Virus record (IMG/VR): IMGVR_UViG_3300048589_001082
Coordinates: 36,465-100,464 of that record
Length of the DNA stretch: 64,000 bases
Strand: one strand, 5' to 3'
From: a virus
The notes under the pieces are model-generated. The model was not told where the DNA came from. It ran no database searches and saw nothing but the letters and a program-made list of their open reading frames with translations. How positions within the stretch are numbered: the stretch's first letter is position 1; every line of letters starts with the position of its first letter. Position numbers and translations under genes: made by a program. Below are positions 1-64,000 of the stretch, piece by piece.

Positions 1-1320
1 CCGGTCGGCCGCCACCCGATACCCCGACAGCGAGGCGATGGTGTTCTCGGCCGACTCCTTGCCGCCCGAACCCGGCTCCTGTTCGGCCACCGTCTCCACG
101 TCATACCCCCAGGCGGCGAAGTCGGCCGCGGCCGTCTGCCGGATGACCGCCTCGCGCTCCGGGGCCGTCCACTTGCCCATGACCATGTGGCTGACGTAGT
201 AGTCGGCGCCGACGCGCACCATCAGGACGCCCACGGTGTAGGCGCTGCCGGGCGAGCGGCTGCCGGCCTTGTCCCAGTAGCGCACCGCCGCGCGGGCCGT
301 GCCCGGCGCGGTGACGAGGGCGAACGCCTCCGGGCTGACGACCTCGAACCACTCGCGGCGGAACATGTCCCCCTCCGGGGCGCTCGGCCGCTGCTGGTAG
401 AGGGCCATGAACGACAGGATGCCCTGCTCGACCCGCTTGGCCTCCAGGGCGGCCACGTCGAAGCGCTCCGGGTTCATCGCCTCGCCCGGCGCGCGGCCCA
501 GCGGGTCGGCCTCGCCCGGCGGCCGTCCAATCCCGGCGTTGTAGTCGTCGCGCTCTTCCTGGCTCTCGGCCAGGGCGGGGATTCGCAGCACGTGCCACGT
601 CTCTCCGCCCTCGGCCGCTAGAATACGCCCGGCCAAGTCCATATCCGACCAGCGGGTCATGATGAGGATGACCGCCGGCGGGCGGCCGTCGCGCGGGTGC
701 GGCTCCAGGCGCGTCACCATGTCGTGCGTCCACCAGTTCCAGGCCCGCTCCTGGTAGGCGTGGCTACGGGCCTCCTCATAGGACTTCACCACGTCATCCA
801 GGATCAGCAGGTTGGAGCCGCGGCCGGTTGCCCCGCTGCCCACGCCCACCGCCCGCAGGCCCCCGCCCGCGGCCGTCAGCCACTCTTCCACCTGTTGCCG
901 CGCCGGGTTGAGCTTCACCCCGCGCTCGGTGACGATGCGGCGCGTCTCCAGGGAGAAGGACTCGGCCAATGACTGGTTATAGCTGCCGATGATGACCCGC
1001 GTCAACGGGTCGCGCTCCAGCGCGTAGGCCGGGTAGCGCACCGTGACCATCTGGGACTTGAAGGAGCGTGGGTGCAGGAAGATCATCAGGCGGGTTATCT
1101 CGCCGGACTCCACGCGCTTCAGGTAGCGCCGGATGACCTTCAGGTGGCGGTAGTGCCAGGGCCACTCCGGCGAGGCTTGTTTCAGCCAGCGGCCGAAGGG
1201 TGGTACGTCCCGCCGTCCGGTGGTGGACTTCAGTTCGGCCGCGCGCCGGGCGGCCTGAAGGCGGAACGCCTCGAACGCCGCCGGGCTGCCCCAGGCGTCC
1301 GGCCGCGCCAGTTGTTCCAT
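1..1320 (-). CDS. phage terminase large subunit (3' end cut by window edge)
   Basis: ATP-driven DNA packaging motor that cuts and pumps the genome into capsids. The frame is open from an ATG at 1320 to the window edge (440 codons seen). The N-terminal ATPase domain has a terminase-style Walker A (HPRSFKSQ, about residues 82-89) and a Walker B (LLILDD, about residue 172). A coupling-type motif (LIMTRWSD) follows, and then the start of an RNase H-like nuclease domain (RYWDKAGS). It lies 11 bp downstream of the 150-residue protein in the same transcript. This is the clearest sign of a tailed-phage origin. The C-terminus is not seen. Confidence 0.93.
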   Translation of the reverse strand, partial: MEQLARPDAWGSPAAFEAFRLQAARRAAELKSTTGRRDVPPFGRWLKQASPEWPWHYRHLKVIRRYLKRVESGEITRLMIFLHPRSFKSQMVTVRYPAYALERDPLTRVIIGSYNQSLAESFSLETRRIVTERGVKLNPARQQVEEWLTAAGGGLRAVGVGSGATGRGSNLLILDDVVKSYEEARSHAYQERAWNWWTHDMVTRLEPHPRDGRPPAVILIMTRWSDMDLAGRILAAEGGETWHVLRIPALAESQEERDDYNAGIGRPPGEADPLGRAPGEAMNPERFDVAALEAKRVEQGILSFMALYQQRPSAPEGDMFRREWFEVVSPEAFALVTAPGTARAAVRYWDKAGSRSPGSAYTVGVLMVRVGADYYVSHMVMGKWTAPEREAVIRQTAAADFAAWGYDVETVAEQEPGSGGKESAENTIASLSGYRVAADR

Positions 1321-1331
1321 GCCCACGGCGG

Positions 1332-1784
1332 CTACTCGCCCTCGCCCTGCTCCACCAGCCGCCGCACGTCGCCGCGGCCGCCCGGCTCGACCAGCCGCAG
1401 CGACGGCCGCCGCGCCGGGTCGTCCGGCGTTGTCACCGCATCGCCCTCCGCGTCGGGGGGGATACTCGGCGGAGGTGACGTCAGCGCGCCGGCCGTCTCG
1501 TCGCCCTGGGCCTCGACCTCGGCCGCCTGCATCCGCCCCAGGTGCAGCACGCACTGGCGCAGCCAGTTGGCGACCTCCGGCAGATACCCCCACGTGTTGC
1601 AGTAGTCGCGCACATCCTCGGCCGTCAGCCCGCCGAAGCGCACCGCGTAGGCCAGGGCGTCGGCCGTGGCCGGGTGGTGCTCTTCCAGGTTGGCCCATGA
1701 CCGCGCGTCCCATGGGGCGAGGGCCGCTTGCAGAATCTCGTCCATCTGTTCGCCGGTCAACTGCGCCGGCTGATTGTCGTCCAT
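1332..1784 (-). CDS. hypothetical protein upstream of terminase
   Basis: A 150-residue acidic protein with a helical N-terminal half and a Pro/Ala/Arg-rich tail. I do not recognise a family. Its position directly in front of the large terminase gene makes a small-terminase or packaging accessory role possible, but no clear helix-turn-helix is visible, so that is only positional inference. The coding call rests on the open frame, codon pattern and tight operon spacing. Confidence 0.75.
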   Translation of the reverse strand: MDDNQPAQLTGEQMDEILQAALAPWDARSWANLEEHHPATADALAYAVRFGGLTAEDVRDYCNTWGYLPEVANWLRQCVLHLGRMQAAEVEAQGDETAGALTSPPPSIPPDAEGDAVTTPDDPARRPSLRLVEPGGRGDVRRLVEQGEGE

Positions 1785-1823
1785 GCCGTTACTCCTCTAC
1801 CGATACTGTTTAGTGTGTCTTGG

Positions 1824-2072
1824 CTACTTGCCCGCCTTCTGGCGCGGGGCGCGAGCCTCATCGAAGACGCCGTTGATGGTCGCGGCCATCTCGCCCACGA
1901 TCCCCGGCAGCGCGTCCACGAACTCGGCCGCGGCCTCGACCGACCAGCCGTAGCGGTCGCGCAGCAGCTTCCCCGCCGCCCCGGCCACCAGCGCGGCGAC
2001 GTTGTTGGCCATCTCGTGCTGGGCGGCGGTGATGCGCTTGGCCTTCTTGGGGTGGAAGTTGCGCCTGGTCAC
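1824..2072 (-). CDS. small basic hypothetical protein
   Basis: An 82-residue, mostly helical protein with a Lys/Arg-rich N-terminus and C-terminus and an Ala/Val-rich middle. It starts at 2072, overlapping by 4 bp the stop of the large coiled-coil gene upstream, which supports translational coupling. No recognised domain. Confidence 0.75.
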   Translation of the reverse strand: MTRRNFHPKKAKRITAAQHEMANNVAALVAGAAGKLLRDRYGWSVEAAAEFVDALPGIVGEMAATINGVFDEARAPRQKAGK

Positions 2073-3430
2073 TGGCCCACCTCCGGCCGGTAGTCGGCCG
2101 CCGTGTCGGCGTCGTCGCCGCGGACGCCCAGGCTCACGGAGAAGTCGTACTCGGCCGCGGCGGGTCGCAGGAACAGGGTGCTCATCAACTCGTCCTCGCG
2201 CGCCACCAGATCGGCCGCGCGGTCAAGTGCCCGCGCTGAATAACCATTGTCTATGTACATCTGACGCATCTTAACGTAGTGGCGCAGTACCTCAAACAGC
2301 CCGCTCGCCGCTTTACAGTCACTATCGCTCACGCCGAACGCCATGACTGACGAGATGCCTTGGGCCCGCGCGCACCACACCTGCGCATCCTCGTCCCACC
2401 AGATAACAATCTCGCTCTCGGCCGCGTCGGGAATATCCTCAACACCATCCTCGAAGGGGGGTAGGCGGACGCCGGGGCCGGGGAAGCCGTCCATCTCCAG
2501 CGTCTCGACTGTAATCTCCACGCCATCGACCATCACCCGTGCTTCAGGCAATTCGTCGTTCTCCGCATCGCCATCCCTGAGCGGCGCGAAGGTGATGACG
2601 AGCTGGCCACCGTGCAGCATCGCCTTCAGCAAGGCGTCCACATGCCGGCGGGCCGCGTCGTCCATCTGGCGGCGAATCTCGGCCATGAGGGGCGAGGACG
2701 CCACGTGGCGATCCACGGCCGCCTGGACTTCCGCCCGTTCCACCTCGGCGCGGTGGGCGGTCACGTCGGCCGCCGCGCTCTTGCGCTCAATCTCTTCTCT
2801 CGCGGCGGACATCTCTTCGGCAAACCTGTCCGTCTCGGCCCACCGCGCCACGTCAGCGCGGAAGGCGTCGAACCCGGCGATGCTATCCCTTATCAACAGG
2901 AAGCCGGACGACTCCAGCGACCCCAGCCCGCGGCCGTCGGCCGGCGGAGTTTCACCCCTGCGCAACTCCCCCGCCCGCTCGGCCGCCTCGGCGCGGAAGG
3001 CGTCGAACGCCTCGGCGCGGCCCCACGCGGCCGGGTCGCCCAGCGCCGCCAGACGACTACCACCGGCGGCCGCATCAAGTCGCGCCTCTTCGGTCGCCTC
3101 CAGGGCGCTGACCGGCGACGCGCCGACCGCGTTGCCGTCCACCCACACATCCACGCCCAGCGCCGCCAGCTGCGTCGCCAGTTGCTCGTTGGTCCTCTGT
3201 AGCCGCGCGTTCTCCGCGACCAGGGCCACACCCTCATCGGAGAGCCGCTGCACGGCCGCGGCCAGCACGCGGATGTAGCCCGACGCCGGGCCATGGTCGG
3301 CCGCGTCCAGGGCATCGGCGTTGACGACGAAGCGGTTCGCGGCCGCGCTGCGCCGCCACTCCGCCAGGCGCTCGGACATCTCCGGGCTATCCACCCCTCC
3401 CAACACTGTCTCGATCTGTTCCTCGCTCAT
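2069..3430 (-). CDS. large coiled-coil hypothetical protein with a DUF1902/HicB-like C-terminal segment
   Basis: A 453-residue protein. The start at 3430 is chosen because GAGGGAG lies 7 nt upstream; an in-frame codon at 3496 would overlap the upstream gene. The middle is a charged Ala/Glu/Arg-rich helical region likely to form coiled coils. Around residues 370-400 a pattern IVIWWDEDAQVWCARAQGIS resembles the small beta sheet of HicB/DUF1902 proteins. That similarity is by eye only. Function unknown. Confidence 0.8.
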   Translation of the reverse strand: MSEEQIETVLGGVDSPEMSERLAEWRRSAAANRFVVNADALDAADHGPASGYIRVLAAAVQRLSDEGVALVAENARLQRTNEQLATQLAALGVDVWVDGNAVGASPVSALEATEEARLDAAAGGSRLAALGDPAAWGRAEAFDAFRAEAAERAGELRRGETPPADGRGLGSLESSGFLLIRDSIAGFDAFRADVARWAETDRFAEEMSAAREEIERKSAAADVTAHRAEVERAEVQAAVDRHVASSPLMAEIRRQMDDAARRHVDALLKAMLHGGQLVITFAPLRDGDAENDELPEARVMVDGVEITVETLEMDGFPGPGVRLPPFEDGVEDIPDAAESEIVIWWDEDAQVWCARAQGISSVMAFGVSDSDCKAASGLFEVLRHYVKMRQMYIDNGYSARALDRAADLVAREDELMSTLFLRPAAAEYDFSVSLGVRGDDADTAADYRPEVGQ

Positions 3431-3462
3431 TGTGTCTCCCTCGTCGCGCCACGTGGCGCTAT

Positions 3463-3765
3463 CTACTCTTCTTCGCTGTCGTCGAACGCGCCCCACCCGA
3501 AGATGGTTGCACTCCGCTCGGTCGCGGCAAGTCGGGACCTGAGTTCCGCGATCTGGGCCTCAGCCCTGGCCCGCGTGTCACGCTGCGCATCAAATAGGGC
3601 GTCCTCGTCGGTCTGGTACAACTCGGCAATGAGCGCGAGCGTCACAATCGGCCGCCCGGTCTGGTCGTGCCGGTATTCGACTGACTGCACGCCATCCAGC
3701 CGTATGTGATTAAGCGTGACGGTGCCGATCCCATAATCGTCCGTCTGTATAGTGACCTTGTTCAC
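3463..3765 (-). CDS. hypothetical protein
   Basis: A 100-residue protein: a short beta-rich N-terminal half (VTIQTDDYGIGTVTLNHIRL), then a charged helix and an acidic tail. The N-terminal pattern of a short VTIQT strand recurs in the next two genes, which may be distant relatives. No known family recognised. Coding support is the open frame and operon position. Confidence 0.75.
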   Translation of the reverse strand: MNKVTIQTDDYGIGTVTLNHIRLDGVQSVEYRHDQTGRPIVTLALIAELYQTDEDALFDAQRDTRARAEAQIAELRSRLAATERSATIFGWGAFDDSEEE

Positions 3766-3832
3766 TCATCTCTCCCTTGCCGATTAGTTTACCCGCCACT
3801 CCAGCGGGCACGTCAGCAGACTGAGCGTGGGG

Positions 3833-4462
3833 CTACTCCTCTTCGTCGGTCGCGGGCGTCCTGTCCCACTCGGCCGCGGTGATGGTCACGTCTGTGGGGT
3901 ACGCTTCGGTGTAGAAGCCGGTCTTGGCCGGCGTGGGGCGCGGCTCCTCAGTTGCCGTCGCCTCGCGTCCCATGGCCGGCCACGTTCCCGTGTGCAGCGC
4001 CTTCAGCCACGGCTCCCAGTCACCGCCCGACCATTCGGGTGTAACGGTGGCCCTGGCCTCGGCCGGCCGGAACCCGCCGTAGACCTGAAGCTCGCGCTCT
4101 CGCGCCCGCGCCGCGGCCAGCTCGGCCGCCAGTTGCCCTTCCAGTTCGTCGGCGCGTTTGTTGGCCCGCTGCAACTCGTCCATCAGGTAGTCGATGACCC
4201 GCAGCAGCAGCGGCGCGGTGGCCTCGTCGGCCGCGCGGGCCGGGTCGGGCGCGCGGGCCGGGTCGGGCGCGTCATCCTCGTCGTAGTCGTCATAGTCGTC
4301 CTGGTCGATGCGGGCGACCGGCCCCGCTTCGGTCAGCATGGCTTCGAAGGCGTACCGCCGCCCGTCGAGTTCGATCTCGGCGTTGTACGGGCGGCCGACT
4401 TCCAGACCGCCGCTGGTCTGGATGGTAATCTCACGAACAAGGGGGCGAGCAGTCTTAATCAT
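3833..4462 (-). CDS. hypothetical protein with coiled coil and DPARA repeat
   Basis: A 209-residue protein starting at 4462 behind GAGGAA; the start overlaps the upstream stop by 8 bp. The N-terminus repeats the beta pattern EITIQTSGGL seen in the neighbouring gene. A low-complexity stretch of Asp/Tyr and a doubled DPARAPDPARA unit follow, and then a helix (ELQRANKRADELEGQL) likely to form a coiled coil. Unknown function. Confidence 0.78.
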   Translation of the reverse strand: MIKTARPLVREITIQTSGGLEVGRPYNAEIELDGRRYAFEAMLTEAGPVARIDQDDYDDYDEDDAPDPARAPDPARAADEATAPLLLRVIDYLMDELQRANKRADELEGQLAAELAAARARERELQVYGGFRPAEARATVTPEWSGGDWEPWLKALHTGTWPAMGREATATEEPRPTPAKTGFYTEAYPTDVTITAAEWDRTPATDEEE

Positions 4463-4760
4463 TGCCACGTTCCTCTTCCCCCTCGGCCGCGGCGCGGGCC
4501 TCGTTTGCAACCCCGGCCGCGTCCATGATGCTTTTCGCCACATAGTTCGCCCAGGCCCAAGCGCTCGGCGGCAGGGTGAAGCCCACGCTGAAGCCGTTTA
4601 TCCCCAGCGACTCGACCTGAGCAGTCGTCGCCGGCGCGTCGCTCAGGTGGCCCAGAGTCACTTCGGCCGTGTCGGCCAGTCGCACCTCGCGGCCGTCTTC
4701 GGTGATGAGGGTAATATCCCGCAGGGTTATGATGCGCTCTTGCCTCCGTACTGCCGCCAC
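4455..4760 (-). CDS. hypothetical protein
   Basis: A 101-residue protein with an N-terminal beta pattern (ITLRDITLITEDGREV) like its two downstream neighbours, then a helical C-terminal half and an acidic tail. The ATG at 4760 overlaps the upstream gene by 34 bp. A GGAGG sits just inside the frame, so the true start is uncertain, but no better ATG/GTG follows it. Function unknown. Confidence 0.7.
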   Translation of the reverse strand: MAAVRRQERIITLRDITLITEDGREVRLADTAEVTLGHLSDAPATTAQVESLGINGFSVGFTLPPSAWAWANYVAKSIMDAAGVANEARAAAEGEEERGND

Positions 4761-5290
4761 AGCCTCCGCAGCAGCGGCCGTATGTTATGGCCCTCGTAAG
4801 GGTCTTTCTTCGTGCGAAGGTACTCCGGCGGGTAGCGCTCCACATCCACCGTTTCGGAGTAGTAGCCGTTGCTCGACCCCCACCAGCGCATGGTGACATA
4901 GACCCCGGCGTCGGTCGCCAGCTTGTAGAACGTCCACGTCTCCGACGACTCCGCGCGCGGGTCGTTGTGGTTGTTGTTACTGACTTCCTCGGCCGACACC
5001 ACCCGGCCGCCGACCAGCGCCGACAACTCAGTATCCACCTCTTCCAGATAGACCGACTCGCTGCACGTCTGGTCGTGGTACACGCGCCAGATGGCCCGGT
5101 CGGTGACGAAGTAGACAACCTGCACCTGGCCGTACTCGTTGGCCTCAGCCTCGACGCCGAGCACCGTCTCGCCCACCATGCCGGAGATGTCGGCCGTCGG
5201 GTCGGGCGAAGGGTCGGGCCGCTCGCCCCCTGCCAGGCCCAGCCCTTTCAACAGCGCATAGAACTCGCCGGCGGTCGGCTCGTTACTCAT
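4727..5290 (-). CDS. DUF7448-like phage protein
   Basis: A 187-residue protein starting at 5290, 8 bp inside the upstream gene. The central part matches the pattern I know from the DUF7448 family of phage proteins: a YHDQTCSESVYLEEV segment, then WTFYKLATDAGVYVTMRWWG and SNGYYSETV. The family has no assigned function. Identification is from memory of the pattern. Confidence 0.8.
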   Translation of the reverse strand: MSNEPTAGEFYALLKGLGLAGGERPDPSPDPTADISGMVGETVLGVEAEANEYGQVQVVYFVTDRAIWRVYHDQTCSESVYLEEVDTELSALVGGRVVSAEEVSNNNHNDPRAESSETWTFYKLATDAGVYVTMRWWGSSNGYYSETVDVERYPPEYLRTKKDPYEGHNIRPLLRRLWRQYGGKSAS

Positions 5291-5768
5291 CATCGTCAGT
5301 GTCCTCGCCATCCCAATCTTCATACCAGTCGTCGGCGTCGTCGGTGTCGCCGTCGTCATCCTCCACGATGCCGCGCAGAAACCACCACCGGCGCAGCTCC
5401 CATAGCATCATAGAGGCCATCTGCCTGAGGGCAGAGCCTGCCGACTGGCGGCCGTCGGCCACACGCTGGCTCGTCAGGATAATCGCCTGCGCCTGTCGGG
5501 GCAGATGGTTGAACCACGGCCGGGCATGCCACTTGTCGTAGACATGAAACAGGTACTCGATCCCGCCCTCGGTCGCCTGTATCCCGGACAAAACCCCATC
5601 GACAATCGCCTGACCAAACATCATCCACTCCAGCGATTGCGATGGGTTGAAGATCGACGCCGGCGGCTCGAAGCGGTCGGCCCATGCCGCCTCGACGCGC
5701 GCGAGCTGGGCCGATAACTCATCGGCCTGCCGGTAGAAGTCGCTCTGGAAGAAGAGGGAGGTGTTCAC
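5283..5768 (-). CDS. hypothetical protein with acidic tail
   Basis: A 161-residue protein. The GTG start at 5768 is chosen because GTG and the upstream TGA share the bases GTGA. The body is helical and rich in Trp/Phe. The last 25 residues are almost entirely Asp/Glu/Gly, as in some DNA-mimic or chaperone-like tails. No family recognised. Confidence 0.75.
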   Translation of the reverse strand: MNTSLFFQSDFYRQADELSAQLARVEAAWADRFEPPASIFNPSQSLEWMMFGQAIVDGVLSGIQATEGGIEYLFHVYDKWHARPWFNHLPRQAQAIILTSQRVADGRQSAGSALRQMASMMLWELRRWWFLRGIVEDDDGDTDDADDWYEDWDGEDTDDDE

Positions 5769-6460
5769 CCAGCCCCCTGGGCCCACGGCCGCGTCACCAC
5801 ATCCTCCGGGTAGCCAAGCCCCCGCAGGATGTCGCGCACGAAAGCCGCGGTGCGCGAGTGCAACCGGATGCGCCCCATGTTCTCCGCGAGCCACTTGGTC
5901 ATGTCCCACGACCCGGTGTAGGCCATGCTGCTGCCCATCCAGTCGGCCACCATCTCCAGGGCGTACCGGCGCGGCATCTCTACCGCCCCGGCCTCCACGT
6001 TGCTGCCCTTCGGGCTGAAGCCGTCGGCAAACAGCCAGTGGTTCCAATGGTGCGGATTTTGGTGAATGTGGTGCAACCACGCGGCGGCGAACCGATCGGG
6101 GTTGGGCTTGCCGCCGTGGAAGTGCTCGGCGTAGGCCGGGAACTCGGCGTCGGAGAACTTGCTCTGGTCATGGAACCTGAGTTGCTGTTCGTCCACGCCC
6201 AGCTTGCGCCCGGCCTCCTGCACACTGCGGATGTGCAAGACCAGGCTCTCCAGATAGGCGGCCGTCCACGAGGGAGCGTAGGGGAACATCACCGCGCGGA
6301 ATGCGGCCAACGCCTCCGGGTCACTGATGTCCACGAAGCGCGTGATAACGGCGCGCGAGATGTTCCATGCCGCGCGACCCGCCCCCGGCACGTCCACACC
6401 GTCCAGCACGTCGCTGAAGGGGACGCCTTGAATCTCCTGTCCGTTGTAAGTGACTTGCAT
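5765..6460 (-). CDS. DUF5662 family protein
   Basis: A 231-residue protein. It carries the DUF5662 pattern: a His-rich core with HDQSKFSDAEFPAYAEHFHG, then an AWLHHIHQNPHHWNHW segment and EMVADWMGSSMA. The many conserved His/Asp residues suggest a metal-binding, HD-like fold (inference). The family is common in phages and mobile elements and its reaction is not known to me. Confidence 0.85.
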   Translation of the reverse strand: MQVTYNGQEIQGVPFSDVLDGVDVPGAGRAAWNISRAVITRFVDISDPEALAAFRAVMFPYAPSWTAAYLESLVLHIRSVQEAGRKLGVDEQQLRFHDQSKFSDAEFPAYAEHFHGGKPNPDRFAAAWLHHIHQNPHHWNHWLFADGFSPKGSNVEAGAVEMPRRYALEMVADWMGSSMAYTGSWDMTKWLAENMGRIRLHSRTAAFVRDILRGLGYPEDVVTRPWAQGAG

Positions 6461-6485
6461 ACTACGATTCCCTCTTTTCGACCCG

Positions 6486-7328
6486 CTACGCGACGGCCGG
6501 CTCCGGCCGCCAGTCCGCCGTAGCGCGGCGCGTCCGGGAAGTCATGATCTCGTCGCGCACGGCCGCCACGGCCTCTTCCACCGTCTCGGCGGTCAACTTC
6601 CTGATGGTGATCTCGTCGTTGTACATGATGTAGTCGTCGCTGTCGCCCAGCGGCGGCACGGGGATGCCACTGCCCTTGTCCGCAGGGTTGCCGTGTCCGT
6701 CGAGCAGCACGACCATAGCCCACGTCTCGACGCCCGACCGGCCGCCGCGCGGTCGCGCCCACGGCCGCCGGCTCAACTCCACCCTGGCCGGGTAGTCGCC
6801 TTCCGGCATGGGGATAACGGTTTCATGGACGGCGGTCTCTACCGGCTCGAATACCTGGCGGCCGAACAGTACGTCCCTGATGGAGAAAGAGATAAACCAG
6901 AACCACAGGCCAATGTAGACGCGGTCGCCCCCGCCCACGCTGAACATCAGGGAGCGCTGTCCATGCCGGCCGCCTTGGGCCAGACGCCGCACCAACCGGC
7001 CGAGCCGCCCGGAAGGGAATATCGACAGGCTGACCGTAGCCGCCAGCGGCACGGCCACGAAGAGATGCGCGTCGCCCTCGTCGGCCGAGCCGATATTGAA
7101 ACTGGCATCGGCGAACAGGTCGCGGTTGCGCCACGTCGACAGGCTGACGCCGACGATCTGCCGCTCGAACTCGCCGTACTCGTCGCGCCCCATCAGGAAG
7201 AAGCACTGCTCGTAGCTGGACAGGTCGCCGCGGAAGGTCAGCAGTTGCCAGCGGCCGAGTGCCCGCTTCCGGCGCGTTGTGTTGAGCCAATCAGCCCGTT
7301 TCTTGGGATTCCACATAGTGGTGTTCAT
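6486..7328 (-). CDS. hypothetical protein
   Basis: A 280-residue protein with a basic N-terminus (MNTTMWNPKKRADWLNTTRR), an aromatic, strand-rich middle (VYIGLWFWFISFSI) and a helical C-terminus. The middle could be a short membrane-associated segment, but a buried beta region is equally likely. No family recognised. Confidence 0.72.
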   Translation of the reverse strand: MNTTMWNPKKRADWLNTTRRKRALGRWQLLTFRGDLSSYEQCFFLMGRDEYGEFERQIVGVSLSTWRNRDLFADASFNIGSADEGDAHLFVAVPLAATVSLSIFPSGRLGRLVRRLAQGGRHGQRSLMFSVGGGDRVYIGLWFWFISFSIRDVLFGRQVFEPVETAVHETVIPMPEGDYPARVELSRRPWARPRGGRSGVETWAMVVLLDGHGNPADKGSGIPVPPLGDSDDYIMYNDEITIRKLTAETVEEAVAAVRDEIMTSRTRRATADWRPEPAVA

Positions 7329-7354
7329 GCCTTACCTGTTTCCTTGCCGCGCGG

Positions 7355-8137
7355 CTACTCGGCGCGACCGTCCTTGCCCTGCCGCTGGCCGACCGCCTCG
7401 CCCAGCAAACCGCCGTCCACCAGCTTCTGGAGCAGGTCTGGCGGCAGTGGCGTAGGCGTGATGGTCACGGTGTGCTGAACCGGCTGGTGGCCGCTGCCCT
7501 CGAAGTACTCCACCCGCTTGATGGTGCGGCCGTCCTCGTGGTACTCGATGGACTTGACCTGGGGGCACTCCTCGTGCCGGTGGTTCGCCCCACAGCGCGG
7601 GCAGAGGGTGGCGACGTACCACGCCGATGATGGCGCGGGCGTCGATAACCCCGGCAATCCCCCGGATGGGGGAACAACCGTGCCTGGAGCGACCAGATAG
7701 CCGGGGTAGACGGCGCCTGACGTAGTGGACGAGGCCGCGGCTCCCGCCGGGTTCCACCGCAACGCCGACCAATCAAACGGCGCGGCCCGCCACTCCTCCA
7801 ACGCCGCCTCATCGGCCGCCGCCGTGTGGTACTCCGCCATGATCTCGGCCAACGGCTCCCAAACGGCCGCGGCCTTCTCGGTCAGGTCAAGGATAGCGCG
7901 GGCGGCGGCCAGGTCTTCGGTCAACTGCTCCACCTGTTGCACGAGCCGGGCGTTGCAGGCCGTCGCATCGACCGCGCGGCTCTCGGCCGCCTCCAGCCTC
8001 GCCTTTAGTGCGGCGACGCAGTAGGAGCGGTCGGCGTGCGTACACACCACGCTATACACCGGATCGTCTACCGCGTGGAGGAACCCTGCTTCCCCCGGTC
8101 GTATCTCTGCCTTACACTCGGAACAATATCGGGGCAT
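7355..8137 (-). CDS. zinc-ribbon coiled-coil protein
   Basis: A 260-residue protein. The ATG at 8137 is preferred over an in-frame GTG 12 bp earlier because AGG lies at a better distance. An N-terminal Cys cluster (YCSECKAEI, later Cys residues) and a second one (CPRCGANHRHEEC) suggest two zinc-binding sites. Between them is a long Ala/Glu-rich helix. The C-terminus carries a beta segment with a KLVDGGLLG turn. Likely nucleic-acid or protein binding; function unknown. Confidence 0.75.
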   Translation of the reverse strand: MPRYCSECKAEIRPGEAGFLHAVDDPVYSVVCTHADRSYCVAALKARLEAAESRAVDATACNARLVQQVEQLTEDLAAARAILDLTEKAAAVWEPLAEIMAEYHTAAADEAALEEWRAAPFDWSALRWNPAGAAASSTTSGAVYPGYLVAPGTVVPPSGGLPGLSTPAPSSAWYVATLCPRCGANHRHEECPQVKSIEYHEDGRTIKRVEYFEGSGHQPVQHTVTITPTPLPPDLLQKLVDGGLLGEAVGQRQGKDGRAE

Positions 8138-8152
8138 GGTGCGCCTCACGGG

Positions 8153-8884
8153 CTACTCGTCATCCTCTTCGTCATCCCCGGCCGTGGCCTCAGCCGCCAG
8201 CAGCCGCGCCCAGCTCTCCATCGCCGCCTCGGCCTGGGCCGGGGTGATGCCGTCGGGCAGGTGCTCCGTCCAGTCCACCACGGCCACTTCGTGACGGCCG
8301 CCGGGGGCCATGTCCAGCGACAGCCGCGTCAGCTTCGATGCCGCGTCGGCAATGCGCGGCAGGTCGGCCAGCGTCCACCGCGCCGGTTTCCACGTCACCT
8401 CGCGCCCCTCGGCGTCGGTGACTTCGACTTCCCACAGCGGCGAGCCGACCATCTGCAAGGCCATCTGGAACATGCCCGCGCCGATGGCGTGTTCGGCCTG
8501 GCGCAACTTGTCCACGCGCTCATTGAAGTCGGCCGCCGCCTTGCGCGCCGTGGCCCCCGCCGACCAGCGCTTGTACAGGGCAATGAGGTGCTCCAGCACG
8601 CTGCGGAACTCCTCGCCGTGATACCAGCTCTTGTCGCCGCCGTAGAAGATGCGCTGCGAGACCGTGTCCTTGCGACCGAAGACGTTCATGCGCGATGCCT
8701 CGGTCAACCCCACCTCGGCCAGCGCCAGCGCCGTCCGGCGACGCTTCTCCAGGGGCGGCAGCGTCAGCCGGTTCAGTTGCGACTCGACGGCCGTGTGGAA
8801 GTCGTCGTCGCTGCCCAGCGCCAGACCGGCGGCCCACTGCTCGGCCCGCCGCCTGATCTCCGCCCCCTGCTCAGTCGTGATCAT
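8153..8884 (-). CDS. hypothetical helical protein, possible small-terminase-like DNA binder
   Basis: A 243-residue protein starting at 8884, where ATG overlaps the upstream TGA (ATGA). The segment from TALALAEVGLTEAS to WYHGEEFRSVLEHLIALYKR has a helix-turn-helix-like layout followed by an aromatic motif reminiscent of phage small-terminase HTH proteins. That is a weak resemblance. The tail is acidic. It sits in the same operon as the terminase, about 7 kb away. Confidence 0.7.
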   Translation of the reverse strand: MITTEQGAEIRRRAEQWAAGLALGSDDDFHTAVESQLNRLTLPPLEKRRRTALALAEVGLTEASRMNVFGRKDTVSQRIFYGGDKSWYHGEEFRSVLEHLIALYKRWSAGATARKAAADFNERVDKLRQAEHAIGAGMFQMALQMVGSPLWEVEVTDAEGREVTWKPARWTLADLPRIADAASKLTRLSLDMAPGGRHEVAVVDWTEHLPDGITPAQAEAAMESWARLLAAEATAGDDEEDDE

Positions 8885-9171
8885 CCCTGCTCCCCGTTCC
8901 CCCGGTTGCTGCGCGGCGCGGCGGTCGCCTCCTCTCGCGCCCGCTCGGCCGCCCTCGCCAACTCCCGCTCCACCGCCGCCAGCGTGTGGCGGTGCAGCGC
9001 CGCGACCTGCCCCTGATGGTGCATCCCCGCCAGCGTGCCGATGAGCACCCCCGTCGAGACGGCCGCCACCACGTAGGGCGACCGCAACGGCTCGCCTAAC
9101 AGCAACGCCGCCCAGGGCGCGGCAATCACGCTGCACCAGGCGACGGCCGAGATGAATTGCGCGACTCCCAT
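8881..9171 (-). CDS. small two-helix membrane protein
   Basis: A 96-residue protein starting at 9171 with GGGG a few bases upstream. It has two hydrophobic segments (about residues 5-27 and 32-50) separated by a short turn, then a charged helical tail (AAVERELARAAERAREE). Size and layout fit a holin or other small phage membrane protein, but nothing in the sequence proves lysis function. It is the first gene after a 289-bp non-coding leader. Confidence 0.72.
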   Translation of the reverse strand: MGVAQFISAVAWCSVIAAPWAALLLGEPLRSPYVVAAVSTGVLIGTLAGMHHQGQVAALHRHTLAAVERELARAAERAREEATAAPRSNRGNGEQG

Positions 9172-9282
9172 GTCATCCCCCTGCCACTTGCCCGCCGCCG
9201 GTGTGCGCGACCGCGCGCGCGGCCGAACGGGCGTGAGCTTATGTTGATCTTCATCTGCACTTGGGGATAGACCCCCGTTAGT

Positions 9283-9473
9283 GTGTGAAATGCACAATGT
9301 CTATGCGAATAGATAGATAGACCCGACGAGGGGCGAAACGCGGGCGAGGCGGGAAGGTGAAGGGGGCGGCCGCCGGTCTGTGTTGCTGTCCAGGCCATTG
9401 GAGGGAGGAACACGGCCGCCCCTCTGGAGGGAACTGCGCCGGCAGTATCGCACAAATGTTTTATCGCGCGCAA
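9283..9473 (-). promoter_or_regulatory. leader and candidate promoter for the 9171 operon
   Basis: On the minus strand a TTGCGC at 9468-9473 is followed after 18 bp by GATACT at 9444-9449. The roughly 265-nt leader contains a doubled TGGAGGGA, a GATAGATAG stretch and GTGTGAAATGCACA at 9283-9296. The last is nearly the same as a palindrome upstream of the gene at 56505. No open frame is convincing in this gap. Confidence 0.45.
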
Positions 9474-9904
9474 CTCCACCTCGCTCCTCCCCGCTCCGCC
9501 AGGGCCGCTTCGGCGGCCATCTCGGCGGCGCACCAGGCGCACAGCGTCTCGTCCCCGGCCGACGGCCGCACCCCGCGGGCGTCCAGGCGCACTTCGCAGC
9601 GACGGCAGAGGCAGGCGCGCGGCGGGCGCGGCGCGTACCGGGGCGCGGCGCGGCCGTCTATCTCGGCATACGACACCCCACCGGCCACCAGCACATCGGT
9701 GATAAAGCGCGACCCCACGCCCGACACCCGCGCCGCCAGCGCCGCCGGGGTCAGGGATGTCTCATCCCGGAAGACCTCGACCATGCGGCGCGGCGAACCG
9801 AAGCGGGCCTCCACCAGCAGGCAACGGCGGTCATGGTCGGCCCAGGCCGACTTGTAGACCCGCAGCCCGCAGCGCGGGCACGTGTGCCAGCTTCCGTCGT
9901 GCAT
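9461..9904 (-). CDS. zinc-finger protein with helix-turn-helix-like middle
   Basis: A 147-residue protein starting at 9904, sharing TGATG with the upstream stop. The N-terminal CPRCGL with a later Asp-His-Asp and Cys, and the C-terminal CRRCEVRL plus LCAWC, look like two zinc sites. Between them SLTPAALAARVSGVGSRFI reads like a helix-turn-helix. A DNA-binding regulator or scaffold is likely; target unknown. Confidence 0.72.
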   Translation of the reverse strand: MHDGSWHTCPRCGLRVYKSAWADHDRRCLLVEARFGSPRRMVEVFRDETSLTPAALAARVSGVGSRFITDVLVAGGVSYAEIDGRAAPRYAPRPPRACLCRRCEVRLDARGVRPSAGDETLCAWCAAEMAAEAALAERGGARWSCAR

Positions 9905-10272
9905 CAGTTCACCGACGGCCAGCCCTCGGCCGCGATTGACAGGACGTGCTCCAGCCACGTCAGGGCGCTCGGCCCGGCCGCCTCCGACCAGCCGTGACGG
10001 GCGCAGACGGCGCGTATCTCGCGCAGGACGTTGTTGGCCAGCACCAGCGTCTCGCGCAGGTCGGCGTTCTCGGCCGCCAGCGCCTCGACCCGCCGCGCCG
10101 CCGTGCGCTCGAACTCCGCCAGCCGCGCTTCCTGGGCGTCCAGCTTGCGACCGGCCGCCGCCAGACGCTCGGCCATCGCCCCCTGCTGGCGCGCCACCGC
10201 CACCAGTTGGGCCGCGAGGTCGCCTTCCCCCGCGCCCGGCTCAACACTGTCTAACGGTTGATACTCGTTCAC
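9904..10272 (-). CDS. coiled-coil hypothetical protein
   Basis: A 122-residue protein. Residues 18-90 form an almost uninterrupted Ala/Glu/Arg/Leu heptad pattern, typical of a coiled coil. The C-terminal 30 residues (GWSEAAGPSALTWLEHVLSI) are a separate small helical part. It is the first gene of the leftward operon that starts at the divergent control region. Confidence 0.72.
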   Translation of the reverse strand: MNEYQPLDSVEPGAGEGDLAAQLVAVARQQGAMAERLAAAGRKLDAQEARLAEFERTAARRVEALAAENADLRETLVLANNVLREIRAVCARHGWSEAAGPSALTWLEHVLSIAAEGWPSVN

Positions 10273-10328
10273 CTTGCGCTCCGGTTCACCGCGCTATACC
10301 CTCTGCACTTGACGACGATACGCCGTCT

Positions 10329-10368
10329 ATTATAGCAAGTGGTTGCGATTTGTCCCAATCTGTACAAT
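10329..10368. promoter_or_regulatory. divergent promoters around a shared operator
   Basis: The 16-bp element GGTTGCGATTTGTCCC lies at 10341-10356. Rightward, TACAAT (10363-10368) follows 6 bp after it and only 7 bp before the ATG of the ParB-like gene, so that mRNA would be nearly leaderless. Leftward, TATAAT (10329-10334, minus strand) has a GGGACA 17 bp upstream that is itself part of the element. A protein bound here would therefore affect both directions. The element recurs at several other promoters in the window. Confidence 0.7.
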
Positions 10369-10375
10369 AAGGCGC

Positions 10376-11062
10376 ATGGACACGCGACCCAACCCCAAAT
10401 CCGTTCGCAACCGCGTCGTGGAGATGCGGCTGATCCGCGCCGGCGATCTGCTCGACCATGACGGCAACTGGCGCATCCACCCGCTGTACCAGCGCGAGGC
10501 CCTCGACGGCCGCCTGGAAACGGTCGGCATCACCGACGTGCTGAAGGTCTACCCCTCGGCCCGCGCCGGCGGGCGGCTGGTCATCATCGACGGCCACCTG
10601 CGGAAAGCGACCGACCCGGAACTGTACTGGCCCTGCGTCATCCTCGACCTCGATGACGAGGAGGCCGATGACGAACTGGCCTTCCACGACGCCATCGGCG
10701 CGTGGGCCGAAACCAACCCCATCGCGCTCAACGCCCTGCTGGAGAAGATGCGGGTTGAAAACGAGCGGGTGGCCGCCGCCCGCGACCGCTTGCAGGAGTC
10801 CATCGCCGACCAGGTGGAGATCGCCCGCCGCGCCCTGGGCGACCCGGCGGCGGCTCCGGCCCGCGAAGGCGTCTACGGCGGCTTTGCCCTGGCCCCGTCG
10901 GTCAAGGTAACGGTAGCCATCGGCGACGACCTGGCGACGGTCGAGCGGGCGCTGAAGGCCACCGGGCTGAAGAACCGCGCCGCCGCGCTGGGGGCGATCT
11001 GCTCCTACTACATCCACATGCACGAGAAGGGGCAGGCGGCCGCGGCCGAAGGGGAGGCGTAG
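10376..11062 (+). CDS. ParB/sulfiredoxin-like domain protein
   Basis: A 228-residue protein, one of only two plus-strand genes. The N-terminal 100 residues have the ParB-like pattern: an entry strand (IRAGDLLDHDGNWRIHP), then LVIIDGHLRKAT, where DGHLR corresponds to the ParB signature loop. The middle is a coiled-coil helix and the C-terminus is a small beta/helix domain. ParB-like domains in phages often accompany DNA methyltransferases. Here the next gene, 4 bp downstream, has a methyltransferase fold. Not a classical centromere ParB. Confidence 0.82.
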   Translation: MDTRPNPKSVRNRVVEMRLIRAGDLLDHDGNWRIHPLYQREALDGRLETVGITDVLKVYPSARAGGRLVIIDGHLRKATDPELYWPCVILDLDDEEADDELAFHDAIGAWAETNPIALNALLEKMRVENERVAAARDRLQESIADQVEIARRALGDPAAAPAREGVYGGFALAPSVKVTVAIGDDLATVERALKATGLKNRAAALGAICSYYIHMHEKGQAAAAEGEA

Positions 11063-11065
11063 ACG

Positions 11066-11719
11066 ATGGGCGCGAGACCCCCCAAGATGGACAACCTGAC
11101 CCTGAGCCAGAAGGTCATGCTCCGGCAGACCGCCCTGGCCGCCCTGGGCGGCGAGACGCCGGTCATCTGCGAGACCCACGGCGGCCGGGGCGACGTGTGG
11201 GCCGCCGTCTACAGCCACGTCGAAGACGGCGCGGTCTTTGAGACCGACCCGGACAAGAGCGTGCTGCTGGCGATGCAGCGGCCGACCTGGGCGGTGTATG
11301 AAGCCGACGTGGAGATGGCCCTGGCGGCCGGGGCGGCGGGTCACCTGACCTTCAACTACCTCGACGTAGACCCCTACGGCTCGTCGTGGGAGACGCTGGA
11401 GGCGTTCTTCGGCTCGACCCGTCCGCGCGCCCCGCGCATGGTGGTGGTGGTCAATGACGGGCTGCGCTTCAAGGCCCAGAGCGGATCGGCCTGGCAGGTC
11501 GAACGGCTGGCGCCCTTTGTCGAGCGCTACGGCAACCACGCCGTCCACCGCGACTACCCCACCCGCATCTGCCGCGAACTGATGACGCAGATGGCCGCGC
11601 TGGGCGGCTACACCATGCGGACGTTTGAGTCCTACGCCACCGGCCGCGAGCGGAAGATGGTCCATATGCTGGCGATACTGGAACAGGAAGCGCAACGCGA
11701 GACGGCCGCCGCGACCTAG
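11066..11719 (+). CDS. small SAM-dependent methyltransferase-fold protein
   Basis: A 217-residue protein behind GGGGAGG. The layout fits a Rossmann methyltransferase: a glycine-rich loop (ETHGGRGDVW), an acidic strand end (FETDPDKS), a second acidic site and LDVDPYGSSWE. The DVDPYGS motif resembles that of Trm1-type tRNA guanine methyltransferases more than the DPPY/NPPF of phage DNA methylases. The substrate is therefore open (RNA, DNA or protein). It forms a two-gene unit with the ParB-like gene and ends convergently, overlapping the next minus-strand gene by 4 bp. Confidence 0.72.
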   Translation: MGARPPKMDNLTLSQKVMLRQTALAALGGETPVICETHGGRGDVWAAVYSHVEDGAVFETDPDKSVLLAMQRPTWAVYEADVEMALAAGAAGHLTFNYLDVDPYGSSWETLEAFFGSTRPRAPRMVVVVNDGLRFKAQSGSAWQVERLAPFVERYGNHAVHRDYPTRICRELMTQMAALGGYTMRTFESYATGRERKMVHMLAILEQEAQRETAAAT

Positions 11720-12006
11720 ACCTCGTAAGGCCCGCCTCCCCCGCCCCGCTCGATCTGCTCTCGTGTCGAGCGCCCGGCCTCGTACTGAGCATCGCGGTGC
11801 CGGGCGTCCAACTCGCGGGCGCGCTGAACGACGGCCGCCCACTCGTTGTTGGACTGCATGATCTGCTGCTGCTCCGGCATCAACGGGCCCGACCACACGG
11901 CAGCGGCGTACGCCTGCAACTCTAACAACTGCTCTGCCGCCTGCATCATCTCGTCCCACAGGTCTTCGGGCACGCTGACGTGCCCGCGGCTGGTGATGTA
12001 TGTCAT
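11716..12006 (-). CDS. hypothetical helical protein
   Basis: A 96-residue helical protein. The N-terminal residues VSVPEDLWDEMMQAAEQLL suggest a short strand followed by helices. The C-terminus ends in a Gly run and PYEV. It converges with the plus-strand methyltransferase gene. No family recognised. Confidence 0.7.
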   Translation of the reverse strand: MTYITSRGHVSVPEDLWDEMMQAAEQLLELQAYAAAVWSGPLMPEQQQIMQSNNEWAAVVQRARELDARHRDAQYEAGRSTREQIERGGGGGPYEV

Positions 12007-12018
12007 TCTGTTCCCCTG

Positions 12019-12393
12019 TTAGTTGTCGTCCGGCCGGGCCGGCGGGTGAATCGTCGCCCGCGCCTCGCGGGTGGCGCACCACCACCCGGCCTTATTCATC
12101 GGCCGCAGTTCGATCTCCTCCAGCGAGACGCGGGGGAAGGTGACTTCCGAACCGCCGGGCCGGTTCTCCGTGGCGATCATCTGGAAGTAGGGCAAGCGGC
12201 CGGTCGCATGTAGTCGTTCACGCTCTCCAGGCGTGTGGGCGGTCATCACAGCCACGGCCGCCGCGTCCGCCGTGAACCACAACAGGTTAAGCGTGCCGGC
12301 CACCCCCTCAATGACCGTGGCCTCGACGTAGCCGGTTATCGTGCCGGCCATGTTGGCGACGCGGATGTTGATGTACTCTGATCTACCAAACAT
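12019..12393 (-). CDS. hypothetical protein
   Basis: A 124-residue protein starting at 12393 with AGGA upstream; an earlier in-frame start would run through the neighbouring gene. It is beta-rich, with a VATIEGVAGTLNLLWFTADAA-like core, and has a C-terminal segment similar in feel to single-strand-binding or OB-fold proteins. That is too weak to name. Unknown function. Confidence 0.7.
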   Translation of the reverse strand: MFGRSEYINIRVANMAGTITGYVEATVIEGVAGTLNLLWFTADAAAVAVMTAHTPGERERLHATGRLPYFQMIATENRPGGSEVTFPRVSLEEIELRPMNKAGWWCATREARATIHPPARPDDN

Positions 12394-12397
12394 GAGG

Positions 12398-12772
12398 TTA
12401 TCCTGTCTCCCTCTCCGCGGCCGTGTCAATGGCCCGGACGTAGCGCACGTCGCGGGGCCATACCCGGTAGCGGCTCCACGTCGCGCTCGGCTGGTCAACG
12501 TCGTCCGGCCACAGGTAGTTGTCCTCGTCGTCGCCGTACCACTGGAGCCATAGCTCGTCCGGCGGCGCACCTGTCTCCGGCTCGTCGGCCGGGTGCTTCA
12601 ACTCGGCCAGCTCGTCCTTCAGCTTCTCCACCCGGCCGCGCAGCGCCTCGTTCTCGGCCTGCATCAGGTAGTAGTCGGCCGCCGTCAGTCCGGCGGTGAT
12701 GAGCGCGTCCTCGGCGTCTACCACGATCTCGGTTCCGTCGGCACGACGGATGGTGACTGTCTGACTACCCAT
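12398..12772 (-). CDS. hypothetical protein
   Basis: A 124-residue protein: a short beta hairpin (VTIRRADGTEIVVD), a coiled-coil helix (ENEALRGRVEKLKDELAELK), then an acidic Trp/Tyr-rich tail. It starts 8 bp inside the upstream gene. Function unknown. Confidence 0.72.
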   Translation of the reverse strand: MGSQTVTIRRADGTEIVVDAEDALITAGLTAADYYLMQAENEALRGRVEKLKDELAELKHPADEPETGAPPDELWLQWYGDDEDNYLWPDDVDQPSATWSRYRVWPRDVRYVRAIDTAAERETG

Positions 12773-13067
12773 AGCGTGCCTCTACCCTGACGGCTTGCTC
12801 AGCCTCATTGCGCTCGGCCATCTCGATCAGCTCGTCCAGGCGCTCGCCCTGCGTCCAGCCGTCGTTCGTCGCCAGCTTCGCTACCAGCAGCATCAGGTTG
12901 TGACCCGGCAGGCCGGCCGGGTCGCCGTCTCGATACTCGACGCAGTTGCGAACGAGGCGCAACTCGCGCGCGGTGAAAAAGTCGGCAATGTACGGCGCTT
13001 GCTCCGCCCACTGCGCACGATCCGTCTGCTCCAACTCGGCCGCTCGTTCATCTGACAAAGGTTCCAC
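12765..13067 (-). CDS. hypothetical protein
   Basis: A 100-residue acidic helical protein. It contains FFTARELRLVRNCVEYRDGDPAG-type spacing of helix-turn-helix length but no clear DNA-binding signature. Tight coupling to the next gene (8-bp overlap) supports it being real. Confidence 0.72.
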   Translation of the reverse strand: MEPLSDERAAELEQTDRAQWAEQAPYIADFFTARELRLVRNCVEYRDGDPAGLPGHNLMLLVAKLATNDGWTQGERLDELIEMAERNEAEQAVRVEARYG

Positions 13068-13105
13068 TGTTATCCTCCGTTCGTTATCGTTCTCGTCGCG
13101 GCCGA

Positions 13106-13240
13106 CTACCGGCCCCGGCCCGCCCGGCGGCCGTTCGTGACGCGCCGCGCGACCCAGACGCCGGCCGCCAGAACGGCCAGCGTGCCGGGGGCCAGGCAGA
13201 AAAAGAACTCGACCAAGTAACTTGCTTCACCAAACATCAT
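13106..13240 (-). CDS. small single-span membrane protein
   Basis: A 44-residue protein starting at 13240, sharing TAATG with the upstream stop and preceded by AGGAG. One hydrophobic helix (about residues 8-29) is followed by an Arg-rich tail, which predicts a cytoplasmic C-terminus. It is one of at least seven mini membrane proteins in the window. Unknown role. Confidence 0.62.
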   Translation of the reverse strand: MMFGEASYLVEFFFCLAPGTLAVLAAGVWVARRVTNGRRAGRGR

Positions 13241-13605
13241 TACTCTCCTGTTGTTGGCGTGACGGCCGCCGGCCCGGATAGCTGCAACCGCCACAGATTG
13301 AGTGTTCGCCCGGAGCGCGTCGTCTCCGTACCATCCAGCGCAAAGCCCATTGCCGCGTACCAGCCGTTGGCCGGCAGTTCCGCCGGGCACTTGGCGAAGA
13401 GACTCGTCGCCCCGGCCGCCCGCGCTTTCTTCTTGAGCAGGTTCAGCAGCAGGCGGCCGACGCCCTGTCCCTGGTGGTCGCGCTGGACGATGATCTCCCG
13501 GATGGTCAACTGCCCGTCGCGGCGCACGTGGTAGTGGCACATGCCGTGCTCGACCAGCAGCAGTTCGCCGCGCTCGTTAGACTCGTTCAGGGTCTCGAAG
13601 ATCAT
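13240..13605 (-). CDS. GNAT-family acetyltransferase
   Basis: A 121-residue protein with the GNAT acetyl-CoA loop QRDHQGQGVGRLLL at about residues 41-54, a preceding strand (TIREIIV) and a C-terminal NGWYAAMGF segment typical of the fold. It transfers an acetyl group to an unknown substrate. It overlaps the upstream gene by 4 bp. Confidence 0.85.
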   Translation of the reverse strand: MIFETLNESNERGELLLVEHGMCHYHVRRDGQLTIREIIVQRDHQGQGVGRLLLNLLKKKARAAGATSLFAKCPAELPANGWYAAMGFALDGTETTRSGRTLNLWRLQLSGPAAVTPTTGE

Positions 13606-14279
13606 GGCTCCACCGCCGGCAGGGACTTAGGACGCCACGCCAGAACCAGATCGTCGTAGACCGACAGGCGCTCCCCGATCCAGTAGCCCGGCGCGTCCTC
13701 GTCGTCCGGGTGGTTGCTGTGAACGTAACTGGCGTTAAGAATGACCTCGCACGCCTGGCCGTTCTCCGTCGGTCGCTCCGCCATTGGCCGGAAGCGGCGG
13801 TCGCCCGGCGCACTAGGCGGCAGTACCTCGGCCGCCGCTTGCAGTTCGGCCACACGGTCGCGGTTTTCCCTGATCGCGTCGAGGATGCTCTGTCGCGTTG
13901 CCGTTTGCCAGTCCAGGCCGAGGGCCGTGGCAATGTCGTTCGCTCTGTCCCACGCGGCAAAGCCGTCTTCAATCAGAACGTCCAGGGCGGCGCTGAGCGC
14001 GTCCAGATCGGCCCGGCTGGCGTCGGGCAAGCCCGGCAGGGCGTACAGCCTCCTTAGCGCCCGCGACGCCTTGCAGGTCGCGCACTGGCATTGGCCGTCA
14101 TCTACTTCTTCCGCGGCGCGGTGTAGCTGCACGACATAGCGTTTCATCTTGGCCAGCGTCTCGGTTAGCGCCGTCACCTGCCGCCGCAACTGGTCAACAT
14201 CTTCGCTCGCGCCGGTCAGCAGGGCCGCCCAGGTCGCCTGCTCCTCATCGTGCGTGATCGCAGTCACATTGATGGGCAT
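13602..14279 (-). CDS. coiled-coil protein with DUF551-like C-terminus
   Basis: A 225-residue protein. An N-terminal coiled coil is followed by a CQCATC cysteine cluster and then helices. The last 60 residues (RPMAERPTENGQACEVIL to YDDLVLAWRPKSLP) resemble DUF551, a small domain common on phage and prophage proteins that usually starts with a W-x-P-x-x-E-R-x-P pattern and ends near W-x-P-L-P. Function unknown. Confidence 0.72.
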   Translation of the reverse strand: MPINVTAITHDEEQATWAALLTGASEDVDQLRRQVTALTETLAKMKRYVVQLHRAAEEVDDGQCQCATCKASRALRRLYALPGLPDASRADLDALSAALDVLIEDGFAAWDRANDIATALGLDWQTATRQSILDAIRENRDRVAELQAAAEVLPPSAPGDRRFRPMAERPTENGQACEVILNASYVHSNHPDDEDAPGYWIGERLSVYDDLVLAWRPKSLPAVEP

Positions 14280-14288
14280 GGCTCCTCC

Positions 14289-14540
14289 CTACCAGATCGA
14301 CCCGGCCGTAAGCGCCGAGGCCATCCCGCAGGCGGAGATGACCAGAAAGGCGCAGACCGCCAGCACAATGAGCAGCAGCAGCAACCCCGCTACGCCCAGC
14401 CGCTCCGTGCCGGGGGCGTAGTGGGGTTTCTCCGGCGGCCGTCCGCCGGGCGGGTTGACGTTGACCTCCTGCCCCGCGCTGCCCTTGGGCAGCGACCAGA
14501 TGTTGACTTCCTGATCCGCCTTCTTCTGCTTGTGTTTCAT
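14289..14540 (-). CDS. small membrane protein with proline-rich N-terminus
   Basis: An 83-residue protein: a Lys-rich start, a Pro/Gly-rich linker (PPGGRPPEKPHY), then one strong transmembrane helix (about residues 49-72) near the C-terminus. This tail-anchored layout is seen in some phage inner-membrane proteins. No family recognised. Confidence 0.7.
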   Translation of the reverse strand: MKHKQKKADQEVNIWSLPKGSAGQEVNVNPPGGRPPEKPHYAPGTERLGVAGLLLLLIVLAVCAFLVISACGMASALTAGSIW

Positions 14541-14567
14541 GGTTCGCCTCCAGAGTTCCCCGCTCCT

Positions 14568-15266
14568 CTACTCCTCCCCCGGCGCAAGCCACCGCTCGCC
14601 GGGCAGGACAATACCGCGCGCCCCGTCCCCCTCCAGGCCGACGCGGCCGTCCTCGGCCAGCCGCAGCAGCCAGTACTTGACCGCCGTCTTCGACCCCAGT
14701 CCCGACAGCGCCACCAGTTCGCCGTGGGTCGGGCTACGGCCGCCGTGCGCGCGCTTGTAGGCCACAATGCAGGCGTAGAGCGCGCCGGCCTGTCCGCTCT
14801 GCGGCCGGGCACGGCGCGGCTTGCGGTCGGTTCCCTCGCGCCGCCGCGCCAGCCACGCATCCACGTCAGCCCGCGCGAAACGAACGCGCTTGCCGACCCG
14901 CGCCGAAGGCGTCAGGCGGCCGTCGCGGATGGCCTTCTCCACCGCCTGGCGGCTCAGCCCGGCCGCGGCGGCGACATCGTTGATGGTCAGCAGTTCCCTG
15001 TCGTTCGTCATCTCAACCCGTTCTCCTCCCTCCGGCGCAAGCCACCGCTCGCCGGGTAGCGCGATCTCGCGGCCGTGGCCGAAGCCGGACGGCGCGATGC
15101 GGCCGACGACCGCCAGTTGTTCCAGATACGCCTGGGCCACCGCGGTCGAGCGGACGCCCAGCCCGCGGGCCACGTCCCGCAGCGCCGGGCTACGGCCGCC
15201 GTGCGCCCGCTTGTAGGCCACGATACCGGCGTAGACGCTCTCCAGCGCCCAGGGCGACACGTACAC
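14568..15266 (-). CDS. triple DNA-binding-domain protein (winged helix - excisionase HTH - winged helix)
   Basis: A 232-residue protein with GTG start behind GGAG. Residues 8-80 and 160-232 are two copies of one LexA-type winged-helix unit; both contain IVAYKRAHGGRSP and end in LPGERWLAP. Between them (about 90-142) is a MerR/excisionase-type HTH (LLTINDVAAAAGLSRQAVEK, then GKRVRFARADVDAWLARR). The repeat is also visible in DNA around 14580-14760 and 15035-15220. Three DNA-binding units in one chain suggest a looping regulator or multi-site architectural protein. It could also be a recombined fusion of formerly separate genes. Confidence 0.85.
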   Translation of the reverse strand: MYVSPWALESVYAGIVAYKRAHGGRSPALRDVARGLGVRSTAVAQAYLEQLAVVGRIAPSGFGHGREIALPGERWLAPEGGERVEMTNDRELLTINDVAAAAGLSRQAVEKAIRDGRLTPSARVGKRVRFARADVDAWLARRREGTDRKPRRARPQSGQAGALYACIVAYKRAHGGRSPTHGELVALSGLGSKTAVKYWLLRLAEDGRVGLEGDGARGIVLPGERWLAPGEE

Positions 15267-15270
15267 CGCT

Positions 15271-15492
15271 TCACTCCGCCGCCGCCGCGCGCCGGGCGTG
15301 CATCGCCCGGCGGTCGCGGGCGCTCTGGCGGCCGACGTGGTACTTGCCGCACCACTGGCAGCGGTAAGCCGACCACGTGCCGCCCAGGAACGACTTCCGC
15401 AGTTTGGCCGCGGCGATGCCCGCGTCCTGCATGGTGGCGTGGGCTACCTTGCCCTCGCACGACCGGCGGCGCTGGTGACGCTTGGATGCCAT
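15271..15492 (-). CDS. small phage zinc-ribbon protein
   Basis: A 73-residue basic protein starting at 15492 after GGGAGGG. It follows a known phage pattern: SCEGKVAH near the N-terminus, a helix with a YRCQWCGKYHVG knuckle, and an Arg-rich tail. A Cys-Cys-His zinc site is likely. Such proteins are small nucleic-acid binders of unknown detail. It sits directly upstream of the triple DNA-binding gene. Confidence 0.78.
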   Translation of the reverse strand: MASKRHQRRRSCEGKVAHATMQDAGIAAAKLRKSFLGGTWSAYRCQWCGKYHVGRQSARDRRAMHARRAAAAE

Positions 15493-15494
15493 CA

Positions 15495-15887
15495 CTACCC
15501 TCCCACCCCGGCCGCGACCGGAGCCGGTTCCGGCGACGGGGGGAGCAGCTTCGCCACGCAGCGATCGCACAGGTAGAGGCACTCGATGCCGACCCGCTTG
15601 GGCCGTACCGACGTGTTGACGTCGCAGTTATCGCAAACACCCGACACCCGCACGATCTCCGGGGCGCGTTCCCACTCGGCCCGGCCCCGGTCGGTGACGA
15701 CGTAGACGGCCGCCGCGCCCTCCTCGCGCCGGATGTACTCCCGGTCGAAGAGAACGGCGAAGACCCCCTTGCCCACCGTCCGCTGGTCGGGATATAGCTC
15801 GTAGCGGTTGGTCGTCCCGTTGTAGACGAGACGGCCGCCCGGCTTGACCAGTCCGTTCAATGCCTGAAACGTTGAGCTGATGCACAT
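15495..15887 (-). CDS. hypothetical protein with C-terminal zinc site
   Basis: A 130-residue protein starting at 15887 behind GGAGGA. The middle (FDREYIRREEGAAAVYVVTDRGR) reads like a winged-helix wing region. The C-terminal CDNC and CDRC pairs, 21 residues apart, make a four-Cys zinc site. Possibly a small transcription factor (inference). Confidence 0.74.
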   Translation of the reverse strand: MCISSTFQALNGLVKPGGRLVYNGTTNRYELYPDQRTVGKGVFAVLFDREYIRREEGAAAVYVVTDRGRAEWERAPEIVRVSGVCDNCDVNTSVRPKRVGIECLYLCDRCVAKLLPPSPEPAPVAAGVGG

Positions 15888-15909
15888 GGCAATCCTCCAC
15901 ACTTACCCA

Positions 15910-16374
15910 CTACTCAAACGCCATCTCATGCGGCGAGATCGCCGCCTCGTCCGCGCATATCTCCCAAAGCTCCACCTTGACCAGATCGCGCGGCCCCCAG
16001 ACCTTGATGCACTCCACCCAGGCCACGGCCGAATCCTCTTCGAGCAGGGCGTCCATGACCCAGCCGAGCAAATTGTCAGCGTCGGGCTTCGTCAGGCAGG
16101 GTGTCCACAGCGCGGCGGCCCGCCTGGCCTTCGACCACGATGCCGGGATGCGCCGGGTAGTTGTCACCTTTATGGCCACCGGCAGGCGCAGCGTCACCGA
16201 ACCGAACGACTGGCGCAGCACGTCGCGGGCACGCAAATATTCAGATGGCATGTAAGTGCCCTTGACCGTCACCCGCGGCCGGGCCTTGCCGTGGCCGGCC
16301 ATCGGCACCAGCGCCGCCTGATAGGTCGTGTCGGCCCAATGCCGCACGCCGTCGGCCGTCGTCCACGTTCTCAT
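15910..16374 (-). CDS. RusA-type Holliday junction resolvase
   Basis: A 154-residue protein. The RusA core is visible as TKPDADNLLGWVMDALLEED, with the conserved Asp residues that bind Mg2+, followed by WVECIKVWGPRDLVKVEL. It cuts four-way junctions during phage recombination and replication. Length fits the family (about 120-150). It overlaps the adenine methyltransferase gene upstream by 4 bp. Confidence 0.88.
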   Translation of the reverse strand: MRTWTTADGVRHWADTTYQAALVPMAGHGKARPRVTVKGTYMPSEYLRARDVLRQSFGSVTLRLPVAIKVTTTRRIPASWSKARRAAALWTPCLTKPDADNLLGWVMDALLEEDSAVAWVECIKVWGPRDLVKVELWEICADEAAISPHEMAFE

Positions 16375-17030
16375 CGCGCCTGCCTCTCTAACTCGGCGGC
16401 GCAGTCCAGCCGTAGCGTGGCCAGCGCCTGCAAGTGCGTGGCGAACGGCACGTCCACCGTCCCGCCGAGCCGGTTGAGAAAGGCGCGGGCAAACCTGGGC
16501 AGGCCGTCATCCGGCCCCAGGTAGGACACCATCGACGCCTTGGGCGGCGACCCATCGGCCGCGGCCAGCGCGTGCAGATCGACCGGCGCCGCCGAGGTCA
16601 GTCCGGGCAGACCCGGCTGCGCGGCCGTCCGCGCCTCCCAGCCGGGCACGTAGGCGATGCGCCCTTCGGGATACCAGCGCGGGAAGCACATCAGCATCCG
16701 CGCCCAGGCCGTGTCCAGCGAGGCGAAGGTGATGACGCACGCCTCGGTGACGTGGCCGGCGGCGTGCTCGGCCACCAGCTTGCGGATGAACCGGGCGTTG
16801 TCGTAAAACGGCGGATTCATCCAGACCCGCCCGCCCCACGCCCGCGTCAGGCCGTCGTCGGCGATGGTGAAAAGCCGCGTCGCGCCGACCCGCTCATTGG
16901 CCGCGGCCGAGGAAGCCGGGTCGAGGTCGATGCCGCCCATCACCGCTCGCGCCGCGTCGATGATGGGTTGTGGTGTCCACCACTCCATCTGGCCGGAGTC
17001 CTGCTGGATAAGCCTGACCGTATCGCTCAT
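16371..17030 (-). CDS. phage-type DNA N6-adenine methyltransferase
   Basis: A 219-residue protein of the phage Dam family (DNA N-6-adenine-methyltransferase type). The signatures are WWTPQPIIDAARAVMG at the N-terminus, IDLDPASSAAAN (the SAM-binding strand and loop) and GRVWMNPPFYD with the catalytic NPPF. It probably protects phage DNA against restriction. Specificity is not readable. Confidence 0.9.
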   Translation of the reverse strand: MSDTVRLIQQDSGQMEWWTPQPIIDAARAVMGGIDLDPASSAAANERVGATRLFTIADDGLTRAWGGRVWMNPPFYDNARFIRKLVAEHAAGHVTEACVITFASLDTAWARMLMCFPRWYPEGRIAYVPGWEARTAAQPGLPGLTSAAPVDLHALAAADGSPPKASMVSYLGPDDGLPRFARAFLNRLGGTVDVPFATHLQALATLRLDCAAELERQAR

Positions 17031-17389
17031 GTCCCTTTATCCCCCTCCGCGTCGCGCAGGCAGCGCAGGGCGATCATCTCCCGCACCGCCGGATTGCGGC
17101 CGTCGGCCTCCAGTAGTACCCGCGCGTAGGCTTCGCCGTTGTCCTTGACCCGGTAGCTGAACTCGACGCGACCGTAGCGGCCCAGCGGCCCCCGAAGGTA
17201 GGGCAGGATGACCTGCACCCGGCGGCCCGGCGCGGGCAGCGCCGCCAGATGCGCTCCCTCGCTCAATCGCTTCAGCCGCGCCTCGGCCGCGTTCAACGCC
17301 TCGTCATCACCCGGCCACGGGTTATGGCCCGCCGCCAGCAGCGCGTTGTAGTCGTCCATCGCGGCGGTCAGTACGTCGCTCATGTCCAT
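17027..17389 (-). CDS. hypothetical protein
   Basis: A 120-residue protein starting at 17389 behind GGAGAG. A helical N-terminus is followed by a beta-rich part (RRVQVILPYLRGPLGRYGRV) and an EMIALRCLRDAEGDKGT tail. No recognised family. It is coupled on both sides by short overlaps. Confidence 0.72.
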   Translation of the reverse strand: MDMSDVLTAAMDDYNALLAAGHNPWPGDDEALNAAEARLKRLSEGAHLAALPAPGRRVQVILPYLRGPLGRYGRVEFSYRVKDNGEAYARVLLEADGRNPAVREMIALRCLRDAEGDKGT

Positions 17390-17697
17390 CTTGCTCTCCC
17401 AGCGACCGTCTCGACCGCCCATAGCCCCGCCTCTATGGCCGCCAGCTTGCAGCGCAGCGCGTGGGCCTCCTGGACGGCGGCCACGAGGGCCGCGTCATCC
17501 AGTTCGCCCCGCTCCATCCGGTCGCGCAGGGCCGCGGCCCGCGCACCCAGAAGAGCGGCTGAGACCTGAGCGTCGGTCGTGTCGGCCCGCAGCTCGCCGC
17601 GCAGGATGCGACGGCGCAACTCGGCCTGCTCGGCGGCCGTCGCCGCCGGGCGTGTCCAGGTCGTGGGGATAAGGGCGGCCAAGTCCTTGAGATTCAT
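17380..17697 (-). CDS. helical hypothetical protein
   Basis: A 105-residue, almost entirely helical Ala/Leu/Arg/Glu-rich protein starting MNLKDLAALIPTTW at 17697. Two helical hairpins are likely, a shape seen in small oligomeric phage proteins. It overlaps the next gene by 10 bp. Function unknown. Confidence 0.72.
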   Translation of the reverse strand: MNLKDLAALIPTTWTRPAATAAEQAELRRRILRGELRADTTDAQVSAALLGARAAALRDRMERGELDDAALVAAVQEAHALRCKLAAIEAGLWAVETVAGRARWT

Positions 17698-17708
17698 ACT
17701 GTCCTCCG

Positions 17709-18068
17709 TCACGAGGCGCGGATTTCCCGCGTCTCGAAAAAGCCCTCCAGCTCCGGGTACTCGCGCATGAGCAACCGGGCGTAGTGGGCGGTGAAGTCGT
17801 TGTTGATGCGGAAGTCGTCGCCGCGCGTCTGCACCTGGTACTGGTAGCGCAAGACCTCCACCAGCGCCTTGATGCCGTAGCGCGTCCGGCCTTGCCGCCG
17901 CAGGGCCAGGGCCATGTCCGCCAGCAGCCGGGCCACGTGGGGGTTGGCCTCGTGGAACGCCTCGAAGCGTTCGGCAATGGTCATCTCGCGCCGGTAGTCC
18001 GGTTCGACCACGGCCGGGAACAGCGACAGTTGAGTAGCGGTTACTTGAGTCGCTTGCGCTTGCATCAC
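17709..18068 (-). CDS. conserved phage protein with N-terminal clamp-binding-like peptide
   Basis: A 119-residue protein. The stretch from MTIAERFEAFHEANPHVARL through YGIKALVEVLRYQY and DDFRINNDFTAHYARLLM matches a conserved phage protein family I know only as uncharacterised. The pentapeptide QLSLF near residue 14 is the consensus for docking on the bacterial beta sliding clamp. A link to replication is therefore likely (inference). Confidence 0.8.
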   Translation of the reverse strand: MMQAQATQVTATQLSLFPAVVEPDYRREMTIAERFEAFHEANPHVARLLADMALALRRQGRTRYGIKALVEVLRYQYQVQTRGDDFRINNDFTAHYARLLMREYPELEGFFETREIRAS

Positions 18069-19075
18069 TCCTCCTCATCCGGCCCGGCGGGCTGGAACAG
18101 ATTGGAACTGTGGTCGCCAAAAAAAGAGGCGAACAACGGCAACTCCGGTAGTGGCGGCGGGGGCGGCGGGGGCGTGCGCAGCGCCGTCTCGGCCGCCGGG
18201 TTGAGCCACAGCGACTCGACCGCGCTCCCATCACCGTTGACGCGCACCGTCTTGTCGTAGCGCGTCCAGCCGGTCAGCATCTCGTCGTACAGCCCGCAGC
18301 GGTAGCCGGAGAGGGCCACCATCGCGCTCAACCGGTTGAGCGTGTCCAGTAGCTTGGCGTGGTCGGCCTCGGTCATCTCGTGAACGTAGGCCGACCGCGC
18401 GTCCCGGACGCGCGTCTCAGGCATGTAGGGCGGATCGACGTAGAACAGTGTCCGCGGGTGGTCGTAGCGCCCCATGTGAACCAGGGCGTCTTCGTTCTCG
18501 ATGGTCACGCCTTTGAGCCGCTCCGCCACCACCCACAGGTGGGACGTGTCGGCAAAGGTCTTGGCCGCGGCCGTCATCGTCTTGCGGCCGTCGCGCCCGC
18601 GGCTGAAGACCTTCTGGCGACGGAAGCCGGGGTTGGTCGATGAGGAGGTCGGCCCGGCGATGGACATGTAGGCCCGCACGTAGAAGCGACGCGCCCGCTC
18701 GACCGGGTCGTCCGTCGGTTGGTAGGCCAGCTTCCATTCGTCCCAGGCGAACGGGGTCAGGTCGATGACCCGGATGAGTTCGTCCGGGCACTCGCGCAGG
18801 ATGCGGAAGAAGTGGGTCACCTCGCCCGCGCGGTCGTTGATGACCTCGATGAGCGAGCGTTCCGCCAGCAGCAGCACGTTGGCCATGCCGCAGTACGGCT
18901 CCGAGAGCGTGTCATGGTCGGCCGGCAGGTGACTGATGATCCACGGCCCCAGTGTGTGCTTGGAGCCGTGGTAACGACTGGTCGGCCGCCACGTCGCGTC
19001 GGCCGCCACCCGCATGGCGTTGCGCACGTCGTCCGTGCCGACCGTCCGCCGTTGCCTCGCCTTCCTGACGGCCAC
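18065..19075 (-). CDS. D12-class N6-adenine DNA methyltransferase (Dam-like)
   Basis: A 336-residue protein. The GTG at 19075, with GGGGAGG 8 nt upstream, is chosen over a longer frame that runs through the neighbour. Motif X/I region: YHGSKHTLGPWI (35-46) and EPYCGMANVLL; motif IV: FYVDPPY near residue 210. This is the Dam/D12 family that methylates adenine, often in GATC-like sites. After the enzyme comes a Pro-rich linker and ELPLF, a possible clamp-binding peptide. It is the second adenine methylase within 2 kb. Confidence 0.9.
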   Translation of the reverse strand: MAVRKARQRRTVGTDDVRNAMRVAADATWRPTSRYHGSKHTLGPWIISHLPADHDTLSEPYCGMANVLLLAERSLIEVINDRAGEVTHFFRILRECPDELIRVIDLTPFAWDEWKLAYQPTDDPVERARRFYVRAYMSIAGPTSSSTNPGFRRQKVFSRGRDGRKTMTAAAKTFADTSHLWVVAERLKGVTIENEDALVHMGRYDHPRTLFYVDPPYMPETRVRDARSAYVHEMTEADHAKLLDTLNRLSAMVALSGYRCGLYDEMLTGWTRYDKTVRVNGDGSAVESLWLNPAAETALRTPPPPPPPLPELPLFASFFGDHSSNLFQPAGPDEEE

Positions 19076-19076
19076 C

Positions 19077-19508
19077 CTACACCTCCCCATCCAGAACGTG
19101 GAAGGCCCGGATAGGCATTCCGGCGCTCGACCCGCCACAGCCGTAGGCCCCCACCCGCACGCCGCCCACTTCGCGCTCGACGCGCAGCCGCACCGGCCCG
19201 GCGTCCAGCCACACGCCGCTGCCCGGCGGCACAAGGTAGCCGTCGCCGGTGCGGGTCAGCGTCTCGCCCGCCTCGGCCACCAGCCGCTCCCATAGCGCCT
19301 GCTGGGCCTGGCGGTCGCACCAGATAAGATCGACGGTCGCGAGCACGTCCACGTCCCGCGTCTCGACCCGGCCGGGCTTCTCCTGCACCAGCACCCGGCC
19401 CAGGGCGCGGCCGTCGTCGGCCACGTAGCGGTAGCAGTAGAACCCGACGCGGCCGTCGTCCAGGAGGATGATGGTGCGCGGGGTGACGTCGGCCAGTACC
19501 GTTCTCAC
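19077..19508 (-). CDS. beta-rich hypothetical protein
   Basis: A 143-residue protein with many predicted short strands (TIILLDDGRVGFYCYRYV, GVWLDAGPVRLRV). It ends 1 bp before the GTG of the adenine methylase. No recognised family. Not obviously secreted. Confidence 0.72.
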   Translation of the reverse strand: MRTVLADVTPRTIILLDDGRVGFYCYRYVADDGRALGRVLVQEKPGRVETRDVDVLATVDLIWCDRQAQQALWERLVAEAGETLTRTGDGYLVPPGSGVWLDAGPVRLRVEREVGGVRVGAYGCGGSSAGMPIRAFHVLDGEV

Positions 19509-19924
19509 GACTCACCTCCGGCTACCTCGGCCGCCTGCAAGCGGGCCGCGTGGGCCATGACCAGGTTGAACGTGTCGCCCGGTAACATCTGCCGGGCGGC
19601 GTCCATGAAGTAGTTGCCGAACGTGCCGTACTTCTCGCGGCGTTCCTGGCTGCGGCGCTCCTTGCGGACGCGCTTGACCATCTCCAGTTGCCGCGCCTTG
19701 ATCTTCTGCGCCGTCCGGGCGCGACGGAACCAGTCGGCCGAGGCGTACTCGCCCGTCTCCCAGCGCCGCGCCGTGGCCGCCGCCAACTGGTCGCGAATGG
19801 CCGTAATGTCCCCCTGAAGCAGCATCTCCAGCTCCTCCAGTTGGTCGGCCGTCATCTTGCGAATGTCGTAGCGCGTCTCTTCGCGCTCGACGATGTAGAG
19901 GTGGTTATGGGTGTGGTTGCTCAT
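19505..19924 (-). CDS. helical hypothetical protein
   Basis: A 139-residue protein, basic and helical, with a long Arg/Lys-rich amphipathic helix (KIKARQLEMVKRVRKERRSQ) likely to bind nucleic acid or form a coiled coil. The N-terminal part (IRKMTADQLEELEMLL) is also helical. No family recognised. Confidence 0.72.
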   Translation of the reverse strand: MSNHTHNHLYIVEREETRYDIRKMTADQLEELEMLLQGDITAIRDQLAAATARRWETGEYASADWFRRARTAQKIKARQLEMVKRVRKERRSQERREKYGTFGNYFMDAARQMLPGDTFNLVMAHAARLQAAEVAGGES

Positions 19925-19949
19925 CTTTCACCTAAAGGGCCAGAATGAG

Positions 19950-20069
19950 TCACGCCACGGCGCAGCCCAGCCCGGCCACCAGTAGCGCCGCGACCAGGGC
20001 CACGGCCGCCGTCAGGGGGCCGCTGCCGCGTCGCGGGGGAACGGGATAGGGGTAGTCGTACTCGCTCAC
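19950..20069 (-). CDS. mini membrane protein
   Basis: A 39-residue protein with GTG start, sharing GTGA with the upstream stop and preceded by GGGGAGG. A short Tyr/Pro-rich cytoplasmic part is followed by one transmembrane helix that reaches the C-terminus. Its small size lowers certainty, but the coupling and ribosome site support it. Confidence 0.55.
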   Translation of the reverse strand: MSEYDYPYPVPPRRGSGPLTAAVALVAALLVAGLGCAVA

Positions 20070-20293
20070 GCCGCCTCCCCCCACCCCAGCATCATCAGGG
20101 TGGCGTAGCTCATGCGCGGCGAGGGGATAACCCGCGCCCCGTCGATCTCCTCCGGCCACTCGCCGGGGCGCACCTGCACAAAGGTCGGCCGGCGGCCGTG
20201 TCGCGCGGCGACGGCGGCGATGGCCTTCCGCGCCTGATCGACGGGCGAGAGGGCGAAGTCCGACTTGTCTACCTGCCACAGAACGCCGTTCAT
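20066..20293 (-). CDS. hypothetical protein
   Basis: A 75-residue protein starting at 20293 with an ATGA overlap. It reads as a helix (DQARKAIAAVAARHG), then FVQVRPGEWPEEIDGARVI and a helical end. The middle resembles the short insert seen in small phage proteins that cap helix-turn-helix folds. No family recognised. Confidence 0.7.
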   Translation of the reverse strand: MNGVLWQVDKSDFALSPVDQARKAIAAVAARHGRRPTFVQVRPGEWPEEIDGARVIPSPRMSYATLMMLGWGEAA

Positions 20294-20745
20294 CGTCCTA
20301 CCCCTCGCACCCAGCGGTCGTACATGACAATCGTCCCGGCCATGGCCACGTTGTAGCTTGCCGTCCGCGCGGCCGGGATGGCGACCTGCTCGACACACGC
20401 TTCACGCGCCGCGCGCGACAGACCGTTGTCCTCCGCGCCCAGGAGATACGCGCAGCGGGCCGGGTGGCGGTAGAGCGGCAGCGGCACGCCGCCCATCTCG
20501 ACGGCCACCAGGCGGCAGTCGTAGAGGCCGGCGCGAAGGTCTTCAACCGACTCGTAGCGGAAGAGAGGGATGCGCTGCCACGTGTGGGTGGTGTCGGTGA
20601 TGTTCCGCTTGTAGCGCGTCCCCACGGTGAAGATGAACGCCGCGCCCAACTGGTAGGCGCTGCGCCACAGCGTCCCCAGGTTCTCCGGGGTCTTGCCGGC
20701 GACGATGCCGATGCCGAAGTAGTTGCGATCCGGGTCTGGACTCAT
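20290..20745 (-). CDS. SpoU/TrmH-family RNA 2'-O-methyltransferase-like protein
   Basis: A 151-residue protein starting at 20745 behind GGGAGG. It has the knotted SPOUT signature: motif 1 GIVAGKTPENLGTLWRSAYQ with the conserved N-x-G and R, motif 2 CAYLLGAEDNGL, and motif 3 IPAARTASYNVAMAGTIVMY with the S-x-N core. It would methylate a ribose in tRNA or rRNA using SAM. It lacks an extra RNA-binding domain. RNA methylases of this type are unusual on phages. Confidence 0.88.
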   Translation of the reverse strand: MSPDPDRNYFGIGIVAGKTPENLGTLWRSAYQLGAAFIFTVGTRYKRNITDTTHTWQRIPLFRYESVEDLRAGLYDCRLVAVEMGGVPLPLYRHPARCAYLLGAEDNGLSRAAREACVEQVAIPAARTASYNVAMAGTIVMYDRWVRGVGR

Positions 20746-20798
20746 TGTGCCTCCCGCCCCGCCGCTCTCGCGGCGGAGCGTCTCTCTACGGCCGCCGC

Positions 20799-21179
20799 TT
20801 ACCTCGCCGCGGCCGTCTCGCCGGTGTCCGCGCCCTCCCTCAGCAGCCGCCCGTAGTCGTTCGGCTCCAGGAAGTACCACGCCGCCCGCGCCGAGGGCAG
20901 CACCCGCGACGCGCAACGCATGGCCGCTACCAGAATGCGCGCCGCCTCCTGCCACGACAGAACCACGCGACGGCCGTCGGTGAAGACGGCGTCCGCGCCG
21001 CGCGGGGTCGTCTCTATGGCAAAGAGGGAGAATGACACCGGGTACACTCCGTCATCGCGCTCGACGCGCTCTATGGGCCGGATAACCAGTCCGGCCGCTC
21101 CGGGGGCCGCGGCCCCCTCCGGTACGGCTACAATCATCGTTGACACTCGTTGACACAATCGCCGCCCGTCTGCCGTCAT
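20799..21179 (-). CDS. hypothetical protein
   Basis: A 126-residue protein. A second in-frame ATG at 21137 could be the true start, because no good ribosome site precedes either. The body is beta strands (VYPVSFSLFAIETT, VFTDGRRVVLSW) then helices. It is the first gene after a promoter and terminator pair. Function unknown. Confidence 0.68.
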   Translation of the reverse strand: MTADGRRLCQRVSTMIVAVPEGAAAPGAAGLVIRPIERVERDDGVYPVSFSLFAIETTPRGADAVFTDGRRVVLSWQEAARILVAAMRCASRVLPSARAAWYFLEPNDYGRLLREGADTGETAAAR

Positions 21180-21200
21180 ATGGCCTGTTTATGGCCATTT

Positions 21201-21256
21201 GGTTGCGACTGGTTGCGATTTCCTGCATTGTAGCACAGGCCGCCCCCCTTTGTCTA
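21201..21256 (-). promoter_or_regulatory. promoter with degenerate operator copies
   Basis: On the minus strand TAGACA (21251-21256) and TACAAT (21227-21232) are 18 bp apart. Just downstream, on the opposite strand, are two tandem GGTTGCGA units at 21201 and 21211. They match the left half of the operator-like element found at other promoters but lack its GTCCC half. Confidence 0.5.
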
Positions 21257-21267
21257 GGGGGGCGGCC
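21238..21267. terminator. 11-bp perfect hairpin after the helicase gene
   Basis: GGCCGCCCCCC at 21238-21248 pairs exactly with GGGGGGCGGCC at 21257-21267 around an 8-nt loop, 26 bp past the stop of the big methyltransferase-helicase gene. There is no T run, so it may work as a pause or need Rho. The -35 of the next promoter lies in its loop. Confidence 0.6.
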
Positions 21268-21292
21268 GAAACTCGCGTGAATTGGGGGTGAA

Positions 21293-24200
21293 CTACCCGA
21301 ACAGCGCCAGTTGCCGCGCCGGGCCGGATGGGGGCGACGGGCGGTGCGGCGCTTCCGGGGCCGGGGCGGGCGGGGACGGCGAGGGCGTCGGCGTCGGGCG
21401 GCGGCCGTCGGCGAAGCGCGGGCGGTCGCCCGACGCGCCCGCCGACAGCTTGTGGTAGATGGCCTGACCGACCGACATGGCCGCCAGGGCGGTGCTCTCG
21501 TTGTCCCCCACGCCGGCCGCCAGGAGCGCCGAGGTCACGTCCAGCCCGTCGGCCTGCCGCGCGGCGGCGACCTTGTGCCCCAGCAGCGCGAACTGCGTTT
21601 CCTGGGTCGTCGCGCCGTAGTAGGGCACGTAGACCCGACACTCGGCCGTCTGGCCCGGCCGGTGGATGCGGCCGTTGGCCTGGGTGTAGGTGACGGAGGA
21701 GCAGTTGGGGTTCTGGAACCAGACGGCGGTTGAGAAGTAGACCAGGTTGTTCAGCCCCGTCTCGACCGCCTCCGGGTTGACGATGAGCACCCGCCGGCCG
21801 CGGCGGATGACCTCGCGGTTGATCCACTCCATGCGCTTGCCGGCCGCGACCTTGTCGGCCAGGAGCAGCGTCGCCGTGCCCGCGCCGAAGCGGGCCTCCA
21901 CCAGCCGCAGGACGCGCGCGGCCAGACCGCTGCGGGTGTTGACCACGAAGACGATGCAGCGCCGCCCCTCGGCCAACTCGGCCGAGAGCGTCTCCAGAAG
22001 CCACGCCTCCTTGGCCGCCGTCTCCCCGGCCGGGCGCGGCTCGGCCGTCGCCACCAGCCCGCCGCCGATCGAGGCCGGGTAGCGAATCTCGTAACGCCGG
22101 CCGCCGCCCTCGGTGTCGGCGTTGCCGGTGTCGGCGTGGGCGCGGTCGAGGTAGGTCGGCATCTGGGCCATCTGTCCCCACAGCAACCCGGCGGCCGGCG
22201 ACTGCGCCCGCAGGTCGTCCATGATCTGCGTCACCAGCCTCTCGCGCAGGCGGCCGTACTCGGCCCGCACCGGCCCGTCGGGCGCGACCGCCTCGCCAAT
22301 CTCCACCAGCGGCGGCAGCTCCTCGACCATGTCCGACTTCTGGAGGAGGATAGCCGAGGGCAGCATGTGGCGCAGGGTAAAGAGCGGCAGCACGCCCGGC
22401 GCTTGCCCGATCTTCCGCAGCTTGCGGGCCGCGCCGGAGTCAACCACCCGGTCGCTCATGGCCCCGTAGCGGTTGTACCAGTCGATCTCCTCTTCGTCGG
22501 GGTCAATGCGCACCTTGCGGTAGCCGTAGCGGTTGACGAACGCCTCCATCTCGTCGCGGCCGAACTCGTCCCGGAAGCGGCGCGAGAGCGCCCACATGTT
22601 CATAAACAGCGACGAGGCGTAACCGTTGTTGGACGTGCCGGTCAAGACCAGCGTCGGCCGCCCCAGACCCGTCAGGCGATGGGCGGCCCGCTCCTGGGCC
22701 GATCCGTCGGTCGAGTACTCGTGGGCCTCGTCCAACACCAGCAGGTCGAACAGCCCCGGCGCATGGCGGCTAATGTAGGTCGCCAGCGGGTAGCGGCGCG
22801 GCGACGGCTCGGCCTGGTACAGCCGCTCGCCGCACGGCTCGCCCCGTTGCCACTCCCCCTCCCCTACCAGCGCCTCCAAGAGCGCCACGGCCGCCGCCGG
22901 GCTGCCCAGGGGAACGGCGGCGGCGTTGTAGCTGCCGGCCTTCACCGGGCGGCCGCCCGACCACTCGTAGGCCGACGTCTGCCAGGCGTTGTCACCGGCC
23001 GTCCACGTCCCGGCGCGCTGGGCGGCCAGCTTCTCCAGGTAGCGCAACACGCTCGCCCGGTTGGTCGGGTCAACCCGCTCGCCCCAGCGCGCCAGCGCCG
23101 CCGTCGCCCCTTCCGGGCCACAGCCGACCAGGAGGTGCAGCGCCGCGTCGCGCACCGGGCGGGCGGTATAGGCGTCGCTATCTCGACTGTCGGCGGCGTG
23201 CATCAGGCCATCGACCATGCCGATAACGGCCTTGTCCCGGCCGGGCCAGGCTGTCGCGTCCACGGCCCATAGCGCCAGGCCCAGGCGTTCGACGGCCGCT
23301 TTGGCCGCCGACCACTCCCCGGCCGCGCAGTGGGCCATCGCCCCGGCGTAGACCCAGGCGGCGATCTCGCGGGCGGCCCGCGCCCGGCTGTTCCACACCG
23401 CCTGCCGGGCGTCGGCCACGTCGGCCGGGTCGGCCGCGGCGTAGCGGGCGGCCCACTTGCGGCGCTGGGCCGCGACCATCCGCCCCCGCGCCAGGTGGGG
23501 CAGGTCGGGGTTCTCCGGCGTGACCGGCGCGAGGGCCAGGGCCAGCCGCTCGGCCCAGCGGGCGGCGTCCGACGCGGGCCGCGTCTCGCGGTGGTCGCAC
23601 ACCAGCCGCCCGGCGGCGACCTCGGCCGCCGTGGCCGCAACCGTCGCGCCGCAGCGCGGGCAGCGACCGGCGGCGCGGCCGTCGCCCCAGGGGTGTCCCA
23701 GCTTGGCGTACTCGCGCGACAGCAGCAGCAGCGTCAGCCCGTCGCCCGGCTGCCCGGTCGGCGGCGCGTCGGGCAGCGCCAGGGCCGCGTCCACGTCGGT
23801 GACGCGCTCCAGGACGACCACCCGCGCCCCCGGCAGGCACTTGGCCGCCTCGGCCGCCCACGACGCCACCAGATGGGGCGGGCACACGACCAAGACCCGG
23901 CGCACCGGGCGGGCGCGGCCTCGGCCGCCCAGTTGGGCCACCGTCCGGGCGTAGTGGGCCGGGGAGAGGGCCGCGGCCACACCGAAGGCGATGAGCGTCT
24001 TGCCCGTGCCGACCTCGCCCAGCACGAAGGGGTGCTCCCCGGCGAAGGGGGCGTCTTCGGCCAGGATGACCTTCAGCGCCGCGGCGATGCCGTGGGCCTG
24101 ATACGGAAAGGGCACGAGGCCCAGCGGCGGCAACTCCGGCAGCGCGTCGGGATCGGCCGGGTCGTGGAGCGGCGGGCACTGCCGCCGCATGAGGGCCGCC

Positions 24201-25426
24201 AGCGACAGCCCGTAGTGCTCCAGGAGGTCGGCGGCGTTGAACTCCGCCACCACGTCCGCCCCCGTCGCCGTGGCCCCGTCGGCCAGATCGTGGTACGTCC
24301 AGGTACGCATGTCGAGAATGGAGATGCTCAGGCGCGGCTGCTGCACCGCCACCTGCGAGGTGACGCGGCCTTCCTTGTCGGTCTTCTCCTCGATGACCCG
24401 GTACTCCTTGTTGAACACCCCCTTGACCATCAGGGGCGGCAGACCGCCGGCGGGGTCATCGGGCGGGATGCGGTGGCCGTTGACCAACCCCGCCGCGAGG
24501 GCCACGGCCACGTGGGCCGGGCGCGGCGGCATAACCACCGGGAAGCGGTGGCTGATGAGATCGTCCAGGCCCGTCTCCAGCCCCAGGCCGCGCACCGGGG
24601 CCAGGCGGTCGGCCCGGCCTTCCATGAGCGGCCGGGCGGCCTCGTAGAGCGCCGTCACGTCCACCGGGTTGAGCCGCCAGCCGTCCAGCGCCCCAATGCC
24701 CGCGCCTTCGCCCAGGGCAACGCGGGGTGACGCGGCGTCGAGCGAGACCAGCGCGTCGGGATGGGCGGCCCAGTCGCGCACCCGCGCCTCGGCCGCCGGG
24801 TCGGGGAAGCGGCGCGGCGTGGCCCGGCGGCGGCCGATGAGAACCACCTGCCGGAACGCCTCGTACTCCCCCGGCGGGAAGCGGAAGCAGTCCAGCGCTT
24901 CGTACTCGGCCGTCAGGTAGGCCGCCGACGCGGCCAGGGCGTAGTGGGGGACGATGTAGACCAGCCAGCCCGCGCCCGGCCGCAGGGCGGGCGTGAAGCG
25001 GGCCAGAAACCGGTGCTCCAGACGGCCGGTCTCGCGGTCGATGTCGTAGGGCGGGTTCAGGTACAGCACGTCCGCACCGGGCTTGTCCCACGACACCTGG
25101 AAGGCGTCGCCGTGGAGGGTGCGGGCGTCGGCCGTCCACACCTGCTCGACGCCGAGGACGCGGCGGCGCAGCGCGGCGGCCCGCTCCGCCTCCAGTTCCA
25201 CGGTGTAGTACTGGGCGTTGTCGGCACCGGCGCGCGGCAGAAGCGTCTCGCCCAGCGTCGTCACCGCCTCGCCGTCTCCGGCGCAGGGGTCGAGAAAAGC
25301 GTAGGTGGTGTACCGGCCGCCGCGCGGGCGGTAGGGTAGCGGCGCGAACAGGGCCGCGATCTGCTCGACCACGGATACAGGGGTCTTGTAGTAGCCGCCG
25401 ACGGCGACTGATTCCGGCCTAGCCAT
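21293..25426 (-). CDS. DUF6094-type methyltransferase fused to SNF2/DEAH helicase
   Basis: A 1377-residue two-enzyme protein. The N-terminal half follows the DUF6094 pattern: GGYYKTPVSVV, FLDPCAGDG (44-52, SAM site), LYLNPPYD (121-128, catalytic NPPY), then FRFPPGEYEAFRQVVLIG. The C-terminal half is a superfamily 2 helicase: GEVGTGKTL near 472, a Cys zinc site (CPRCGATV), VLDEAHEYS near 897, LTGTSNNG, and GRIHRPGQ near 1255. The last residues are QLALFG, a sliding-clamp docking peptide. Similar fusions occur on plasmids and phages and may modify or protect incoming DNA (compare P1 DarB; inference). Confidence 0.88.
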   Translation of the reverse strand: MARPESVAVGGYYKTPVSVVEQIAALFAPLPYRPRGGRYTTYAFLDPCAGDGEAVTTLGETLLPRAGADNAQYYTVELEAERAAALRRRVLGVEQVWTADARTLHGDAFQVSWDKPGADVLYLNPPYDIDRETGRLEHRFLARFTPALRPGAGWLVYIVPHYALAASAAYLTAEYEALDCFRFPPGEYEAFRQVVLIGRRRATPRRFPDPAAEARVRDWAAHPDALVSLDAASPRVALGEGAGIGALDGWRLNPVDVTALYEAARPLMEGRADRLAPVRGLGLETGLDDLISHRFPVVMPPRPAHVAVALAAGLVNGHRIPPDDPAGGLPPLMVKGVFNKEYRVIEEKTDKEGRVTSQVAVQQPRLSISILDMRTWTYHDLADGATATGADVVAEFNAADLLEHYGLSLAALMRRQCPPLHDPADPDALPELPPLGLVPFPYQAHGIAAALKVILAEDAPFAGEHPFVLGEVGTGKTLIAFGVAAALSPAHYARTVAQLGGRGRARPVRRVLVVCPPHLVASWAAEAAKCLPGARVVVLERVTDVDAALALPDAPPTGQPGDGLTLLLLSREYAKLGHPWGDGRAAGRCPRCGATVAATAAEVAAGRLVCDHRETRPASDAARWAERLALALAPVTPENPDLPHLARGRMVAAQRRKWAARYAAADPADVADARQAVWNSRARAAREIAAWVYAGAMAHCAAGEWSAAKAAVERLGLALWAVDATAWPGRDKAVIGMVDGLMHAADSRDSDAYTARPVRDAALHLLVGCGPEGATAALARWGERVDPTNRASVLRYLEKLAAQRAGTWTAGDNAWQTSAYEWSGGRPVKAGSYNAAAVPLGSPAAAVALLEALVGEGEWQRGEPCGERLYQAEPSPRRYPLATYISRHAPGLFDLLVLDEAHEYSTDGSAQERAAHRLTGLGRPTLVLTGTSNNGYASSLFMNMWALSRRFRDEFGRDEMEAFVNRYGYRKVRIDPDEEEIDWYNRYGAMSDRVVDSGAARKLRKIGQAPGVLPLFTLRHMLPSAILLQKSDMVEELPPLVEIGEAVAPDGPVRAEYGRLRERLVTQIMDDLRAQSPAAGLLWGQMAQMPTYLDRAHADTGNADTEGGGRRYEIRYPASIGGGLVATAEPRPAGETAAKEAWLLETLSAELAEGRRCIVFVVNTRSGLAARVLRLVEARFGAGTATLLLADKVAAGKRMEWINREVIRRGRRVLIVNPEAVETGLNNLVYFSTAVWFQNPNCSSVTYTQANGRIHRPGQTAECRVYVPYYGATTQETQFALLGHKVAAARQADGLDVTSALLAAGVGDNESTALAAMSVGQAIYHKLSAGASGDRPRFADGRRPTPTPSPSPPAPAPEAPHRPSPPSGPARQLALFG

Positions 25427-26315
25427 TGGTCACCTCGTGATACAGCCGGACTTCCCCGGCCAGAAAGGCATCGACCGCGGCCGACGTGGCCCGGAAGACG
25501 GCCGACGGGCGGAAGCCGAAGCGGGTCATGTTGAACTCCTTCGTCCCCCGCGCCCACTCCTGCTCGCACCAGCGGCGCGCGCCGTAGTTGTCCTTGTGCG
25601 CCCGCGAGGCCAGCCCCAGGCCGAAGGCGCGGACGTAGGCTTGCAGGTAGAAGGCCGGGTCGTTGGGGATGGGGCGGCGCGTGCGCCGGTCGAGGAACTG
25701 GGCGAACCGCGCCGCCTCCGGCACCAGGTCGAGCAGCGCCTCATCGGTCAGCGGGTCGCCCTTGTAGCGGTGGCCGAAACCGGGACCATCATCCACGCCG
25801 GACGGCACGCCGTGCAGCCCGGCGCGGCGGGCGTGGTCGAGCAGCCGCCCGCACATCTCCCGGTCGGCCGCCAGCGCCGCCGCTTCGGCCGCGTGCCACC
25901 AGCCGGGCGTTGTCACCAGAAAGGACACCATCTCCGGGTCGATCATCCCCGGATCGACCAGGAAGAGTTCCTGCAAGAAAATCTGGGCCACCGTCCCGGC
26001 CTCGTGGCGCTGCAAGGCGGTGGTGTAGACGGCCGACTTGAGCAGGGCCACGTAGGCTGTCTCCTGGTTGTAGCGCGACCGGTCGCCCTGGGTATCGACC
26101 GCCTTGCGCCCCAGACGAAGGTTCGCCAGAAACGGCCGCAGCGCCGCCTCGCTGCCGGCCACGGCCAGAAAGACGGGGCGGACGACCTTGCCGGTGTCGG
26201 TTCGGCCGCCGTCCCACAGCGGGTCGGCCCGCAGCGACGCCAGATACACGGCCGAGAACGACCGGGTCTTGCCCGTCTTGGTCGCGGCCTCTTTGGTGAT
26301 GGTCAGGGTGTGCAT
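25419..26315 (-). CDS. hypothetical protein of the helicase operon
   Basis: A 298-residue protein starting MHTLTITKEAATKTGKT. It is mostly alpha helical with a conserved-looking segment GPGFGHRYKGDPLTDEALLDLVPE and an aromatic C-terminal end. It overlaps the helicase gene by 8 bp. Strict linkage suggests a partner of the methyltransferase-helicase. No family recognised. Confidence 0.75.
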   Translation of the reverse strand: MHTLTITKEAATKTGKTRSFSAVYLASLRADPLWDGGRTDTGKVVRPVFLAVAGSEAALRPFLANLRLGRKAVDTQGDRSRYNQETAYVALLKSAVYTTALQRHEAGTVAQIFLQELFLVDPGMIDPEMVSFLVTTPGWWHAAEAAALAADREMCGRLLDHARRAGLHGVPSGVDDGPGFGHRYKGDPLTDEALLDLVPEAARFAQFLDRRTRRPIPNDPAFYLQAYVRAFGLGLASRAHKDNYGARRWCEQEWARGTKEFNMTRFGFRPSAVFRATSAAVDAFLAGEVRLYHEVTNG

Positions 26316-26602
26316 GTTTCACTCCGTGCCGCGATGGGCGGCAGTAGATGGTTGAGCGTTCCCTCCGGCGGCGCGACCGCGCCGTCCGGCTCCAGCCGCG
26401 CCGTGCCGAAGGCGTAGAACCAGGCGCGGCCGTCGGCCTCGACCGCTACCCGGCGCGCCGTGCCGACCGCGGCCAGCGCGTCGGCGTGGCGCTCGAAGGG
26501 GCCGTATACGAGCGCCCAGCGGCGGCCGTCACGGACGCTGACGTAGTAGTGACCGGGGCGCGGGTCGGGTTCGACCGCGGCCCCCTGGGTATCGGGTATC
26601 AT
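26303..26602 (-). CDS. hypothetical protein
   Basis: A 99-residue protein starting at 26602 with GGAGCG upstream. It is a small alpha-beta domain (HYYVSVRDGRRWALVYGPFE) in which the strand-helix pattern resembles DUF-type phage accessory proteins. It overlaps the 298-residue protein gene by 13 bp. Unknown function. Confidence 0.72.
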   Translation of the reverse strand: MIPDTQGAAVEPDPRPGHYYVSVRDGRRWALVYGPFERHADALAAVGTARRVAVEADGRAWFYAFGTARLEPDGAVAPPEGTLNHLLPPIAARSETCTP

Positions 26603-26672
26603 GGAATTCGCTCCACGGCGGAGCGGAACGGCCGTCCGTCCCGCTCCGCCACGAAAACCGGCAACACCCCCC

Positions 26673-27119
26673 TTAGAAGGGGATGTCTTCTTCGGTCGCC
26701 AGCGCCACCCGCTCCGGGCCGCCGGCGGGCAACAGGCCGTCGCGCCACAGGGCAAGGATGGTCTCGACCGCCCGGCGTTCGTCGTCGGCCAGCCGTAGGG
26801 CCGTCTTGGCCCGCGTCAGCTCCACCTCGGCCGCCAGCAGCGCCGCTCGCTGCTCGGCCACCGTCTCGCGCTGGGCGGCCGTGGCGGCGTGGGCGGCGGC
26901 CTTGCGCTGCGTCTCGTTCGTGCCCGGCGCGTCGGCCTGGGCCAGAAGCAGGGCCGCGGCCAACCGGCCCTCGGCCGTCTCCAGATTGAACCGCGCCGAC
27001 AGCGCGGCCACCTCGGCCGTCAGTAACGCCGCGCGGGCGGCCGACAGCCGGCCGTGGCACTCGTTCAGCCGGGCCACCGTCTGGGAAAGGGTCAGCGTTG
27101 TCAGGTGTGGTTGCGACAT
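26673..27119 (-). CDS. coiled-coil protein, first gene of the helicase operon
   Basis: A 148-residue Ala/Glu/Leu-rich protein predicted to be a long coiled coil (about residues 10-125). It ends in EEDIPF, an acidic tip of the kind found at the C-terminus of single-strand-binding proteins, but the body is not an OB fold. A ribosome site GGAGG and a promoter with the window's recurrent operator lie directly upstream. Confidence 0.75.
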   Translation of the reverse strand: MSQPHLTTLTLSQTVARLNECHGRLSAARAALLTAEVAALSARFNLETAEGRLAAALLLAQADAPGTNETQRKAAAHAATAAQRETVAEQRAALLAAEVELTRAKTALRLADDERRAVETILALWRDGLLPAGGPERVALATEEDIPF

Positions 27120-27132
27120 GGAATACCTCCGT

Positions 27133-27161
27133 ATTGTACCATCTTGGGACGAATTTCAACC
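27133..27161 (-). promoter_or_regulatory. operator-promoter of the helicase operon
   Basis: On the minus strand GGTTGAAATTCGTCCC (27146-27161) is followed after 7 bp by TACAAT (27133-27138), 13 bp before the ATG. The arrangement is almost the same as at 10341-10368, where 6 bp separate element and TACAAT. The spacing from the TTG of the element to TACAAT is short for a -35 box. The element may therefore be bound by an activator or repressor instead. Confidence 0.7.
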
Positions 27162-27177
27162 AGTAAAGGCAAACAAC

Positions 27178-27834
27178 TCAGTCGATCTCGACCAGCACCA
27201 CCGTCGCGCCGTCGCGCGACAGGTAGGTGTACTCCCGCGCCCCGGCGTGGTACAGGAACTCGACGTACTCCCCGCGCCGGCGCGCCGACCAGCCGTGGGA
27301 GCCGTCGCCGATGACCAGCCACAGGCGCGGGAAGGCGCGGCAGAAGGCCACGGCCGCCGACTGCCACGGCGCGGCCTCGACGGTGTAGCGGGCCAGGTAC
27401 TCCGCTTCGGCCACGTCCGCGCCGAGCATGACCCGACGGCCGCCCTCGACCGCCTCGGCCCACCGGCCGTCCCAGCGCTCCGGCCGGGCGTCGTAGGCGT
27501 TGCCGTCGAAGGCCCGCAGCGACCACCCCGGCAGGCCGCGGGCGACCTCGCGCAGCGCCGGGCGCACCGCCCGTTCGCGCGTGTAGGCCGCCTCGGCCGC
27601 CGCGCGGGGGGTGGCGTGGGGCGTGGCCAGCGCCGCATCCACCACCCGCACCCGCGGGCCGCAGGCCACCCAGGCCGCGCCCGACGGGTAGACGCCGCCG
27701 GAGGGAAGTTGGCCCAGGTCGGGATCGCGTTCGGCGGCCACCCACCAGTAACCGGGGGCGTTCGGCCGCGGGGTCAGGCGAATACCCGCAACGCTGGCCG
27801 GGAAGGGAACGCCCGGCAGAACGGCGGCGCTCAC
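27178..27834 (-). CDS. hypothetical protein
   Basis: A 218-residue protein with GTG start sharing GTGA with the upstream stop. The N-terminus (GIRLTPRPNAPGYWWVAAE) is beta-rich. The middle is Ala-rich and helical, and the end is again strands (RLWLVIGDGSHGW, TVVLVEID). It shares with its upstream neighbour a cassette of the type VIGDGS / LIGDRS, so the two may be distant paralogues. Function unknown. Confidence 0.72.
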   Translation of the reverse strand: MSAAVLPGVPFPASVAGIRLTPRPNAPGYWWVAAERDPDLGQLPSGGVYPSGAAWVACGPRVRVVDAALATPHATPRAAAEAAYTRERAVRPALREVARGLPGWSLRAFDGNAYDARPERWDGRWAEAVEGGRRVMLGADVAEAEYLARYTVEAAPWQSAAVAFCRAFPRLWLVIGDGSHGWSARRRGEYVEFLYHAGAREYTYLSRDGATVVLVEID

Positions 27835-28532
27835 AGCGTCCTCCCCATCAGCAGGTGCTTGCCGCCGGCGCGGGCCAGCCAGCGGGTGGACGCCCCTTCC
27901 GGGTCGCGGGCCAGCCGCGCGATCCCCACCCCACCGGCCACGGCCTCGACAACCCAGGTGCGGCACTCATCCAGGTCTTTCAGGATGACCGAGAAGCGCC
28001 GGTAGGCCGACGCCGCGGCCACGGCCTGGCGCTCCCAGGGCGCGAGGTTCTCCGGCCGCGCCGTCGGGTCGGGCCGCCACACCCAGGGAAAGTCCGGCCG
28101 GTTGCCGTCCATCAGGAAGACGGCCGCCCGGCCGCCGTGGGCGCGGGCGATACCGTCGGCCACGGGGGCCATGACCACCTCACGCCGCAGCGCCTCGGCC
28201 GCCGCCGCTTCCGGCGTCTCATGCCCGCGCGAACGATCACCGATGAGGAAACAGGGGGAATCGGCCAGATACCCCGACGCCTCGCGGTAGATGCGGCCGC
28301 CCGGCGGCGGGGCCGGCGCGCGCCTAACCCAGGGCGCGACCGTCGATGGCGCGTCCGAAGGGGTCGTGCCCCACCGGGGCACGTCCAGAGGGGTCGCGCC
28401 CCATCGGGGCACGTCCAGAGGGGTCGCGCCCCATCGGGGCACGTCCACCCACCAGCGGAACTCGCCGTCGCGCAGGCCGACGCTGACCGCGATGGGAACG
28501 CGAATGAAACCAACTCGTGTTGGATTGGACAT
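27831..28532 (-). CDS. hypothetical protein with DVPRWGATPL repeats
   Basis: A 233-residue protein. Residues 30-59 are three tandem decapeptides of the form DVPRWGATPL, encoded by a 30-bp DNA repeat. The remainder resembles the downstream gene product: ADSPCFLIGDRS, an AAVFLMDGNRP strand and a VVEAVAGG end. The repeat looks like a recent in-frame expansion. No known family. Confidence 0.74.
   Translation of the reverse strand: MSNPTRVGFIRVPIAVSVGLRDGEFRWWVDVPRWGATPLDVPRWGATPLDVPRWGTTPSDAPSTVAPWVRRAPAPPPGGRIYREASGYLADSPCFLIGDRSRGHETPEAAAAEALRREVVMAPVADGIARAHGGRAAVFLMDGNRPDFPWVWRPDPTARPENLAPWERQAVAAASAYRRFSVILKDLDECRTWVVEAVAGGVGIARLARDPEGASTRWLARAGGKHLLMGRTL
28360..28449. repeat. three tandem 30-bp repeats inside a coding region
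   Basis: Units start at 28360, 28390 and 28420. Each begins GGGGTCG and contains a GCCCC / GGGGC inverted pair. Units two and three are identical over 28 of 30 bases and unit one differs at a few positions. The unit length keeps the frame. Confidence 0.9.
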
Positions 28533-28636
28533 GAGCTACACTCCCTTGTGACTATCGCGGGGAACCACTCCCGCGACGCTTGACGGCGGATAATCCCGCC
28601 GTCGGCGGCGGCCGTCGGGGCCGCCGATTGACATAA

Positions 28637-28642
28637 ATTATA
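28637..28642 (-). promoter_or_regulatory. extended -10 promoter for the repeat-protein operon
   Basis: On the minus strand TATAAT is preceded by TGG, giving an extended -10 (TGnTATAAT). No clear -35 is seen. The roughly 95-nt leader down to 28532 holds a GACGGCGG / CCGCCGTC hairpin around 28582-28604. Confidence 0.5.
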
Positions 28643-28651
28643 CCACAGGCC

Positions 28652-28680
28652 ACCGGCGGCCGGTAGACGGCCGCCGGTTT
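28652..28680. terminator. 11-bp perfect hairpin with TTT
   Basis: ACCGGCGGCCG at 28652-28662 pairs with CGGCCGCCGGT at 28668-28678 around 5 nt, followed by TTT on the plus strand. It lies between the IbrB-like gene's stop and the next leftward promoter, so it probably closes the IbrAB-helicase operon. The 28533-28815 gap holds no convincing gene. Confidence 0.55.
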
Positions 28681-28815
28681 TCGACTTATGGATTTTGTCG
28701 GATTTCTGTCTGTGGAAAGCCCACGGGGGCAAGGGCCGCGGCGCGCTCAGTACGGCGACGGCCGATCGGCCGCGCGCCGGCGCTTACTTAGGTGGCGAAG
28801 AGGCGCGCCGCGCGA

Positions 28816-29466
28816 CTACCGCCACGCGGCCGAATACTCCCCCTGCCGGAACAACTCCGGCAACGCCACCTGTTGCTTGAAGCGCAGCACCTCATCGGCG
28901 TCCATGCCCAGCTCGCGGGCGATCTCGTCGTCGGCCCAGCCCTCGCGCAGCATGGCGGCGACGATGTCGGCCATCGGCATGACGCCGTGGACGCCGCGAG
29001 CGCGGTTGTGGCGAATGGTGGCCGCCATCCGGTCGCGGGCAGCCGTGCGGCCGTGGTTGACCACCGCCACCGGCAGGTAGCCGTGGACGCGCCTGCGGAC
29101 GGCCGCGTCCTCCCTGCCCACCCGGCTGCGATGCTCGCCGTCCACCACGCCCAGGGCGTCGCCGTCGCGCCAGGCCACCACCGGCTGGGTGTAGCCGTCG
29201 GCGCGGATGCTGTGCCGCAAGAGGCGCATCTCCGGCGGGGCCACCGCGTTGGGGTTATAGTCGTTCGGCCGCACGTCCTCGGCCGGCGCCCACAGCACGC
29301 AGTCCACCGGCTCGGCGGCGAACGGCCCGGCCTCGTGGAGCATCGTCCGCATCCGGTTCAGCGCCTCGACCTGCTGGGCCAGCGGCAGCGCCGCCAGTCG
29401 CTCGGCTAGAGGCCGCAGCTCCTCGACCAGCGCGTCTACAGTGGTATCAAACAGGGATGACGTCAC
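28816..29466 (-). CDS. IbrB-like ParB-domain protein
   Basis: A 216-residue protein that fits IbrB, the ParB-like partner of IbrA. The signatures are WAPAEDVRPNDYNPNAVAPP, then SIRADGYTQPVVAW, VVDGEHRSRV, AATIRHNRARGVHGVMPM and an end in SAAW. In E. coli IbrA and IbrB together raise expression of prophage surface genes; their chemistry is not settled. Here it is followed upstream by a GNAT gene (20-bp overlap) and the IbrA-like gene. Confidence 0.85.
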   Translation of the reverse strand: MTSSLFDTTVDALVEELRPLAERLAALPLAQQVEALNRMRTMLHEAGPFAAEPVDCVLWAPAEDVRPNDYNPNAVAPPEMRLLRHSIRADGYTQPVVAWRDGDALGVVDGEHRSRVGREDAAVRRRVHGYLPVAVVNHGRTAARDRMAATIRHNRARGVHGVMPMADIVAAMLREGWADDEIARELGMDADEVLRFKQQVALPELFRQGEYSAAWR

Positions 29467-29920
29467 CGGCTACCTCCTTGTCGTAGTAAGTCCACTGGCC
29501 GCGCACCGAGGCCACGCGCCAGCCGCGCCGCTCGAACATCGGCCGCGAGTGGGCGTTGGCCAGCCCCTTGACCACCCGCGCCCCGGCCGCGGCGCACAAC
29601 TCGTACTTGATGTCGAACAGACGGCCGAACAGCCCGCGGCGGCGATGCTCCGGGAAGACGTAGGTCTCATTGAACCAGGCGACGCCCTTCACGGCGTCGA
29701 ACCGGTAGCCGGAGAAGGCGACGATCTCGCCGCCGCGCACCACCACCAGCCAGACGTGATCCGGCGAGTCGGTCAGCGGGCCGCCCAGCTCCTTGCGGAT
29801 GCCCGCGTCGGCAAAGAACCGCCCCATCCGGCAGTAGAACTGGTCATCGCCGGCGCTGCTGGTGCGGTATATCTGGTACTCGCCGTCCGGGTCAAAACGG
29901 TCTATATGCTCCATGCTCAT
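29447..29920 (-). CDS. GNAT-family acetyltransferase in IbrAB cassette
   Basis: A 157-residue protein starting at 29920 (ATGA overlap, GGAAGG upstream). GNAT features: a central strand VAWFNETYVFPEHRRRGLFG with the acyl-CoA loop (PEHRRRGLFG), and a C-terminal RPMFERRGWRV segment. It lies between the IbrB-like and IbrA-like genes, so it may act on the same target. Confidence 0.82.
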   Translation of the reverse strand: MSMEHIDRFDPDGEYQIYRTSSAGDDQFYCRMGRFFADAGIRKELGGPLTDSPDHVWLVVVRGGEIVAFSGYRFDAVKGVAWFNETYVFPEHRRRGLFGRLFDIKYELCAAAGARVVKGLANAHSRPMFERRGWRVASVRGQWTYYDKEVAGDVIPV

Positions 29921-31287
29921 AAGTCCTTCCACTTGTCCTTCAACTCGGCCGCCCGGTCGCGCGGCGGCTGGCGCAGCGACAGCCGCTCCGGCCGCGACTG
30001 GAACGCCGGGTCGAGCAGTTGGGTGATCGGCCGTCCGCGGGCCGCCTCCGGCGTGGGCGGCAGGTCGAGCGGCTCGCCGGCCTCGTGTTTGCGCACCAGT
30101 TCCATGTACTGGTCATACTCGCCCAGGTTGATGTTGAACGCCAGCCCGGTGCAGAAGAAGTCGTTCTTGAGCAGCACGTGGGCCACCATGCGCCACGAGC
30201 CGCCCAGCTTCTTGGCCTCAAGCGCCGGGTCGCTCTCTTCCTGAAGGTCGGCCCAGCCGTTGTAGCGCTCAAACCACTCCACGAAGACGCGGATGCGCCG
30301 CCAGTAGTGGGCGCGCAGGGGAACCGGCAGGGCGTCGAGCAGGACGAGGGCGTACTCGCGCCAGGTCATGCCCTCCGGCCGCCGCGCCTTGCGGCCGTAG
30401 TTGAACAGCACCGACCGGCCCTGCTGCGCCGCCAGGTTGGCCCCGCCTACCCGCTCCACCAGCCGCGCCCAGGTCTGCGGTTCCAGCACGCGGTACTTGT
30501 CCAGGTGCTTGCGGGCCTCCAGCGAGTACGGCTCGCAGATACGCATCTCGTGCAGGCTCATCCCGGCCAGCCACATGCGGTCGTAGATGTGGTTGTAGCC
30601 TATCCCCTCGCGGCCGATGTACGTCCACACGTCCTCCACCCGCCAGTCGTAGAGCGGGTAGAAGTTCCACGAGTTGTCGGCGATCCGGGTAGACCAGGGC
30701 ACGGCCGCGCCCTCGCGCTCGTAGTTGCGCCGGCCGCGAGTGCGCTTGATGGTGCGAAACCGGTTCATGCTCTCGTCGGCGCGGATGCCCACCAGCGATG
30801 CCACCGCCCCGCCCTGCCCGGCGTACCAGGCGTCGTAGCCGGAAACGAAGTCCTCGAAGGTCTGCCCGAAGCGGTAGAAGGGGAAGCGCTCCGGGTCGCT
30901 GACGACGCCCGGCGCGTCGGGCAACGGCCGCACCCAGCGGTCGCGCCGGGCCGGGTCCCAGGCGGTGAACATCGGGTCATAGACCGACGTCTCGTTGGAC
31001 GTGGAGATGGGCAGGCAGACCCAGACCGGGTTGATGCCCGGCCGGGCCAGCGCCTCGGCCACGTGGTCGATGGTCGCCTGGTACTGGGCCTCCCAGTCGA
31101 TAAACAGAGCGTCGATGGTTCGGCCGCGCCGCACCGCCTCGCGCCGGGCCATCTCCAGCAGCACCGTCGAGTCCTTGCCGCCGGAGAACGAGACGGCCAC
31201 GCGGTCGAAGGTGTCGAAGACGAAGCCCAGCCGCTCGACGGCCGCGTCGTGGACGTTGGTTTGCAGGTAGACCTTCGTGCCGCTCAT
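29917..31287 (-). CDS. IbrA-like PAPS-reductase-family protein (DUF3440 type)
   Basis: A 456-residue protein. The PP-loop SFSGGKDS (33-40) binds ATP or a sulfo-nucleotide. It is followed by the family pattern of IbrA: FIDWEAQYQATIDHV, IRADESMNRFRTI, YPLYDWRVEDVWTYI, GMSLHEMRICEPY and an NLAAQQGRS segment. The C-terminus matches the DUF3440 extension. The start at 31287 overlaps the helicase stop (ATGA). Related PP-loop enzymes act in DNA phosphorothioation (DndC), so nucleic-acid modification is possible but not shown. Confidence 0.9.
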   Translation of the reverse strand: MSGTKVYLQTNVHDAAVERLGFVFDTFDRVAVSFSGGKDSTVLLEMARREAVRRGRTIDALFIDWEAQYQATIDHVAEALARPGINPVWVCLPISTSNETSVYDPMFTAWDPARRDRWVRPLPDAPGVVSDPERFPFYRFGQTFEDFVSGYDAWYAGQGGAVASLVGIRADESMNRFRTIKRTRGRRNYEREGAAVPWSTRIADNSWNFYPLYDWRVEDVWTYIGREGIGYNHIYDRMWLAGMSLHEMRICEPYSLEARKHLDKYRVLEPQTWARLVERVGGANLAAQQGRSVLFNYGRKARRPEGMTWREYALVLLDALPVPLRAHYWRRIRVFVEWFERYNGWADLQEESDPALEAKKLGGSWRMVAHVLLKNDFFCTGLAFNINLGEYDQYMELVRKHEAGEPLDLPPTPEAARGRPITQLLDPAFQSRPERLSLRQPPRDRAAELKDKWKDL

Positions 31288-32726
31288 AGCGCCTTGACCA
31301 TGCCCTTGACCAACTCGCGGTCGTCCTTGACCCGCGCCACCTCGCGCCGGAACTCGTCGGCGGCGTTGGCCTTGCGGGCCAGGGCGCGGGCGATGCGCTC
31401 GTCGATGGAATCGACGCAGGTCAGGGTTACGTAGGTGACCGGCCGCGTCTGGCCGATGCGGTGGCAGCGGTCTTCGGCCTGGACGCGCGTGGCGTACTTG
31501 AACTCGTCGGCGTAGAAGATGACGGTGGACGCCTCGTTGAGCGTCAGCCCGTGGCCGCCGGCGGCCTGGGTGGCCACCAGGAACCGCGCCTCGCCACGCC
31601 AGCGGGCTAACTCCGCGTTGCGCGCCCGCTCCGACAGGCGGCCGTGGAACTCGGCCGTGGACGCCTCGCCGTAGACGGCCTGCAACCAGCCGACGATCTC
31701 GCGGATGCAGGCGTGGTACTTGGCCCAGATGATGACCTTCTCGCCGGCCGGCACGTCGCGCAGCACCGACAGCAGCAGGCCGATCCGCTCGTGCTTCAGG
31801 GCGATGCACGCCATCCGGCCTGTCTCCGGGTCGCGCCGGTTGCGGAAGCCGCACACGACCTGCTGCAAGGCGCTGAAGAGCCGGAAGATGACGTACTCGT
31901 CGAACTCGTCCGGCTCGTCCAGCGCCGACAGAATCTCGTCCTTGACACCGTCGTAGGCGGCGTCCTGCTCGGCCGTCATCCGGTAGTAGCGCGACTCGCG
32001 CAGCTTCGGCGGCAGGTCAAGGCACTCGGCCTTGGTCACCTGGTAGGTGTAGGGCGCGAGCCGGGCGGCCAGATGCTCGGTGTGCAGCGCCCGAACGACC
32101 TGGCCGGGGTACTTGTCGCTGTACTGGAGGTGGTTGGCGGCGAAGGTGTGGAACGACCGGTAGCCGAGTATCTTGGGCGACAGGAACTTCATCTGGGCGA
32201 AGAGGTCTTCCACCCCCTGGCTGACCGGCGTGCCGGTCAACAGCAGCCGGTAGCGGGCCGGTTCGGCCAGAAGGGTGATGCGCTGCGTCCGGCGCGCGGC
32301 GTGGCCCTTGATGTAGCTCGACTCGTCCACAATGACAAATGTCCGTTCAGTGATGAGCGCCTTGACCGCCAGCGTTACCCGGTCGCTGGTGGACATCGAC
32401 TCGATGCCGACGACGTAGAACAGCGCCGCCGGCAGATGGCGCGGCGAGGTGCGGTCATCGAAGACGTAGACGGCCGCGCCGTCTGTGTGGTCACACTGCG
32501 TGTGTTTCCCAATCTCGTGGCGGATCGTTTCCTTGAGCGACACCGGGCAGAACCACACCACGCGGTCAATGCGCTCGCGCCGCAGCCAGGCCAGTTCGAT
32601 GGCGCAGCGGGTCTTGCCCGTGCCCATCTCCATGAACGCCCCACCCACCCGCGCCCGCCGCAGCTTCTCCACGGCGCGGCGCTGGTGATCATAGAGCGTC
32701 GTCGTCGTCTGCCAGTTCGGGATCAA
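31284..32726 (-). CDS. SNF2-family helicase in IbrAB cassette
   Basis: A 480-residue ATP-dependent DNA translocase. Motifs in order: Walker A MGTGKTR (34-40), WFCPVSLKETIRHEI, the DEAD-box equivalent VDESSYIKG, LLLTGTPVSQG, then in the second RecA lobe KVIIWAKYH, ATQAAGGHGLTL and DRCHRIGQT. It is a compact form with no accessory domain. The ATGA coupling to the IbrA-like gene makes a joint function likely. Confidence 0.9.
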   Translation of the reverse strand: MIPNWQTTTTLYDHQRRAVEKLRRARVGGAFMEMGTGKTRCAIELAWLRRERIDRVVWFCPVSLKETIRHEIGKHTQCDHTDGAAVYVFDDRTSPRHLPAALFYVVGIESMSTSDRVTLAVKALITERTFVIVDESSYIKGHAARRTQRITLLAEPARYRLLLTGTPVSQGVEDLFAQMKFLSPKILGYRSFHTFAANHLQYSDKYPGQVVRALHTEHLAARLAPYTYQVTKAECLDLPPKLRESRYYRMTAEQDAAYDGVKDEILSALDEPDEFDEYVIFRLFSALQQVVCGFRNRRDPETGRMACIALKHERIGLLLSVLRDVPAGEKVIIWAKYHACIREIVGWLQAVYGEASTAEFHGRLSERARNAELARWRGEARFLVATQAAGGHGLTLNEASTVIFYADEFKYATRVQAEDRCHRIGQTRPVTYVTLTCVDSIDERIARALARKANAADEFRREVARVKDDRELVKGMVKAL

Positions 32727-33348
32727 GGCCGTACTCCATAATCGGGACTTGGGGCCGCGCCGCCGGCAGCGGCGGCGGGTCGAACACCAGGGCGGCGCGC
32801 ACGCGGGCCTCGGCCGCGTCGATGACTTCCTGCGCGGTGGGGCTGATGTAGAAACCGTGGCGCTCGGCGAAGTCGCGCACGGCCTCGAACTGATCCGGCG
32901 GTACCACCAGGTAGGGCCTGTCGTAGCGTCGGCCGGGGATGCGGTCGTAGGCGGCGTAGAGCTTCCTGTCCTCCTCGTCGTCGCGCGGCCACTTCAGCAG
33001 CAGCCACCCGGCGTAGTCGCCGCGCGACCGGCGCAGGACGAGGCGGCGCTTCTCCGGCGCGTAGGCCACGTCCATGACCATCCGCGCCAGCTCGTCGGTT
33101 AGCTCGACGGCGAACCCGGCCGCCAGCAGCAGGTGGGCCGTCTCGGCCGCGCGGTCGGCCGCCGGGCCGGTGACATCGCCCACCGTTCGCTCCCAGCGCC
33201 GGTGCGTCCAGTTCCAGGTGAACTCGCGCGCCTTGAGTAGCTCGCGGAAGTCGTCGCGCCGCTCGTCCAGCGTGACCAGGACGGCCGCGTCGTCCGTCCA
33301 GACGTGGGCGATGGTGGCGGTGATGGGTTTAGTCGGCCGCAGGAGCAT
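32689..33348 (-). CDS. hypothetical protein coupled to the SNF2 helicase
   Basis: A 219-residue protein overlapping the helicase start by 38 bp. The segment DDFRELLKAREFTWNWTHRRWER resembles the short HARP-like or DNA-end motif seen beside SNF2 proteins such as SMARCAL1, but only loosely. The tail is acidic. Possibly the DNA-recognition part of the helicase supplied as a separate chain (inference). Confidence 0.72.
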   Translation of the reverse strand: MLLRPTKPITATIAHVWTDDAAVLVTLDERRDDFRELLKAREFTWNWTHRRWERTVGDVTGPAADRAAETAHLLLAAGFAVELTDELARMVMDVAYAPEKRRLVLRRSRGDYAGWLLLKWPRDDEEDRKLYAAYDRIPGRRYDRPYLVVPPDQFEAVRDFAERHGFYISPTAQEVIDAAEARVRAALVFDPPPLPAARPQVPIMEYGLDPELADDDDAL

Positions 33349-33359
33349 GGAAACCTCCT

Positions 33360-33596
33360 CTACAGGGTCACGATCTCCGCCCGCGGCAGGGCGTGTTGCA
33401 CAACGGCCACGGCCGTCGCGTCAGGCAACAGGACGATGAGGTTGAGCATGTCGGCATACTCGGCCAGCGCGGCGACGGCCGCCACGTCGCCCAGGTCGAA
33501 CGGCGCGTCCGGTTCCAGCACCTGCATTACGTCATCCAGTACGGCCAGATCGGCCGGAAGATAGAAGTCGCCGGTTAAATTGAGTAATGTTTTCAT
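33360..33596 (-). CDS. small hypothetical protein
   Basis: A 78-residue acidic protein starting MKTLLNLTGDFYLPADLAVL at 33596, with an ATGA overlap onto the ribbon-helix-helix gene. Ala/Val/Leu-rich strands and helices alternate. No family recognised. Possibly a partner of the upstream regulator. Confidence 0.7.
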   Translation of the reverse strand: MKTLLNLTGDFYLPADLAVLDDVMQVLEPDAPFDLGDVAAVAALAEYADMLNLIVLLPDATAVAVVQHALPRAEIVTL

Positions 33597-34315
33597 TGCT
33601 TTAGTGCCCCCGCCACGTCCCGCAGCATGTCTGAGAGCGCCATTTCCTCGTTGAGGAAAGTGGGTTCCCGCTCTAACTCGGCCGCAGTCGGCTCCTCGCT
33701 GTAATAAACGCGAATCATCTCCGACCGCAAGCGCTCCAGCGCGGCGTAGGCCGAGTGGTAGTCCATGTAACTGGTGTACCACCACTTGGCGGCCAGTTCC
33801 TCCGACAGCGGCGCGACGGTGCGATGCCAGCGGCGGTAGGCTTCGACCGGCGGCAACTCGCGTAGGTAGTCCAGCAAGTGGCGGGCCTCGGCCGCGTCGG
33901 CCAGAACGTTGGGCGGGATCGTCCGGCGCTCCTCCTCGCTAAAGGCGCTCAGGTAGTTGGGGGCCAGCACCATGAGGTATCCGAACCCCCTGGCGCTATC
34001 CGGCACTCTGGTCAGAACCGGAATGCCCCGCGCCCGGAGTTCACCGGCGGCGATCTCCAGCCGCCGGGCAAGGACGGCCGCCTCCAGACCGTCCAGCGCA
34101 TAGCGGTTCATGTCGGCCACGAGGGCGGTCATCCGCTCATCGGGGAGAATGTGGAGAGGCCCGCGTTTCTCGCCGCGAGCCTGCCGACGCCCCCACTCAG
34201 TGTCGATGAGGGACATCATCATCTCGCTTTGCGATAGCCCACCGCGAGCCTGGCGCATGGCGTCCAGCCGCTCGACGTGGGTCTCCGGTAACCTGACGTT
34301 GAATTGTGTCCTCAT
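33593..34315 (-). CDS. ribbon-helix-helix DNA-binding protein with long C-terminal domain
   Basis: A 240-residue protein. The N-terminal 45 residues (TQFNVRLPETHVERLDAMRQ, then LSQSEMMMSLIDTEW) form a CopG/Arc-like ribbon-helix-helix. The remaining 190 residues are helical with a WWYTSYMDYHSAYAALERL segment, unlike short repressors. It may bind the palindrome at 35262-35283 or its own region (inference). It has its own small downstream partner gene. Confidence 0.8.
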   Translation of the reverse strand: MRTQFNVRLPETHVERLDAMRQARGGLSQSEMMMSLIDTEWGRRQARGEKRGPLHILPDERMTALVADMNRYALDGLEAAVLARRLEIAAGELRARGIPVLTRVPDSARGFGYLMVLAPNYLSAFSEEERRTIPPNVLADAAEARHLLDYLRELPPVEAYRRWHRTVAPLSEELAAKWWYTSYMDYHSAYAALERLRSEMIRVYYSEEPTAAELEREPTFLNEEMALSDMLRDVAGALKQ

Positions 34316-34383
34316 GATACCCTTCCTCTAGTCGCCCATCCCGGCCGGTGGTCTTCGGCCGATCCCGCACGCTGTAAATGTCC

Positions 34384-35244
34384 TTACAGCGCGATCTCCC
34401 AGTAATGCGTCCGCGCCTCCTGCTCGTTGTCCCACAGGGAGCGATACTCCCACGCATCCCCATCCTCGGCCAGATAACCGCCCGCCTCTACGGTCAGATA
34501 GAGGATCAGACCGTTGTCCGTCTCGATCCGCCGCAGCGATTTCTCGGAATAGTTCCGGTAGCCGCCTGCTTTTTCCTCGGCCAGCGTTTCGCGCCGCACC
34601 GAGGAGACCATCATGAGCGGCCTCCAGCGATCATCGGTGCGCCAATAACGCCGCCGCAGCGCCGCCGCCAGTAGTTCATTGGCCTCCGGGGTGAGCTGCA
34701 CCACCGGCTTCTCGTCGTAGTGGGCCGGATGAACCTTGCTGGGTAACGCGATCCCATCCGACCACAGCGTGAATGTGTAATGGGCGAAAACGAGTTCCGC
34801 TCCGGGCGTGAAGTCGAGCGTCTGCGGGTGGCGCTTGTTGCGAATGCTGGCCAGCGCGGCGCGCTCGCACAGCAGCACCCACGGCTCGCCGATCTGCGAC
34901 GGTTCTACAAACCGCCCCCGGCGGCCGTCGCCGATCTGGCCGCCCGCGAGCACCTGAGTGGCGAACTCCCAATCCCACCATGCCGGCAGCTGGGCCTCGA
35001 TCCATTCCCGGATCGCCGGCGTGATCGCCGTGGCAATGGCCGCATCAATGGACGCCGGCTTCCCCGGCGGCCGATTGAAATGCACCACCAGGAGCCGAAG
35101 GCCGTCAAACGCCACGGAGTAACTGGGTTCATGCTTGTCGGACAGGATGTAGACGTTCGGAATCTGATCCAGCAGATGCCATTCCATCTCTATTGGCGCT
35201 AAGTCTGCGGGGATGTGGCTGCTCAATTCCAGTTCAGTCGTCAT
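34384..35244 (-). CDS. hypothetical protein behind a strong regulated promoter
   Basis: A 286-residue protein with no family I recognise. It is mixed alpha-beta, with YDEKPVVQLTPEANELLAAA and several Trp-rich strands. Its promoter is near consensus and carries a perfect palindrome over the start of transcription, so its expression is probably tightly controlled. Its codon third positions look slightly less GC-rich than in its neighbours, which may mean a later arrival. Confidence 0.74.
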   Translation of the reverse strand: MTTELELSSHIPADLAPIEMEWHLLDQIPNVYILSDKHEPSYSVAFDGLRLLVVHFNRPPGKPASIDAAIATAITPAIREWIEAQLPAWWDWEFATQVLAGGQIGDGRRGRFVEPSQIGEPWVLLCERAALASIRNKRHPQTLDFTPGAELVFAHYTFTLWSDGIALPSKVHPAHYDEKPVVQLTPEANELLAAALRRRYWRTDDRWRPLMMVSSVRRETLAEEKAGGYRNYSEKSLRRIETDNGLILYLTVEAGGYLAEDGDAWEYRSLWDNEQEARTHYWEIAL

Positions 35245-35261
35245 GGCGTCCTCTCGTGCGA

Positions 35262-35310
35262 TGTATAGCAGATATGCTATACATTATAACGACATGACCG
35301 AAAATGTCAA
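35262..35310 (-). promoter_or_regulatory. near-consensus promoter with palindromic operator
   Basis: Minus strand: TTGACA (35305-35310), 16 bp, TATAAT (35283-35288). Immediately downstream, over the predicted transcript start, TGTATAGCA (35262-35270) is an exact inverted repeat of TGCTATACA (35275-35283) with 4 bp between. A repressor dimer bound here would block initiation. Confidence 0.78.
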
Positions 35311-35330
35311 TAGGGTTGCGTGATTTTGGT

Positions 35331-35444
35331 CTACTTCTTCCGGCCCCTCGGCCGCGGCAGGTCATCACTGGTCAGCACGACGTAGGCCAGCAGCAGAACG
35401 ACGAAGACCGCACCAAACAGGATAACGAACTCGCTTTCGGACAT
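35331..35444 (-). CDS. mini membrane protein
   Basis: A 37-residue protein behind GGAGG. One transmembrane helix (about residues 5-25) is followed by a short basic tail (DDLPRPRGRKK). Very short, so supported mainly by its ribosome site, the typical membrane-peptide pattern and its place 2 bp after the upstream stop. Confidence 0.58.
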   Translation of the reverse strand: MSESEFVILFGAVFVVLLLAYVVLTSDDLPRPRGRKK

Positions 35445-35446
35445 GG

Positions 35447-36730
35447 CTACTCCACCTCCTGATGCAACCGCTCCGCCTCGGCCGCCGCCGTCCACTCGCG
35501 CCACAGCGCCGCGGCCTCGACCTCGGCCGCCGCCGCGCAGTAAGTCAGTCCGTGGGCCAGTCGCCGCCCCTCGGCCGCCTCGCCCATGTGCCAGGCCACG
35601 GCCGCCCGCAGCACGCCGTTGACCAGGTTCCGCTCGCTCCGCTCGTCGCGCCGCCGCAGCTCGCCCGCCTCCCACCGCGCCCAGGCCCGCGCCAGCCGCG
35701 GGAAGCGATGGGCCAGCGGCCGCCAGTCGGCCCACAGAGCGTCATCCGCCTCGCGGTACACGACCGGCAGGCCGAAGTGGCGGATGAGCCAGGGCGTGTG
35801 GCCCGCACGGTGCAGCGCCGCCAGACGCACCTGGGACGAGGAATGGCCGCCCCGCCTGGTCATGCGGGCGATCTGGCTGAAGGGGATGCCCACGGCCGCG
35901 GCCAGCACGAGGAAGGCGTCCCCGGCCGGCGTGCCGTGCAGGTGCAGCGTCGTCGTCCCCTTGCCCTTCAGGAAGCGCACGCCCGGCGCGACGGCCGCCG
36001 AGCGGCGCACCATCCAGTTGCCCCAGCGCACGGCCGCCAGCTTGCCGAGGCGGATGGCGCGGTTGACGTCAGTATGCTCCACGCCGTGGTAGGCGGCGAC
36101 CTCGCCCGGCGTCCACCACTCGTCGGGGCGGCCGTCGGGGGCCAGCCAGCGAGCCTTCTGCCGGACGATGAGCCGCCGCAGCCCCTCGTCGCCCAGCCGC
36201 TCCGGGCGGCGCACCGAACGGTAGAAGAAGGGCCAGTTGTCCGGCCGCGTGGCCCACACCAGGAAGTGCGCCCGGCGCATCCGCCACACCTTGCGCGTCG
36301 GCAGCGGGGCGATCTCGGCCGGCAGGTGGCCCCGCTCGATGAGGACACACACCTGATGTACATCGATGCCCAGGGCGCGGGACATGTCGTGGGCCGTCAG
36401 GTAGTCGGCGTAGACCATCGGCCCGCGCAGGCCACACCGGAGGCGTCGCACGCGCACGGCCGTCATCGACCGCCCCAGCCGCCGGGCGATCTCCTCGTCG
36501 CCCAGCTCCCCGGCCCACGTTTCCAGGAATTGCTGCTCGGCCGCCGTCCAGCGGTTGGCGCTGGTGGCCCGGCTTGGGTGGGGCGCGCCGGGTGTCTGAC
36601 GCGCGGCGGCAATCGTCCGCGCCGCGCCGTAGGCCCCGGCCAGGAGCGCCGGGTCACGGCCCGCGGCCAGCGCCTCTTGCAGCACGACCGCGTCCAAGAG
36701 ACCGTCGAGGTCGAACGTCACGTCAGTCAC
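35447..36730 (-). CDS. Myb/SANT-like multi-domain DNA-binding protein, paralogue B
   Basis: A 427-residue protein. The N-terminal module RWTAAEQQFLETWAGELGDE and RLGRSMTAVRVRRLRCGL has the Myb/SANT-like helix spacing found in phage and bacterial regulators. It is followed by several further helix-turn-helix-like blocks (TAHDMSRALGIDVHQVCVL; WWTPGEVAAYHGVEHTDVN). It is a full-length paralogue of the protein at 38338-39588, sharing the same block order at low identity. Probably DNA binding at multiple sites; target unknown. Confidence 0.82.
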   Translation of the reverse strand: MTDVTFDLDGLLDAVVLQEALAAGRDPALLAGAYGAARTIAAARQTPGAPHPSRATSANRWTAAEQQFLETWAGELGDEEIARRLGRSMTAVRVRRLRCGLRGPMVYADYLTAHDMSRALGIDVHQVCVLIERGHLPAEIAPLPTRKVWRMRRAHFLVWATRPDNWPFFYRSVRRPERLGDEGLRRLIVRQKARWLAPDGRPDEWWTPGEVAAYHGVEHTDVNRAIRLGKLAAVRWGNWMVRRSAAVAPGVRFLKGKGTTTLHLHGTPAGDAFLVLAAAVGIPFSQIARMTRRGGHSSSQVRLAALHRAGHTPWLIRHFGLPVVYREADDALWADWRPLAHRFPRLARAWARWEAGELRRRDERSERNLVNGVLRAAVAWHMGEAAEGRRLAHGLTYCAAAAEVEAAALWREWTAAAEAERLHQEVE

Positions 36731-36897
36731 TTAACCCTCCGCAGGGCGTTGCGAGAGATGACTTCCCGCTGCCCACCCTCGAACTCCACCAGGGCGCTGT
36801 TAAGCGTCCCGCGAACCACCACCCGGCAACGACGGCCGCGCAGCGTGGCCCTCTTCTCGTTGTTGCCCCAGACGTAGATGTAGCCGTAGTCGCTCAT
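36727..36897 (-). CDS. small conserved phage protein (WGNNEKR family)
   Basis: A 56-residue protein with start at 36897 and ATGA coupling. It matches a widespread small phage family I know by its pattern: YIYVWGNNEKRATLRGRRCR, then RGTLNSALVEFEGGQREVIS and RNALRR. The fold looks like a small beta barrel, perhaps nucleic-acid binding. Function not known to me. Confidence 0.8.
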   Translation of the reverse strand: MSDYGYIYVWGNNEKRATLRGRRCRVVVRGTLNSALVEFEGGQREVISRNALRRVK

Positions 36898-37436
36898 CGC
36901 CGGCCCCGGCCGTCCGACCACGACGACAGCCTGAAGGCCACGTTCGCCGCGACCACCAGGGCGGCGATGACCTCAGCAGCGTGGCCCGCCACCCAGCTTG
37001 CCACCAGCGGCCCCACGCGCGCCAGCCACGGCCAGCCGGCGGCGAGGGCCAGCACCCCGGCGGCCATGAGCGCCATGAGTTCGACGAACCACAGCGCCTC
37101 CCGTAGGCAGCCACTTTCGACAAACTCGCCCACGTGCGTCATCGGGGGCGGCTGCGGCGGCGGCTTCTTCTGCCCGTGGGTCCTGACGATCAGCCCCGTC
37201 GCCTCTGCGTACTCCCAACCGGCCAGAAGTTTCTTGTAGGTTTCAATCTCTCGTTCGCCGAACGCATTGGTCGCCATCAGCTCCTTCAGCGCCGCCTCGA
37301 CCGGTGTGTCACCGGCAGCGATGCGCTCCCCATATCTAGCGGGGGATGGAACGTAGTCGGCGAAGTCCTCCGGCAACTCGTCCAGACCCGCGGTATCCGC
37401 TTTGCGGTAGTTCCACGCAATGTAGCCTTTACGCAT
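36894..37436 (-). CDS. WNYR-family protein with two transmembrane helices
   Basis: A 180-residue protein. The first 65 residues (YIAWNYRKADTAGLDELPED, DYVPSPARYGERIAAGDTPVEAA) are one of three copies of a small domain found in this operon. A Pro-rich linker leads to a membrane part with two hydrophobic helices (about 115-137 and 150-168). The other two copies lack the membrane part. Role unknown. Confidence 0.75.
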   Translation of the reverse strand: MRKGYIAWNYRKADTAGLDELPEDFADYVPSPARYGERIAAGDTPVEAALKELMATNAFGEREIETYKKLLAGWEYAEATGLIVRTHGQKKPPPQPPPMTHVGEFVESGCLREALWFVELMALMAAGVLALAAGWPWLARVGPLVASWVAGHAAEVIAALVVAANVAFRLSSWSDGRGRR

Positions 37437-37662
37437 TACGCAACTCCTCCTGTCGTTTGCTGTACCGGTCGAGGGTCAGCCGGGCGGCCTCGGCGGGCGT
37501 CCGGCCCATGTCCAGGTACGTCTGGTATATCCCCTGCACGGCCGCCTGCTGGGGTAGGTAGTCAGACCAGTCCTCCGGCGCGCCGAACAGCGCGTCGGCC
37601 TGGCCCGTCCGGTAGTTGTAGTACACGGCAACCTCAACGGTATTGCGGGTCGTCATGGTCAT
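37429..37662 (-). CDS. WNYR-family small protein
   Basis: A 77-residue soluble copy of the same small domain: VAVYYNYRTGQADALF, then DWSDYLPQQAAVQGIYQTYL and GRTPAEAARLTL. It is coupled at both ends by short overlaps. Amplified small domains in one operon suggest a structural or toxin-antitoxin-like role, but nothing specific can be read. Confidence 0.72.
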   Translation of the reverse strand: MTMTTRNTVEVAVYYNYRTGQADALFGAPEDWSDYLPQQAAVQGIYQTYLDMGRTPAEAARLTLDRYSKRQEELRNA

Positions 37663-37862
37663 GGCTCAATCTCCTGCGGCCGTCCTTCCGGCCACCACTC
37701 CCGGCCCCGGTAGATGACGTAGACGCAACGGCCGCCCTCCTCCACCACGGCGTGGGGCACGTCGCCGGTGTAGAGCCGCGTCCGCGCCCACTCGACGGCC
37801 TCGGCCTGGGTGTCGAAGTCCCCCTCCTCTTCCTCGAACTCCAGCAGCACAATGTGGTACAT
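37659..37862 (-). CDS. small hypothetical protein
   Basis: A 67-residue protein starting MYHIVLLEFEEEEGDFDTQA. A strand, an acidic loop and the segment AVEWARTRLYTGDVPHAVVE give an alpha-beta fold close in shape to small phage inhibitor proteins. No family recognised. Confidence 0.7.
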   Translation of the reverse strand: MYHIVLLEFEEEEGDFDTQAEAVEWARTRLYTGDVPHAVVEEGGRCVYVIYRGREWWPEGRPQEIEP

Positions 37863-37864
37863 GC

Positions 37865-38137
37865 TCAGTCCTCGGCCGCCAGCGCCGCGGCCCGCACGCG
37901 CCGGTCGCTGTAGTTGAATACCGGCAGGCCCAGCTCGTGGAACCGCTGGCCCATGTAAGACCGGCTTACGCCGTAGTGTCGCGCTAGACACGTCAGGTTG
38001 ACCCCCGTCAGGTGCGAGGCGTGGGCGCGGCGGATCGTCGCCTCATCCAGGAGCCGCGGCCGTCCGGCGCGGGCCTGGACGCGCGCGCCGTGGGTCACGG
38101 CCCGATCGATGACGGCCGTCAGGTCAGGCGGGGCCAT
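37865..38137 (-). CDS. helix-turn-helix DNA-binding protein
   Basis: A 90-residue protein. GRPRLLDEATIRRAHASHLT then CLARHYGVSRSYMGQRFHEL is a clear resolvase/HTH_7-type helix-turn-helix. It probably regulates its own operon. It overlaps the upstream WNYR-family gene by 14 bp. Confidence 0.8.
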   Translation of the reverse strand: MAPPDLTAVIDRAVTHGARVQARAGRPRLLDEATIRRAHASHLTGVNLTCLARHYGVSRSYMGQRFHELGLPVFNYSDRRVRAAALAAED

Positions 38138-38345
38138 TGTTCAAGTCCGACTCGTAGGGTGTGTTTTCCGCGCTCAGCACCTTAAACGCCGCCTCGATGG
38201 GCGCGTCTCCGTGGGCCACGTAACGCTTGTAGAGGGCCGTATAGACGGGCGGAATGTAATCCATGTAATCCGCCGGCAACTTGGTCAGAAATTCCGTCTG
38301 CTTCGTCCGATAGTTCCAGGTCACATACAATCCGTTGTCACTCAC
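38124..38345 (-). CDS. WNYR-family small protein
   Basis: A 73-residue protein with GTG start, third copy of the family: LYVTWNYRTKQTEFLTKLPA, DYMDYIPPVYTALYKRYVAH and GDAPIEAAFKVLSAE. Its start lies 8 bp inside the end of the upstream paralogue A gene. Confidence 0.7.
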   Translation of the reverse strand: MSDNGLYVTWNYRTKQTEFLTKLPADYMDYIPPVYTALYKRYVAHGDAPIEAAFKVLSAENTPYESDLNNGPA

Positions 38346-39588
38346 CTTGTCTTTCTCCCGACGGCCGCGCGGCCGTCTTCGCTCCCAACAGTTCCTCAAA
38401 CAACACCTGCGCCCGGCGCAGACGCGCCGCGCTGGCATCCCCCCGCCCCACCAGCGGCGACGCCTCCGGCGCGTGGAAGCGCAGCGCCGCGCCCAGCACC
38501 CCGTTCAATAGGCCGCGCTCGACGCGGCTGAGCGACCGGCCCTCGGCCAGCCGCGCCCAGACGCGCGCCAGGCGCGGGAAGCGGTGGCTGACCGCGCGCC
38601 AGTCGGCCCAGGTCAATGCCCCCCGCGTCTGAATGGGCAGGGCGTAGGCGCGGGCCAGATGCGGCACGAGGCCGCGCTGCACGATGACCCGGTGCCGCGT
38701 CACGACACCGGCGTCGGAGATACGGCCGCCGGTCATCCGGGCCACCTGGGGCGACGGGATGCCCACCGCGACCGCCAGCACGAGAAAGGCGTCCAGCCCC
38801 ACCGTGCCGCGCCGGGCGAGATGGCCGTCGGCGATGCGGTAGACGCGGAAGCCGGGTCGGGTCGCCTCCGAGCGTAGCACCCGCCAGTTGTCCCACTTGA
38901 CCGCCGGCAGCCAGCCGCGGCGGATGTAGCGGTTGATGTCGATGTGGCTCACCCCGTGGTAGGCGGCGACCTCGCCCGGCGTCCACCAGGCGTCTGGCTG
39001 CCCGTCGGCGCACGTCCAGCGCTCACGCCGGCGCGCGACCAGGCGCCGCAGCTTCTCGTCGGTGATGCGCTCCGGCCGCTCGACCGAACGCCAGAAGTAG
39101 ACCCAGTTGGCGGGGTTGGTCGCCCAGGCGTAGAACGCCGCCCGGCGCGTCCGCCACATGAGCCGGTCGGACGACAGCGGGACCCGCTCGGCCCTTATCT
39201 CCCCGCGCTCGATGAGCTTGGCGACGGAGTGCTCGTCTATGCCCATCGACACGGCCATCTGCGTGCCCGTCACGAACTCCGGGTGTTTGGAGGCGGACGG
39301 TAGGCCGCGCCTGGTCTGCTGCGTCTCGACCGCCGAGGCCGTGCGCCCCAGACGCGCCGCCAGCTCGTCCACGCCCAGCACGCCCGACCACCGCGCCAGA
39401 TACGCCGCGTCGGCCGCCGTCCAGAGGTTGGCCGCGCCGACGGTCGGCCGCGCTGCGGTCGATCCGGCCGCGGCGATGGCCCGTGCCGCGCCGAACTGCC
39501 ACGCCGCGAGAACGGGATCGCGCCCGGCCTCCAGCGCCGCGTCGAGCACCACCCCGTCAAGCAGGGCGTCGAGGTCGAAGTCACTCAT
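38338..39588 (-). CDS. Myb/SANT-like multi-domain DNA-binding protein, paralogue A
   Basis: A 416-residue paralogue of the protein at 35447. Shared blocks include FDLDALLDGVVLDAALEAGR, LWTAADAAYLARWSGVLGVD, a TQMAVSMGIDEHSVAKLIER-type HTH, WWTPGEVAAYHGVSHIDINR, and TWADWRAVSHRFPRLARVWA. The start overlaps the ParB stop (ATGA), so this copy is coupled to the partition-like ParB. Confidence 0.82.
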   Translation of the reverse strand: MSDFDLDALLDGVVLDAALEAGRDPVLAAWQFGAARAIAAAGSTAARPTVGAANLWTAADAAYLARWSGVLGVDELAARLGRTASAVETQQTRRGLPSASKHPEFVTGTQMAVSMGIDEHSVAKLIERGEIRAERVPLSSDRLMWRTRRAAFYAWATNPANWVYFWRSVERPERITDEKLRRLVARRRERWTCADGQPDAWWTPGEVAAYHGVSHIDINRYIRRGWLPAVKWDNWRVLRSEATRPGFRVYRIADGHLARRGTVGLDAFLVLAVAVGIPSPQVARMTGGRISDAGVVTRHRVIVQRGLVPHLARAYALPIQTRGALTWADWRAVSHRFPRLARVWARLAEGRSLSRVERGLLNGVLGAALRFHAPEASPLVGRGDASAARLRRAQVLFEELLGAKTAARPSGERQGE

Positions 39589-40649
39589 ACGGCCGTCTCC
39601 TCCGCCTGCGCCTTCACCGCTCCCACCAACCGCCCCAACAGCGCGGCTCCCTGGCACAGCTCGCACACCCTGGGGATGGGCGGGCCGTCGCGCCGGGCGC
39701 AGGCGGCGCACGTCTCGGCCGCCGCTCGCTCGACGATCTCCCACGCCGGGATGACGTCGGCCCCGGCCGGGCGCACGGCGCACCCCCGGCACATGGCCTC
39801 GGCCGCCGCGCCGATGGTCGCCGTCACCGCCCGGCGCGCGCCCGCGCCGTAGGCCACCAGCGGCACAGGATGGGCCACTGTGCCGTTGCGGCCGGGCGAC
39901 CCGCCCGGCCCCCCTACCCCATTGGCTCCGGGCACGGCCGCAGCGCGCCCGGCGTGGCGCCGGCGGCCCTCCTCCAGCGCCTCGGCCTTGCGGGCGATCT
40001 CCTCGGCCGTCCGGTCGCACGCCCGCAGCGACGCCTGCAACCCCAGCCCGTGCCGGGCCAACTTCTCGGCCAGCGGCACGCGGGCCTCCGGCGGCAGCAC
40101 GTATAGCTTCTCGGCCAGACGGCCGTCCTTGGACAGATGGCCCAGGGCCACGAGGCTCTGAATCTCCGGCTCCAGCTTCAGCCACGCCAGCCGGCCGTTG
40201 ATGGTCGGCAGCGACTTGCCCGTCTCGCGGGCGATGCGCAGCCGCGCCCAGCCGTGGTCGATGAGACCCTGGTAGACGCGGGCCTCGTCGATGGGGTTGA
40301 GGTCTTCGCGGTGGAGGTTCTCCAGCGCCTGGCGCACCAGCCGTTCATCGGCCGCGCGCGCCGGGGCGACGACGGCCGGGATGGTTTCCCGCCCGGCCAA
40401 CTTCGACGCCCGCCAGCGCCGCTCGCCGTGGTGAATGCGGTAGCGGCCGTCGGGCGTCTCTTCAACCTCGATGGGCTGGATGACGCCGTGCTGCCGGATG
40501 CTCTCGGCCAACGCCGCCAGCGCCGCCTCATCGAAGTGGGTGCGCGGCTGGGCCGGGTCGCGGTCGATGAGCGCGACGGGGATATGGAGGGCCTCAATGG
40601 CCCCTTCGGCCTCGATGGCCTGCGGCTGAATTGGTTGTGTGTTACTCAT
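39585..40649 (-). CDS. ParB-family protein with Cys-rich C-terminus
   Basis: A 354-residue ParB/RepB/Spo0J protein. N-terminal domain: RDPAQPRTHFDEAALAALAE, SIRQHGVIQPIEV and YRIHHGERRWRASKLAGRE (CTP-binding box). The central HTH (LRIARETGKSLPTINGRLAW) should bind parS-like DNA. The C-terminus has several CxxC pairs (CRGC, CAAC, CELC), unlike chromosomal ParB, suggesting a metal-bound dimer or partner site. There is no parA next to it; the window's ParA is near 59000. Confidence 0.87.
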   Translation of the reverse strand: MSNTQPIQPQAIEAEGAIEALHIPVALIDRDPAQPRTHFDEAALAALAESIRQHGVIQPIEVEETPDGRYRIHHGERRWRASKLAGRETIPAVVAPARAADERLVRQALENLHREDLNPIDEARVYQGLIDHGWARLRIARETGKSLPTINGRLAWLKLEPEIQSLVALGHLSKDGRLAEKLYVLPPEARVPLAEKLARHGLGLQASLRACDRTAEEIARKAEALEEGRRRHAGRAAAVPGANGVGGPGGSPGRNGTVAHPVPLVAYGAGARRAVTATIGAAAEAMCRGCAVRPAGADVIPAWEIVERAAAETCAACARRDGPPIPRVCELCQGAALLGRLVGAVKAQAEETAV

Positions 40650-41335
40650 GATGTTTGTCCCTGGTCGGCCGCGACTTCTTCTAGCCCGTCCACCTCGATC
40701 ATCCAGTCCGTGACTGCCCTTCGCCCACGGTCGCGCACCCGGCGCACGTGCAGGTGCAGTGGGCCGTCCGCGCCCTTGTCAAGCGAGACGAACCAGGACA
40801 CTGAGTCGCATCCGGCGGCTACTGGCTCGCGCCAATACAGACTCCACAGCGGAGTGTGTTCGGTGCTGCGCCACGCCAAATCGCGCTCCGGGGTAAAGCT
40901 CTTATCCACCAGCACCGGAACGCCTCCGAAGCGTGTGACGGTGAGTGAGGCCGAAAGCGCCGCGCCCTCACTCTGCTCATCGAGGTGTGTCAGCCTCTTA
41001 ATCAGATCGCCAATTAGCGCATGGATGCCCATGAACGCATCGGCTACGCGCTCGATGGGTTCATGGGGCGCCCGACTCTCACCTCGCGATGGTGCCGGCT
41101 GTTCTCCTGCGCTAAGCTCCAGTCCGGCGGCCGAATCGCTCTGCCGGCTCCAGGTTTCGCCGTCAGTAGTGAAAATGGCTACCGGGGCAGTGCCGCGATA
41201 GAACACAGCGGCATCAAGGTGTTTACCGTTCTCGTGCCGGATATATCGAATATCCAATGGTCTCTCGTACCCTGCTGCGACCAACCGTTCTCTCAGTTGG
41301 CGCTGCAACGCTATGTCGCTTTGGCGTGCCATCAT
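40646..41335 (-). CDS. hypothetical protein coupled to ParB
   Basis: A 229-residue protein with ATG at 41335 (a second ATG follows directly). It has a helical start (SDIALQRQLRERLVAAGYER), a central helical part and a beta-rich C-terminus ending near DGLEEVAAD. It overlaps the parB start by 4 bp. No family recognised; it could be a ParB regulator by position only. Confidence 0.74.
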   Translation of the reverse strand: MMARQSDIALQRQLRERLVAAGYERPLDIRYIRHENGKHLDAAVFYRGTAPVAIFTTDGETWSRQSDSAAGLELSAGEQPAPSRGESRAPHEPIERVADAFMGIHALIGDLIKRLTHLDEQSEGAALSASLTVTRFGGVPVLVDKSFTPERDLAWRSTEHTPLWSLYWREPVAAGCDSVSWFVSLDKGADGPLHLHVRRVRDRGRRAVTDWMIEVDGLEEVAADQGQTS

Positions 41336-41357
41336 TCCCTCGCGTCTCTCTAAATTC

Positions 41358-41969
41358 CTAAAACAACGCCAGTTGCACCGGCACGCCGCGGCCGGCAATG
41401 GCTTCTTTCGGCACAGACAGGAACAGCACCAGTGGCTCGGCTTCAACCGTCTCGGATACAGTCGCCACGGCCGCCGTCAGCGTCCGCGCCGCCCCGTCCG
41501 GCTCGATCACCGCCAGTTTGTGACCCGCAGCCAGCAGCCGGGCGAAGTAGTTCTCGCCGGCGTGCGCGGGAAAGCCGGTCATGGGCATACGCTGCCCCTG
41601 CCCCAACGGCCGGCTGGTCAATACCACGTCTAGCGCCGCGGCCGTCAGGATGGCGTCGTCGTTGAACGTCTCGTAGAAGTCGCCTAACCGGACGAAGCAC
41701 AGCGCCTCGCGCTGCTCCGCCTTGACGCGGATATGGGTTTCCACTGCCCAGGACAGCGTACCGGGCACGGTCTGGGTGACGAGGGCGACGCTCTCCCCCT
41801 GCCCCTCGGCCTGAGTTGCGGCCTCCTCGGCCGCCTTCCGCCGCGCCGCGTGGAAGGCCACGAACGGCCCGCTGTGGCCCGACGGCCGCTTGCACCAGCC
41901 GCCGGCCTTTGCCCCGCAGGAGGGGCAAGCGACGGCCATGTAGGGATGTTTGAAATTGTCACTAGTCAT
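41358..41969 (-). CDS. stand-alone MutS domain I with zinc knuckle and clamp-binding tail
   Basis: A 203-residue protein. An N-terminal zinc-type motif (ACPSCGAKAGGWCKR with later His residues) is followed by a MutS mismatch-recognition domain: LCFVRLGDFYETFNDDAILT, with the intercalating F98 and E100 of the Phe-X-Glu motif kept, then RMPMTGFPAHAGENYFARLL and KLAVIEPDG. No MutS connector, clamp or ATPase domains follow. The protein ends in QLALF, a consensus sliding-clamp binder. Mismatch or lesion sensing, or inhibition of host repair, are plausible roles. Confidence 0.85.
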   Translation of the reverse strand: MTSDNFKHPYMAVACPSCGAKAGGWCKRPSGHSGPFVAFHAARRKAAEEAATQAEGQGESVALVTQTVPGTLSWAVETHIRVKAEQREALCFVRLGDFYETFNDDAILTAAALDVVLTSRPLGQGQRMPMTGFPAHAGENYFARLLAAGHKLAVIEPDGAARTLTAAVATVSETVEAEPLVLFLSVPKEAIAGRGVPVQLALF

Positions 41970-42005
41970 TGATTTCTCCGTTGTCGGTTGTCGGCCTTGT
42001 GACTG

Positions 42006-42338
42006 TTACCACTCTACCCAGAACGCGGCCTGACGGATACCGTCAACAACGCGCCCGAAGTGCCTGAGGTAGTGGTTGACGATCTCCTGTTGCCACGGCT
42101 CCGCATCCTCCAGCCAATCCTCCTTTATGGTGATGTAGCAACCGTTATGAACCTGCTCCATGTCGAGGACAAAGTGCCAGAAGTCCCGGTAGGGAGCGGT
42201 TGCGTCATGGCCGCCATCGTCATACCTGCGGGCATAGTCACGCTCGTCATAGCCGTACTTGACTTCGAGCCAGTCCCGGCACTCGTTGTAGTCGTAAGCC
42301 CGTCTGGTTTTGGGCCGGGGCTTTTTCAACTCACTCAT
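42006..42338 (-). CDS. conserved phage hypothetical protein
   Basis: A 110-residue protein that matches a conserved phage family by pattern: AYDYNECRDWLEVKYGYDER, YRDFWHFVLDMEQVHNGCYI and a VDGIRQAAFWVEW end. The family is uncharacterised as far as I know. The start lies 8 bp inside the MazG-like gene's end. Confidence 0.78.
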   Translation of the reverse strand: MSELKKPRPKTRRAYDYNECRDWLEVKYGYDERDYARRYDDGGHDATAPYRDFWHFVLDMEQVHNGCYITIKEDWLEDAEPWQQEIVNHYLRHFGRVVDGIRQAAFWVEW

Positions 42339-43335
42339 GACCCACCTCCAAACCCGTCGAATTCGACGGGTTTACCCAGCCGTGCCCACCGGCCAGCTTC
42401 CCGGCCAGATGAGCGAACAGCCCGTCGAACGTCACCCCGTAGAGCGACGCCAAGACGGCCAGGTAGTAGGCCACGTCGGCCAGTTCATCAATGACGGCCG
42501 CGTTGTCGCGCACCGTGCCCGGCTTGAAAAGTTGCTTCTTGATAAGGTCGGCCACCTCGCCTGCCTCGCCAACCAGGCCCAGCACGGCGGGAAGGAGCTG
42601 CGCGGTGAAGGAGCCGCCGGCCGCGCCCCACGTCGCCAGCACTTGCCGCTGGTAGGCGTCAGGTGCGGCGTCCGGCGTGGCCCATGACGGCGGGCTGACC
42701 TCCTCCACGATGTCCCATAGCGTGCTGCCCTTCACCGTCAGGCCGCGCTTCGGGCCGGGTGGGCCGATAAGCTCCAGAAACAACTGGCCGTGCTTCAGGC
42801 GCGGGCTAAGCGCCGGGCCGGCGAAGCCCTTGACCCAACGGCCGTCGCCGGGCCGAACGTCGAGCGCCGCTTCCATCGCCCTGACCAATGCTCCATCATG
42901 CGTCCACGCCCGGTAGGTCGAGGCGAGGCGCACCGGGCGGCCGTCGGCCGTCTCGCCGCGCAACGTCACCCGGAAGAGGCGGGGTGGCAGACAATCCTGC
43001 GAAGGCGCGGGGCCGCCGGCGGCTAACGGCAACTCCGGCGCGCCGGTCAGCCGGGCCACGCGCACTGGGTCGGCCTCGGTCACGACATCGCTCAATTGCG
43101 CGTGGCCGGTTACGAACAGGCCACGTTCGCACAGGTCGAAGACCAGCGAACGCGGGCCGGGATAGCCGTCCCCCTCCGGGTAGCGCCACCCAATGGCGCT
43201 CCAGTCAGGGTAGTCGAACTCGGCCGCCACGGCCTTCTTCACCGCCAGCTCCTCGTTGCGGGCCTGCACGGTCTCGTTGACCTCGCGCGGCTTGTTTTCG
43301 TAGTAGCCCTTGATACCCACGTCGAACCATCTCAT
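42331..43335 (-). CDS. fusion protein with C-terminal MazG-like NTP pyrophosphatase domain
   Basis: A 334-residue protein. The C-terminal 110 residues are a MazG/dUTPase-like all-alpha pyrophosphatase: LGLVGEAGEVADLIKKQLF (E-x-x-E metal site) and IDELADVAYYLAVLASLYGV (the D-E-L-x-D box). The first 220 residues are a beta-rich domain with two Cys residues and RGLFVTG / RLASTYRAWTHDGALVRA segments that I do not recognise. Likely removes modified or signalling nucleotides. Confidence 0.85.
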   Translation of the reverse strand: MRWFDVGIKGYYENKPREVNETVQARNEELAVKKAVAAEFDYPDWSAIGWRYPEGDGYPGPRSLVFDLCERGLFVTGHAQLSDVVTEADPVRVARLTGAPELPLAAGGPAPSQDCLPPRLFRVTLRGETADGRPVRLASTYRAWTHDGALVRAMEAALDVRPGDGRWVKGFAGPALSPRLKHGQLFLELIGPPGPKRGLTVKGSTLWDIVEEVSPPSWATPDAAPDAYQRQVLATWGAAGGSFTAQLLPAVLGLVGEAGEVADLIKKQLFKPGTVRDNAAVIDELADVAYYLAVLASLYGVTFDGLFAHLAGKLAGGHGWVNPSNSTGLEVGHE

Positions 43336-43346
43336 CTCGCGCCTCC

Positions 43347-43844
43347 CTACTCTTCAACCCTCGGCCGCCAGCCCAGCACACCCTTCAGCGTCTCGTAATG
43401 CCGGTCGCGCCAACGGCCGTGGGCCTCCGGCACAATGCCCGGAACCCACTGGGCGACGAGCAGTACATCCACATCCGTCTCGTCCGCCGGCCTGCGGTTC
43501 GTCACGAACGCCTGTCGGGCGATCTGGCCCTCCAGTTGAGCTATCTTGGCGTCGGCCGCCTCGATCCGGGCCACAATGTCGTCTGTCGTCGCCTCATTAG
43601 GCAGACCGAGGTCGGTTTTGATCCGGTCGAACGCGGCCCACAAACGCGCGTTCTCGGCCTCGGCAAATTCAAGGCGCGTCTCCGTCACGGCCAACGCCGC
43701 TCCTCTCTCGGCCTCGACCGCCTCAACGCGACGACTCAGATGCACAATGCAGTTATCCTTGTAAAAGTGCTGAACCTGCCCGCGCTCCTCTACGAAATGG
43801 CCTTCGGTGCCGCCACAGTGGACACAGATGTTGTTCGTGTCCAT
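43347..43844 (-). CDS. zinc knuckle plus coiled coil plus DUF551-like protein
   Basis: A 165-residue protein starting at 43844 (TGATG). N-terminal NICVHCGGTEGHFVEER, with a later Cys-Ile-Val-His, fits a zinc knuckle. A coiled coil follows (VEAVEAERGAALAVTETRLE). The C-terminal 45 residues (DVDVLLVAQWVPGIVPEAHG) resemble the DUF551-type tail also seen at 13602. Function unknown. Confidence 0.75.
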   Translation of the reverse strand: MDTNNICVHCGGTEGHFVEERGQVQHFYKDNCIVHLSRRVEAVEAERGAALAVTETRLEFAEAENARLWAAFDRIKTDLGLPNEATTDDIVARIEAADAKIAQLEGQIARQAFVTNRRPADETDVDVLLVAQWVPGIVPEAHGRWRDRHYETLKGVLGWRPRVEE

Positions 43845-44056
43845 CAGGCCGTCTCCCGCCCGGCCAGGCGCTCGGCCGCCGCGATCCGGTGGCGCAGGGC
43901 GCTGACCTCGTGCTCGGCGCGGGTCACAGCGTCCTGCTCGGCCGCGCACCCGCTATGGTCGCTGTTGAGCATGCACGTCGAGTACGCTTCCTTTGCCCGG
44001 CGCAGCGCCGCCGCGGCCTTGTCCAATGACTTTCTGAGCTGCTTGATGTTGTCCAT
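43844..44056 (-). CDS. small coiled-coil protein
   Basis: A 70-residue protein, start at 44056 behind GAGGGA. It is a helical hairpin with two central Cys residues (YSTCMLNSDHSGCAAEQDAV) and heptad spacing on both sides. A disulfide-capped or metal-binding helical hairpin is possible. Unknown role. Confidence 0.66.
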   Translation of the reverse strand: MDNIKQLRKSLDKAAAALRRAKEAYSTCMLNSDHSGCAAEQDAVTRAEHEVSALRHRIAAAERLAGRETA

Positions 44057-44188
44057 TGTTCGTTCCCTCGCTCTACCTGTGCCGCCCGGCCGCCGGTGTT
44101 GGGTCTGTCCCCAACGCTGAAGGTCGGTTTCGTCGTTGCCCCCGTCACGGGTCGGGCAGCGGGCCTTCCCTTGCAAGTGGCGTGGGGC

Positions 44189-44413
44189 TTACCGCCCCGC
44201 CTCCGCATCGTGCATGTCCATCAGGTCGAAGATGTCGGCCGTCTTGTTCTCAACGGTTTCCCACACGCCCTCGATGACCTTGGGCTTGACCAGTCGCGCC
44301 ACCAGCCAGTCGTGGGCCAGATACAACTCCTCGACCCGCGCGCCTGCGGTGCGCTGGTTGAACGCCAGCAGTTCGTTGATGGCGTCCTGGACGATCTGGG
44401 TCTGCTGCTTCAC
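44189..44413 (-). CDS. small hypothetical protein
   Basis: A 74-residue acidic helical protein with GTG start, sharing GTGA with the membrane-protein stop upstream. It contains IVQDAINELLAFNQRT and an EGVWETVENKTADIFDLMDM tail. No family recognised. About 130 bp of leader-like DNA separates it from the next gene. Confidence 0.66.
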   Translation of the reverse strand: MKQQTQIVQDAINELLAFNQRTAGARVEELYLAHDWLVARLVKPKVIEGVWETVENKTADIFDLMDMHDAEAGR

Positions 44414-44583
44414 AGCGCCACCAGCGCCACGGCCAGAACGATCCAGATGATGAGCGTCCAGAAGCCCGACGCCTTAAACAGATGGCCCAACGGCCGCACC
44501 GGCTGGCCCAACATGACCATGAGCACGGCCGCCAGGGGGAATATTCCCAGGGGCGACGTTAGCCAAAACAGAAACGGGTTCAT
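44410..44583 (-). CDS. two-helix mini membrane protein
   Basis: A 57-residue protein beginning MNPFLFWLTSPLGIFPLAAV, with two transmembrane helices (about residues 5-26 and 41-57) joined by a basic loop. Its stop overlaps the start of the next gene. It is a short ORF with a clear membrane pattern and tight coupling, so I keep it. Confidence 0.62.
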   Translation of the reverse strand: MNPFLFWLTSPLGIFPLAAVLMVMLGQPVRPLGHLFKASGFWTLIIWIVLAVALVAL

Positions 44584-44645
44584 TGCTCTACCTTCCTTAA
44601 CTTGCTGTATACTGCGTTGCAGGCGGGAGGCTCTACCCCCGCCCG

Positions 44646-44674
44646 GCCCCCGGTCGTCGTGAGCGACTGGGGGC
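44646..44674. terminator. hairpin downstream of the cytosine methylase gene
   Basis: GCCCCCGGTCG at 44646-44656 and CGACTGGGGGC at 44664-44674 pair with one G-T position around the loop TCGTGAG. The same loop and GGTCG/CGAC core occur in the hairpin at 46492, on the other side of the methylase gene. Confidence 0.55.
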
Positions 44675-44678
44675 TAAT

Positions 44679-46475
44679 TCATTGCAGCGTCGCTATCACG
44701 CGACGCATGATCATCTTCGCCACGGGCGGGGTGACGGCATTGCCGAACTGCCTCACCTGGTCGCGCTTGTTGCCCAGCACCCGATAAGATGCCGGGAAGG
44801 CCATTCCACGGCCGACCTCGTGCGGTTGCAGCATCCTGAAGCCGCAGTCCTCGACGGCCGGCGGCGTGGACGGGAAGACCAGCCCGGCGTTGTTCTGCGT
44901 GTGCAGCGTCAACAGCGGCTCGGTCGTGGCGTGCGGCGGGCCGTCGCCATTGGCGTAACCGACGTAGAACGGCATGGGCGTGACCAGCGCGTGGTGATCC
45001 GACGCGGTAATGGCCCCGGCCGGCTCGACGGCCGACCGCGCGTAGCCGGGCGAGTAGTTGACCGCCAGGAACGGCATGGGCATGACGACGGCGTGCCGGT
45101 CAGTGGCCGTGATGGTCGGAACCGGCTCGACGGTCACGTCGCTATCCCCACCCTGGCCGTAGTAGCTGGTCAGGAACGGCGTCAGCACGCCGAAGCTCTC
45201 CGTGGCCGTCTGCGTCGGCAAGGGAGAAGTCACGGCGCGGGCCTCGTCGCGGTTCTGACGGCCGCCCAGGGCCATGAGCATGGGCATCAGCAGCCCGACG
45301 TGGTTCCCGGCCGCGGCGAACGTCGGCAGTGGGCCATCCGTCGCTGGCTCGCTGCCGCCGTTGTTCCTGAGCGTCACGATCTGCGGCATGAGCACGCCGT
45401 ACTTGTTGGCCGTGGTCTGCGTCCCGGCCGCCTCCGTCACCGGGACGGTGCGGTCGTCGTAGTAGTTGGTGCTGACCAGTTGTGGCGCGACCATGGCGAC
45501 CGTTTGCTGCGCGGTCTGGGTCATAAGCGGATGGGCCAGCATCGGCCGCGGCGACCGCTCGTCATCGCTATAGGCCATGTCCATCACCAGCCAGGTGTTG
45601 CCGTACTTGGCCAGTCCCTTGCGGATGCGCTCCATCGTGCGCTCTTTGAGCGGCCTGTCCCGGTCGCCGATGCGCTCGGCCGGCAACGACCAGTCGATGG
45701 CGTTCCAGGCGGCGAAGTGGTAGGGCGTGACCTCGGCCGCGCAGCGCGGGCAACGGTAGACGTACTGCTGCTTGTAGCGCCCCCACTTACGACCAGGCTT
45801 CTTCCACGACTGCACCGCCTCCGCGTCGGCCGCGCATCCCGCGCACCACGCCCGCGGCCGAAACTCCAGATCGGGGGCGAGGTTACCCTTCTTCCAGAAG
45901 ACGATGTAAATGCGATCCCGGCTCTGTGGGGCGAAGTCGTGGGCGTCACGCACGGCCGCCGGGTCGAGTTGGGCGAACATCGAGTTGAAGTAAACCTCCT
46001 TATGGTCGTACCCCAACAGGGTCATGGCGTGCAGCCAGGCATCGTATAGACGCCAGTGACGCACCTCGATGACGTTCTCGACAATGATCACTTCGTAGTC
46101 GTGGTACTCGGCAAAACGCGGCACGTCAAACATTGTCACCCGGCTGCGCTCGTCGGCCGGGTCGATGACGGCCGCGCCGAACAACTCGCGCTGGGCGTCG
46201 TCGCGGCGCTTTTTCCCCTTGGCCACCGTGTGATTGGTGCATTCCGGCGAGGCCCACAAGACCGTTGTCGAGCGGTAGCGGCGCGGGTCGGTCGAGGACA
46301 CGTCTACGCAGTCATGGGCCGTATCCGGGAAGTTGGCGTTGTGGCTCTCGACCGCCAGCCGCCAGTGGTTCAGCGCCAGGGTGATCTCCACGTCATCGGA
46401 GGCGTGATGCATCCCCAGTGACGAGCCGCCCGCGCCGCAGAAGAGATCGGTGACAGACAGGGTGCTTTTGGTCAT
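44679..46475 (-). CDS. C5-cytosine DNA methyltransferase with repeated target-recognition region
   Basis: A roughly 598-residue enzyme; ATG codons at 46478 and 46475 follow GAGGAGA and an in-frame GTG lies at 46490. Motif I: TDLFCGAGGSSLGM; motif IV with catalytic Cys in the variant WASPECTNHT; motif VI: VENV; motif VIII: QSRDRIYIVF; motif X: QFGNAVTPPVA. Two CxxC pairs (CAGC, CPRC) form a zinc site before the target region. That region contains about six degenerate repeats of the type PLPTxTAxxxxGVL. It methylates cytosine at an unknown sequence. Confidence 0.9.
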   Translation of the reverse strand: MTKSTLSVTDLFCGAGGSSLGMHHASDDVEITLALNHWRLAVESHNANFPDTAHDCVDVSSTDPRRYRSTTVLWASPECTNHTVAKGKKRRDDAQRELFGAAVIDPADERSRVTMFDVPRFAEYHDYEVIIVENVIEVRHWRLYDAWLHAMTLLGYDHKEVYFNSMFAQLDPAAVRDAHDFAPQSRDRIYIVFWKKGNLAPDLEFRPRAWCAGCAADAEAVQSWKKPGRKWGRYKQQYVYRCPRCAAEVTPYHFAAWNAIDWSLPAERIGDRDRPLKERTMERIRKGLAKYGNTWLVMDMAYSDDERSPRPMLAHPLMTQTAQQTVAMVAPQLVSTNYYDDRTVPVTEAAGTQTTANKYGVLMPQIVTLRNNGGSEPATDGPLPTFAAAGNHVGLLMPMLMALGGRQNRDEARAVTSPLPTQTATESFGVLTPFLTSYYGQGGDSDVTVEPVPTITATDRHAVVMPMPFLAVNYSPGYARSAVEPAGAITASDHHALVTPMPFYVGYANGDGPPHATTEPLLTLHTQNNAGLVFPSTPPAVEDCGFRMLQPHEVGRGMAFPASYRVLGNKRDQVRQFGNAVTPPVAKMIMRRVIATLQ

Positions 46476-46491
46476 CATTCTCCTCATCACA

Positions 46492-46520
46492 AGCCCCGGT
46501 CGTCGTGAGCGACCGGGGCT
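46492..46520. terminator. 11-bp perfect hairpin upstream of the cytosine methylase
   Basis: AGCCCCGGTCG (46492-46502) and CGACCGGGGCT (46510-46520) pair exactly around TCGTGAG. It lies between the 46541 gene's stop and the methylase start, so it may end the upstream transcript or regulate methylase translation. Confidence 0.55.
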
Positions 46521-46540
46521 ATTACTTTGTTGGGTGATGG

Positions 46541-46957
46541 CTACTCGGCGTAGTAGGCCGCGTCACGAGCGTACAGCGCGTCGCTATCTGCCCACGGGTA
46601 CCACGTCTTCTCAAAGTGGTATCCGCTGCACCCCCAGGACGGCCAGCCGCTCTCGGAAAAGCCCGGCGGCTCTGACTCCGGGCTGCGCTTATAGGCAACC
46701 CGGAAACTGTTGTTGTAGGCCAGACGAAGGGCCTCGGCCTCGCTGTAAGCGGCCGTCTCGATTGAGACGGGCCGACCGTCCACGACCTCCGCCTTGACGA
46801 AGATCGAGGCGTCCTGCGCCTCGGCCCAGCGACGCTCGTCGTCTGTCAAACGAGCGTGCACGATATTGGTGAGCAGGTATTCCACCTGCATCAGCGTCGT
46901 CTTATCCGGCTGGCAGGGCACCGGCCCGCCAATCGCACCATCATCGTTGTAACCCAT
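46541..46957 (-). CDS. hypothetical protein
   Basis: A 138-residue acidic protein with a helix (VEYLLTNIVHARLTDDERRW), a central strand region and a Trp/Tyr-rich C-terminus with two Cys-containing loops (WPSWGCSGYHFEKTWYPW). No known family. It stands alone between two short gaps. Confidence 0.72.
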   Translation of the reverse strand: MGYNDDGAIGGPVPCQPDKTTLMQVEYLLTNIVHARLTDDERRWAEAQDASIFVKAEVVDGRPVSIETAAYSEAEALRLAYNNSFRVAYKRSPESEPPGFSESGWPSWGCSGYHFEKTWYPWADSDALYARDAAYYAE

Positions 46958-46984
46958 CTCGCACCTCTCTTGCCTTGCAAATGA

Positions 46985-48097
46985 CTAGAAGGGAATCTCC
47001 ACGCGGGCCATGCCGCGCGCGACCTCGTTGATGCGCTCGCGTTCCTCGGCCGTCAGCCCGTCGCCCAGGAACGCCGGCGGCGTCGGCTCGGCCGGCAGCG
47101 CGACCATGCGCCTGTCCAGCTCCTCGCGGACGAGATGGATGTAGCAGGGCAGACAGTAGACCGGCTGCCCGGCCTCATAAGCGTGGACGGCCGCCCGCCA
47201 CGGCCCCGGCCCAGCCTCGGTCATGCGCTGGGTGATGGTCTCGCCCACCCACAGCAGGCTGGGGAAACGACGCCTCACCACTTGGCCGCCCTCGAAGACC
47301 AGCCAGTAGCCGTCAACGTTCGACGCGTTATCCCACACCCAGGCCGTCTCGCGGTAGGGCTGAACTTCGCCGTATTCGTCCACGTCCGCAACGGCCGCAT
47401 AGGCGATCTCCGCGCGGTCGAATTCGTCGTCGAATCGGGGCTGAATGTCGGCCACGGTGGCGCGGTTGGCCGCCAGGGTCTTTTCGTACTCATACCGCCA
47501 CTCGCCCAGCGCCTGGACGTAGGCGTCTATGGCCGCCGCGCGGGCGGCGATGCGGTCAAGGGCCGCGGCGAGCAGCGCGTCCCACTCTTCGGCCCGCGTC
47601 TCGTCCAGCACGAGCAGTTGAGCGTGGGTCTCGCGGGCGACCGTCTCGTCGCGCGTCGCGGCTATGTTCGCGGTATACCACACCAAGGCAGCTTCGCAGC
47701 GCTCGCGGAACAGCCCGGCCATCGCCTCCAGCCACGCCAGCGGGCCGCCGCTCAACTCCCACTCATCCGGGCCGAAGAGGTAGAAGGTCACGTTCGCGCC
47801 GCTCAACTTCCACGCGCCGTCGAATTCCGTCTCCATGTCGAACGTCACCAACCCCTTCCAGACGCGGGGGGTGACGAGGAGGCGCACGTTGGCGCTGCTG
47901 TCGTACCCGTCAATACCGCACTCGCCCAGCGCCGGTTCCACGATGGCCCGCGCCTGGGCCACGGCCTCGCCAAATCGCCGCTGCCGCTCGGCCTGCGCGG
48001 CCGCTCTCTCGGCCTCCTGCTCTTGCCACCGGGCTTCGCGCGCCACGTGGGCCTTCGCCAGCAACTCCGTCAACCCGATCTTCGTCTCTGTCGTCAT
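46985..48097 (-). CDS. hypothetical protein
   Basis: A 370-residue protein. The N-terminus is a charged coiled coil (REARWQEQEAERAAAQAERQ). The middle alternates helices and strands with DSSANVRLLVTPRVW. A C-terminal YCLPCYIHL segment contains a CxxC. The end MARVEIPF is basic-hydrophobic. No family recognised; large size and codon pattern make it real. Confidence 0.75.
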   Translation of the reverse strand: MTTETKIGLTELLAKAHVAREARWQEQEAERAAAQAERQRRFGEAVAQARAIVEPALGECGIDGYDSSANVRLLVTPRVWKGLVTFDMETEFDGAWKLSGANVTFYLFGPDEWELSGGPLAWLEAMAGLFRERCEAALVWYTANIAATRDETVARETHAQLLVLDETRAEEWDALLAAALDRIAARAAAIDAYVQALGEWRYEYEKTLAANRATVADIQPRFDDEFDRAEIAYAAVADVDEYGEVQPYRETAWVWDNASNVDGYWLVFEGGQVVRRRFPSLLWVGETITQRMTEAGPGPWRAAVHAYEAGQPVYCLPCYIHLVREELDRRMVALPAEPTPPAFLGDGLTAEERERINEVARGMARVEIPF

Positions 48098-48146
48098 AGC
48101 GGTTCTCTCTTGTTCTTCGGCCGCCCACGCGCGGGCGACCGTGTCT

Positions 48147-48746
48147 TTACTCAGTCTCGCGCTTAGTCAGATCGATGTAGACCACGGGCGGCGCGGGCTT
48201 GGGGGCGAACCCGGTCGGCCGGCACTCGATCTCGTTGGTCTCCCGCGCCCGAGGCCAACGCGTCGAGGCGCTCATGCCCAGCGCCTGGGCGCACGTAGCG
48301 CAGACGTTGTTGATCGAGCACAGTTGGGCATACACCGGCTCCCCCTTCCCCTGTTCCTTGAGCGTGGGCAGATAGCTGCCCCACTGGCGCACGAACCGCT
48401 CGCGCTCCTCGACATCCTCCGGGCCAAGCGGCTGCCCGGCCCGCTCGTCAGCGCGGTAGACGTAATCCAGCGCCGGAAGCAGATACACACGGCCGCAGAC
48501 CGAGCAGTGACCGTTCCACGGCCCCCAGACCTTGCGGCGCGTCTGTTCGTCGTAGATGCGCACTCTCCTGGCCAGCGCCGCCTGGCCGTCACGCGCCCAG
48601 GCGGTGACGCTTTGCTTCATCACGCCCCAGCCGCCCCGGCCCTTCGGTCGCAAGACCGTTACTTCGATGCGACCTTCAAACTCCGGGTGCTCGGCGGCGT
48701 AAGCCCGCGCGGCCTGGAGAGGGGTGGTCTTGTCCTTCTTCGTCAT
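48147..48746 (-). CDS. zinc-binding hypothetical protein
   Basis: A 199-residue protein. Two CxxC pairs (CSVC at about 80, CATC at about 150) separated by a helical region suggest a split zinc ribbon. The N-terminal part (PLQAARAYAAEHPEFEGRIE) is helical. Possibly nucleic-acid binding. No family recognised. Confidence 0.72.
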   Translation of the reverse strand: MTKKDKTTPLQAARAYAAEHPEFEGRIEVTVLRPKGRGGWGVMKQSVTAWARDGQAALARRVRIYDEQTRRKVWGPWNGHCSVCGRVYLLPALDYVYRADERAGQPLGPEDVEERERFVRQWGSYLPTLKEQGKGEPVYAQLCSINNVCATCAQALGMSASTRWPRARETNEIECRPTGFAPKPAPPVVYIDLTKRETE

Positions 48747-48767
48747 GGCATCGCTCCGTAAAACCTG

Positions 48768-49091
48768 CTACAGCGTCAACTCAGCGATCGCCCGGCGCTG
48801 GGCCAGGTCGACCGGCCGCGCGGCCGTCTTGACCGGCGGCTCGTCCGCGACCGCGCCGATCTTGATGCGCTTGTCCAGCGTCCCCGGCCCGGCGGCGAAC
48901 CAGCGAGTGAACGCTTCCAGCTGCTCGCGGCGCACCATCTTGCGGCGGCCGACCTCGACCACCTCCAGCTTGCCGGGGTACTCCGCGCCGTGACGGGCGA
49001 TGGCCCGCCACACCGAATCGGCACGGGCCACGCCGAAGACCTCGGCCGCGCCCTGGCCCCAACACCACTCGCGGAAAGCGTCACTCGCCAT
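48768..49091 (-). CDS. helix-turn-helix-like hypothetical protein
   Basis: A 107-residue protein starting at 49091, 11 bp inside the upstream gene. The segment EVFGVARADSVWRAIARHGA followed by EVVEVGRRKMVRREQLEAFT looks like an excisionase-type HTH plus wing that reads a short site. The end is basic. DNA binding is likely. A similar block appears near the C-terminus of the 50969 protein. Confidence 0.74.
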   Translation of the reverse strand: MASDAFREWCWGQGAAEVFGVARADSVWRAIARHGAEYPGKLEVVEVGRRKMVRREQLEAFTRWFAAGPGTLDKRIKIGAVADEPPVKTAARPVDLAQRRAIAELTL

Positions 49092-49572
49092 ACCGTTCCT
49101 CCACGTCCAATAGCAGCACCGCGTCGGCCGCCACGCGGCGGAAGGCGCGGCGCAGGCGGGCGTCGAGCGGGTACTCCAGCCGGTAGCGCCACGCGCCGTC
49201 CAGCCCCCGGTGGCGGGCCAGGCCGCCGTAGCCGACGCGCGAGCCGCGTCGCACGTACAGCGCCCGGCCGGCCGGGACGCGCACTGCCTGGCCTGTCGCC
49301 TTGTGGTTGCGGGCATCGACGTAAGGGGCCACGACCGCCCCCTGCCCGACCAGGTAATCGAACATCTCCTCGGCCGCCCCGGCCACCCCTCCCCGCTGCC
49401 AGAACAGGAAGTGGCCGTAGTGGACGCGGCACAGCCCCACCCCGGCCAGCGTGTGGGTCGCCGGGCGCTGGCACGGCTCGACCTGGCCGAAGCGGCGCAC
49501 CTGGTGGTGACACCGGCCGGGCACGTCCACGCGCTGGGCCAGATGGGGGTAGGTCAGGATGGTTCTGTCCAT
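49081..49572 (-). CDS. zinc-knuckle protein related to the 50969 protein
   Basis: A 163-residue protein. N-terminal CHHQVRRFGQVEPCQRPATH and LAGVGLCRVHYGHF have the Cys/His spacing CxxxRPAxHxLAGxGxCRxHY also present near the start of the 272-residue protein at 50969. The rest is helical with a strand-rich VPAGRALYVRRGSRVGY part. It may be a split or paralogous form of the larger gene. Confidence 0.72.
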   Translation of the reverse strand: MDRTILTYPHLAQRVDVPGRCHHQVRRFGQVEPCQRPATHTLAGVGLCRVHYGHFLFWQRGGVAGAAEEMFDYLVGQGAVVAPYVDARNHKATGQAVRVPAGRALYVRRGSRVGYGGLARHRGLDGAWRYRLEYPLDARLRRAFRRVAADAVLLLDVEERYGE

Positions 49573-49643
49573 AAGGGTTTATCTCCGCCCGCGGCCGTCG
49601 GGATGAATCGGGACGGCCGCGGGCTGCCGGGCGGGGTCTCGCG

Positions 49644-49829
49644 CTAGGCGGTCAGCGGGTAGTAGGCCATCCGGTCTGACGGTAGCCACAGCTCGGACAC
49701 CGTTTCAACGCCATCCCCCTCAGCCAGCACGTCCACGCGGCCGTCGGGGTGGGAGAAGTTCCAGGCCACCGGCCGGAAGCGGCCGCGCCCGTCCAGTTCA
49801 CCGTACAGAATCCACAGAAAGTCGAACAT
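49644..49829 (-). CDS. small hypothetical protein under double-operator control
   Basis: A 61-residue protein. The ATG at 49829 is chosen because GGAG lies about 9 nt upstream; an earlier in-frame ATG is at 49841. Sequence features: a Trp/Phe-rich start (MFDFLWILYGELDGRGRFRP) and strands. Two copies of the recurrent operator lie upstream, so it could be an autoregulated component, but no DNA-binding motif is visible. Confidence 0.65.
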   Translation of the reverse strand: MFDFLWILYGELDGRGRFRPVAWNFSHPDGRVDVLAEGDGVETVSELWLPSDRMAYYPLTA

Positions 49830-49848
49830 GGTTCTACACTCCATTTTC

Positions 49849-49959
49849 GGAACGAATCGCAACCACCGTTGTTAAAAAAAGAGACGCTTACTGCCTGCCG
49901 TGGTTGCGATTCGTTCCAACCGTTAAGGAAATTATAGGCGCTGCGTCCCGCAAAAGCAA
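49849..49959 (-). promoter_or_regulatory. sigma70-type promoter with two inverted operator copies
   Basis: Minus strand: TTGCTT (49954-49959), 17 bp, TATAAT (49931-49936). Downstream lie two copies of the recurrent 16-bp element in opposite orientation, GGTTGCGATTCGTTCC at 49902-49917 and its reverse complement at 49849-49864. They are perfectly complementary, with centres about 53 bp apart (five helical turns), which is a good geometry for repressor looping. A run of seven A lies between them on the plus strand. Confidence 0.78.
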
Positions 49960-50004
49960 TAGGTATTTTGTCGTTTTGGCGCGCCTGTTATACGGCCGCG
50001 CCAC

Positions 50005-50967
50005 CTAAAACAATGACGGTTGCGCGGCCGGGCGGCCGGGGGCGGCCGGGGCGACCTCGGCCGCCTCCGGCAGAAACGTATTGAGCGTCCAGCCGTGGGC
50101 GCGGGCGAGGCGCTGGCGGCGGAGGACGGCCGGGGCCGGGCCGGTGGCGTCGCCGGTGGGGCGAACCGGGAAGTCCTCGCGCCAGCGGTTGCGGGCCGGG
50201 GAGCCGAAGTCGTGCAGCTCAAACGTACCGGCGATGTTGCCCTTGTAGAAGGTCGGCGTGCCCTGGGCGTCGAGCACGTCCAGGAGCGCGGCTACGTGGG
50301 CGGCCTTGGGCTGGAAGTAGCGTCGCCCGCTGGAGGCCGCGCCGACCACTACCCAATCCAGCGCCGGGTACTCCGCCAGCAAGGGGGCCACATTCCACGA
50401 CAACGGCTCGACCGACATCCAGACGATGTTGCCGGTCGTCCGTTTCGCCTCGGCCAGGCTCTCCAGCGCCACGCGCATGTAGCGCTCCTGCTGGGCGGCC
50501 GACAGCGCCCGGCCCATAAAGCTGTCCGGAGCGCTCGACGCGCCGCACCACATGTTCGGCGGCAGGGCGTCGAGGAACTTCAGGTAGCGGCGCGGGTTCT
50601 TGGTCAGCGCCTGGAAGGTGTTGCGCGCCCCGGCTCGCATGGCGTCGAGGACGGTGCGGACCTGGTCTTCCGGGACCCAGTGGCCCATCATATCCGACAT
50701 GGAGTCGATGAAGATCAGTTGCGGCGGCCCGGCGGCCGTCATCTCCTTCAGCGCCGCCGGTCGCCAGTAGTGGGCCTCGAAGCCCTGCTTGTAGTTGGCC
50801 GCCGCCGGGCCGCGCTCGGCGACGTCCTTGGCGTAGCAACCGGCCACCGTGCCGTCGGGCATCGTCCACTTGCAGTCGTGGAGGCAGCCCCCGATCGGGT
50901 TCAGCGTGGCGTCGCACCACTGAATTCCGCGACCGCCGGTCTTCATGTTGAACTGTTGTGTTGCCAT
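50005..50967 (-). CDS. DUF5131 family (phage Gp37/Gp68-like) protein
   Basis: A 320-residue protein matching DUF5131: TGGRGIQWCDATLNPIGGCL, CKWTMPDGTVAGCYAKDVAE with several Cys residues, LIFIDSMSDMMG, AGARNTFQALTKNPRRYLKF, and IVWMSVEPLSWNVAPLLAEY. The Cys pattern resembles a radical-SAM or zinc fold. It ends in AQPSLF, a weak sliding-clamp-like peptide. The family is common on phages of high-GC hosts; biochemical role not established to my knowledge. Confidence 0.88.
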   Translation of the reverse strand: MATQQFNMKTGGRGIQWCDATLNPIGGCLHDCKWTMPDGTVAGCYAKDVAERGPAAANYKQGFEAHYWRPAALKEMTAAGPPQLIFIDSMSDMMGHWVPEDQVRTVLDAMRAGARNTFQALTKNPRRYLKFLDALPPNMWCGASSAPDSFMGRALSAAQQERYMRVALESLAEAKRTTGNIVWMSVEPLSWNVAPLLAEYPALDWVVVGAASSGRRYFQPKAAHVAALLDVLDAQGTPTFYKGNIAGTFELHDFGSPARNRWREDFPVRPTGDATGPAPAVLRRQRLARAHGWTLNTFLPEAAEVAPAAPGRPAAQPSLF

Positions 50968-50968
50968 C

Positions 50969-51787
50969 TCACTTCTCCTTGTCGTAGATTTCGGCCGCCG
51001 GGCGGCCGTTGGTTACTCGCCCGTCGTACCCCGCCGAGGAGGCCGCCGCCCGCGCCAGGCGCGCCAGGTCGTCCTTGAGGTAGACGTCAACCGCGCCGAC
51101 GCGCACCGCCGGCACGCGGCCGGTGTCGCGGAAGTGCTTCAGATACCGCTGCGTGATGACGAACGGCAGGGCGACGCCGCGCGCCGCCCACCAGTCGCGC
51201 AGCCACGCCACCGCCTCGTGCGACGCCAGGAAGCTGTCGCGCTCGTCGGCCGTCGGCCGCGTGACCCTTCGCAGGCGCAGACAACGCGCGGCGGCGGCCT
51301 CGACCAGCATCCGGCGGGTGAAGGTCATTATCTTGGCGTAGTCGCCCTCGGTCACCGGCCCCTCGCGGCTGCCCAGCCGCAGCGGCTCCAGGCAGAAAGT
51401 GGTCGGGTAGGTCTCATAGAGCATCTTCAGGAACGTGCCCTCGGCGATGGGGGCGGAGCCGTGCTCGGCCAGCCGCTCGTTGAAGAAGTCCAGCGCCTCG
51501 CGGCGGCCGTAGAGCGCGTCCAGGTCGAGCGCGGGGGCAGGGGCGGAGCCGCCCAGCCACCAGCGCCGCGCCGCCGGCCAGTGGTCGCGGCAGAAGCCGA
51601 AGCCCGCCAGATGCACCGCCGCCGGACGGCGACAGCCGCGCGGCGCGCAACGGCCGCCCGCCGCCCGATCGATCTCCGGCCAGCCGCCCAGGGCGCGGCC
51701 GACGGTAAACGCCTCCCGCTCGCGCGGTTGCGGGCGGTTCCGTCGGCCGCGGCCGGTCGGGGTGGTGGGTGTGCTCATCGAGTTCAT
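50969..51787 (-). CDS. zinc-knuckle and HTH-like protein
   Basis: A 272-residue protein. It has a basic N-terminus, the Cys/His block RCAPRGCRRPAAVHLAGFGF then CRDHW, and a helical middle. The C-terminal HTH-like part (FVITQRYLKHFRDTGRVPAV, then DVYLKDDLARLARAAA) resembles that of the 48768 protein. It combines features split between genes at 48768 and 49081. A near-perfect promoter lies upstream. Confidence 0.76.
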   Translation of the reverse strand: MNSMSTPTTPTGRGRRNRPQPREREAFTVGRALGGWPEIDRAAGGRCAPRGCRRPAAVHLAGFGFCRDHWPAARRWWLGGSAPAPALDLDALYGRREALDFFNERLAEHGSAPIAEGTFLKMLYETYPTTFCLEPLRLGSREGPVTEGDYAKIMTFTRRMLVEAAAARCLRLRRVTRPTADERDSFLASHEAVAWLRDWWAARGVALPFVITQRYLKHFRDTGRVPAVRVGAVDVYLKDDLARLARAAASSAGYDGRVTNGRPAAEIYDKEK

Positions 51788-51809
51788 TGCATACGCTCCA
51801 TTCGCAGTC

Positions 51810-51909
51810 AGTATAACACCCGCGCTAGTTGCCTGTCAAGAGGGACGTTGAAACTCGTCCCAAATTCGTGGCGAAAATCCTTGACAGCGATAAGGCGGGG
51901 GGCTAGAAT
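51810..51909. promoter_or_regulatory. divergent promoters around an operator-like inverted repeat
   Basis: Leftward: TTGACA (51834-51839), 18 bp, TATACT (51810-51815), driving the 51787 gene. Rightward: TTGACA (51881-51886), 17 bp, TAGAAT (51904-51909), with no protein gene behind it. Between them, GGGACG (51842-51847) and CGTCCC (51856-51861) flank TTGAAACT, overlapping the recurrent element CGTTGAAACTCGTCCC at 51846-51861. Confidence 0.72.
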
Positions 51910-51915
51910 CCGGTC

Positions 51916-52129
51916 TTGTTCCTCGGCGGCAGGGCAGGCCGCCATCTCCCGCACAGCGGCATGACGCGCCACCGGCCGTCCCTTCCCGCCCCACCGCGTA
52001 GCCTCAATACCGTTTCGCATAGCTATCTTGACCTATTGCCCCCTGGCTTGCCTGACCCAAAGGTAAACCCATGCTGCCGCGCCGTCGGGGTGGGGGAGAC
52101 GGCCGCCGGGGAAGCGTCCGGCGGCCGTC
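51916..52129 (+). ncRNA. candidate structured RNA
   Basis: A strong plus-strand promoter (TTGACA-17-TAGAAT) points into about 215 bp without a credible protein gene: the only frame has no ribosome site and runs into DnaB antisense. The transcript would end at a 12-bp perfect hairpin (52098-52129). No known RNA family is recognised. The gap 51788-52147 otherwise holds only the promoters above. Confidence 0.45.
52098..52129. terminator. 12-bp hairpin between dnaB and the candidate RNA
   Basis: GACGGCCGCCGG (52098-52109) pairs exactly with CCGGCGGCCGTC (52118-52129) around an 8-nt loop. It is 18 bp past the dnaB stop and could terminate both converging transcripts. No U run on either strand. 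Confidence 0.55.
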
Positions 52130-52147
52130 CACCACGTGGCCACCGGT

Positions 52148-53536
52148 CTACAGGTTGACTTCCTGTCGTTGCAGGTTAGCGAACTTCATGAGGCGGGCGT
52201 TGAAGTAGACGTCGGCCGAACCGGTCGGGCCGTTGCGGTGCTTCCTGACGATGACCTCGGTCACGTTAGGCTTGTCGGATTTGCCGGGGTTGTAGTAGTC
52301 GTCGCGATAGAGGAACACAACCGCCGTCGCGTCCTGCTCCAGGGATCCGGAGTCGCGCAGGTCAGACAGATCGGGCCGCTTGTCGCCGCGGGCCTCGACG
52401 CCCCGGTTGAGCTGGCACAAGGCGACCACGGGGATATTGAGGTCTTTGGCGATCTTCTTCAGCCCGGCCGAGATGAGCGAGACGCGGTAGTTGTCGCTCC
52501 AGGCTTTCTCGTCCACACCCATCAGTTGCAGGTAGTCCACGAAGAGGATGTCCAGGCCATGTTCGGCGTGGATGCGCCGGGCCTTGGCGGCCATCTGGCT
52601 GGGGGTGATGGCGGCCGTGTCGTCGATCCACAACTTTGCCTCAGCCCAGCGCCCGGCGGCCGTGGCGAAGCGCGTCCAGGTGTCGTCGTCCATGCGCCCC
52701 TCTTCCAGGTCCTGGTAGGCGATACCGGCGTCCATCGACGCCAGACGGCGCGACTGCTGCTCGACCGACATCTCCAGGGTGAACAGGGCCACACGCAGCT
52801 TCAGCTTGCCAGCCATGTGAGCTACCAGCGAGGTAGCGAAGGACGACTTGCCCATCGCCGGCCGGCCGGCGACGATGTAGAGATCGGCGTTCTTGAACCC
52901 GCGCAGGATGCGGTCGAGATCGACCAGTCCGGAAGGGATGCCGACCTCCAGGCCACCGGCGTCGCGGCGGCCGGCGGTCACATCGTAGAGCGCGTCGAAG
53001 GCGGCGCGGGCGTCGGTTACCGAGTCGCCGGTCAACTCCCCGGAGACGGCAAAGACCGCCCGCTCGGCCTGGCCCAAGACCTGGTCGCGAGGCAGGGATT
53101 CGTCCCAGGCCAACTTGGCGATCTGCCCCGCCGCGGCGATGAGTCGCCGGCGCACGGCCGAATCGCGCACCATGTTGCCATACGCTTCGACGTTGATGGA
53201 GGTCGGCACGGCGTTGAGCAGACTGATGACCGTGCTCTCGCCGCCGATCTCCTCCAGCCGCTCCCGGCGGCGCAGCTCCTCGATGAGCGTTACCACGTCC
53301 AGGGGCGTCTTGCGGTCGTACAGGGCGCAGATGGCCTCGTAGACCCAGCGGTTGGCGGCGCGGTAGAAGTCCTCCGGTCGCAGGAAGGTCTGCACCTCGA
53401 AGACCGCGTCGGGGTCGATGAGCAGGCTGCCCAGCACCGCCTCCTCGGCCTCAATCGAGTGCGGCGGCAGGCGCTCGCTGATGGTGTCCATCATGCCGCT
53501 GTAGGCGGCTCCGTGGCTCGAAGGTGAATATGACAT
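52148..53536 (-). CDS. dnaB: replicative DNA helicase DnaB
   Basis: A 462-residue hexameric helicase that unwinds at the replication fork. N-terminal collar domain: PPHSIEAEEAVLGSLLIDPD. RecA core: IVAGRPAMGKSSFATSLVAH (Walker A), ALFTLEMSVEQQSRRLA, ILFVDYLQLMGVD (Walker B), VVALCQLNRGVEAR and LRDSGSLEQDATAVVFLYRD. Normal length for the family, no intein. It lies just downstream of the initiator gene that carries the probable origin. Confidence 0.97.
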   Translation of the reverse strand: MSYSPSSHGAAYSGMMDTISERLPPHSIEAEEAVLGSLLIDPDAVFEVQTFLRPEDFYRAANRWVYEAICALYDRKTPLDVVTLIEELRRRERLEEIGGESTVISLLNAVPTSINVEAYGNMVRDSAVRRRLIAAAGQIAKLAWDESLPRDQVLGQAERAVFAVSGELTGDSVTDARAAFDALYDVTAGRRDAGGLEVGIPSGLVDLDRILRGFKNADLYIVAGRPAMGKSSFATSLVAHMAGKLKLRVALFTLEMSVEQQSRRLASMDAGIAYQDLEEGRMDDDTWTRFATAAGRWAEAKLWIDDTAAITPSQMAAKARRIHAEHGLDILFVDYLQLMGVDEKAWSDNYRVSLISAGLKKIAKDLNIPVVALCQLNRGVEARGDKRPDLSDLRDSGSLEQDATAVVFLYRDDYYNPGKSDKPNVTEVIVRKHRNGPTGSADVYFNARLMKFANLQRQEVNL

Positions 53537-53563
53537 GGTTACACTCCTTTGACTGAATGGTTA

Positions 53564-54913
53564 TCAGGCGGCCGCATAAATCGGTTGCGGCTCGCGGGTG
53601 GATGAAGGGCTGGACGCCCCGGCCAGGCGACCGGCGGCCGTCTGGTACTCGCTGATGAACTGGCGCTTCAGGAACGTCGCGTCGCGCTGTACGTCCATCG
53701 CCCGCACGCGACGGATGCCGCCGAAGGCTGAGAGCGCCGCCCGCGTGGTCGCGTCGAGCGTCGCCTCCAGCTCGGCGTTGCGGAAGTCGTTGAACTGGCG
53801 CACCCCGCGCAGCACCGCCTCCCACGCCGCCTCGGCCGCGGCGACGGCTTCCGGCGCGGCCCGGCGAGATGACGCGCCCGCTGCCGGCTTCCACTCCCGC
53901 GCCGCGCCCCAGTACGCCTTGACCTCGGCCGCCGTGGGGCGGCGCCCTTTCCAGGCGTGGTCGGCCGACGCCAACCAGTACCCGCCCGGAGCGGCGAACC
54001 ACAGCCACACCTGGGGCGGGGTAACGCCCTCGGCCGCCAGATCGCAGGCCAGCGGCCACAGGGGATCGGCGGCCGAATCGTCCCGGCCGGTGCGCAGTTG
54101 CACGCCACAGACAATCCCCAGCACCGTCAGCATCCACAGCCGCAGGGCCTCCTCGCGCACCAGTGGTACGCCGCGCTCCCCCTGGTGGTAGCGGCTCGGC
54201 GCGTAGAGCTCGTCCGGGGGACGCGCGGCCAGCCGGCGCATATCCTCCTCGGATAGCTCCATCGCCCGCAGCGACAGGGGCACGTGGGCCAGGAGCGGCG
54301 GCCGCGCCGGGTAGACGTTGGCCCGCGTCGGCGGCTCCGGGGAGTAGCCCTCGCGCTCCAGCCGCGACGGGCCGTCCGGGCGGCGGCCGTAAACGATCAC
54401 CGGCGCGGACGGGGCGGCAACCACGGGAACGGCCGCAGGCGGGGTGGCTGCTTCCGGCTTGGTCGCTTCCGGCTCGCCTGCCGCGCCTTTTTTTATATCA
54501 ATTAGTGGATCAAGAATAAGATCATCACTACGTTTTGTATCCTTACGTTTCGTAGGGGTACGTTTCGTATCCATACGAAACGTAGGTATACGGGTCGGGT
54601 CGAAGTGGGGGTTGTCTTCGGGGAAGTCATAGACAATGGTGTCCCACCGGAAGGTGCGCGTCGGCGGGTCATAGACTTTCTCCCGGTGGACATAGCCGTG
54701 GGCCTTGAGTTCCGCCAGCAGCGTGTTGATGTGGCGCTCCCCGTCGGGCGAGGCGCGGTACAGCTCCTCGTTGGACACCGACCAGTCGGCCGGCTTCTCC
54801 AGCAGGTACAGCAGCAGGCCGCGGGCGTCGAACGACAGGGCGGCATTGTTGATGACCGGCCGCGGCAGGATGGCGTACTGGCCGGAATCATAGCGCGTGC
54901 GTTTACTGATCAC
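53564..54913 (-). CDS. replication initiator/loader-like protein containing the origin
   Basis: A 449-residue protein. The N-terminal 110 residues form a winged-helix domain typical of plasmid/phage initiators and DnaD-like loaders (FDARGLLLYLLEKPADWSVS, LLAELKAHGYVHREK). The middle is a Lys/Thr/Arg-rich stretch (about residues 105-130) whose codons form 15-bp iterons. The C-terminal half is helical (ALRLWMLTVLGIVCGVQL to FLKRQFISEYQTAA) and may bind DnaB. A lambda O-like role is inferred from iterons in the gene and dnaB directly downstream. Confidence 0.8.
   Translation of the reverse strand: MISKRTRYDSGQYAILPRPVINNAALSFDARGLLLYLLEKPADWSVSNEELYRASPDGERHINTLLAELKAHGYVHREKVYDPPTRTFRWDTIVYDFPEDNPHFDPTRIPTFRMDTKRTPTKRKDTKRSDDLILDPLIDIKKGAAGEPEATKPEAATPPAAVPVVAAPSAPVIVYGRRPDGPSRLEREGYSPEPPTRANVYPARPPLLAHVPLSLRAMELSEEDMRRLAARPPDELYAPSRYHQGERGVPLVREEALRLWMLTVLGIVCGVQLRTGRDDSAADPLWPLACDLAAEGVTPPQVWLWFAAPGGYWLASADHAWKGRRPTAAEVKAYWGAAREWKPAAGASSRRAAPEAVAAAEAAWEAVLRGVRQFNDFRNAELEATLDATTRAALSAFGGIRRVRAMDVQRDATFLKRQFISEYQTAAGRLAGASSPSSTREPQPIYAAA
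54488..54600. other. putative replication origin: 15-bp iterons beside AT-rich DNA
   Basis: The 11-mer TACGTTTCGTA or a close variant starts at 54529, 54544, 54559, 54574 (reverse orientation, TACGAAACGTA) and, degenerate, 54589: a strict 15-bp period. Immediately to the left, 54488-54528 is AT-rich in an otherwise very GC-rich window and would open easily. The array is inside the initiator gene, exactly as lambda ori lies in gene O. Confidence 0.8.
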
Positions 54914-55167
54914 GACCTACCTCCTGCGGCTGAACGACCGTCCAGCCGACGATAGGGTATGTCAGTGGCGAAACAGGTATCTGTTGTCATCTCTTCCTCG
55001 TGAAGTGGTGGGGTTCATGGGTCTGGTTTTGGCAGTCGTGGACATGCAACATGAACCGCTCCGCTTTCCGGGAGAGCGGCCGCCTTTCGCGCTGGCTTGA
55101 GGTATACCGACGGTGGATCGACCGGCGACCCGCAGGTTGACTGGTGAACATCAACGCCTCCGACTAG

Positions 55168-55318
55168 TTGACACGGCCGCCGGTCTCTGCTAAACTAGCA
55201 GTAACCGGGCGATCACCTGGTTGGCAAAGGATAGCCTCCGGACAACCGGGCGTTTTTCCTTCATAGCTTCGCAAAGCGACTCCCCTTTGTTTTCCAGGCG
55301 CGGGGGAGTTTTGCTTTG
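55168..55318 (+). ncRNA. candidate small RNA 1
   Basis: Promoter TTGACA (55168-55173), 17 bp, TAAACT (55191-55196). A transcript from about 55203 would carry a CCGG-ACAA-CCGG hairpin before TTTTT (55252-55256). It would end at an interrupted hairpin (GCAAA ... ACTCCCC / GGGGAGT TTTGC, 55271-55314) with a T run. No open frame with a ribosome site. The rest of the gap from 54914 shows nothing else I can name. Confidence 0.45.
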
Positions 55319-55386
55319 TGGTGAACATATTACCTCGCTCGACGCCTCACGGCAACACCGAAACCGAACATCTGTCCTCAGGGTGG

Positions 55387-55500
55387 TTGACGGCGATAGC
55401 GCCCGGCGCTATACTCCCGACATGGCGAACGCTTGTTCGCTGTGCTCCCCGCCCTGGAGAGCAACCCGAAAACCGGCCCTGCCCTGGCCGGTTTTCACTT
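55387..55500 (+). ncRNA. candidate small RNA 2
   Basis: Promoter TTGACG (55387-55392), 17 bp, TATACT (55410-55415). A palindrome ATAGCGCC-C-GGCGCTAT (55396-55412) covers spacer and -10, a likely operator. The transcript (about 55422-55500) has a hairpin GCGAAC-GCTT-GTTCGC and a 10-bp perfect terminator AAAACCGGCC / GGCCGGTTTT (55469-55495). It is about 80 nt, a typical small-RNA size. The terminator also serves the leftward response-regulator gene. Confidence 0.6.
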
Positions 55501-55518
55501 TCTCCGGCGCGGCCGTTC

Positions 55519-55534
55519 GGGACGAATCTCAACC
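55519..55534 (-). promoter_or_regulatory. isolated copy of the recurrent operator-like element
   Basis: Minus strand GGTTGAGATTCGTCCC, differing from the copy at 49902 at two positions. It lies between the response-regulator stop and the small-RNA terminator, with no -10 at the usual distance. Confidence 0.5.
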
Positions 55535-55565
55535 GGCTCAGGCAAAAAAAGGTAGCCGACCGGCG

Positions 55566-56258
55566 CTACCTGGCGGCGGCGGCGGTGGCCGCTGCCTCGG
55601 GCAGAAAGCGAAAGCCGTCCTCGCGCCGGGACTGGACGACCTCGCGCCCGGAGACCTCTTCCAGCTTATCGCGCAGACGGCTGACGGCCGTGCGCACCGC
55701 CCGCACGGCCGCGGCGTGCTCCAGCTCCTCGCCCCGCGCCGCCAGCCACAACTCCTCGTGCAGCACCGTCTCATACGGATGCAGCATGAAGTAGGTGAAC
55801 AGCGCCGTCTCCGTCGGCGTCAGGGCCAGCTCCCGGCCGCGATAGAACACCCGCCGCAGCTTGCGCTCCACCACCCACTCGCCGCGCGTCACGCGGGAGA
55901 AGTGGGTGTCGATGATGTCGCCCAACTGCCGCAGCATGTCCGGCGCGGGCTTGACGATGTAGTCTATCGCCAGCGCCGCCGCGCCGCCGCGCAGGAACTC
56001 CACCGCCGTTTCCTGGGTGGGGGCAGACGTCAGAACGACCACGCTCAGCAGCGGGTCAACCGCCCGATACCCGTACAGGAACTGGCGGCCGTCCACCGAA
56101 TACTCCACCAGCGCCAGGGCGTACTCCGCGCCCGCCAGCGCCGCCAGCGCCTCGGCCGCCGTGGGGTAGGCGTCTACCTCATGGCCGCCCTGCGCCTTCA
56201 AGCCGATCCGTAGCACGTCGCCAAAGGACCGGTTGTGATCGAGCACCAATATTCTCAT
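55566..56258 (-). CDS. response-regulator-like protein with Glu at the phosphoacceptor site
   Basis: A 230-residue protein. Residues 1-120 form a receiver domain: RILVLDHN, LALVEYSVDG, VVVLTSAPTQ, DYIVKPAPD. The conserved Thr77 and Lys103 are present, but the phosphoacceptor Asp is Glu52 and one of the acidic pair is His8, so it should not be switched by normal phosphorylation. Residues 135-225 form an OmpR-type winged helix (LALTPTETALFTYFMLHPYE, VRTAVSRLRDKLEEVSG). No histidine kinase is nearby. A constitutive regulator of the element is likely. Confidence 0.85.
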   Translation of the reverse strand: MRILVLDHNRSFGDVLRIGLKAQGGHEVDAYPTAAEALAALAGAEYALALVEYSVDGRQFLYGYRAVDPLLSVVVLTSAPTQETAVEFLRGGAAALAIDYIVKPAPDMLRQLGDIIDTHFSRVTRGEWVVERKLRRVFYRGRELALTPTETALFTYFMLHPYETVLHEELWLAARGEELEHAAAVRAVRTAVSRLRDKLEEVSGREVVQSRREDGFRFLPEAAATAAAAR

Positions 56259-56505
56259 TCCCTCTCGCCTCCCTCAAGGCCGCCGGCGCGCCGCCCAGCA
56301 TGGCCGACATGTCGGCCACGGCCGTCCGCGCCAGCGCAATCACCGCAGACACATCATCCGCTACATCGCTATCAGTGTACATCAGAAACGACAGGGTTTC
56401 AAGACCCAAAGAAACGAGTTGGAACCGATCGAGGAAACCGACTGCGTCCGATATACTCAGATGGCCGGGTTCCTGTGGTGCAATAGGGGAATACAGGTTC
56501 AACAT
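56179..56505 (-). CDS. helical hypothetical protein overlapping the response regulator
   Basis: A 108-residue protein starting MLNLYSPIAPQEPGHL behind GAGG. The body is helical (ISDAVGFLDRFQLVSLGLET, VSAVIALARTAVADMSAML). Its last 26 codons overlap the response-regulator gene in another frame, an unusually long overlap (80 bp). A good promoter 120 bp upstream and the codon pattern of the non-overlapping part favour a real gene. Possibly a partner that couples translation to the regulator. Confidence 0.6.
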   Translation of the reverse strand: MLNLYSPIAPQEPGHLSISDAVGFLDRFQLVSLGLETLSFLMYTDSDVADDVSAVIALARTAVADMSAMLGGAPAALREARGNENIGARSQPVLWRRATDRLEGAGRP

Positions 56506-56632
56506 GACCTCATCGCCCGCGCCGCCCTCGACGCGGATACTCCTTGCTGCCAGGGTTTTTTCAAGTGGCTGCGACCGCGCCGGTCGGCGAACTCCCCGTC
56601 GGCCCGCGCTGGCAACGATGAATACAAGGGCC

Positions 56633-56692
56633 ATTGTATGCCGGAACAATCCTCCGGTCAATCGCCCTATATACCCGTGTGCATTTCACACG
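56633..56692 (-). promoter_or_regulatory. promoter with upstream palindrome
   Basis: Minus strand TTGACC (56656-56661), 17 bp, TACAAT (56633-56638). Fifteen bp upstream is the perfect palindrome CGTGTG-CATTT-CACACG (56676-56692), whose core also appears at 9283. Good spacing for activator binding. Confidence 0.65.
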
Positions 56693-56898
56693 GATTGAGC
56701 AATTTGTTGTGTTCAACCTTACAATATTTATTACAATGCCTGTTACAGCCGGATTGGCCGTCGCGGCGGCCGTCGCGCATGGGGAGGATCGTAGCGCAGG
56801 CGACCGGCGCTGTCTAGAAATTGGGGTGATAACACAACAGGTCAACCGGTTTCAACCGGCGGGGGGCTGGGCGGGGCGGGCGGGTCAATCACGGCCGC
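56693..56898. other. gene-poor stretch
   Basis: About 200 bp with an unusually AT-rich patch (TTACAATATTTATTACAATG) that then turns G-rich (GGCGGGGGGCTGGGCGGGGC). A plus-strand frame runs through it but has no ribosome site and poor codon pattern. I see no gene here. Confidence 0.5.
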
Positions 56899-57062
56899 TT
56901 GACAGGCGTTGCCGTCGCCTGTTATACTGGGAAGCGTACCTCACGACATGGGGCTACACTCCCAAGCCCCCGGAATAACCGGCCGGGGCAAGCAGTGGCT
57001 CGTGGCCGCCCGGCCCAGCCACCGCCGACGAAGAGGCCCAGGCAACGCGCCTGGGCCTCTTG
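56899..57062 (+). ncRNA. candidate small RNA 3
   Basis: Promoter TTGACA (56899-56904), 18 bp, TATACT (56923-56928), very like the 51787 promoter. The transcript (about 56935-57062) contains GGGGCT / AGCCCC and CCCCGG / CCGGGG hairpins. It ends at a 12-bp perfect stem AAGAGGCCCAGG / CCTGGGCCTCTT (57031-57061). No credible protein frame. Confidence 0.55.
57031..57061. terminator. bidirectional 12-bp terminator hairpin
   Basis: Perfect 12-bp stem with a 7-nt loop, 4 bp beyond the stop of the leftward 57066 gene and at the end of the rightward candidate RNA. Confidence 0.7.
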
Positions 57063-57065
57063 CTG

Positions 57066-57431
57066 TTACAGGTCGTCGTACTCGGCATCGGCGGGGTTGT
57101 CCCACATCTCAGCCAGCGTCCGGCACACGTAACACCCGCAGGGCGGGGGAGCGGCGGCCGCGGGTTCGACGGTAACACGGGCGGTGACTTGCAGCCACCC
57201 CTCGGCGGCGACGTTGGGCAGCGCGACCTGCTCCAGCCGCAGCGTGTCGCCCGGCGCGAAAGCGCCATCGGCGGCCAGGCGGCCGACGGCCGACACCACC
57301 GCCTCGCGCCACTTGACCGCCCGCCAGACATCCAGGTCATCGACCGGCAGGCGAACGCTGGTGGTCGAATACACCTGCCGGGAAGGGGCGGCCGGGCGGC
57401 CGTCGTGATACTCAGGGGGGCGTTCGCTCAT
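57066..57431 (-). CDS. hypothetical protein with C-terminal CxxC
   Basis: A 121-residue protein starting at 57431 with an ATGA overlap. It is beta-rich (VYSTTSVRLPVDDLDVW, TLRLEQVALPNVA), with an all-strand middle and a PCGCYVCRTLAEMW zinc or redox motif near the end. It is the last gene of the membrane-protein operon. No family recognised. Confidence 0.74.
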   Translation of the reverse strand: MSERPPEYHDGRPAAPSRQVYSTTSVRLPVDDLDVWRAVKWREAVVSAVGRLAADGAFAPGDTLRLEQVALPNVAAEGWLQVTARVTVEPAAAAPPPCGCYVCRTLAEMWDNPADAEYDDL

Positions 57432-57619
57432 GGGTTCTTCTCCGGTTCGTCTTGCGCCCAGGCCAGGACGCCACCCAGCACGCTGCCGGCCAGTAGCAGC
57501 AGCGCCGTGATCAGCGCCGCGACCGGGACAGGGGCCAGCGAAATCAGCATCGCCGCCCCCATGAAGCCGATGACGAAGCCGATAACGTACCACCACAGGC
57601 GACCGTGGACGTTGTTCAT
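57428..57619 (-). CDS. small two-span membrane protein
   Basis: A 63-residue protein with ATG at 57619 (a GTG codon precedes it). Two hydrophobic helices (about residues 9-29 and 32-53) and a short charged tail (WAQDEPEKNP). Phage superinfection or lysis factors have this shape, but there is no specific evidence. Confidence 0.68.
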   Translation of the reverse strand: MNNVHGRLWWYVIGFVIGFMGAAMLISLAPVPVAALITALLLLAGSVLGGVLAWAQDEPEKNP

Positions 57620-57621
57620 CA

Positions 57622-58110
57622 CTACCCGCCACGAATCTCTGTGCGAGATGTTTCCGGCTTCGGCCGGGACGCAGGCGTCCCACTCAGAAGCGCATCGCGC
57701 AGCGTGCCCGCCTCCGGCGCGGCCGCGGCCAACATCTCGGCCTGCTCGATCAGCTCATCGGCCAACGCCTCGATGCGCGCGCAGGCCACCGGCCGGCCGC
57801 GCTCCTCGCGCCAGTTGGCCGGGTCGGCCGCCGGCGACGACTTCCAGTTGAGGATCGTCTCAATCCCCAGCGTCGGGAGAGGCCCCTCCCCGGCCCAGAC
57901 GCGCTTCGTCTCGTACTGGCCGTCGGTGATGGTCGGCTCAATCTCGGCCGCGAGCGCCCGCACGCGCCCGGCCAGCGTCCGCAGGAACACTGCAAACTGC
58001 TCGTTGGTCATATTCCCTCCAGGCGCTTCTAGCCGCGGCGCTACCTTCGGTCGGGCGTAGAGGGCCAGATGTTTTGTATCTCCGATAGTCGTATACCGAG
58101 TTGTGCTCAT
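57622..58110 (-). CDS. hypothetical protein
   Basis: A 162-residue protein as drawn. The ATG at 58011 has a stronger ribosome site (GGAGGGA), which would give 129 residues. The main body is helical (EQFAVFLRTLAGRVRALAAE) with an ILNWKSSPAADPANWREERG part. The end is Pro/Arg-rich. The codons between the two starts look less GC-biased, which favours 58011 slightly. Function unknown. Confidence 0.68.
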   Translation of the reverse strand: MSTTRYTTIGDTKHLALYARPKVAPRLEAPGGNMTNEQFAVFLRTLAGRVRALAAEIEPTITDGQYETKRVWAGEGPLPTLGIETILNWKSSPAADPANWREERGRPVACARIEALADELIEQAEMLAAAAPEAGTLRDALLSGTPASRPKPETSRTEIRGG

Positions 58111-58168
58111 ATCACTCCGTGTCCAGCCGCGGCCCGTAGATCGCCCGGCGCAACCGGCCATGACTCTC

Positions 58169-58507
58169 CTACTTCCGTGGCGAAGCCAGCCGCGTGGTGC
58201 TGACCTCGATCGTGTCCGGGTTCTCCCCATTCTCCAGCGCCAGGATGCCGCGATCCACCAGCCAGCGCACCAGATCGGCTTCCGGCACGCGATGTTGCCG
58301 CGCCAACTCGTGGATGTAGTCAAGTTGTTCCGGGCGAAAGGTGAACTGCCGGCGGATGTACTTCCCGGCCCGCAGTGACTTTTTAACCGTTGCCCGCGCC
58401 GCTGCTCCTGGATGCAACTGCGCCGTGGGGTTGCTGAAGCTAGTGGTCTTCTTGCCGCCCTTCGGCCGTGCCGGTTCCTCCAGGTCGTCCAGAAAGGTAT
58501 CGCTCAT
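58169..58507 (-). CDS. ribbon-helix-helix partner of ParA
   Basis: A 112-residue protein, starting with ATGA overlap on parA. The N-terminus is disordered and basic; residues 55-95 (RRQFTFRPEQLDYIHELARQ, VPEADLVRWLVDRGILALE) form a ribbon-helix-helix. It has the layout of ParG-type centromere-binding proteins. With ParA it should partition the element by binding repeated sites near the operon. Confidence 0.82.
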   Translation of the reverse strand: MSDTFLDDLEEPARPKGGKKTTSFSNPTAQLHPGAAARATVKKSLRAGKYIRRQFTFRPEQLDYIHELARQHRVPEADLVRWLVDRGILALENGENPDTIEVSTTRLASPRK

Positions 58508-59373
58508 CGTGCCCCTCCGGCTACGCGCTCAATCAACGCCTCATAGGCCACCCGCGCCGGGTGGGTTGGTTCGGCATATTCCAGCAACGTACGGCCGCCC
58601 ACGCCAGACGACTCCTTAACCACGACCGACTGAGGGATGGCGTCGGCCACGCGCGGCCCATATGCCGCGTGTAAGTTGTCCATCATAGCCCGATCCATCA
58701 CCTGGCGCCCAATAGCCATCGTTGGCACAACCCACGCCAGCCGCGCTTTGGCCCCGGCGCGGTTGTAGGCGACCAGGTCGTTGGTGTGCTGGACGCAACC
58801 CACAACCGACAGGTGATCCGGCTTGGTCGGCACGACCACCTCGTCGGCCACCCGGTAGACGGCCGACTTGAGCGTGTCGAGTTTGGGCGGAGTGTCGATG
58901 ACGATGTAGGCCACCCGTCCCAGCAGGGGGGCCAGGTAGTGGCTCAGCACGTCGTCGAGCGGCGGTCGTTCGTCGTCGCCCGGCCGTCGCTGTCGCTGGA
59001 AGTCCAGCACCAGCAACTCCTCGGCCACGCGCTCCAGCCGGCGGCTGGCCGGCACGAGATACAGGTTCGGTCGTGGCAGTCCGTCGGCCGCCCGATCCAA
59101 CGGGACGATGGTCTGCTTGAGCGACCGCTCCCCGGTCAACAGAAAGCTGATGCACGCCCCGGCCTTGTTTGTCTCGGCGTCGTACACCAGCTCGCGCACG
59201 CCGAAGTAGTCAGCCAGGTTGCCCTGCGGGTCGAGATCGACAGCGACCACGCGCCCCTTCTCGCTGCCGCCGGGCATCTGTTTGCGGGACAGTCCGTGGG
59301 CCAGCACGCCGGCCGTCGTTGTCTTGCCCACGCCACCCTTCATATTGGCGACTACAATCACCTTCGTTTCCAT
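58504..59373 (-). CDS. parA: ParA-family partition ATPase
   Basis: A 289-residue protein starting at 59373 behind GGAGG. The deviant Walker A KGGVGKTTTAG follows VIVVANM at the N-terminus; then VVAVDLDPQGNLADYFG and a YIVIDTPPKLDTLKSAVYR Walker B region. It lacks an N-terminal DNA-binding extension, as in small plasmid ParAs (type Ib). Partner gene immediately downstream. Its promoter carries two palindromic operators, which suggests repression by the ParG-like partner. Confidence 0.93.
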   Translation of the reverse strand: METKVIVVANMKGGVGKTTTAGVLAHGLSRKQMPGGSEKGRVVAVDLDPQGNLADYFGVRELVYDAETNKAGACISFLLTGERSLKQTIVPLDRAADGLPRPNLYLVPASRRLERVAEELLVLDFQRQRRPGDDERPPLDDVLSHYLAPLLGRVAYIVIDTPPKLDTLKSAVYRVADEVVVPTKPDHLSVVGCVQHTNDLVAYNRAGAKARLAWVVPTMAIGRQVMDRAMMDNLHAAYGPRVADAIPQSVVVKESSGVGGRTLLEYAEPTHPARVAYEALIERVAGGAR

Positions 59374-59417
59374 CGTTCCTCCGCTCCTGTTGAATACAAA
59401 TGAACCTCCAATGTACC

Positions 59418-59469
59418 CACAGTGAACCACTGTGAATACAATTGTATTCAATCATAGCAGAATCGTCAA
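59418..59469 (-). promoter_or_regulatory. parA promoter with two palindromic operators
   Basis: Minus strand TTGACG (59464-59469), 17 bp, TACAAT (59441-59446). GAATACAATTGTATTC (59434-59449) is a perfect palindrome that contains the -10. CACAGTG-AAC-CACTGTG (59418-59434) covers the start of transcription. A further half-site GAATACAA is at 59392. Typical of a self-repressed partition operon, and these repeats may double as the centromere. Confidence 0.8.
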
Positions 59470-59586
59470 GATGCAAAAAGACGGCCGAACCTCGGCCGCC
59501 TTGAACGCAATCCAGACGCAATCAGCACGCACTCCGGGGCAGGGTGGGGGGAGTAAAACGGAGACGCCAAAGGCTCACTGAAACCA

Positions 59587-59614
59587 AGACGCCACGGGGG
59601 GAGCCGTGGCGTCT
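59587..59614. terminator. 11-bp perfect hairpin after the antirepressor gene
   Basis: AGACGCCACGG and CCGTGGCGTCT pair exactly around 6 nt. It lies about 100 bp past the stop of the antirepressor gene on the leftward strand. The other bases of 59470-59710 hold no gene I can see. Confidence 0.6.
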
Positions 59615-59710
59615 GATGGTGATGGGCGGAACTTCGTATTCGTAATGGATGCATAGGAGGTTCCGGTTAGGAAGATACCACGCCGCCCGCGGCCGCGCAA
59701 CCGGCCTCGA

Positions 59711-60478
59711 TTAGAACGGCAGGGGCGCGCCGGTCGCGCTCTCGTGCCACTCGGTCAACCAGCGCATGGCCTCCTCGAAGCGGCGGGCGGGGAGCATCTT
59801 GTAGCCGGTGATGCCGAACTTGCGGTACAGCTCGCCATAGACGCCGCCGAACTCGTTACGACCGGATGCCTTGCCCAGCGCCAGCGCCACGGCCTTGACC
59901 GCCTGGCTGATCTGCGACGCCTGGTCGGGGGTGACGGTGCGCCCCGTGTCCCCCAGCGCCGCCTCGACCGTTTCCAGACGCCCCTCTACGGCCCCCAGAC
60001 GCCCGTCCAGCCGTGCTTCCAGCCGGGCCTGGTTCTCGGCCAGGGCCAGCACGGCGCGGGCCACCTGAACGGCCTGGGCGGTCTCAGGTGAGACGCCGGC
60101 CAGAATGTCGGCCGTGGTCAGTCGCCCCTCGGCAAAGGCCGCGGCCAGGACTTCGGCCGCGCGAAGCTGGAAGGTCTTCAGCTTCGGCCGCACGTCATCG
60201 CGCACGGCGCGGCCCTGCACCCCGGCCAGCCACAAGGGCACCAGGTCATGGCGCAGCATGTAGACCGCCTGCCGGCCGCCGGTTGTGTCGAGCGCCAGTT
60301 GCACCAACCCCTCGCCCAGGACATCATGCTCGCGGATGCGGCGCTGCTGAGACGGCCGATCCAGCCCCAGCACGCCGCAGACCTCGGCCACTGACACATA
60401 AATACGGCCGTCGTCGGCCCGTGCCGCCGTCAGCCGGTCGTCGTAGAACTCAACTTCCTTCTGAACCATCACCTGCAT
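59711..60478 (-). CDS. P22-type phage antirepressor with ORF6C C-terminus
   Basis: A 255-residue protein starting at 60478 behind GGAGGGA. Residues 5-110 match the P22 antirepressor N-terminal domain: EVEFYDDRLTAARADDGRIY, VSVAEVCGVLGLDRPSQQRR, LVPLWLAGVQGRAVRDDVRP. The last 90 residues (ISQAVKAVALALGKASG, VYGELYRKFGITGYKMLPAR) match ORF6C. Such proteins bind and switch off phage repressors. Implies a temperate lifestyle, though the repressor itself is not obvious here. Confidence 0.88.
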   Translation of the reverse strand: MQVMVQKEVEFYDDRLTAARADDGRIYVSVAEVCGVLGLDRPSQQRRIREHDVLGEGLVQLALDTTGGRQAVYMLRHDLVPLWLAGVQGRAVRDDVRPKLKTFQLRAAEVLAAAFAEGRLTTADILAGVSPETAQAVQVARAVLALAENQARLEARLDGRLGAVEGRLETVEAALGDTGRTVTPDQASQISQAVKAVALALGKASGRNEFGGVYGELYRKFGITGYKMLPARRFEEAMRWLTEWHESATGAPLPF

Positions 60479-60495
60479 CGCCGTTCCCTCCGGGG

Positions 60496-60540
60496 AAGGG
60501 GGTGGCATATGCCACCCCCTTTGGTATACATCTGTATACC
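60496..60540 (-). promoter_or_regulatory. two palindromes in the antirepressor leader
   Basis: AAGGGGGTGGCAT/ATGCCACCCCCTT (60496-60521) is a 26-bp perfect palindrome that would fold into an RNA hairpin about 17 nt before the ATG. Next to it GGTATACA-TC-TGTATACC (60523-60540) is an 8-2-8 inverted repeat of operator type. Control at both transcription and translation is likely. The -10 is not certain. Confidence 0.7.
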
Positions 60541-60571
60541 CCTTCAATCCTATCACGCGCCGCTCGCCCGG

Positions 60572-60799
60572 TCACGCTTCGGCCGTGGGCGGCCGGCCGC
60601 GTTTCATCGCCTGCAACTGCTCGAAGGTGATGATCCCGCCCGGCCCGCCGTGGCGCGCGTTGGCCTCGGCCTGGGCGGCCGTCAACTCCTCATTGGTGAA
60701 CCGGAAGGCGTAGCGGGCGGCCCGTTCGCTCTCATACGCGCCCGGCATCCCCACTTGGTAGGCGCTGATTACGTAGCGGCCGTTCACGTAGTAGATCAT
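60572..60799 (-). CDS. small hypothetical protein
   Basis: A 75-residue protein starting at 60799 after AAGGAG. It begins with strands (MIYYVNGRYVISAYQVG) and then helices (TNEELTAAQAEANARH), ending in a basic KRGRPPTAEA AT-hook-like tail. No family recognised. It stands behind a repeat-rich control region. Confidence 0.68.
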   Translation of the reverse strand: MIYYVNGRYVISAYQVGMPGAYESERAARYAFRFTNEELTAAQAEANARHGGPGGIITFEQLQAMKRGRPPTAEA

Positions 60800-60859
60800 C
60801 GTTCTCGCTCCTTTAGCAACATGCTGTGTATTATACGCGACGTGGTGCTTAACTGCGCG

Positions 60860-60976
60860 TCCTACCAAGTGCATCCTACCGGGCGCGGGGGCTGGTAGGA
60901 AAGGTATACCCTCCTATAGGATGCTACAGGAGGGTACAGAAGGGTTGGTAGGACGCCCGGTAGGACGGCGGTAGGA
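60860..60976. repeat. six GGTAGGA sites and a 9-bp inverted repeat
   Basis: GGTAGGA occurs at 60894, 60947, 60959 and 60970 on the plus strand, and as TCCTACC at 60860 and 60874. A TACCCTCCT / AGGAGGGTA pair (60907-60936) sits between the two groups. The block lies between the ATPase gene's stop and a TATAAT (about 60833) before the small gene at 60799. It looks like an iteron or multi-site operator. Confidence 0.7.
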
Positions 60977-60984
60977 CGGCCGGG

Positions 60985-62721
60985 CTAGTAGCCCAGCGCC
61001 TGCGGGGTGGGCTGGTAGCGGCCGTTTGGCCCCGGCTCGACCATGCCCGCTTCCTGAAGCACCTGGCGGATGACGTAGAAGGCCCGGCCGCCGTCGTCGC
61101 CGTACTGCGGGCACAGCTTCAGTTGCACCCGGCGGATGACCAGCTCGCGCCGGTACTCGTCCACGATCCGCTGCCGGGCGAGGGCGTCGATGTTCTCCAG
61201 GTCGATGGGCGCTTCCTCGCGCCGCGTCGGCCACTCGGTCGTGGCATAAACGATGGGCGGCGGCACGTCGGTCGGGGGAGCATTGACCGGAGCCGCGCGC
61301 ACTCCATAGAATCCGATGGGATTAGAGCCGGCTGACGGCCGCGGCGCGTCGGGCACGTGGGGAATGACCACTGGCCGGGCGCTGCCCATCGTTCGCAGCA
61401 CCGCCGGGCGGGCCATGCCCTCGACCAGCCGCGGATGTTCGGCTACGGCCAGCTTGCCCAGCACCAGGACGTTGCCGAAGTTCTCCAGCACATCCTTCTC
61501 CCCTTCAATGCCCAGGGTGCGCACGCGGGTCGATTGGGTCAAGAGCACCAGGAACAGCCCCACCTTGCGCCCCTCGCGCAGCCACTCTCGCCAGAAGTCG
61601 CGCACGTCGCGGCCCAGGGCGGCGACAATGGCCGGCATCTCGTCCACAAAGACGGTCAGCGGGGCGAAGTCGTCGCGGCCGTCCAGCCGCTCGCCGTAGC
61701 GGACGCGCAGCAGCTCGCGCAGCTCGTCCATCGAACCGCGGATGGCGTCGAAGTTCCGCCCGCCGCCGATGACCTCCAGCCCGGCCCAGTCGCGGCCGTT
61801 CCAGTGTGGGTCGAGCACGCGCACGTCGCCGCGCTGCCCGGCGATGAGGCGGGCCGCCGTGGACTTGCCGCTGTCCGTCTCGCCGGCGATGAGCATGTGC
61901 CCCTTGTCAATGACCGGCAGGGGGATGGGCGCGGCCTCCGGCCCGGCCGCGGGCGTGACGTCCACCGGCGACTCGACGCGGGCGGTCAGCTGCGGCCTCG
62001 GCGGCGGCGCGGCGATGGCGACCGGCCCCTGTGGCCCCCAGACCACGAACCCGATCTCCCCCGCCCGCTGGGGGCGGGACTGCCGCAGTTGCTGGATGAC
62101 GTAGCCGCCCACCAGCAGGAAGACCACGCCCACGGCCGTCAGCCCCACGCCGCCGACCACCCAGGGGGCCAGACTGTTCCACATTTCGCGCCGCGCCGCC
62201 TGGGCATTGCGCTCGCGGATCACCGCGTCCGCCTCCTGGCGCATGAAGGCGGCAATGGCCGCGTCGGCCGTGGCTGTGGCCGACAGGGTGTATGCCCCGG
62301 CGTCGGCCGTCTGCCGGATGGCCACGGCCTGCGCGTCGAGCATCAGGGCGTCCCACGTGGCCGTGGCCTGGGCAGCGGCGGCTCCGGCCGTGGCCTGGGC
62401 GGCGGCCGTCGCCTCGGTCTGGGCCGCGACCGTGCCCTGGATGGCGACGGCCGTGCCCGTGGCCAGCGCCGCCGCCGCGTCGGCCGTCTGCTGCACGGCT
62501 TGGGCCGTGGCCTCCTCCGCCCGGCGCGTGGCCGCCAGCGCCTCGGTCTGGGCCGTGGCCTGAATGGCGTTCCAGGCGTTGATCGTCGCCTGGGCGTCAA
62601 GCACGTCCAGCCCGCCGACATCGGGCGCGCCGCCGGTCGCGCCGCCGCCGCCGCCGCAGGCCACGGCCGCCAGGGCCAGCACCACAGCCGTCCCTAGCAT
62701 AGCGCGGGCAGTCTTACTCAT
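60985..62721 (-). CDS. membrane-anchored FtsK/HerA-like ATPase with extracytoplasmic coiled coil
   Basis: A 578-residue protein. It begins with a signal or lipoprotein-type leader ending LALAAVAC (Cys22). Then comes an Ala/Thr/Gln/Glu-rich coiled region (about 40-180), a transmembrane helix (186-210) and a cytoplasmic P-loop ATPase. Walker A is AGETDSGKS (279-287), Walker B LTVFVDEM (about 355-362); the domain resembles FtsK/HerA/VirD4-type DNA pumps. The last 70 residues look like a winged helix (IVDEYRRELVIRRVQLKLCP). Two small membrane or helical proteins precede it in the operon. DNA transfer or segregation at the membrane is a reasonable guess. Confidence 0.82.
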   Translation of the reverse strand: MSKTARAMLGTAVVLALAAVACGGGGGATGGAPDVGGLDVLDAQATINAWNAIQATAQTEALAATRRAEEATAQAVQQTADAAAALATGTAVAIQGTVAAQTEATAAAQATAGAAAAQATATWDALMLDAQAVAIRQTADAGAYTLSATATADAAIAAFMRQEADAVIRERNAQAARREMWNSLAPWVVGGVGLTAVGVVFLLVGGYVIQQLRQSRPQRAGEIGFVVWGPQGPVAIAAPPPRPQLTARVESPVDVTPAAGPEAAPIPLPVIDKGHMLIAGETDSGKSTAARLIAGQRGDVRVLDPHWNGRDWAGLEVIGGGRNFDAIRGSMDELRELLRVRYGERLDGRDDFAPLTVFVDEMPAIVAALGRDVRDFWREWLREGRKVGLFLVLLTQSTRVRTLGIEGEKDVLENFGNVLVLGKLAVAEHPRLVEGMARPAVLRTMGSARPVVIPHVPDAPRPSAGSNPIGFYGVRAAPVNAPPTDVPPPIVYATTEWPTRREEAPIDLENIDALARQRIVDEYRRELVIRRVQLKLCPQYGDDGGRAFYVIRQVLQEAGMVEPGPNGRYQPTPQALGY

Positions 62722-63145
62722 AGCGACCCTCCTCGTACCCCGGCGGCAGCGACCGCACCGTCTCGGCCGGGGGCAGGACACGCATCCGGGGGGCGAGGGG
62801 CAGGGGAGCCGGGCCGGGGCCGGGCGGCGCGGCGGGCCGCGCCCGCTTGCGCCGGCGGGCCAGACCGCGGCCGAACTCGCGCCCGGCCGGCAGCCCGAAG
62901 GCCACCACACCCACGTAGGCCAGCGCCGCCACGCCCAGCGCCGCGCCGAAGAGTAGCACGCCGCCGCGGCCGTCCGGCTCGGCGCGGGTTTCCAGCGTCA
63001 GTTGGTGCAGGCTCTTCGGCGCGGTCAGCTCGCGGTAGTCATAGTGGCGGCCGACCGCCTCGCGCCCCACCAGGAAGGCGGCCGCGGCGACCAGGACCAG
63101 CCCCACGACGAGCACGCGGTTGAGGAGATCGCCCAGTCGCTTCAT
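62714..63145 (-). CDS. membrane protein coupled to the ATPase
   Basis: A 143-residue protein. There are two transmembrane helices (about residues 9-27 and 62-85) with a periplasmic loop between them (YRELTAPKSLHQLTLETRAE). A Pro/Arg-rich cytoplasmic tail follows. The stop overlaps the ATPase start by 8 bp. Likely a membrane partner of the ATPase. Confidence 0.76.
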   Translation of the reverse strand: MKRLGDLLNRVLVVGLVLVAAAAFLVGREAVGRHYDYRELTAPKSLHQLTLETRAEPDGRGGVLLFGAALGVAALAYVGVVAFGLPAGREFGRGLARRRKRARPAAPPGPGPAPLPLAPRMRVLPPAETVRSLPPGYEEGRYE

Positions 63146-63363
63146 GCGCCCTCCCCATTCTCCGCGCGCCCGTCCTCGTCCGGCCCCAAAACAATCGGGC
63201 GGGCGGCCTTCTCGAACGCCAGCCAGCCGGCCATCATCTCGCGCTGGGCGGCCGACAGCGCCTCGTTCGGCCCGGCCAGCAGCAGGGATTCGATCAGCGT
63301 CAGCGCCGCCTGGAGATGCCCGGCCATCTCCTCCCATAGCTCAGTCAGTGTTGTTTTGTTCAT
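63142..63363 (-). CDS. small helical protein, first gene of the ATPase operon
   Basis: A 73-residue protein starting MNKTTLTELWEEMAGHLQAA at 63363, after a G-rich ribosome site. It is helical with a GPNEALSAAQREMMAGW segment and an acidic tail. Its stop shares ATGA with the next gene. No family recognised. Confidence 0.7.
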   Translation of the reverse strand: MNKTTLTELWEEMAGHLQAALTLIESLLLAGPNEALSAAQREMMAGWLAFEKAARPIVLGPDEDGRAENGEGA

Positions 63364-63450
63364 CCCCACCGGCCTCCACCGGCCGGCGCGCCGCCCCCGA
63401 CGCGCCGCAGACACATCCACCACCAGGACGGCCGGGGCGAGAAACGCACG

Positions 63451-63623
63451 CGGCCCCGCGCGAAGGTGCGCGGGGCCGTTGGTCTGGTAATATTACCGAC
63501 AGCCCGCCGCGGCCTCCACCGCGGCCGGGTAGGGGAGCGGCCGTGTTAACGGCACGACCGCTCCCCGTCACCGGGTCAAACGAAATACAACAACAGTATA
63601 ATGTTTATGGCGCGGGGTGTCAA
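63451..63623 (-). promoter_or_regulatory. consensus promoter and attenuator-like leader of the ATPase operon
   Basis: Minus strand TTGACA (63618-63623), 17 bp, TATACT (63595-63600). The 225-nt leader contains GGGGAGCGG / CCGCTCCCC (63532-63566), a GGTAATATTACC palindrome (63486-63497) and an 11-bp perfect stem CGGCCCCGCGC / GCGCGGGGCCG (63451-63478). Successive hairpins before the first gene resemble an attenuator. No leader peptide recognised. Confidence 0.68.
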
Positions 63624-63850
63624 CCGGATGAGGGCGTATCGGTGGGGGAATCGGGGCGCGGGCCGCGCTTCCGGCCGCGCTCTTGCATCTCTGTCATGTA
63701 GGCCAGGAGCGACGCCCGCTCGATCTGCCACGCCAGACGGCCGAACCGCTTGGCGTGGATGCGACCGGCGCGGGCCAACTCCCGGACGTGCTGGGGATGA
63801 TAGCCGCCCAGCGCGGCGGCTTCTTCGACCGTAATCCAGACCTCGTCCAT
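63620..63850 (-). CDS. excisionase/MerR-type helix-turn-helix protein
   Basis: A 76-residue protein. VWITVEEAAALGGYHPQHVR, then ELARAGRIHAKRFGRLAW and QIERASLLAYM is a winged HTH of the excisionase (HTH_17) family, with a basic tail. It may control the integrase or the operon below, whose -35 lies at its end. No integrase is visible in the window. Confidence 0.85.
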   Translation of the reverse strand: MDEVWITVEEAAALGGYHPQHVRELARAGRIHAKRFGRLAWQIERASLLAYMTEMQERGRKRGPRPDSPTDTPSSG

Positions 63851-63925
63851 CGGGGGGTACGGGGCGGGGGGTGTGGGGAAGGGAGCCGCGGCCGGCCGGC
63901 GCTCGCGCCGCCGCCGCTGTATCTC

Positions 63926-64000
63926 CTACAGGTAGAACTCCGAGGCGCGGACGATGAGCTGCGACCGCGACCAGCCCAGCTCCTCGGCCGTCTCGTCCAG
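63926..64000 (-). CDS. C-terminal end of a ribbon-helix-helix protein (cut by window edge)
   Basis: The last 24 codons of a leftward gene reading LDETAEELGWSRSQLIVRAS then EFYL and TAG. The helix-turn-helix spacing with SRSQLI is typical of CopG/Arc-type regulators. The N-terminal strand lies outside the window. Confidence 0.65.
   Translation of the reverse strand: MDETAEELGWSRSQLIVRASEFYL

Follow-up and report, generated by a model that had tools for sequence, protein, structure and literature searches.

A short phage protein with MutS domain I between a zinc finger and a C-terminal sliding-clamp-type motif

What might a phage do with the mismatch-sensing part of MutS once the rest of the protein is gone? 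In MutS, the Phe of a Phe-x-Glu motif inserts at the mismatch and the Glu forms a hydrogen bond, the protein is brought to DNA via a clamp-binding motif, and an ATP-driven change recruits MutL (PMC8744996). One gene of the window (the whole 64,000-nucleotide stretch of viral DNA analysed here) encodes a protein of 203 amino acids in which the first of these features is found without the ATPase, and the question of its role was approached through its domains, its relatives and its neighbours.

Domain content and gene row

The features of the gene, of its product and of the surrounding row are collected in Table 1. The earlier note on this DNA had described a MutS domain I with Phe98 and Glu100, followed by none of the later MutS domains, preceded by a fused zinc-type motif and closed by QLALF, and our analysis bore out each element of this description. 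The MutS_I match scored 70.8 bits in Pfam against a cut-off of 20.6, and the N-terminal match scored 38.2 bits against a cut-off of 24, which places the front part in the family Phage_zn_bind_8. Pfam found no further domain in the protein, and MutS domains II-V (connector, core/lever, clamp and ABC ATPase) were not detected. The zinc finger carries the pattern CxxC...C...RPSGH...H, in which C15, C18, C26, H32 and H40 were invariant among the relatives (alignment A6). MutS_I occurs as a single copy in the whole virus record.

Table 1. Coordinates of the features considered (window positions)
Feature	Position	Strand	Basis or remark
MazG-like C-terminal domain protein	42331..43335	-	MazG E 3.4e-5; first gene of the row considered
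110-aa gene, no known domain	42006..42338	-	directly upstream of the MutS_I gene, 36-base gap
Ribosome-binding site GGAG	41976..41979	-	6 bases before ATG at 41969; read from sequence
Zinc finger / MutS domain I / clamp-motif gene	41358..41969	-	203 aa; ORF, Pfam, AF2, Foldseek
Zinc finger Phage_zn_bind_8, residues 12-56	41802..41936	-	PF24623 E 1.2e-9
MutS domain I, residues 80-158	41496..41732	-	PF01624 E 1.4e-19; PDB sequence match; Foldseek
Phe98-Tyr99-Glu100, Phe-x-Glu mismatch recognition motif	41670..41678	-	aligned to E. coli MutS
C-terminal QLALF, residues 199-203, predicted beta sliding-clamp binding motif	41361..41375	-	consensus PMC4549789; zinc-finger relatives
Gene without known domain, between the MutS_I gene and parB	40646..41335	-	
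ParB-like protein	39585..40649	-	ParB_N E 1.2e-25, HTH_ParB 1.8e-10
1377-aa methyltransferase/helicase-like protein ending QLALFG	21293..25426	-	DUF6094 methyltransferase E 7e-13

By sequence, the solved structures nearest to the middle of the protein were MutS proteins. Residues 77-163 aligned to residues 15-101 of E. coli MutS, with R-L-G-D-F98-Y-E100 opposite R-M-G-D-F36-Y-E38. An AlphaFold2 model, built with the window and collected-locus sequences as the only input, was confident for residues ~74-157 (pLDDT about 85-97), with weak predictions at the zinc finger and tail. When the model of residues 74-157 was searched with Foldseek, the top PDB matches were MutS crystal structures, and it superposed on MutS domain I with an rmsd of 1.3-1.5 Å over about 80 columns and a probability of 1.00; the structural comparison with MutS domain I that the earlier note had named as a check on its reading thus came out in its favour. 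The Phe and Glu of the motif were invariant in an alignment of 32 rows (A5), a conservation that was partly built in by the search, since GDFYE belonged to the retrieval pattern. The motif was also kept in two mobile proteins retrieved by tblastn rather than by that pattern (L004 and L006), and it was lost or altered in two others: the stand-alone MutS_I-like protein of a gut phage (L098:3800-4297) reads NGESCELY, and a helicase polyprotein of a cyanobacterial plasmid (L092:97-7833) reads GDFYTAY, with Thr in place of Glu.

The virus record is a genome fragment of 100,464 bases, and its left part encodes a tape-measure protein and portal/head proteins, so that it belongs to a tailed phage. The gene lies in a tightly spaced minus-strand row with parB two genes downstream; 22 bases separate the stop codon of the MutS_I gene from the intervening gene, whose end shares 4 bases with the beginning of parB. 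A C5-cytosine methylase of 603 aa (window 44679-46490, minus strand) has a partial Pfam match followed by repeated-looking segments.

A single-sequence search of IMG/VR with the MutS_I gene returned one other contig (L002), in which the gene is identical. Three genes including it (window 40646-42338, L002 6188-7880) are 100% identical in DNA, ParB is 95.6% identical and part of the MazG-like gene 98%, and most blocks farther out are 76-87% identical. Judged from these identities, the identical block with diverged flanks looks like a recent exchange, although a shared sample or an assembly effect may also account for it. The earlier note had called the zinc-MutS-clamp layout new, and we found it elsewhere solely in this relative, so the layout appears limited so far to the window phage and one relative. 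Among 84,980 genomes, the close relatives of the protein were canonical MutS only, and the search turned up no host or prophage copy of the gene.

The C-terminal motif and the zinc-finger relatives

QLxLF is an established beta-clamp binding consensus that is usually C-terminal (PMC4549789), and the protein has, in sequence, a QLALF as its literal C-terminus. Shuffling of the 203-aa protein gave a probability of 1.5e-5 for QLxLF exactly at the end. In all collected loci, Q[LM]xLF formed the C-terminus of 5 of 15 zinc-finger ORFs and of 0 of 4,542 other ORFs; the five include the window protein and two related plasmid proteins, and therefore amount to about four independent cases. The relatives in this comparison were retrieved through the zinc finger only, and since proteins found in this way share a QLxLF-type end, the tail is not a product of chance; the possibility of a chance pentamer was rejected on the shuffling and on the enrichment.

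Among these relatives, the zinc-finger proteins of the Roseobacter plasmid pTB1 (L007) and the Phaeobacter plasmid pP78_f (L181) both end in QPEQLALF, and those of two viral contigs end in AKQLSLF (L187) and GPDQMDLF (L190). Plasmids and other viruses thus carry proteins in which this zinc finger is combined with a C-terminal QLxLF but not with MutS_I. The proteins of L007, L181 and L187 resemble the window protein in the front Phage_zn_bind_8 finger and the clamp-like last five residues, but their linker contains no MutS domain I. As far as these sequences tell, the tail goes with the zinc finger, and the simplest history would be a gain of MutS_I in the linker of a zinc-finger protein that already ended in a clamp motif. 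A search of INPHARED phages with the plasmid zinc-finger protein gave no match. On Rhodobacterales plasmids, the small zinc-finger proteins ending in QPEQLALF (L007:3983-4246 and L181:986-1243) are encoded downstream of ParB, as is one that has no such tail (L179:980-1231).

Three of the genes called in the window phage contain Q-[LMF]-x-L-F. Its 1377-aa methyltransferase/helicase-like protein (Table 1) is, from the sequence of its end, a probable second clamp client of the same phage. A 119-aa protein of phrog_13625, which has no assigned function, carries QLSLF near its N-terminus (window 17709-18068, minus strand). Clamp-like motifs were also seen in other mobile MutS_I proteins (QFSLFD in L004, QLSLFD in L006 and QLDMF in L131); of the 30 full-length MutS ORFs in the collected loci, at least 17 have one near their end. 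In this respect the 203-aa protein keeps both ends of MutS and nothing between them.

The protein shares with canonical MutS the fold of domain I and the F-x-E motif, and its QLALF may correspond to the clamp-binding motif that MutS has toward the C-terminus, but it measures 203 aa against about 800-900 aa, has a zinc finger in front and lacks domains II-V, the ATPase included. It resembles, at most, the sensing end of MutS.

MutS domain I on other mobile elements

In 2017, the polyvalent proteins of Bacteroidetes and Firmicutes were stated to be the one known case of MutS-I outside MutS; ArdC-N accompanies it in about 80% of these cases, and a role on single-stranded DNA was proposed (Iyer et al. 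2017, PMC5512222). The earlier note had mentioned MutS domain I pieces on mobile proteins of Firmicutes, in agreement with that study, which names Bacteroidetes as well. The window protein is likewise a case of MutS-I outside MutS on a mobile element. The polyvalent proteins, however, are multidomain and mostly carry ArdC-N, whereas the phage protein is small, combines a zinc finger with a clamp motif, and has no ArdC-N, protease or catalytic domain. It is therefore neither a MutS, as domains II-V are absent, nor a polyvalent protein, as the other domains are absent.

When IMG/VR was scanned for MutS_I in general, most matches were host MutS genes at the edges of prophages. An alignment-based scan restricted to the GFP-type domain I motif also returned MutS at prophage edges, together with a set of stand-alone proteins. 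At least ten other viral contigs (L107, L115, L117, L119, L121, L125, L128, L130, L132 and L133) encode MutS_I as a stand-alone protein, of about 86-190 aa and in most cases without a clamp motif. In L128 the 97-aa gene (3995-4288) lies between the genes for the terminase large subunit and an SPP1-type portal, and in L107 a terminase gene is near; these neighbours identify both contigs as phages. The IMG/VR scan also gave MutS_I behind an unassigned N-terminal domain (L110, L116 and L118) and in giant polyvalent-type proteins (L108, L109, L120, L123, L124 and L131). In five viral contigs it was C-terminal to ParB_N and HTH_ParB (L101:2168-4267, L122:3101-4291, L126:3-1049, L127:3071-4288 and L167:3107-4303); in the literature searched we found no mention of ParB with this domain.

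Two further arrangements place MutS_I next to a clamp-like motif. A human-gut phage protein (L004:2449-3441) consists of PcfK, QFSLFDQF and MutS_I, and the strawberry-notch helicase of a cyanobacterial plasmid (L006:1-6807) has MutS_I followed by QLSLF, as in the order of the window protein, but is a methylase/helicase polyprotein of about 2,260 aa. In BFVD there were more models of short phage proteins with a 'MutS domain I'; A0A8S5PL02, A0A8S5L9N2 and A0A8S5PPT8 (74-153 aa, automatic names only) matched our model through MutS domain I.

Phages thus carry MutS domain I, by itself or fused to ParB, as a wider class and not as a one-off, and these mini-MutS proteins have barely been described. 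For Bacteroidota we rejected the possibility that a stand-alone MutS_I gene is a normal part of the chromosome, as 148 genomes had full-length MutS only, with the one exception of a genome that had MutS matches at contig ends. A tree of 59 domains (85 residues, long branches) required 8 label changes for mobile MutS_I and was compatible with one origin as well as with several; the branch of the window domain was long, at 1.97 changes per site.

Possible roles of the protein

The reading that we place first, with a probability of about 0.4, takes the protein for a mismatch or distortion binder that is tethered to the clamp, cannot signal repair and shields phage DNA from host MutS. The zinc finger and QLALF would bring it to the host sliding clamp on phage DNA that has just been copied, where MutS domain I could read mismatches, loops and other distortions, with Phe98 inserted and Glu100 in contact with the base. 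Lacking domains II-V of MutS, the protein would form no ATP sliding clamp and could not call MutL. With the sensor and a probable clamp tether kept and the ATPase gone, it would therefore, if it binds mismatches, only sit on such sites, and it is for this reason that passive shielding was ranked first. Such occupancy would most likely protect phage heteroduplexes, which could arise from replication errors or from recombination between diverged phages, against host MutS and against nicking by MutL. The analysis shows the domain content, the fold, the conserved motif, a tail that is not random and parB close downstream; that the protein binds the clamp, that its domain I recognises mismatches by itself and that shielding follows are inferences. 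The roles suggested in the earlier note, namely finding mismatches without calling repair, shielding DNA from host MutS or acting in recombination, would all be compatible with this picture. Several points speak against shielding. In MutS, domain I belongs to a dimer in which domain IV holds the DNA as well, and by itself it may bind weakly; the changed motifs of L098 and L092 mean that mismatch reading need not be a role shared by the whole set; most other stand-alone proteins have no clamp motif; and the function of the tail may be tied to the zinc finger and not to domain I.

Should the mini-MutS shield mismatches, it would offer a concrete mechanism by which phages escape the recombination barrier of mismatch repair and form mosaics, and a portable tool for lowering mismatch repair without host mutation. 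We found, in the literature searched, no phage anti-mismatch-repair protein, no phage protein acting on MutS, and no description of one that blocks or redirects MutS at the mismatch itself. A broader claim, that in several unrelated phage groups MutS domain I proteins devoid of the ATPase counteract mismatch repair or protect heteroduplexes, is doubtful at this stage. If it were true, the window protein would be steered by its zinc finger and the host sliding clamp and others by fusion to ParB, and phages could locally switch off mismatch rejection and recombine with diverged relatives.

Second to shielding, and somewhat less probable, is that the protein binds distorted or single-stranded DNA in a general way, coating or recognising single-stranded or branched DNA early in infection in the service of nuclease protection or the start of replication, and unconnected to mismatch repair. 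The comparable role proposed for MutS-I beside ArdC-N, the mobile copies with a changed F-x-E, and neighbour genes for DNA handling (ParB, methylases and a SNF2 helicase) are consistent with this; the retention of F-x-E in the window protein and in the two proteins retrieved by tblastn argues against it, as does the absence of ArdC-N and protease domains from the window protein. Even in a case where no mismatch is read, MutS domain I would still be a reusable reader of DNA distortion well beyond MutS, the ParB fusions included.

The position of parB points to a third and rather unlikely explanation, in which the protein is an adaptor that delivers or anchors a ParB CTPase, and with it the phage genome, at intermediates of replication or recombination and so would serve the partition or replication of a phage able to persist as a plasmid. 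The ParB-MutS_I fusions would fit such a role, as would a ddrB-ParB protein with MutS_I in L131, a ParB gene near the stand-alone MutS_I of L130, the zinc-finger relatives downstream of ParB on Rhodobacterales plasmids (L007, L178, L179 and L181) and, as a sequence reading, a ParA-like sequence at window 58504-59451. ParB-like genes, however, are common in phages and plasmids, a mismatch motif is not needed for partition, and in the stretch read no ParB homologue was detected beside the stand-alone MutS_I of L107, L117, L125 and L128.

Compared with the shielding reading and both of these alternatives, it is very improbable that the protein is a relic of host MutS captured by recombination and now without function: a long branch in a tree compatible with more than one origin would fit this, and the sole close copy, being identical in DNA, yields no dN/dS or selection signal, but the ORF is intact and has a ribosome-binding site in a tight gene row, the fold and F-x-E were retained despite the long branch, the clamp-type motif forms the exact C-terminus, and many other phage contigs keep the domain as a stand-alone protein.
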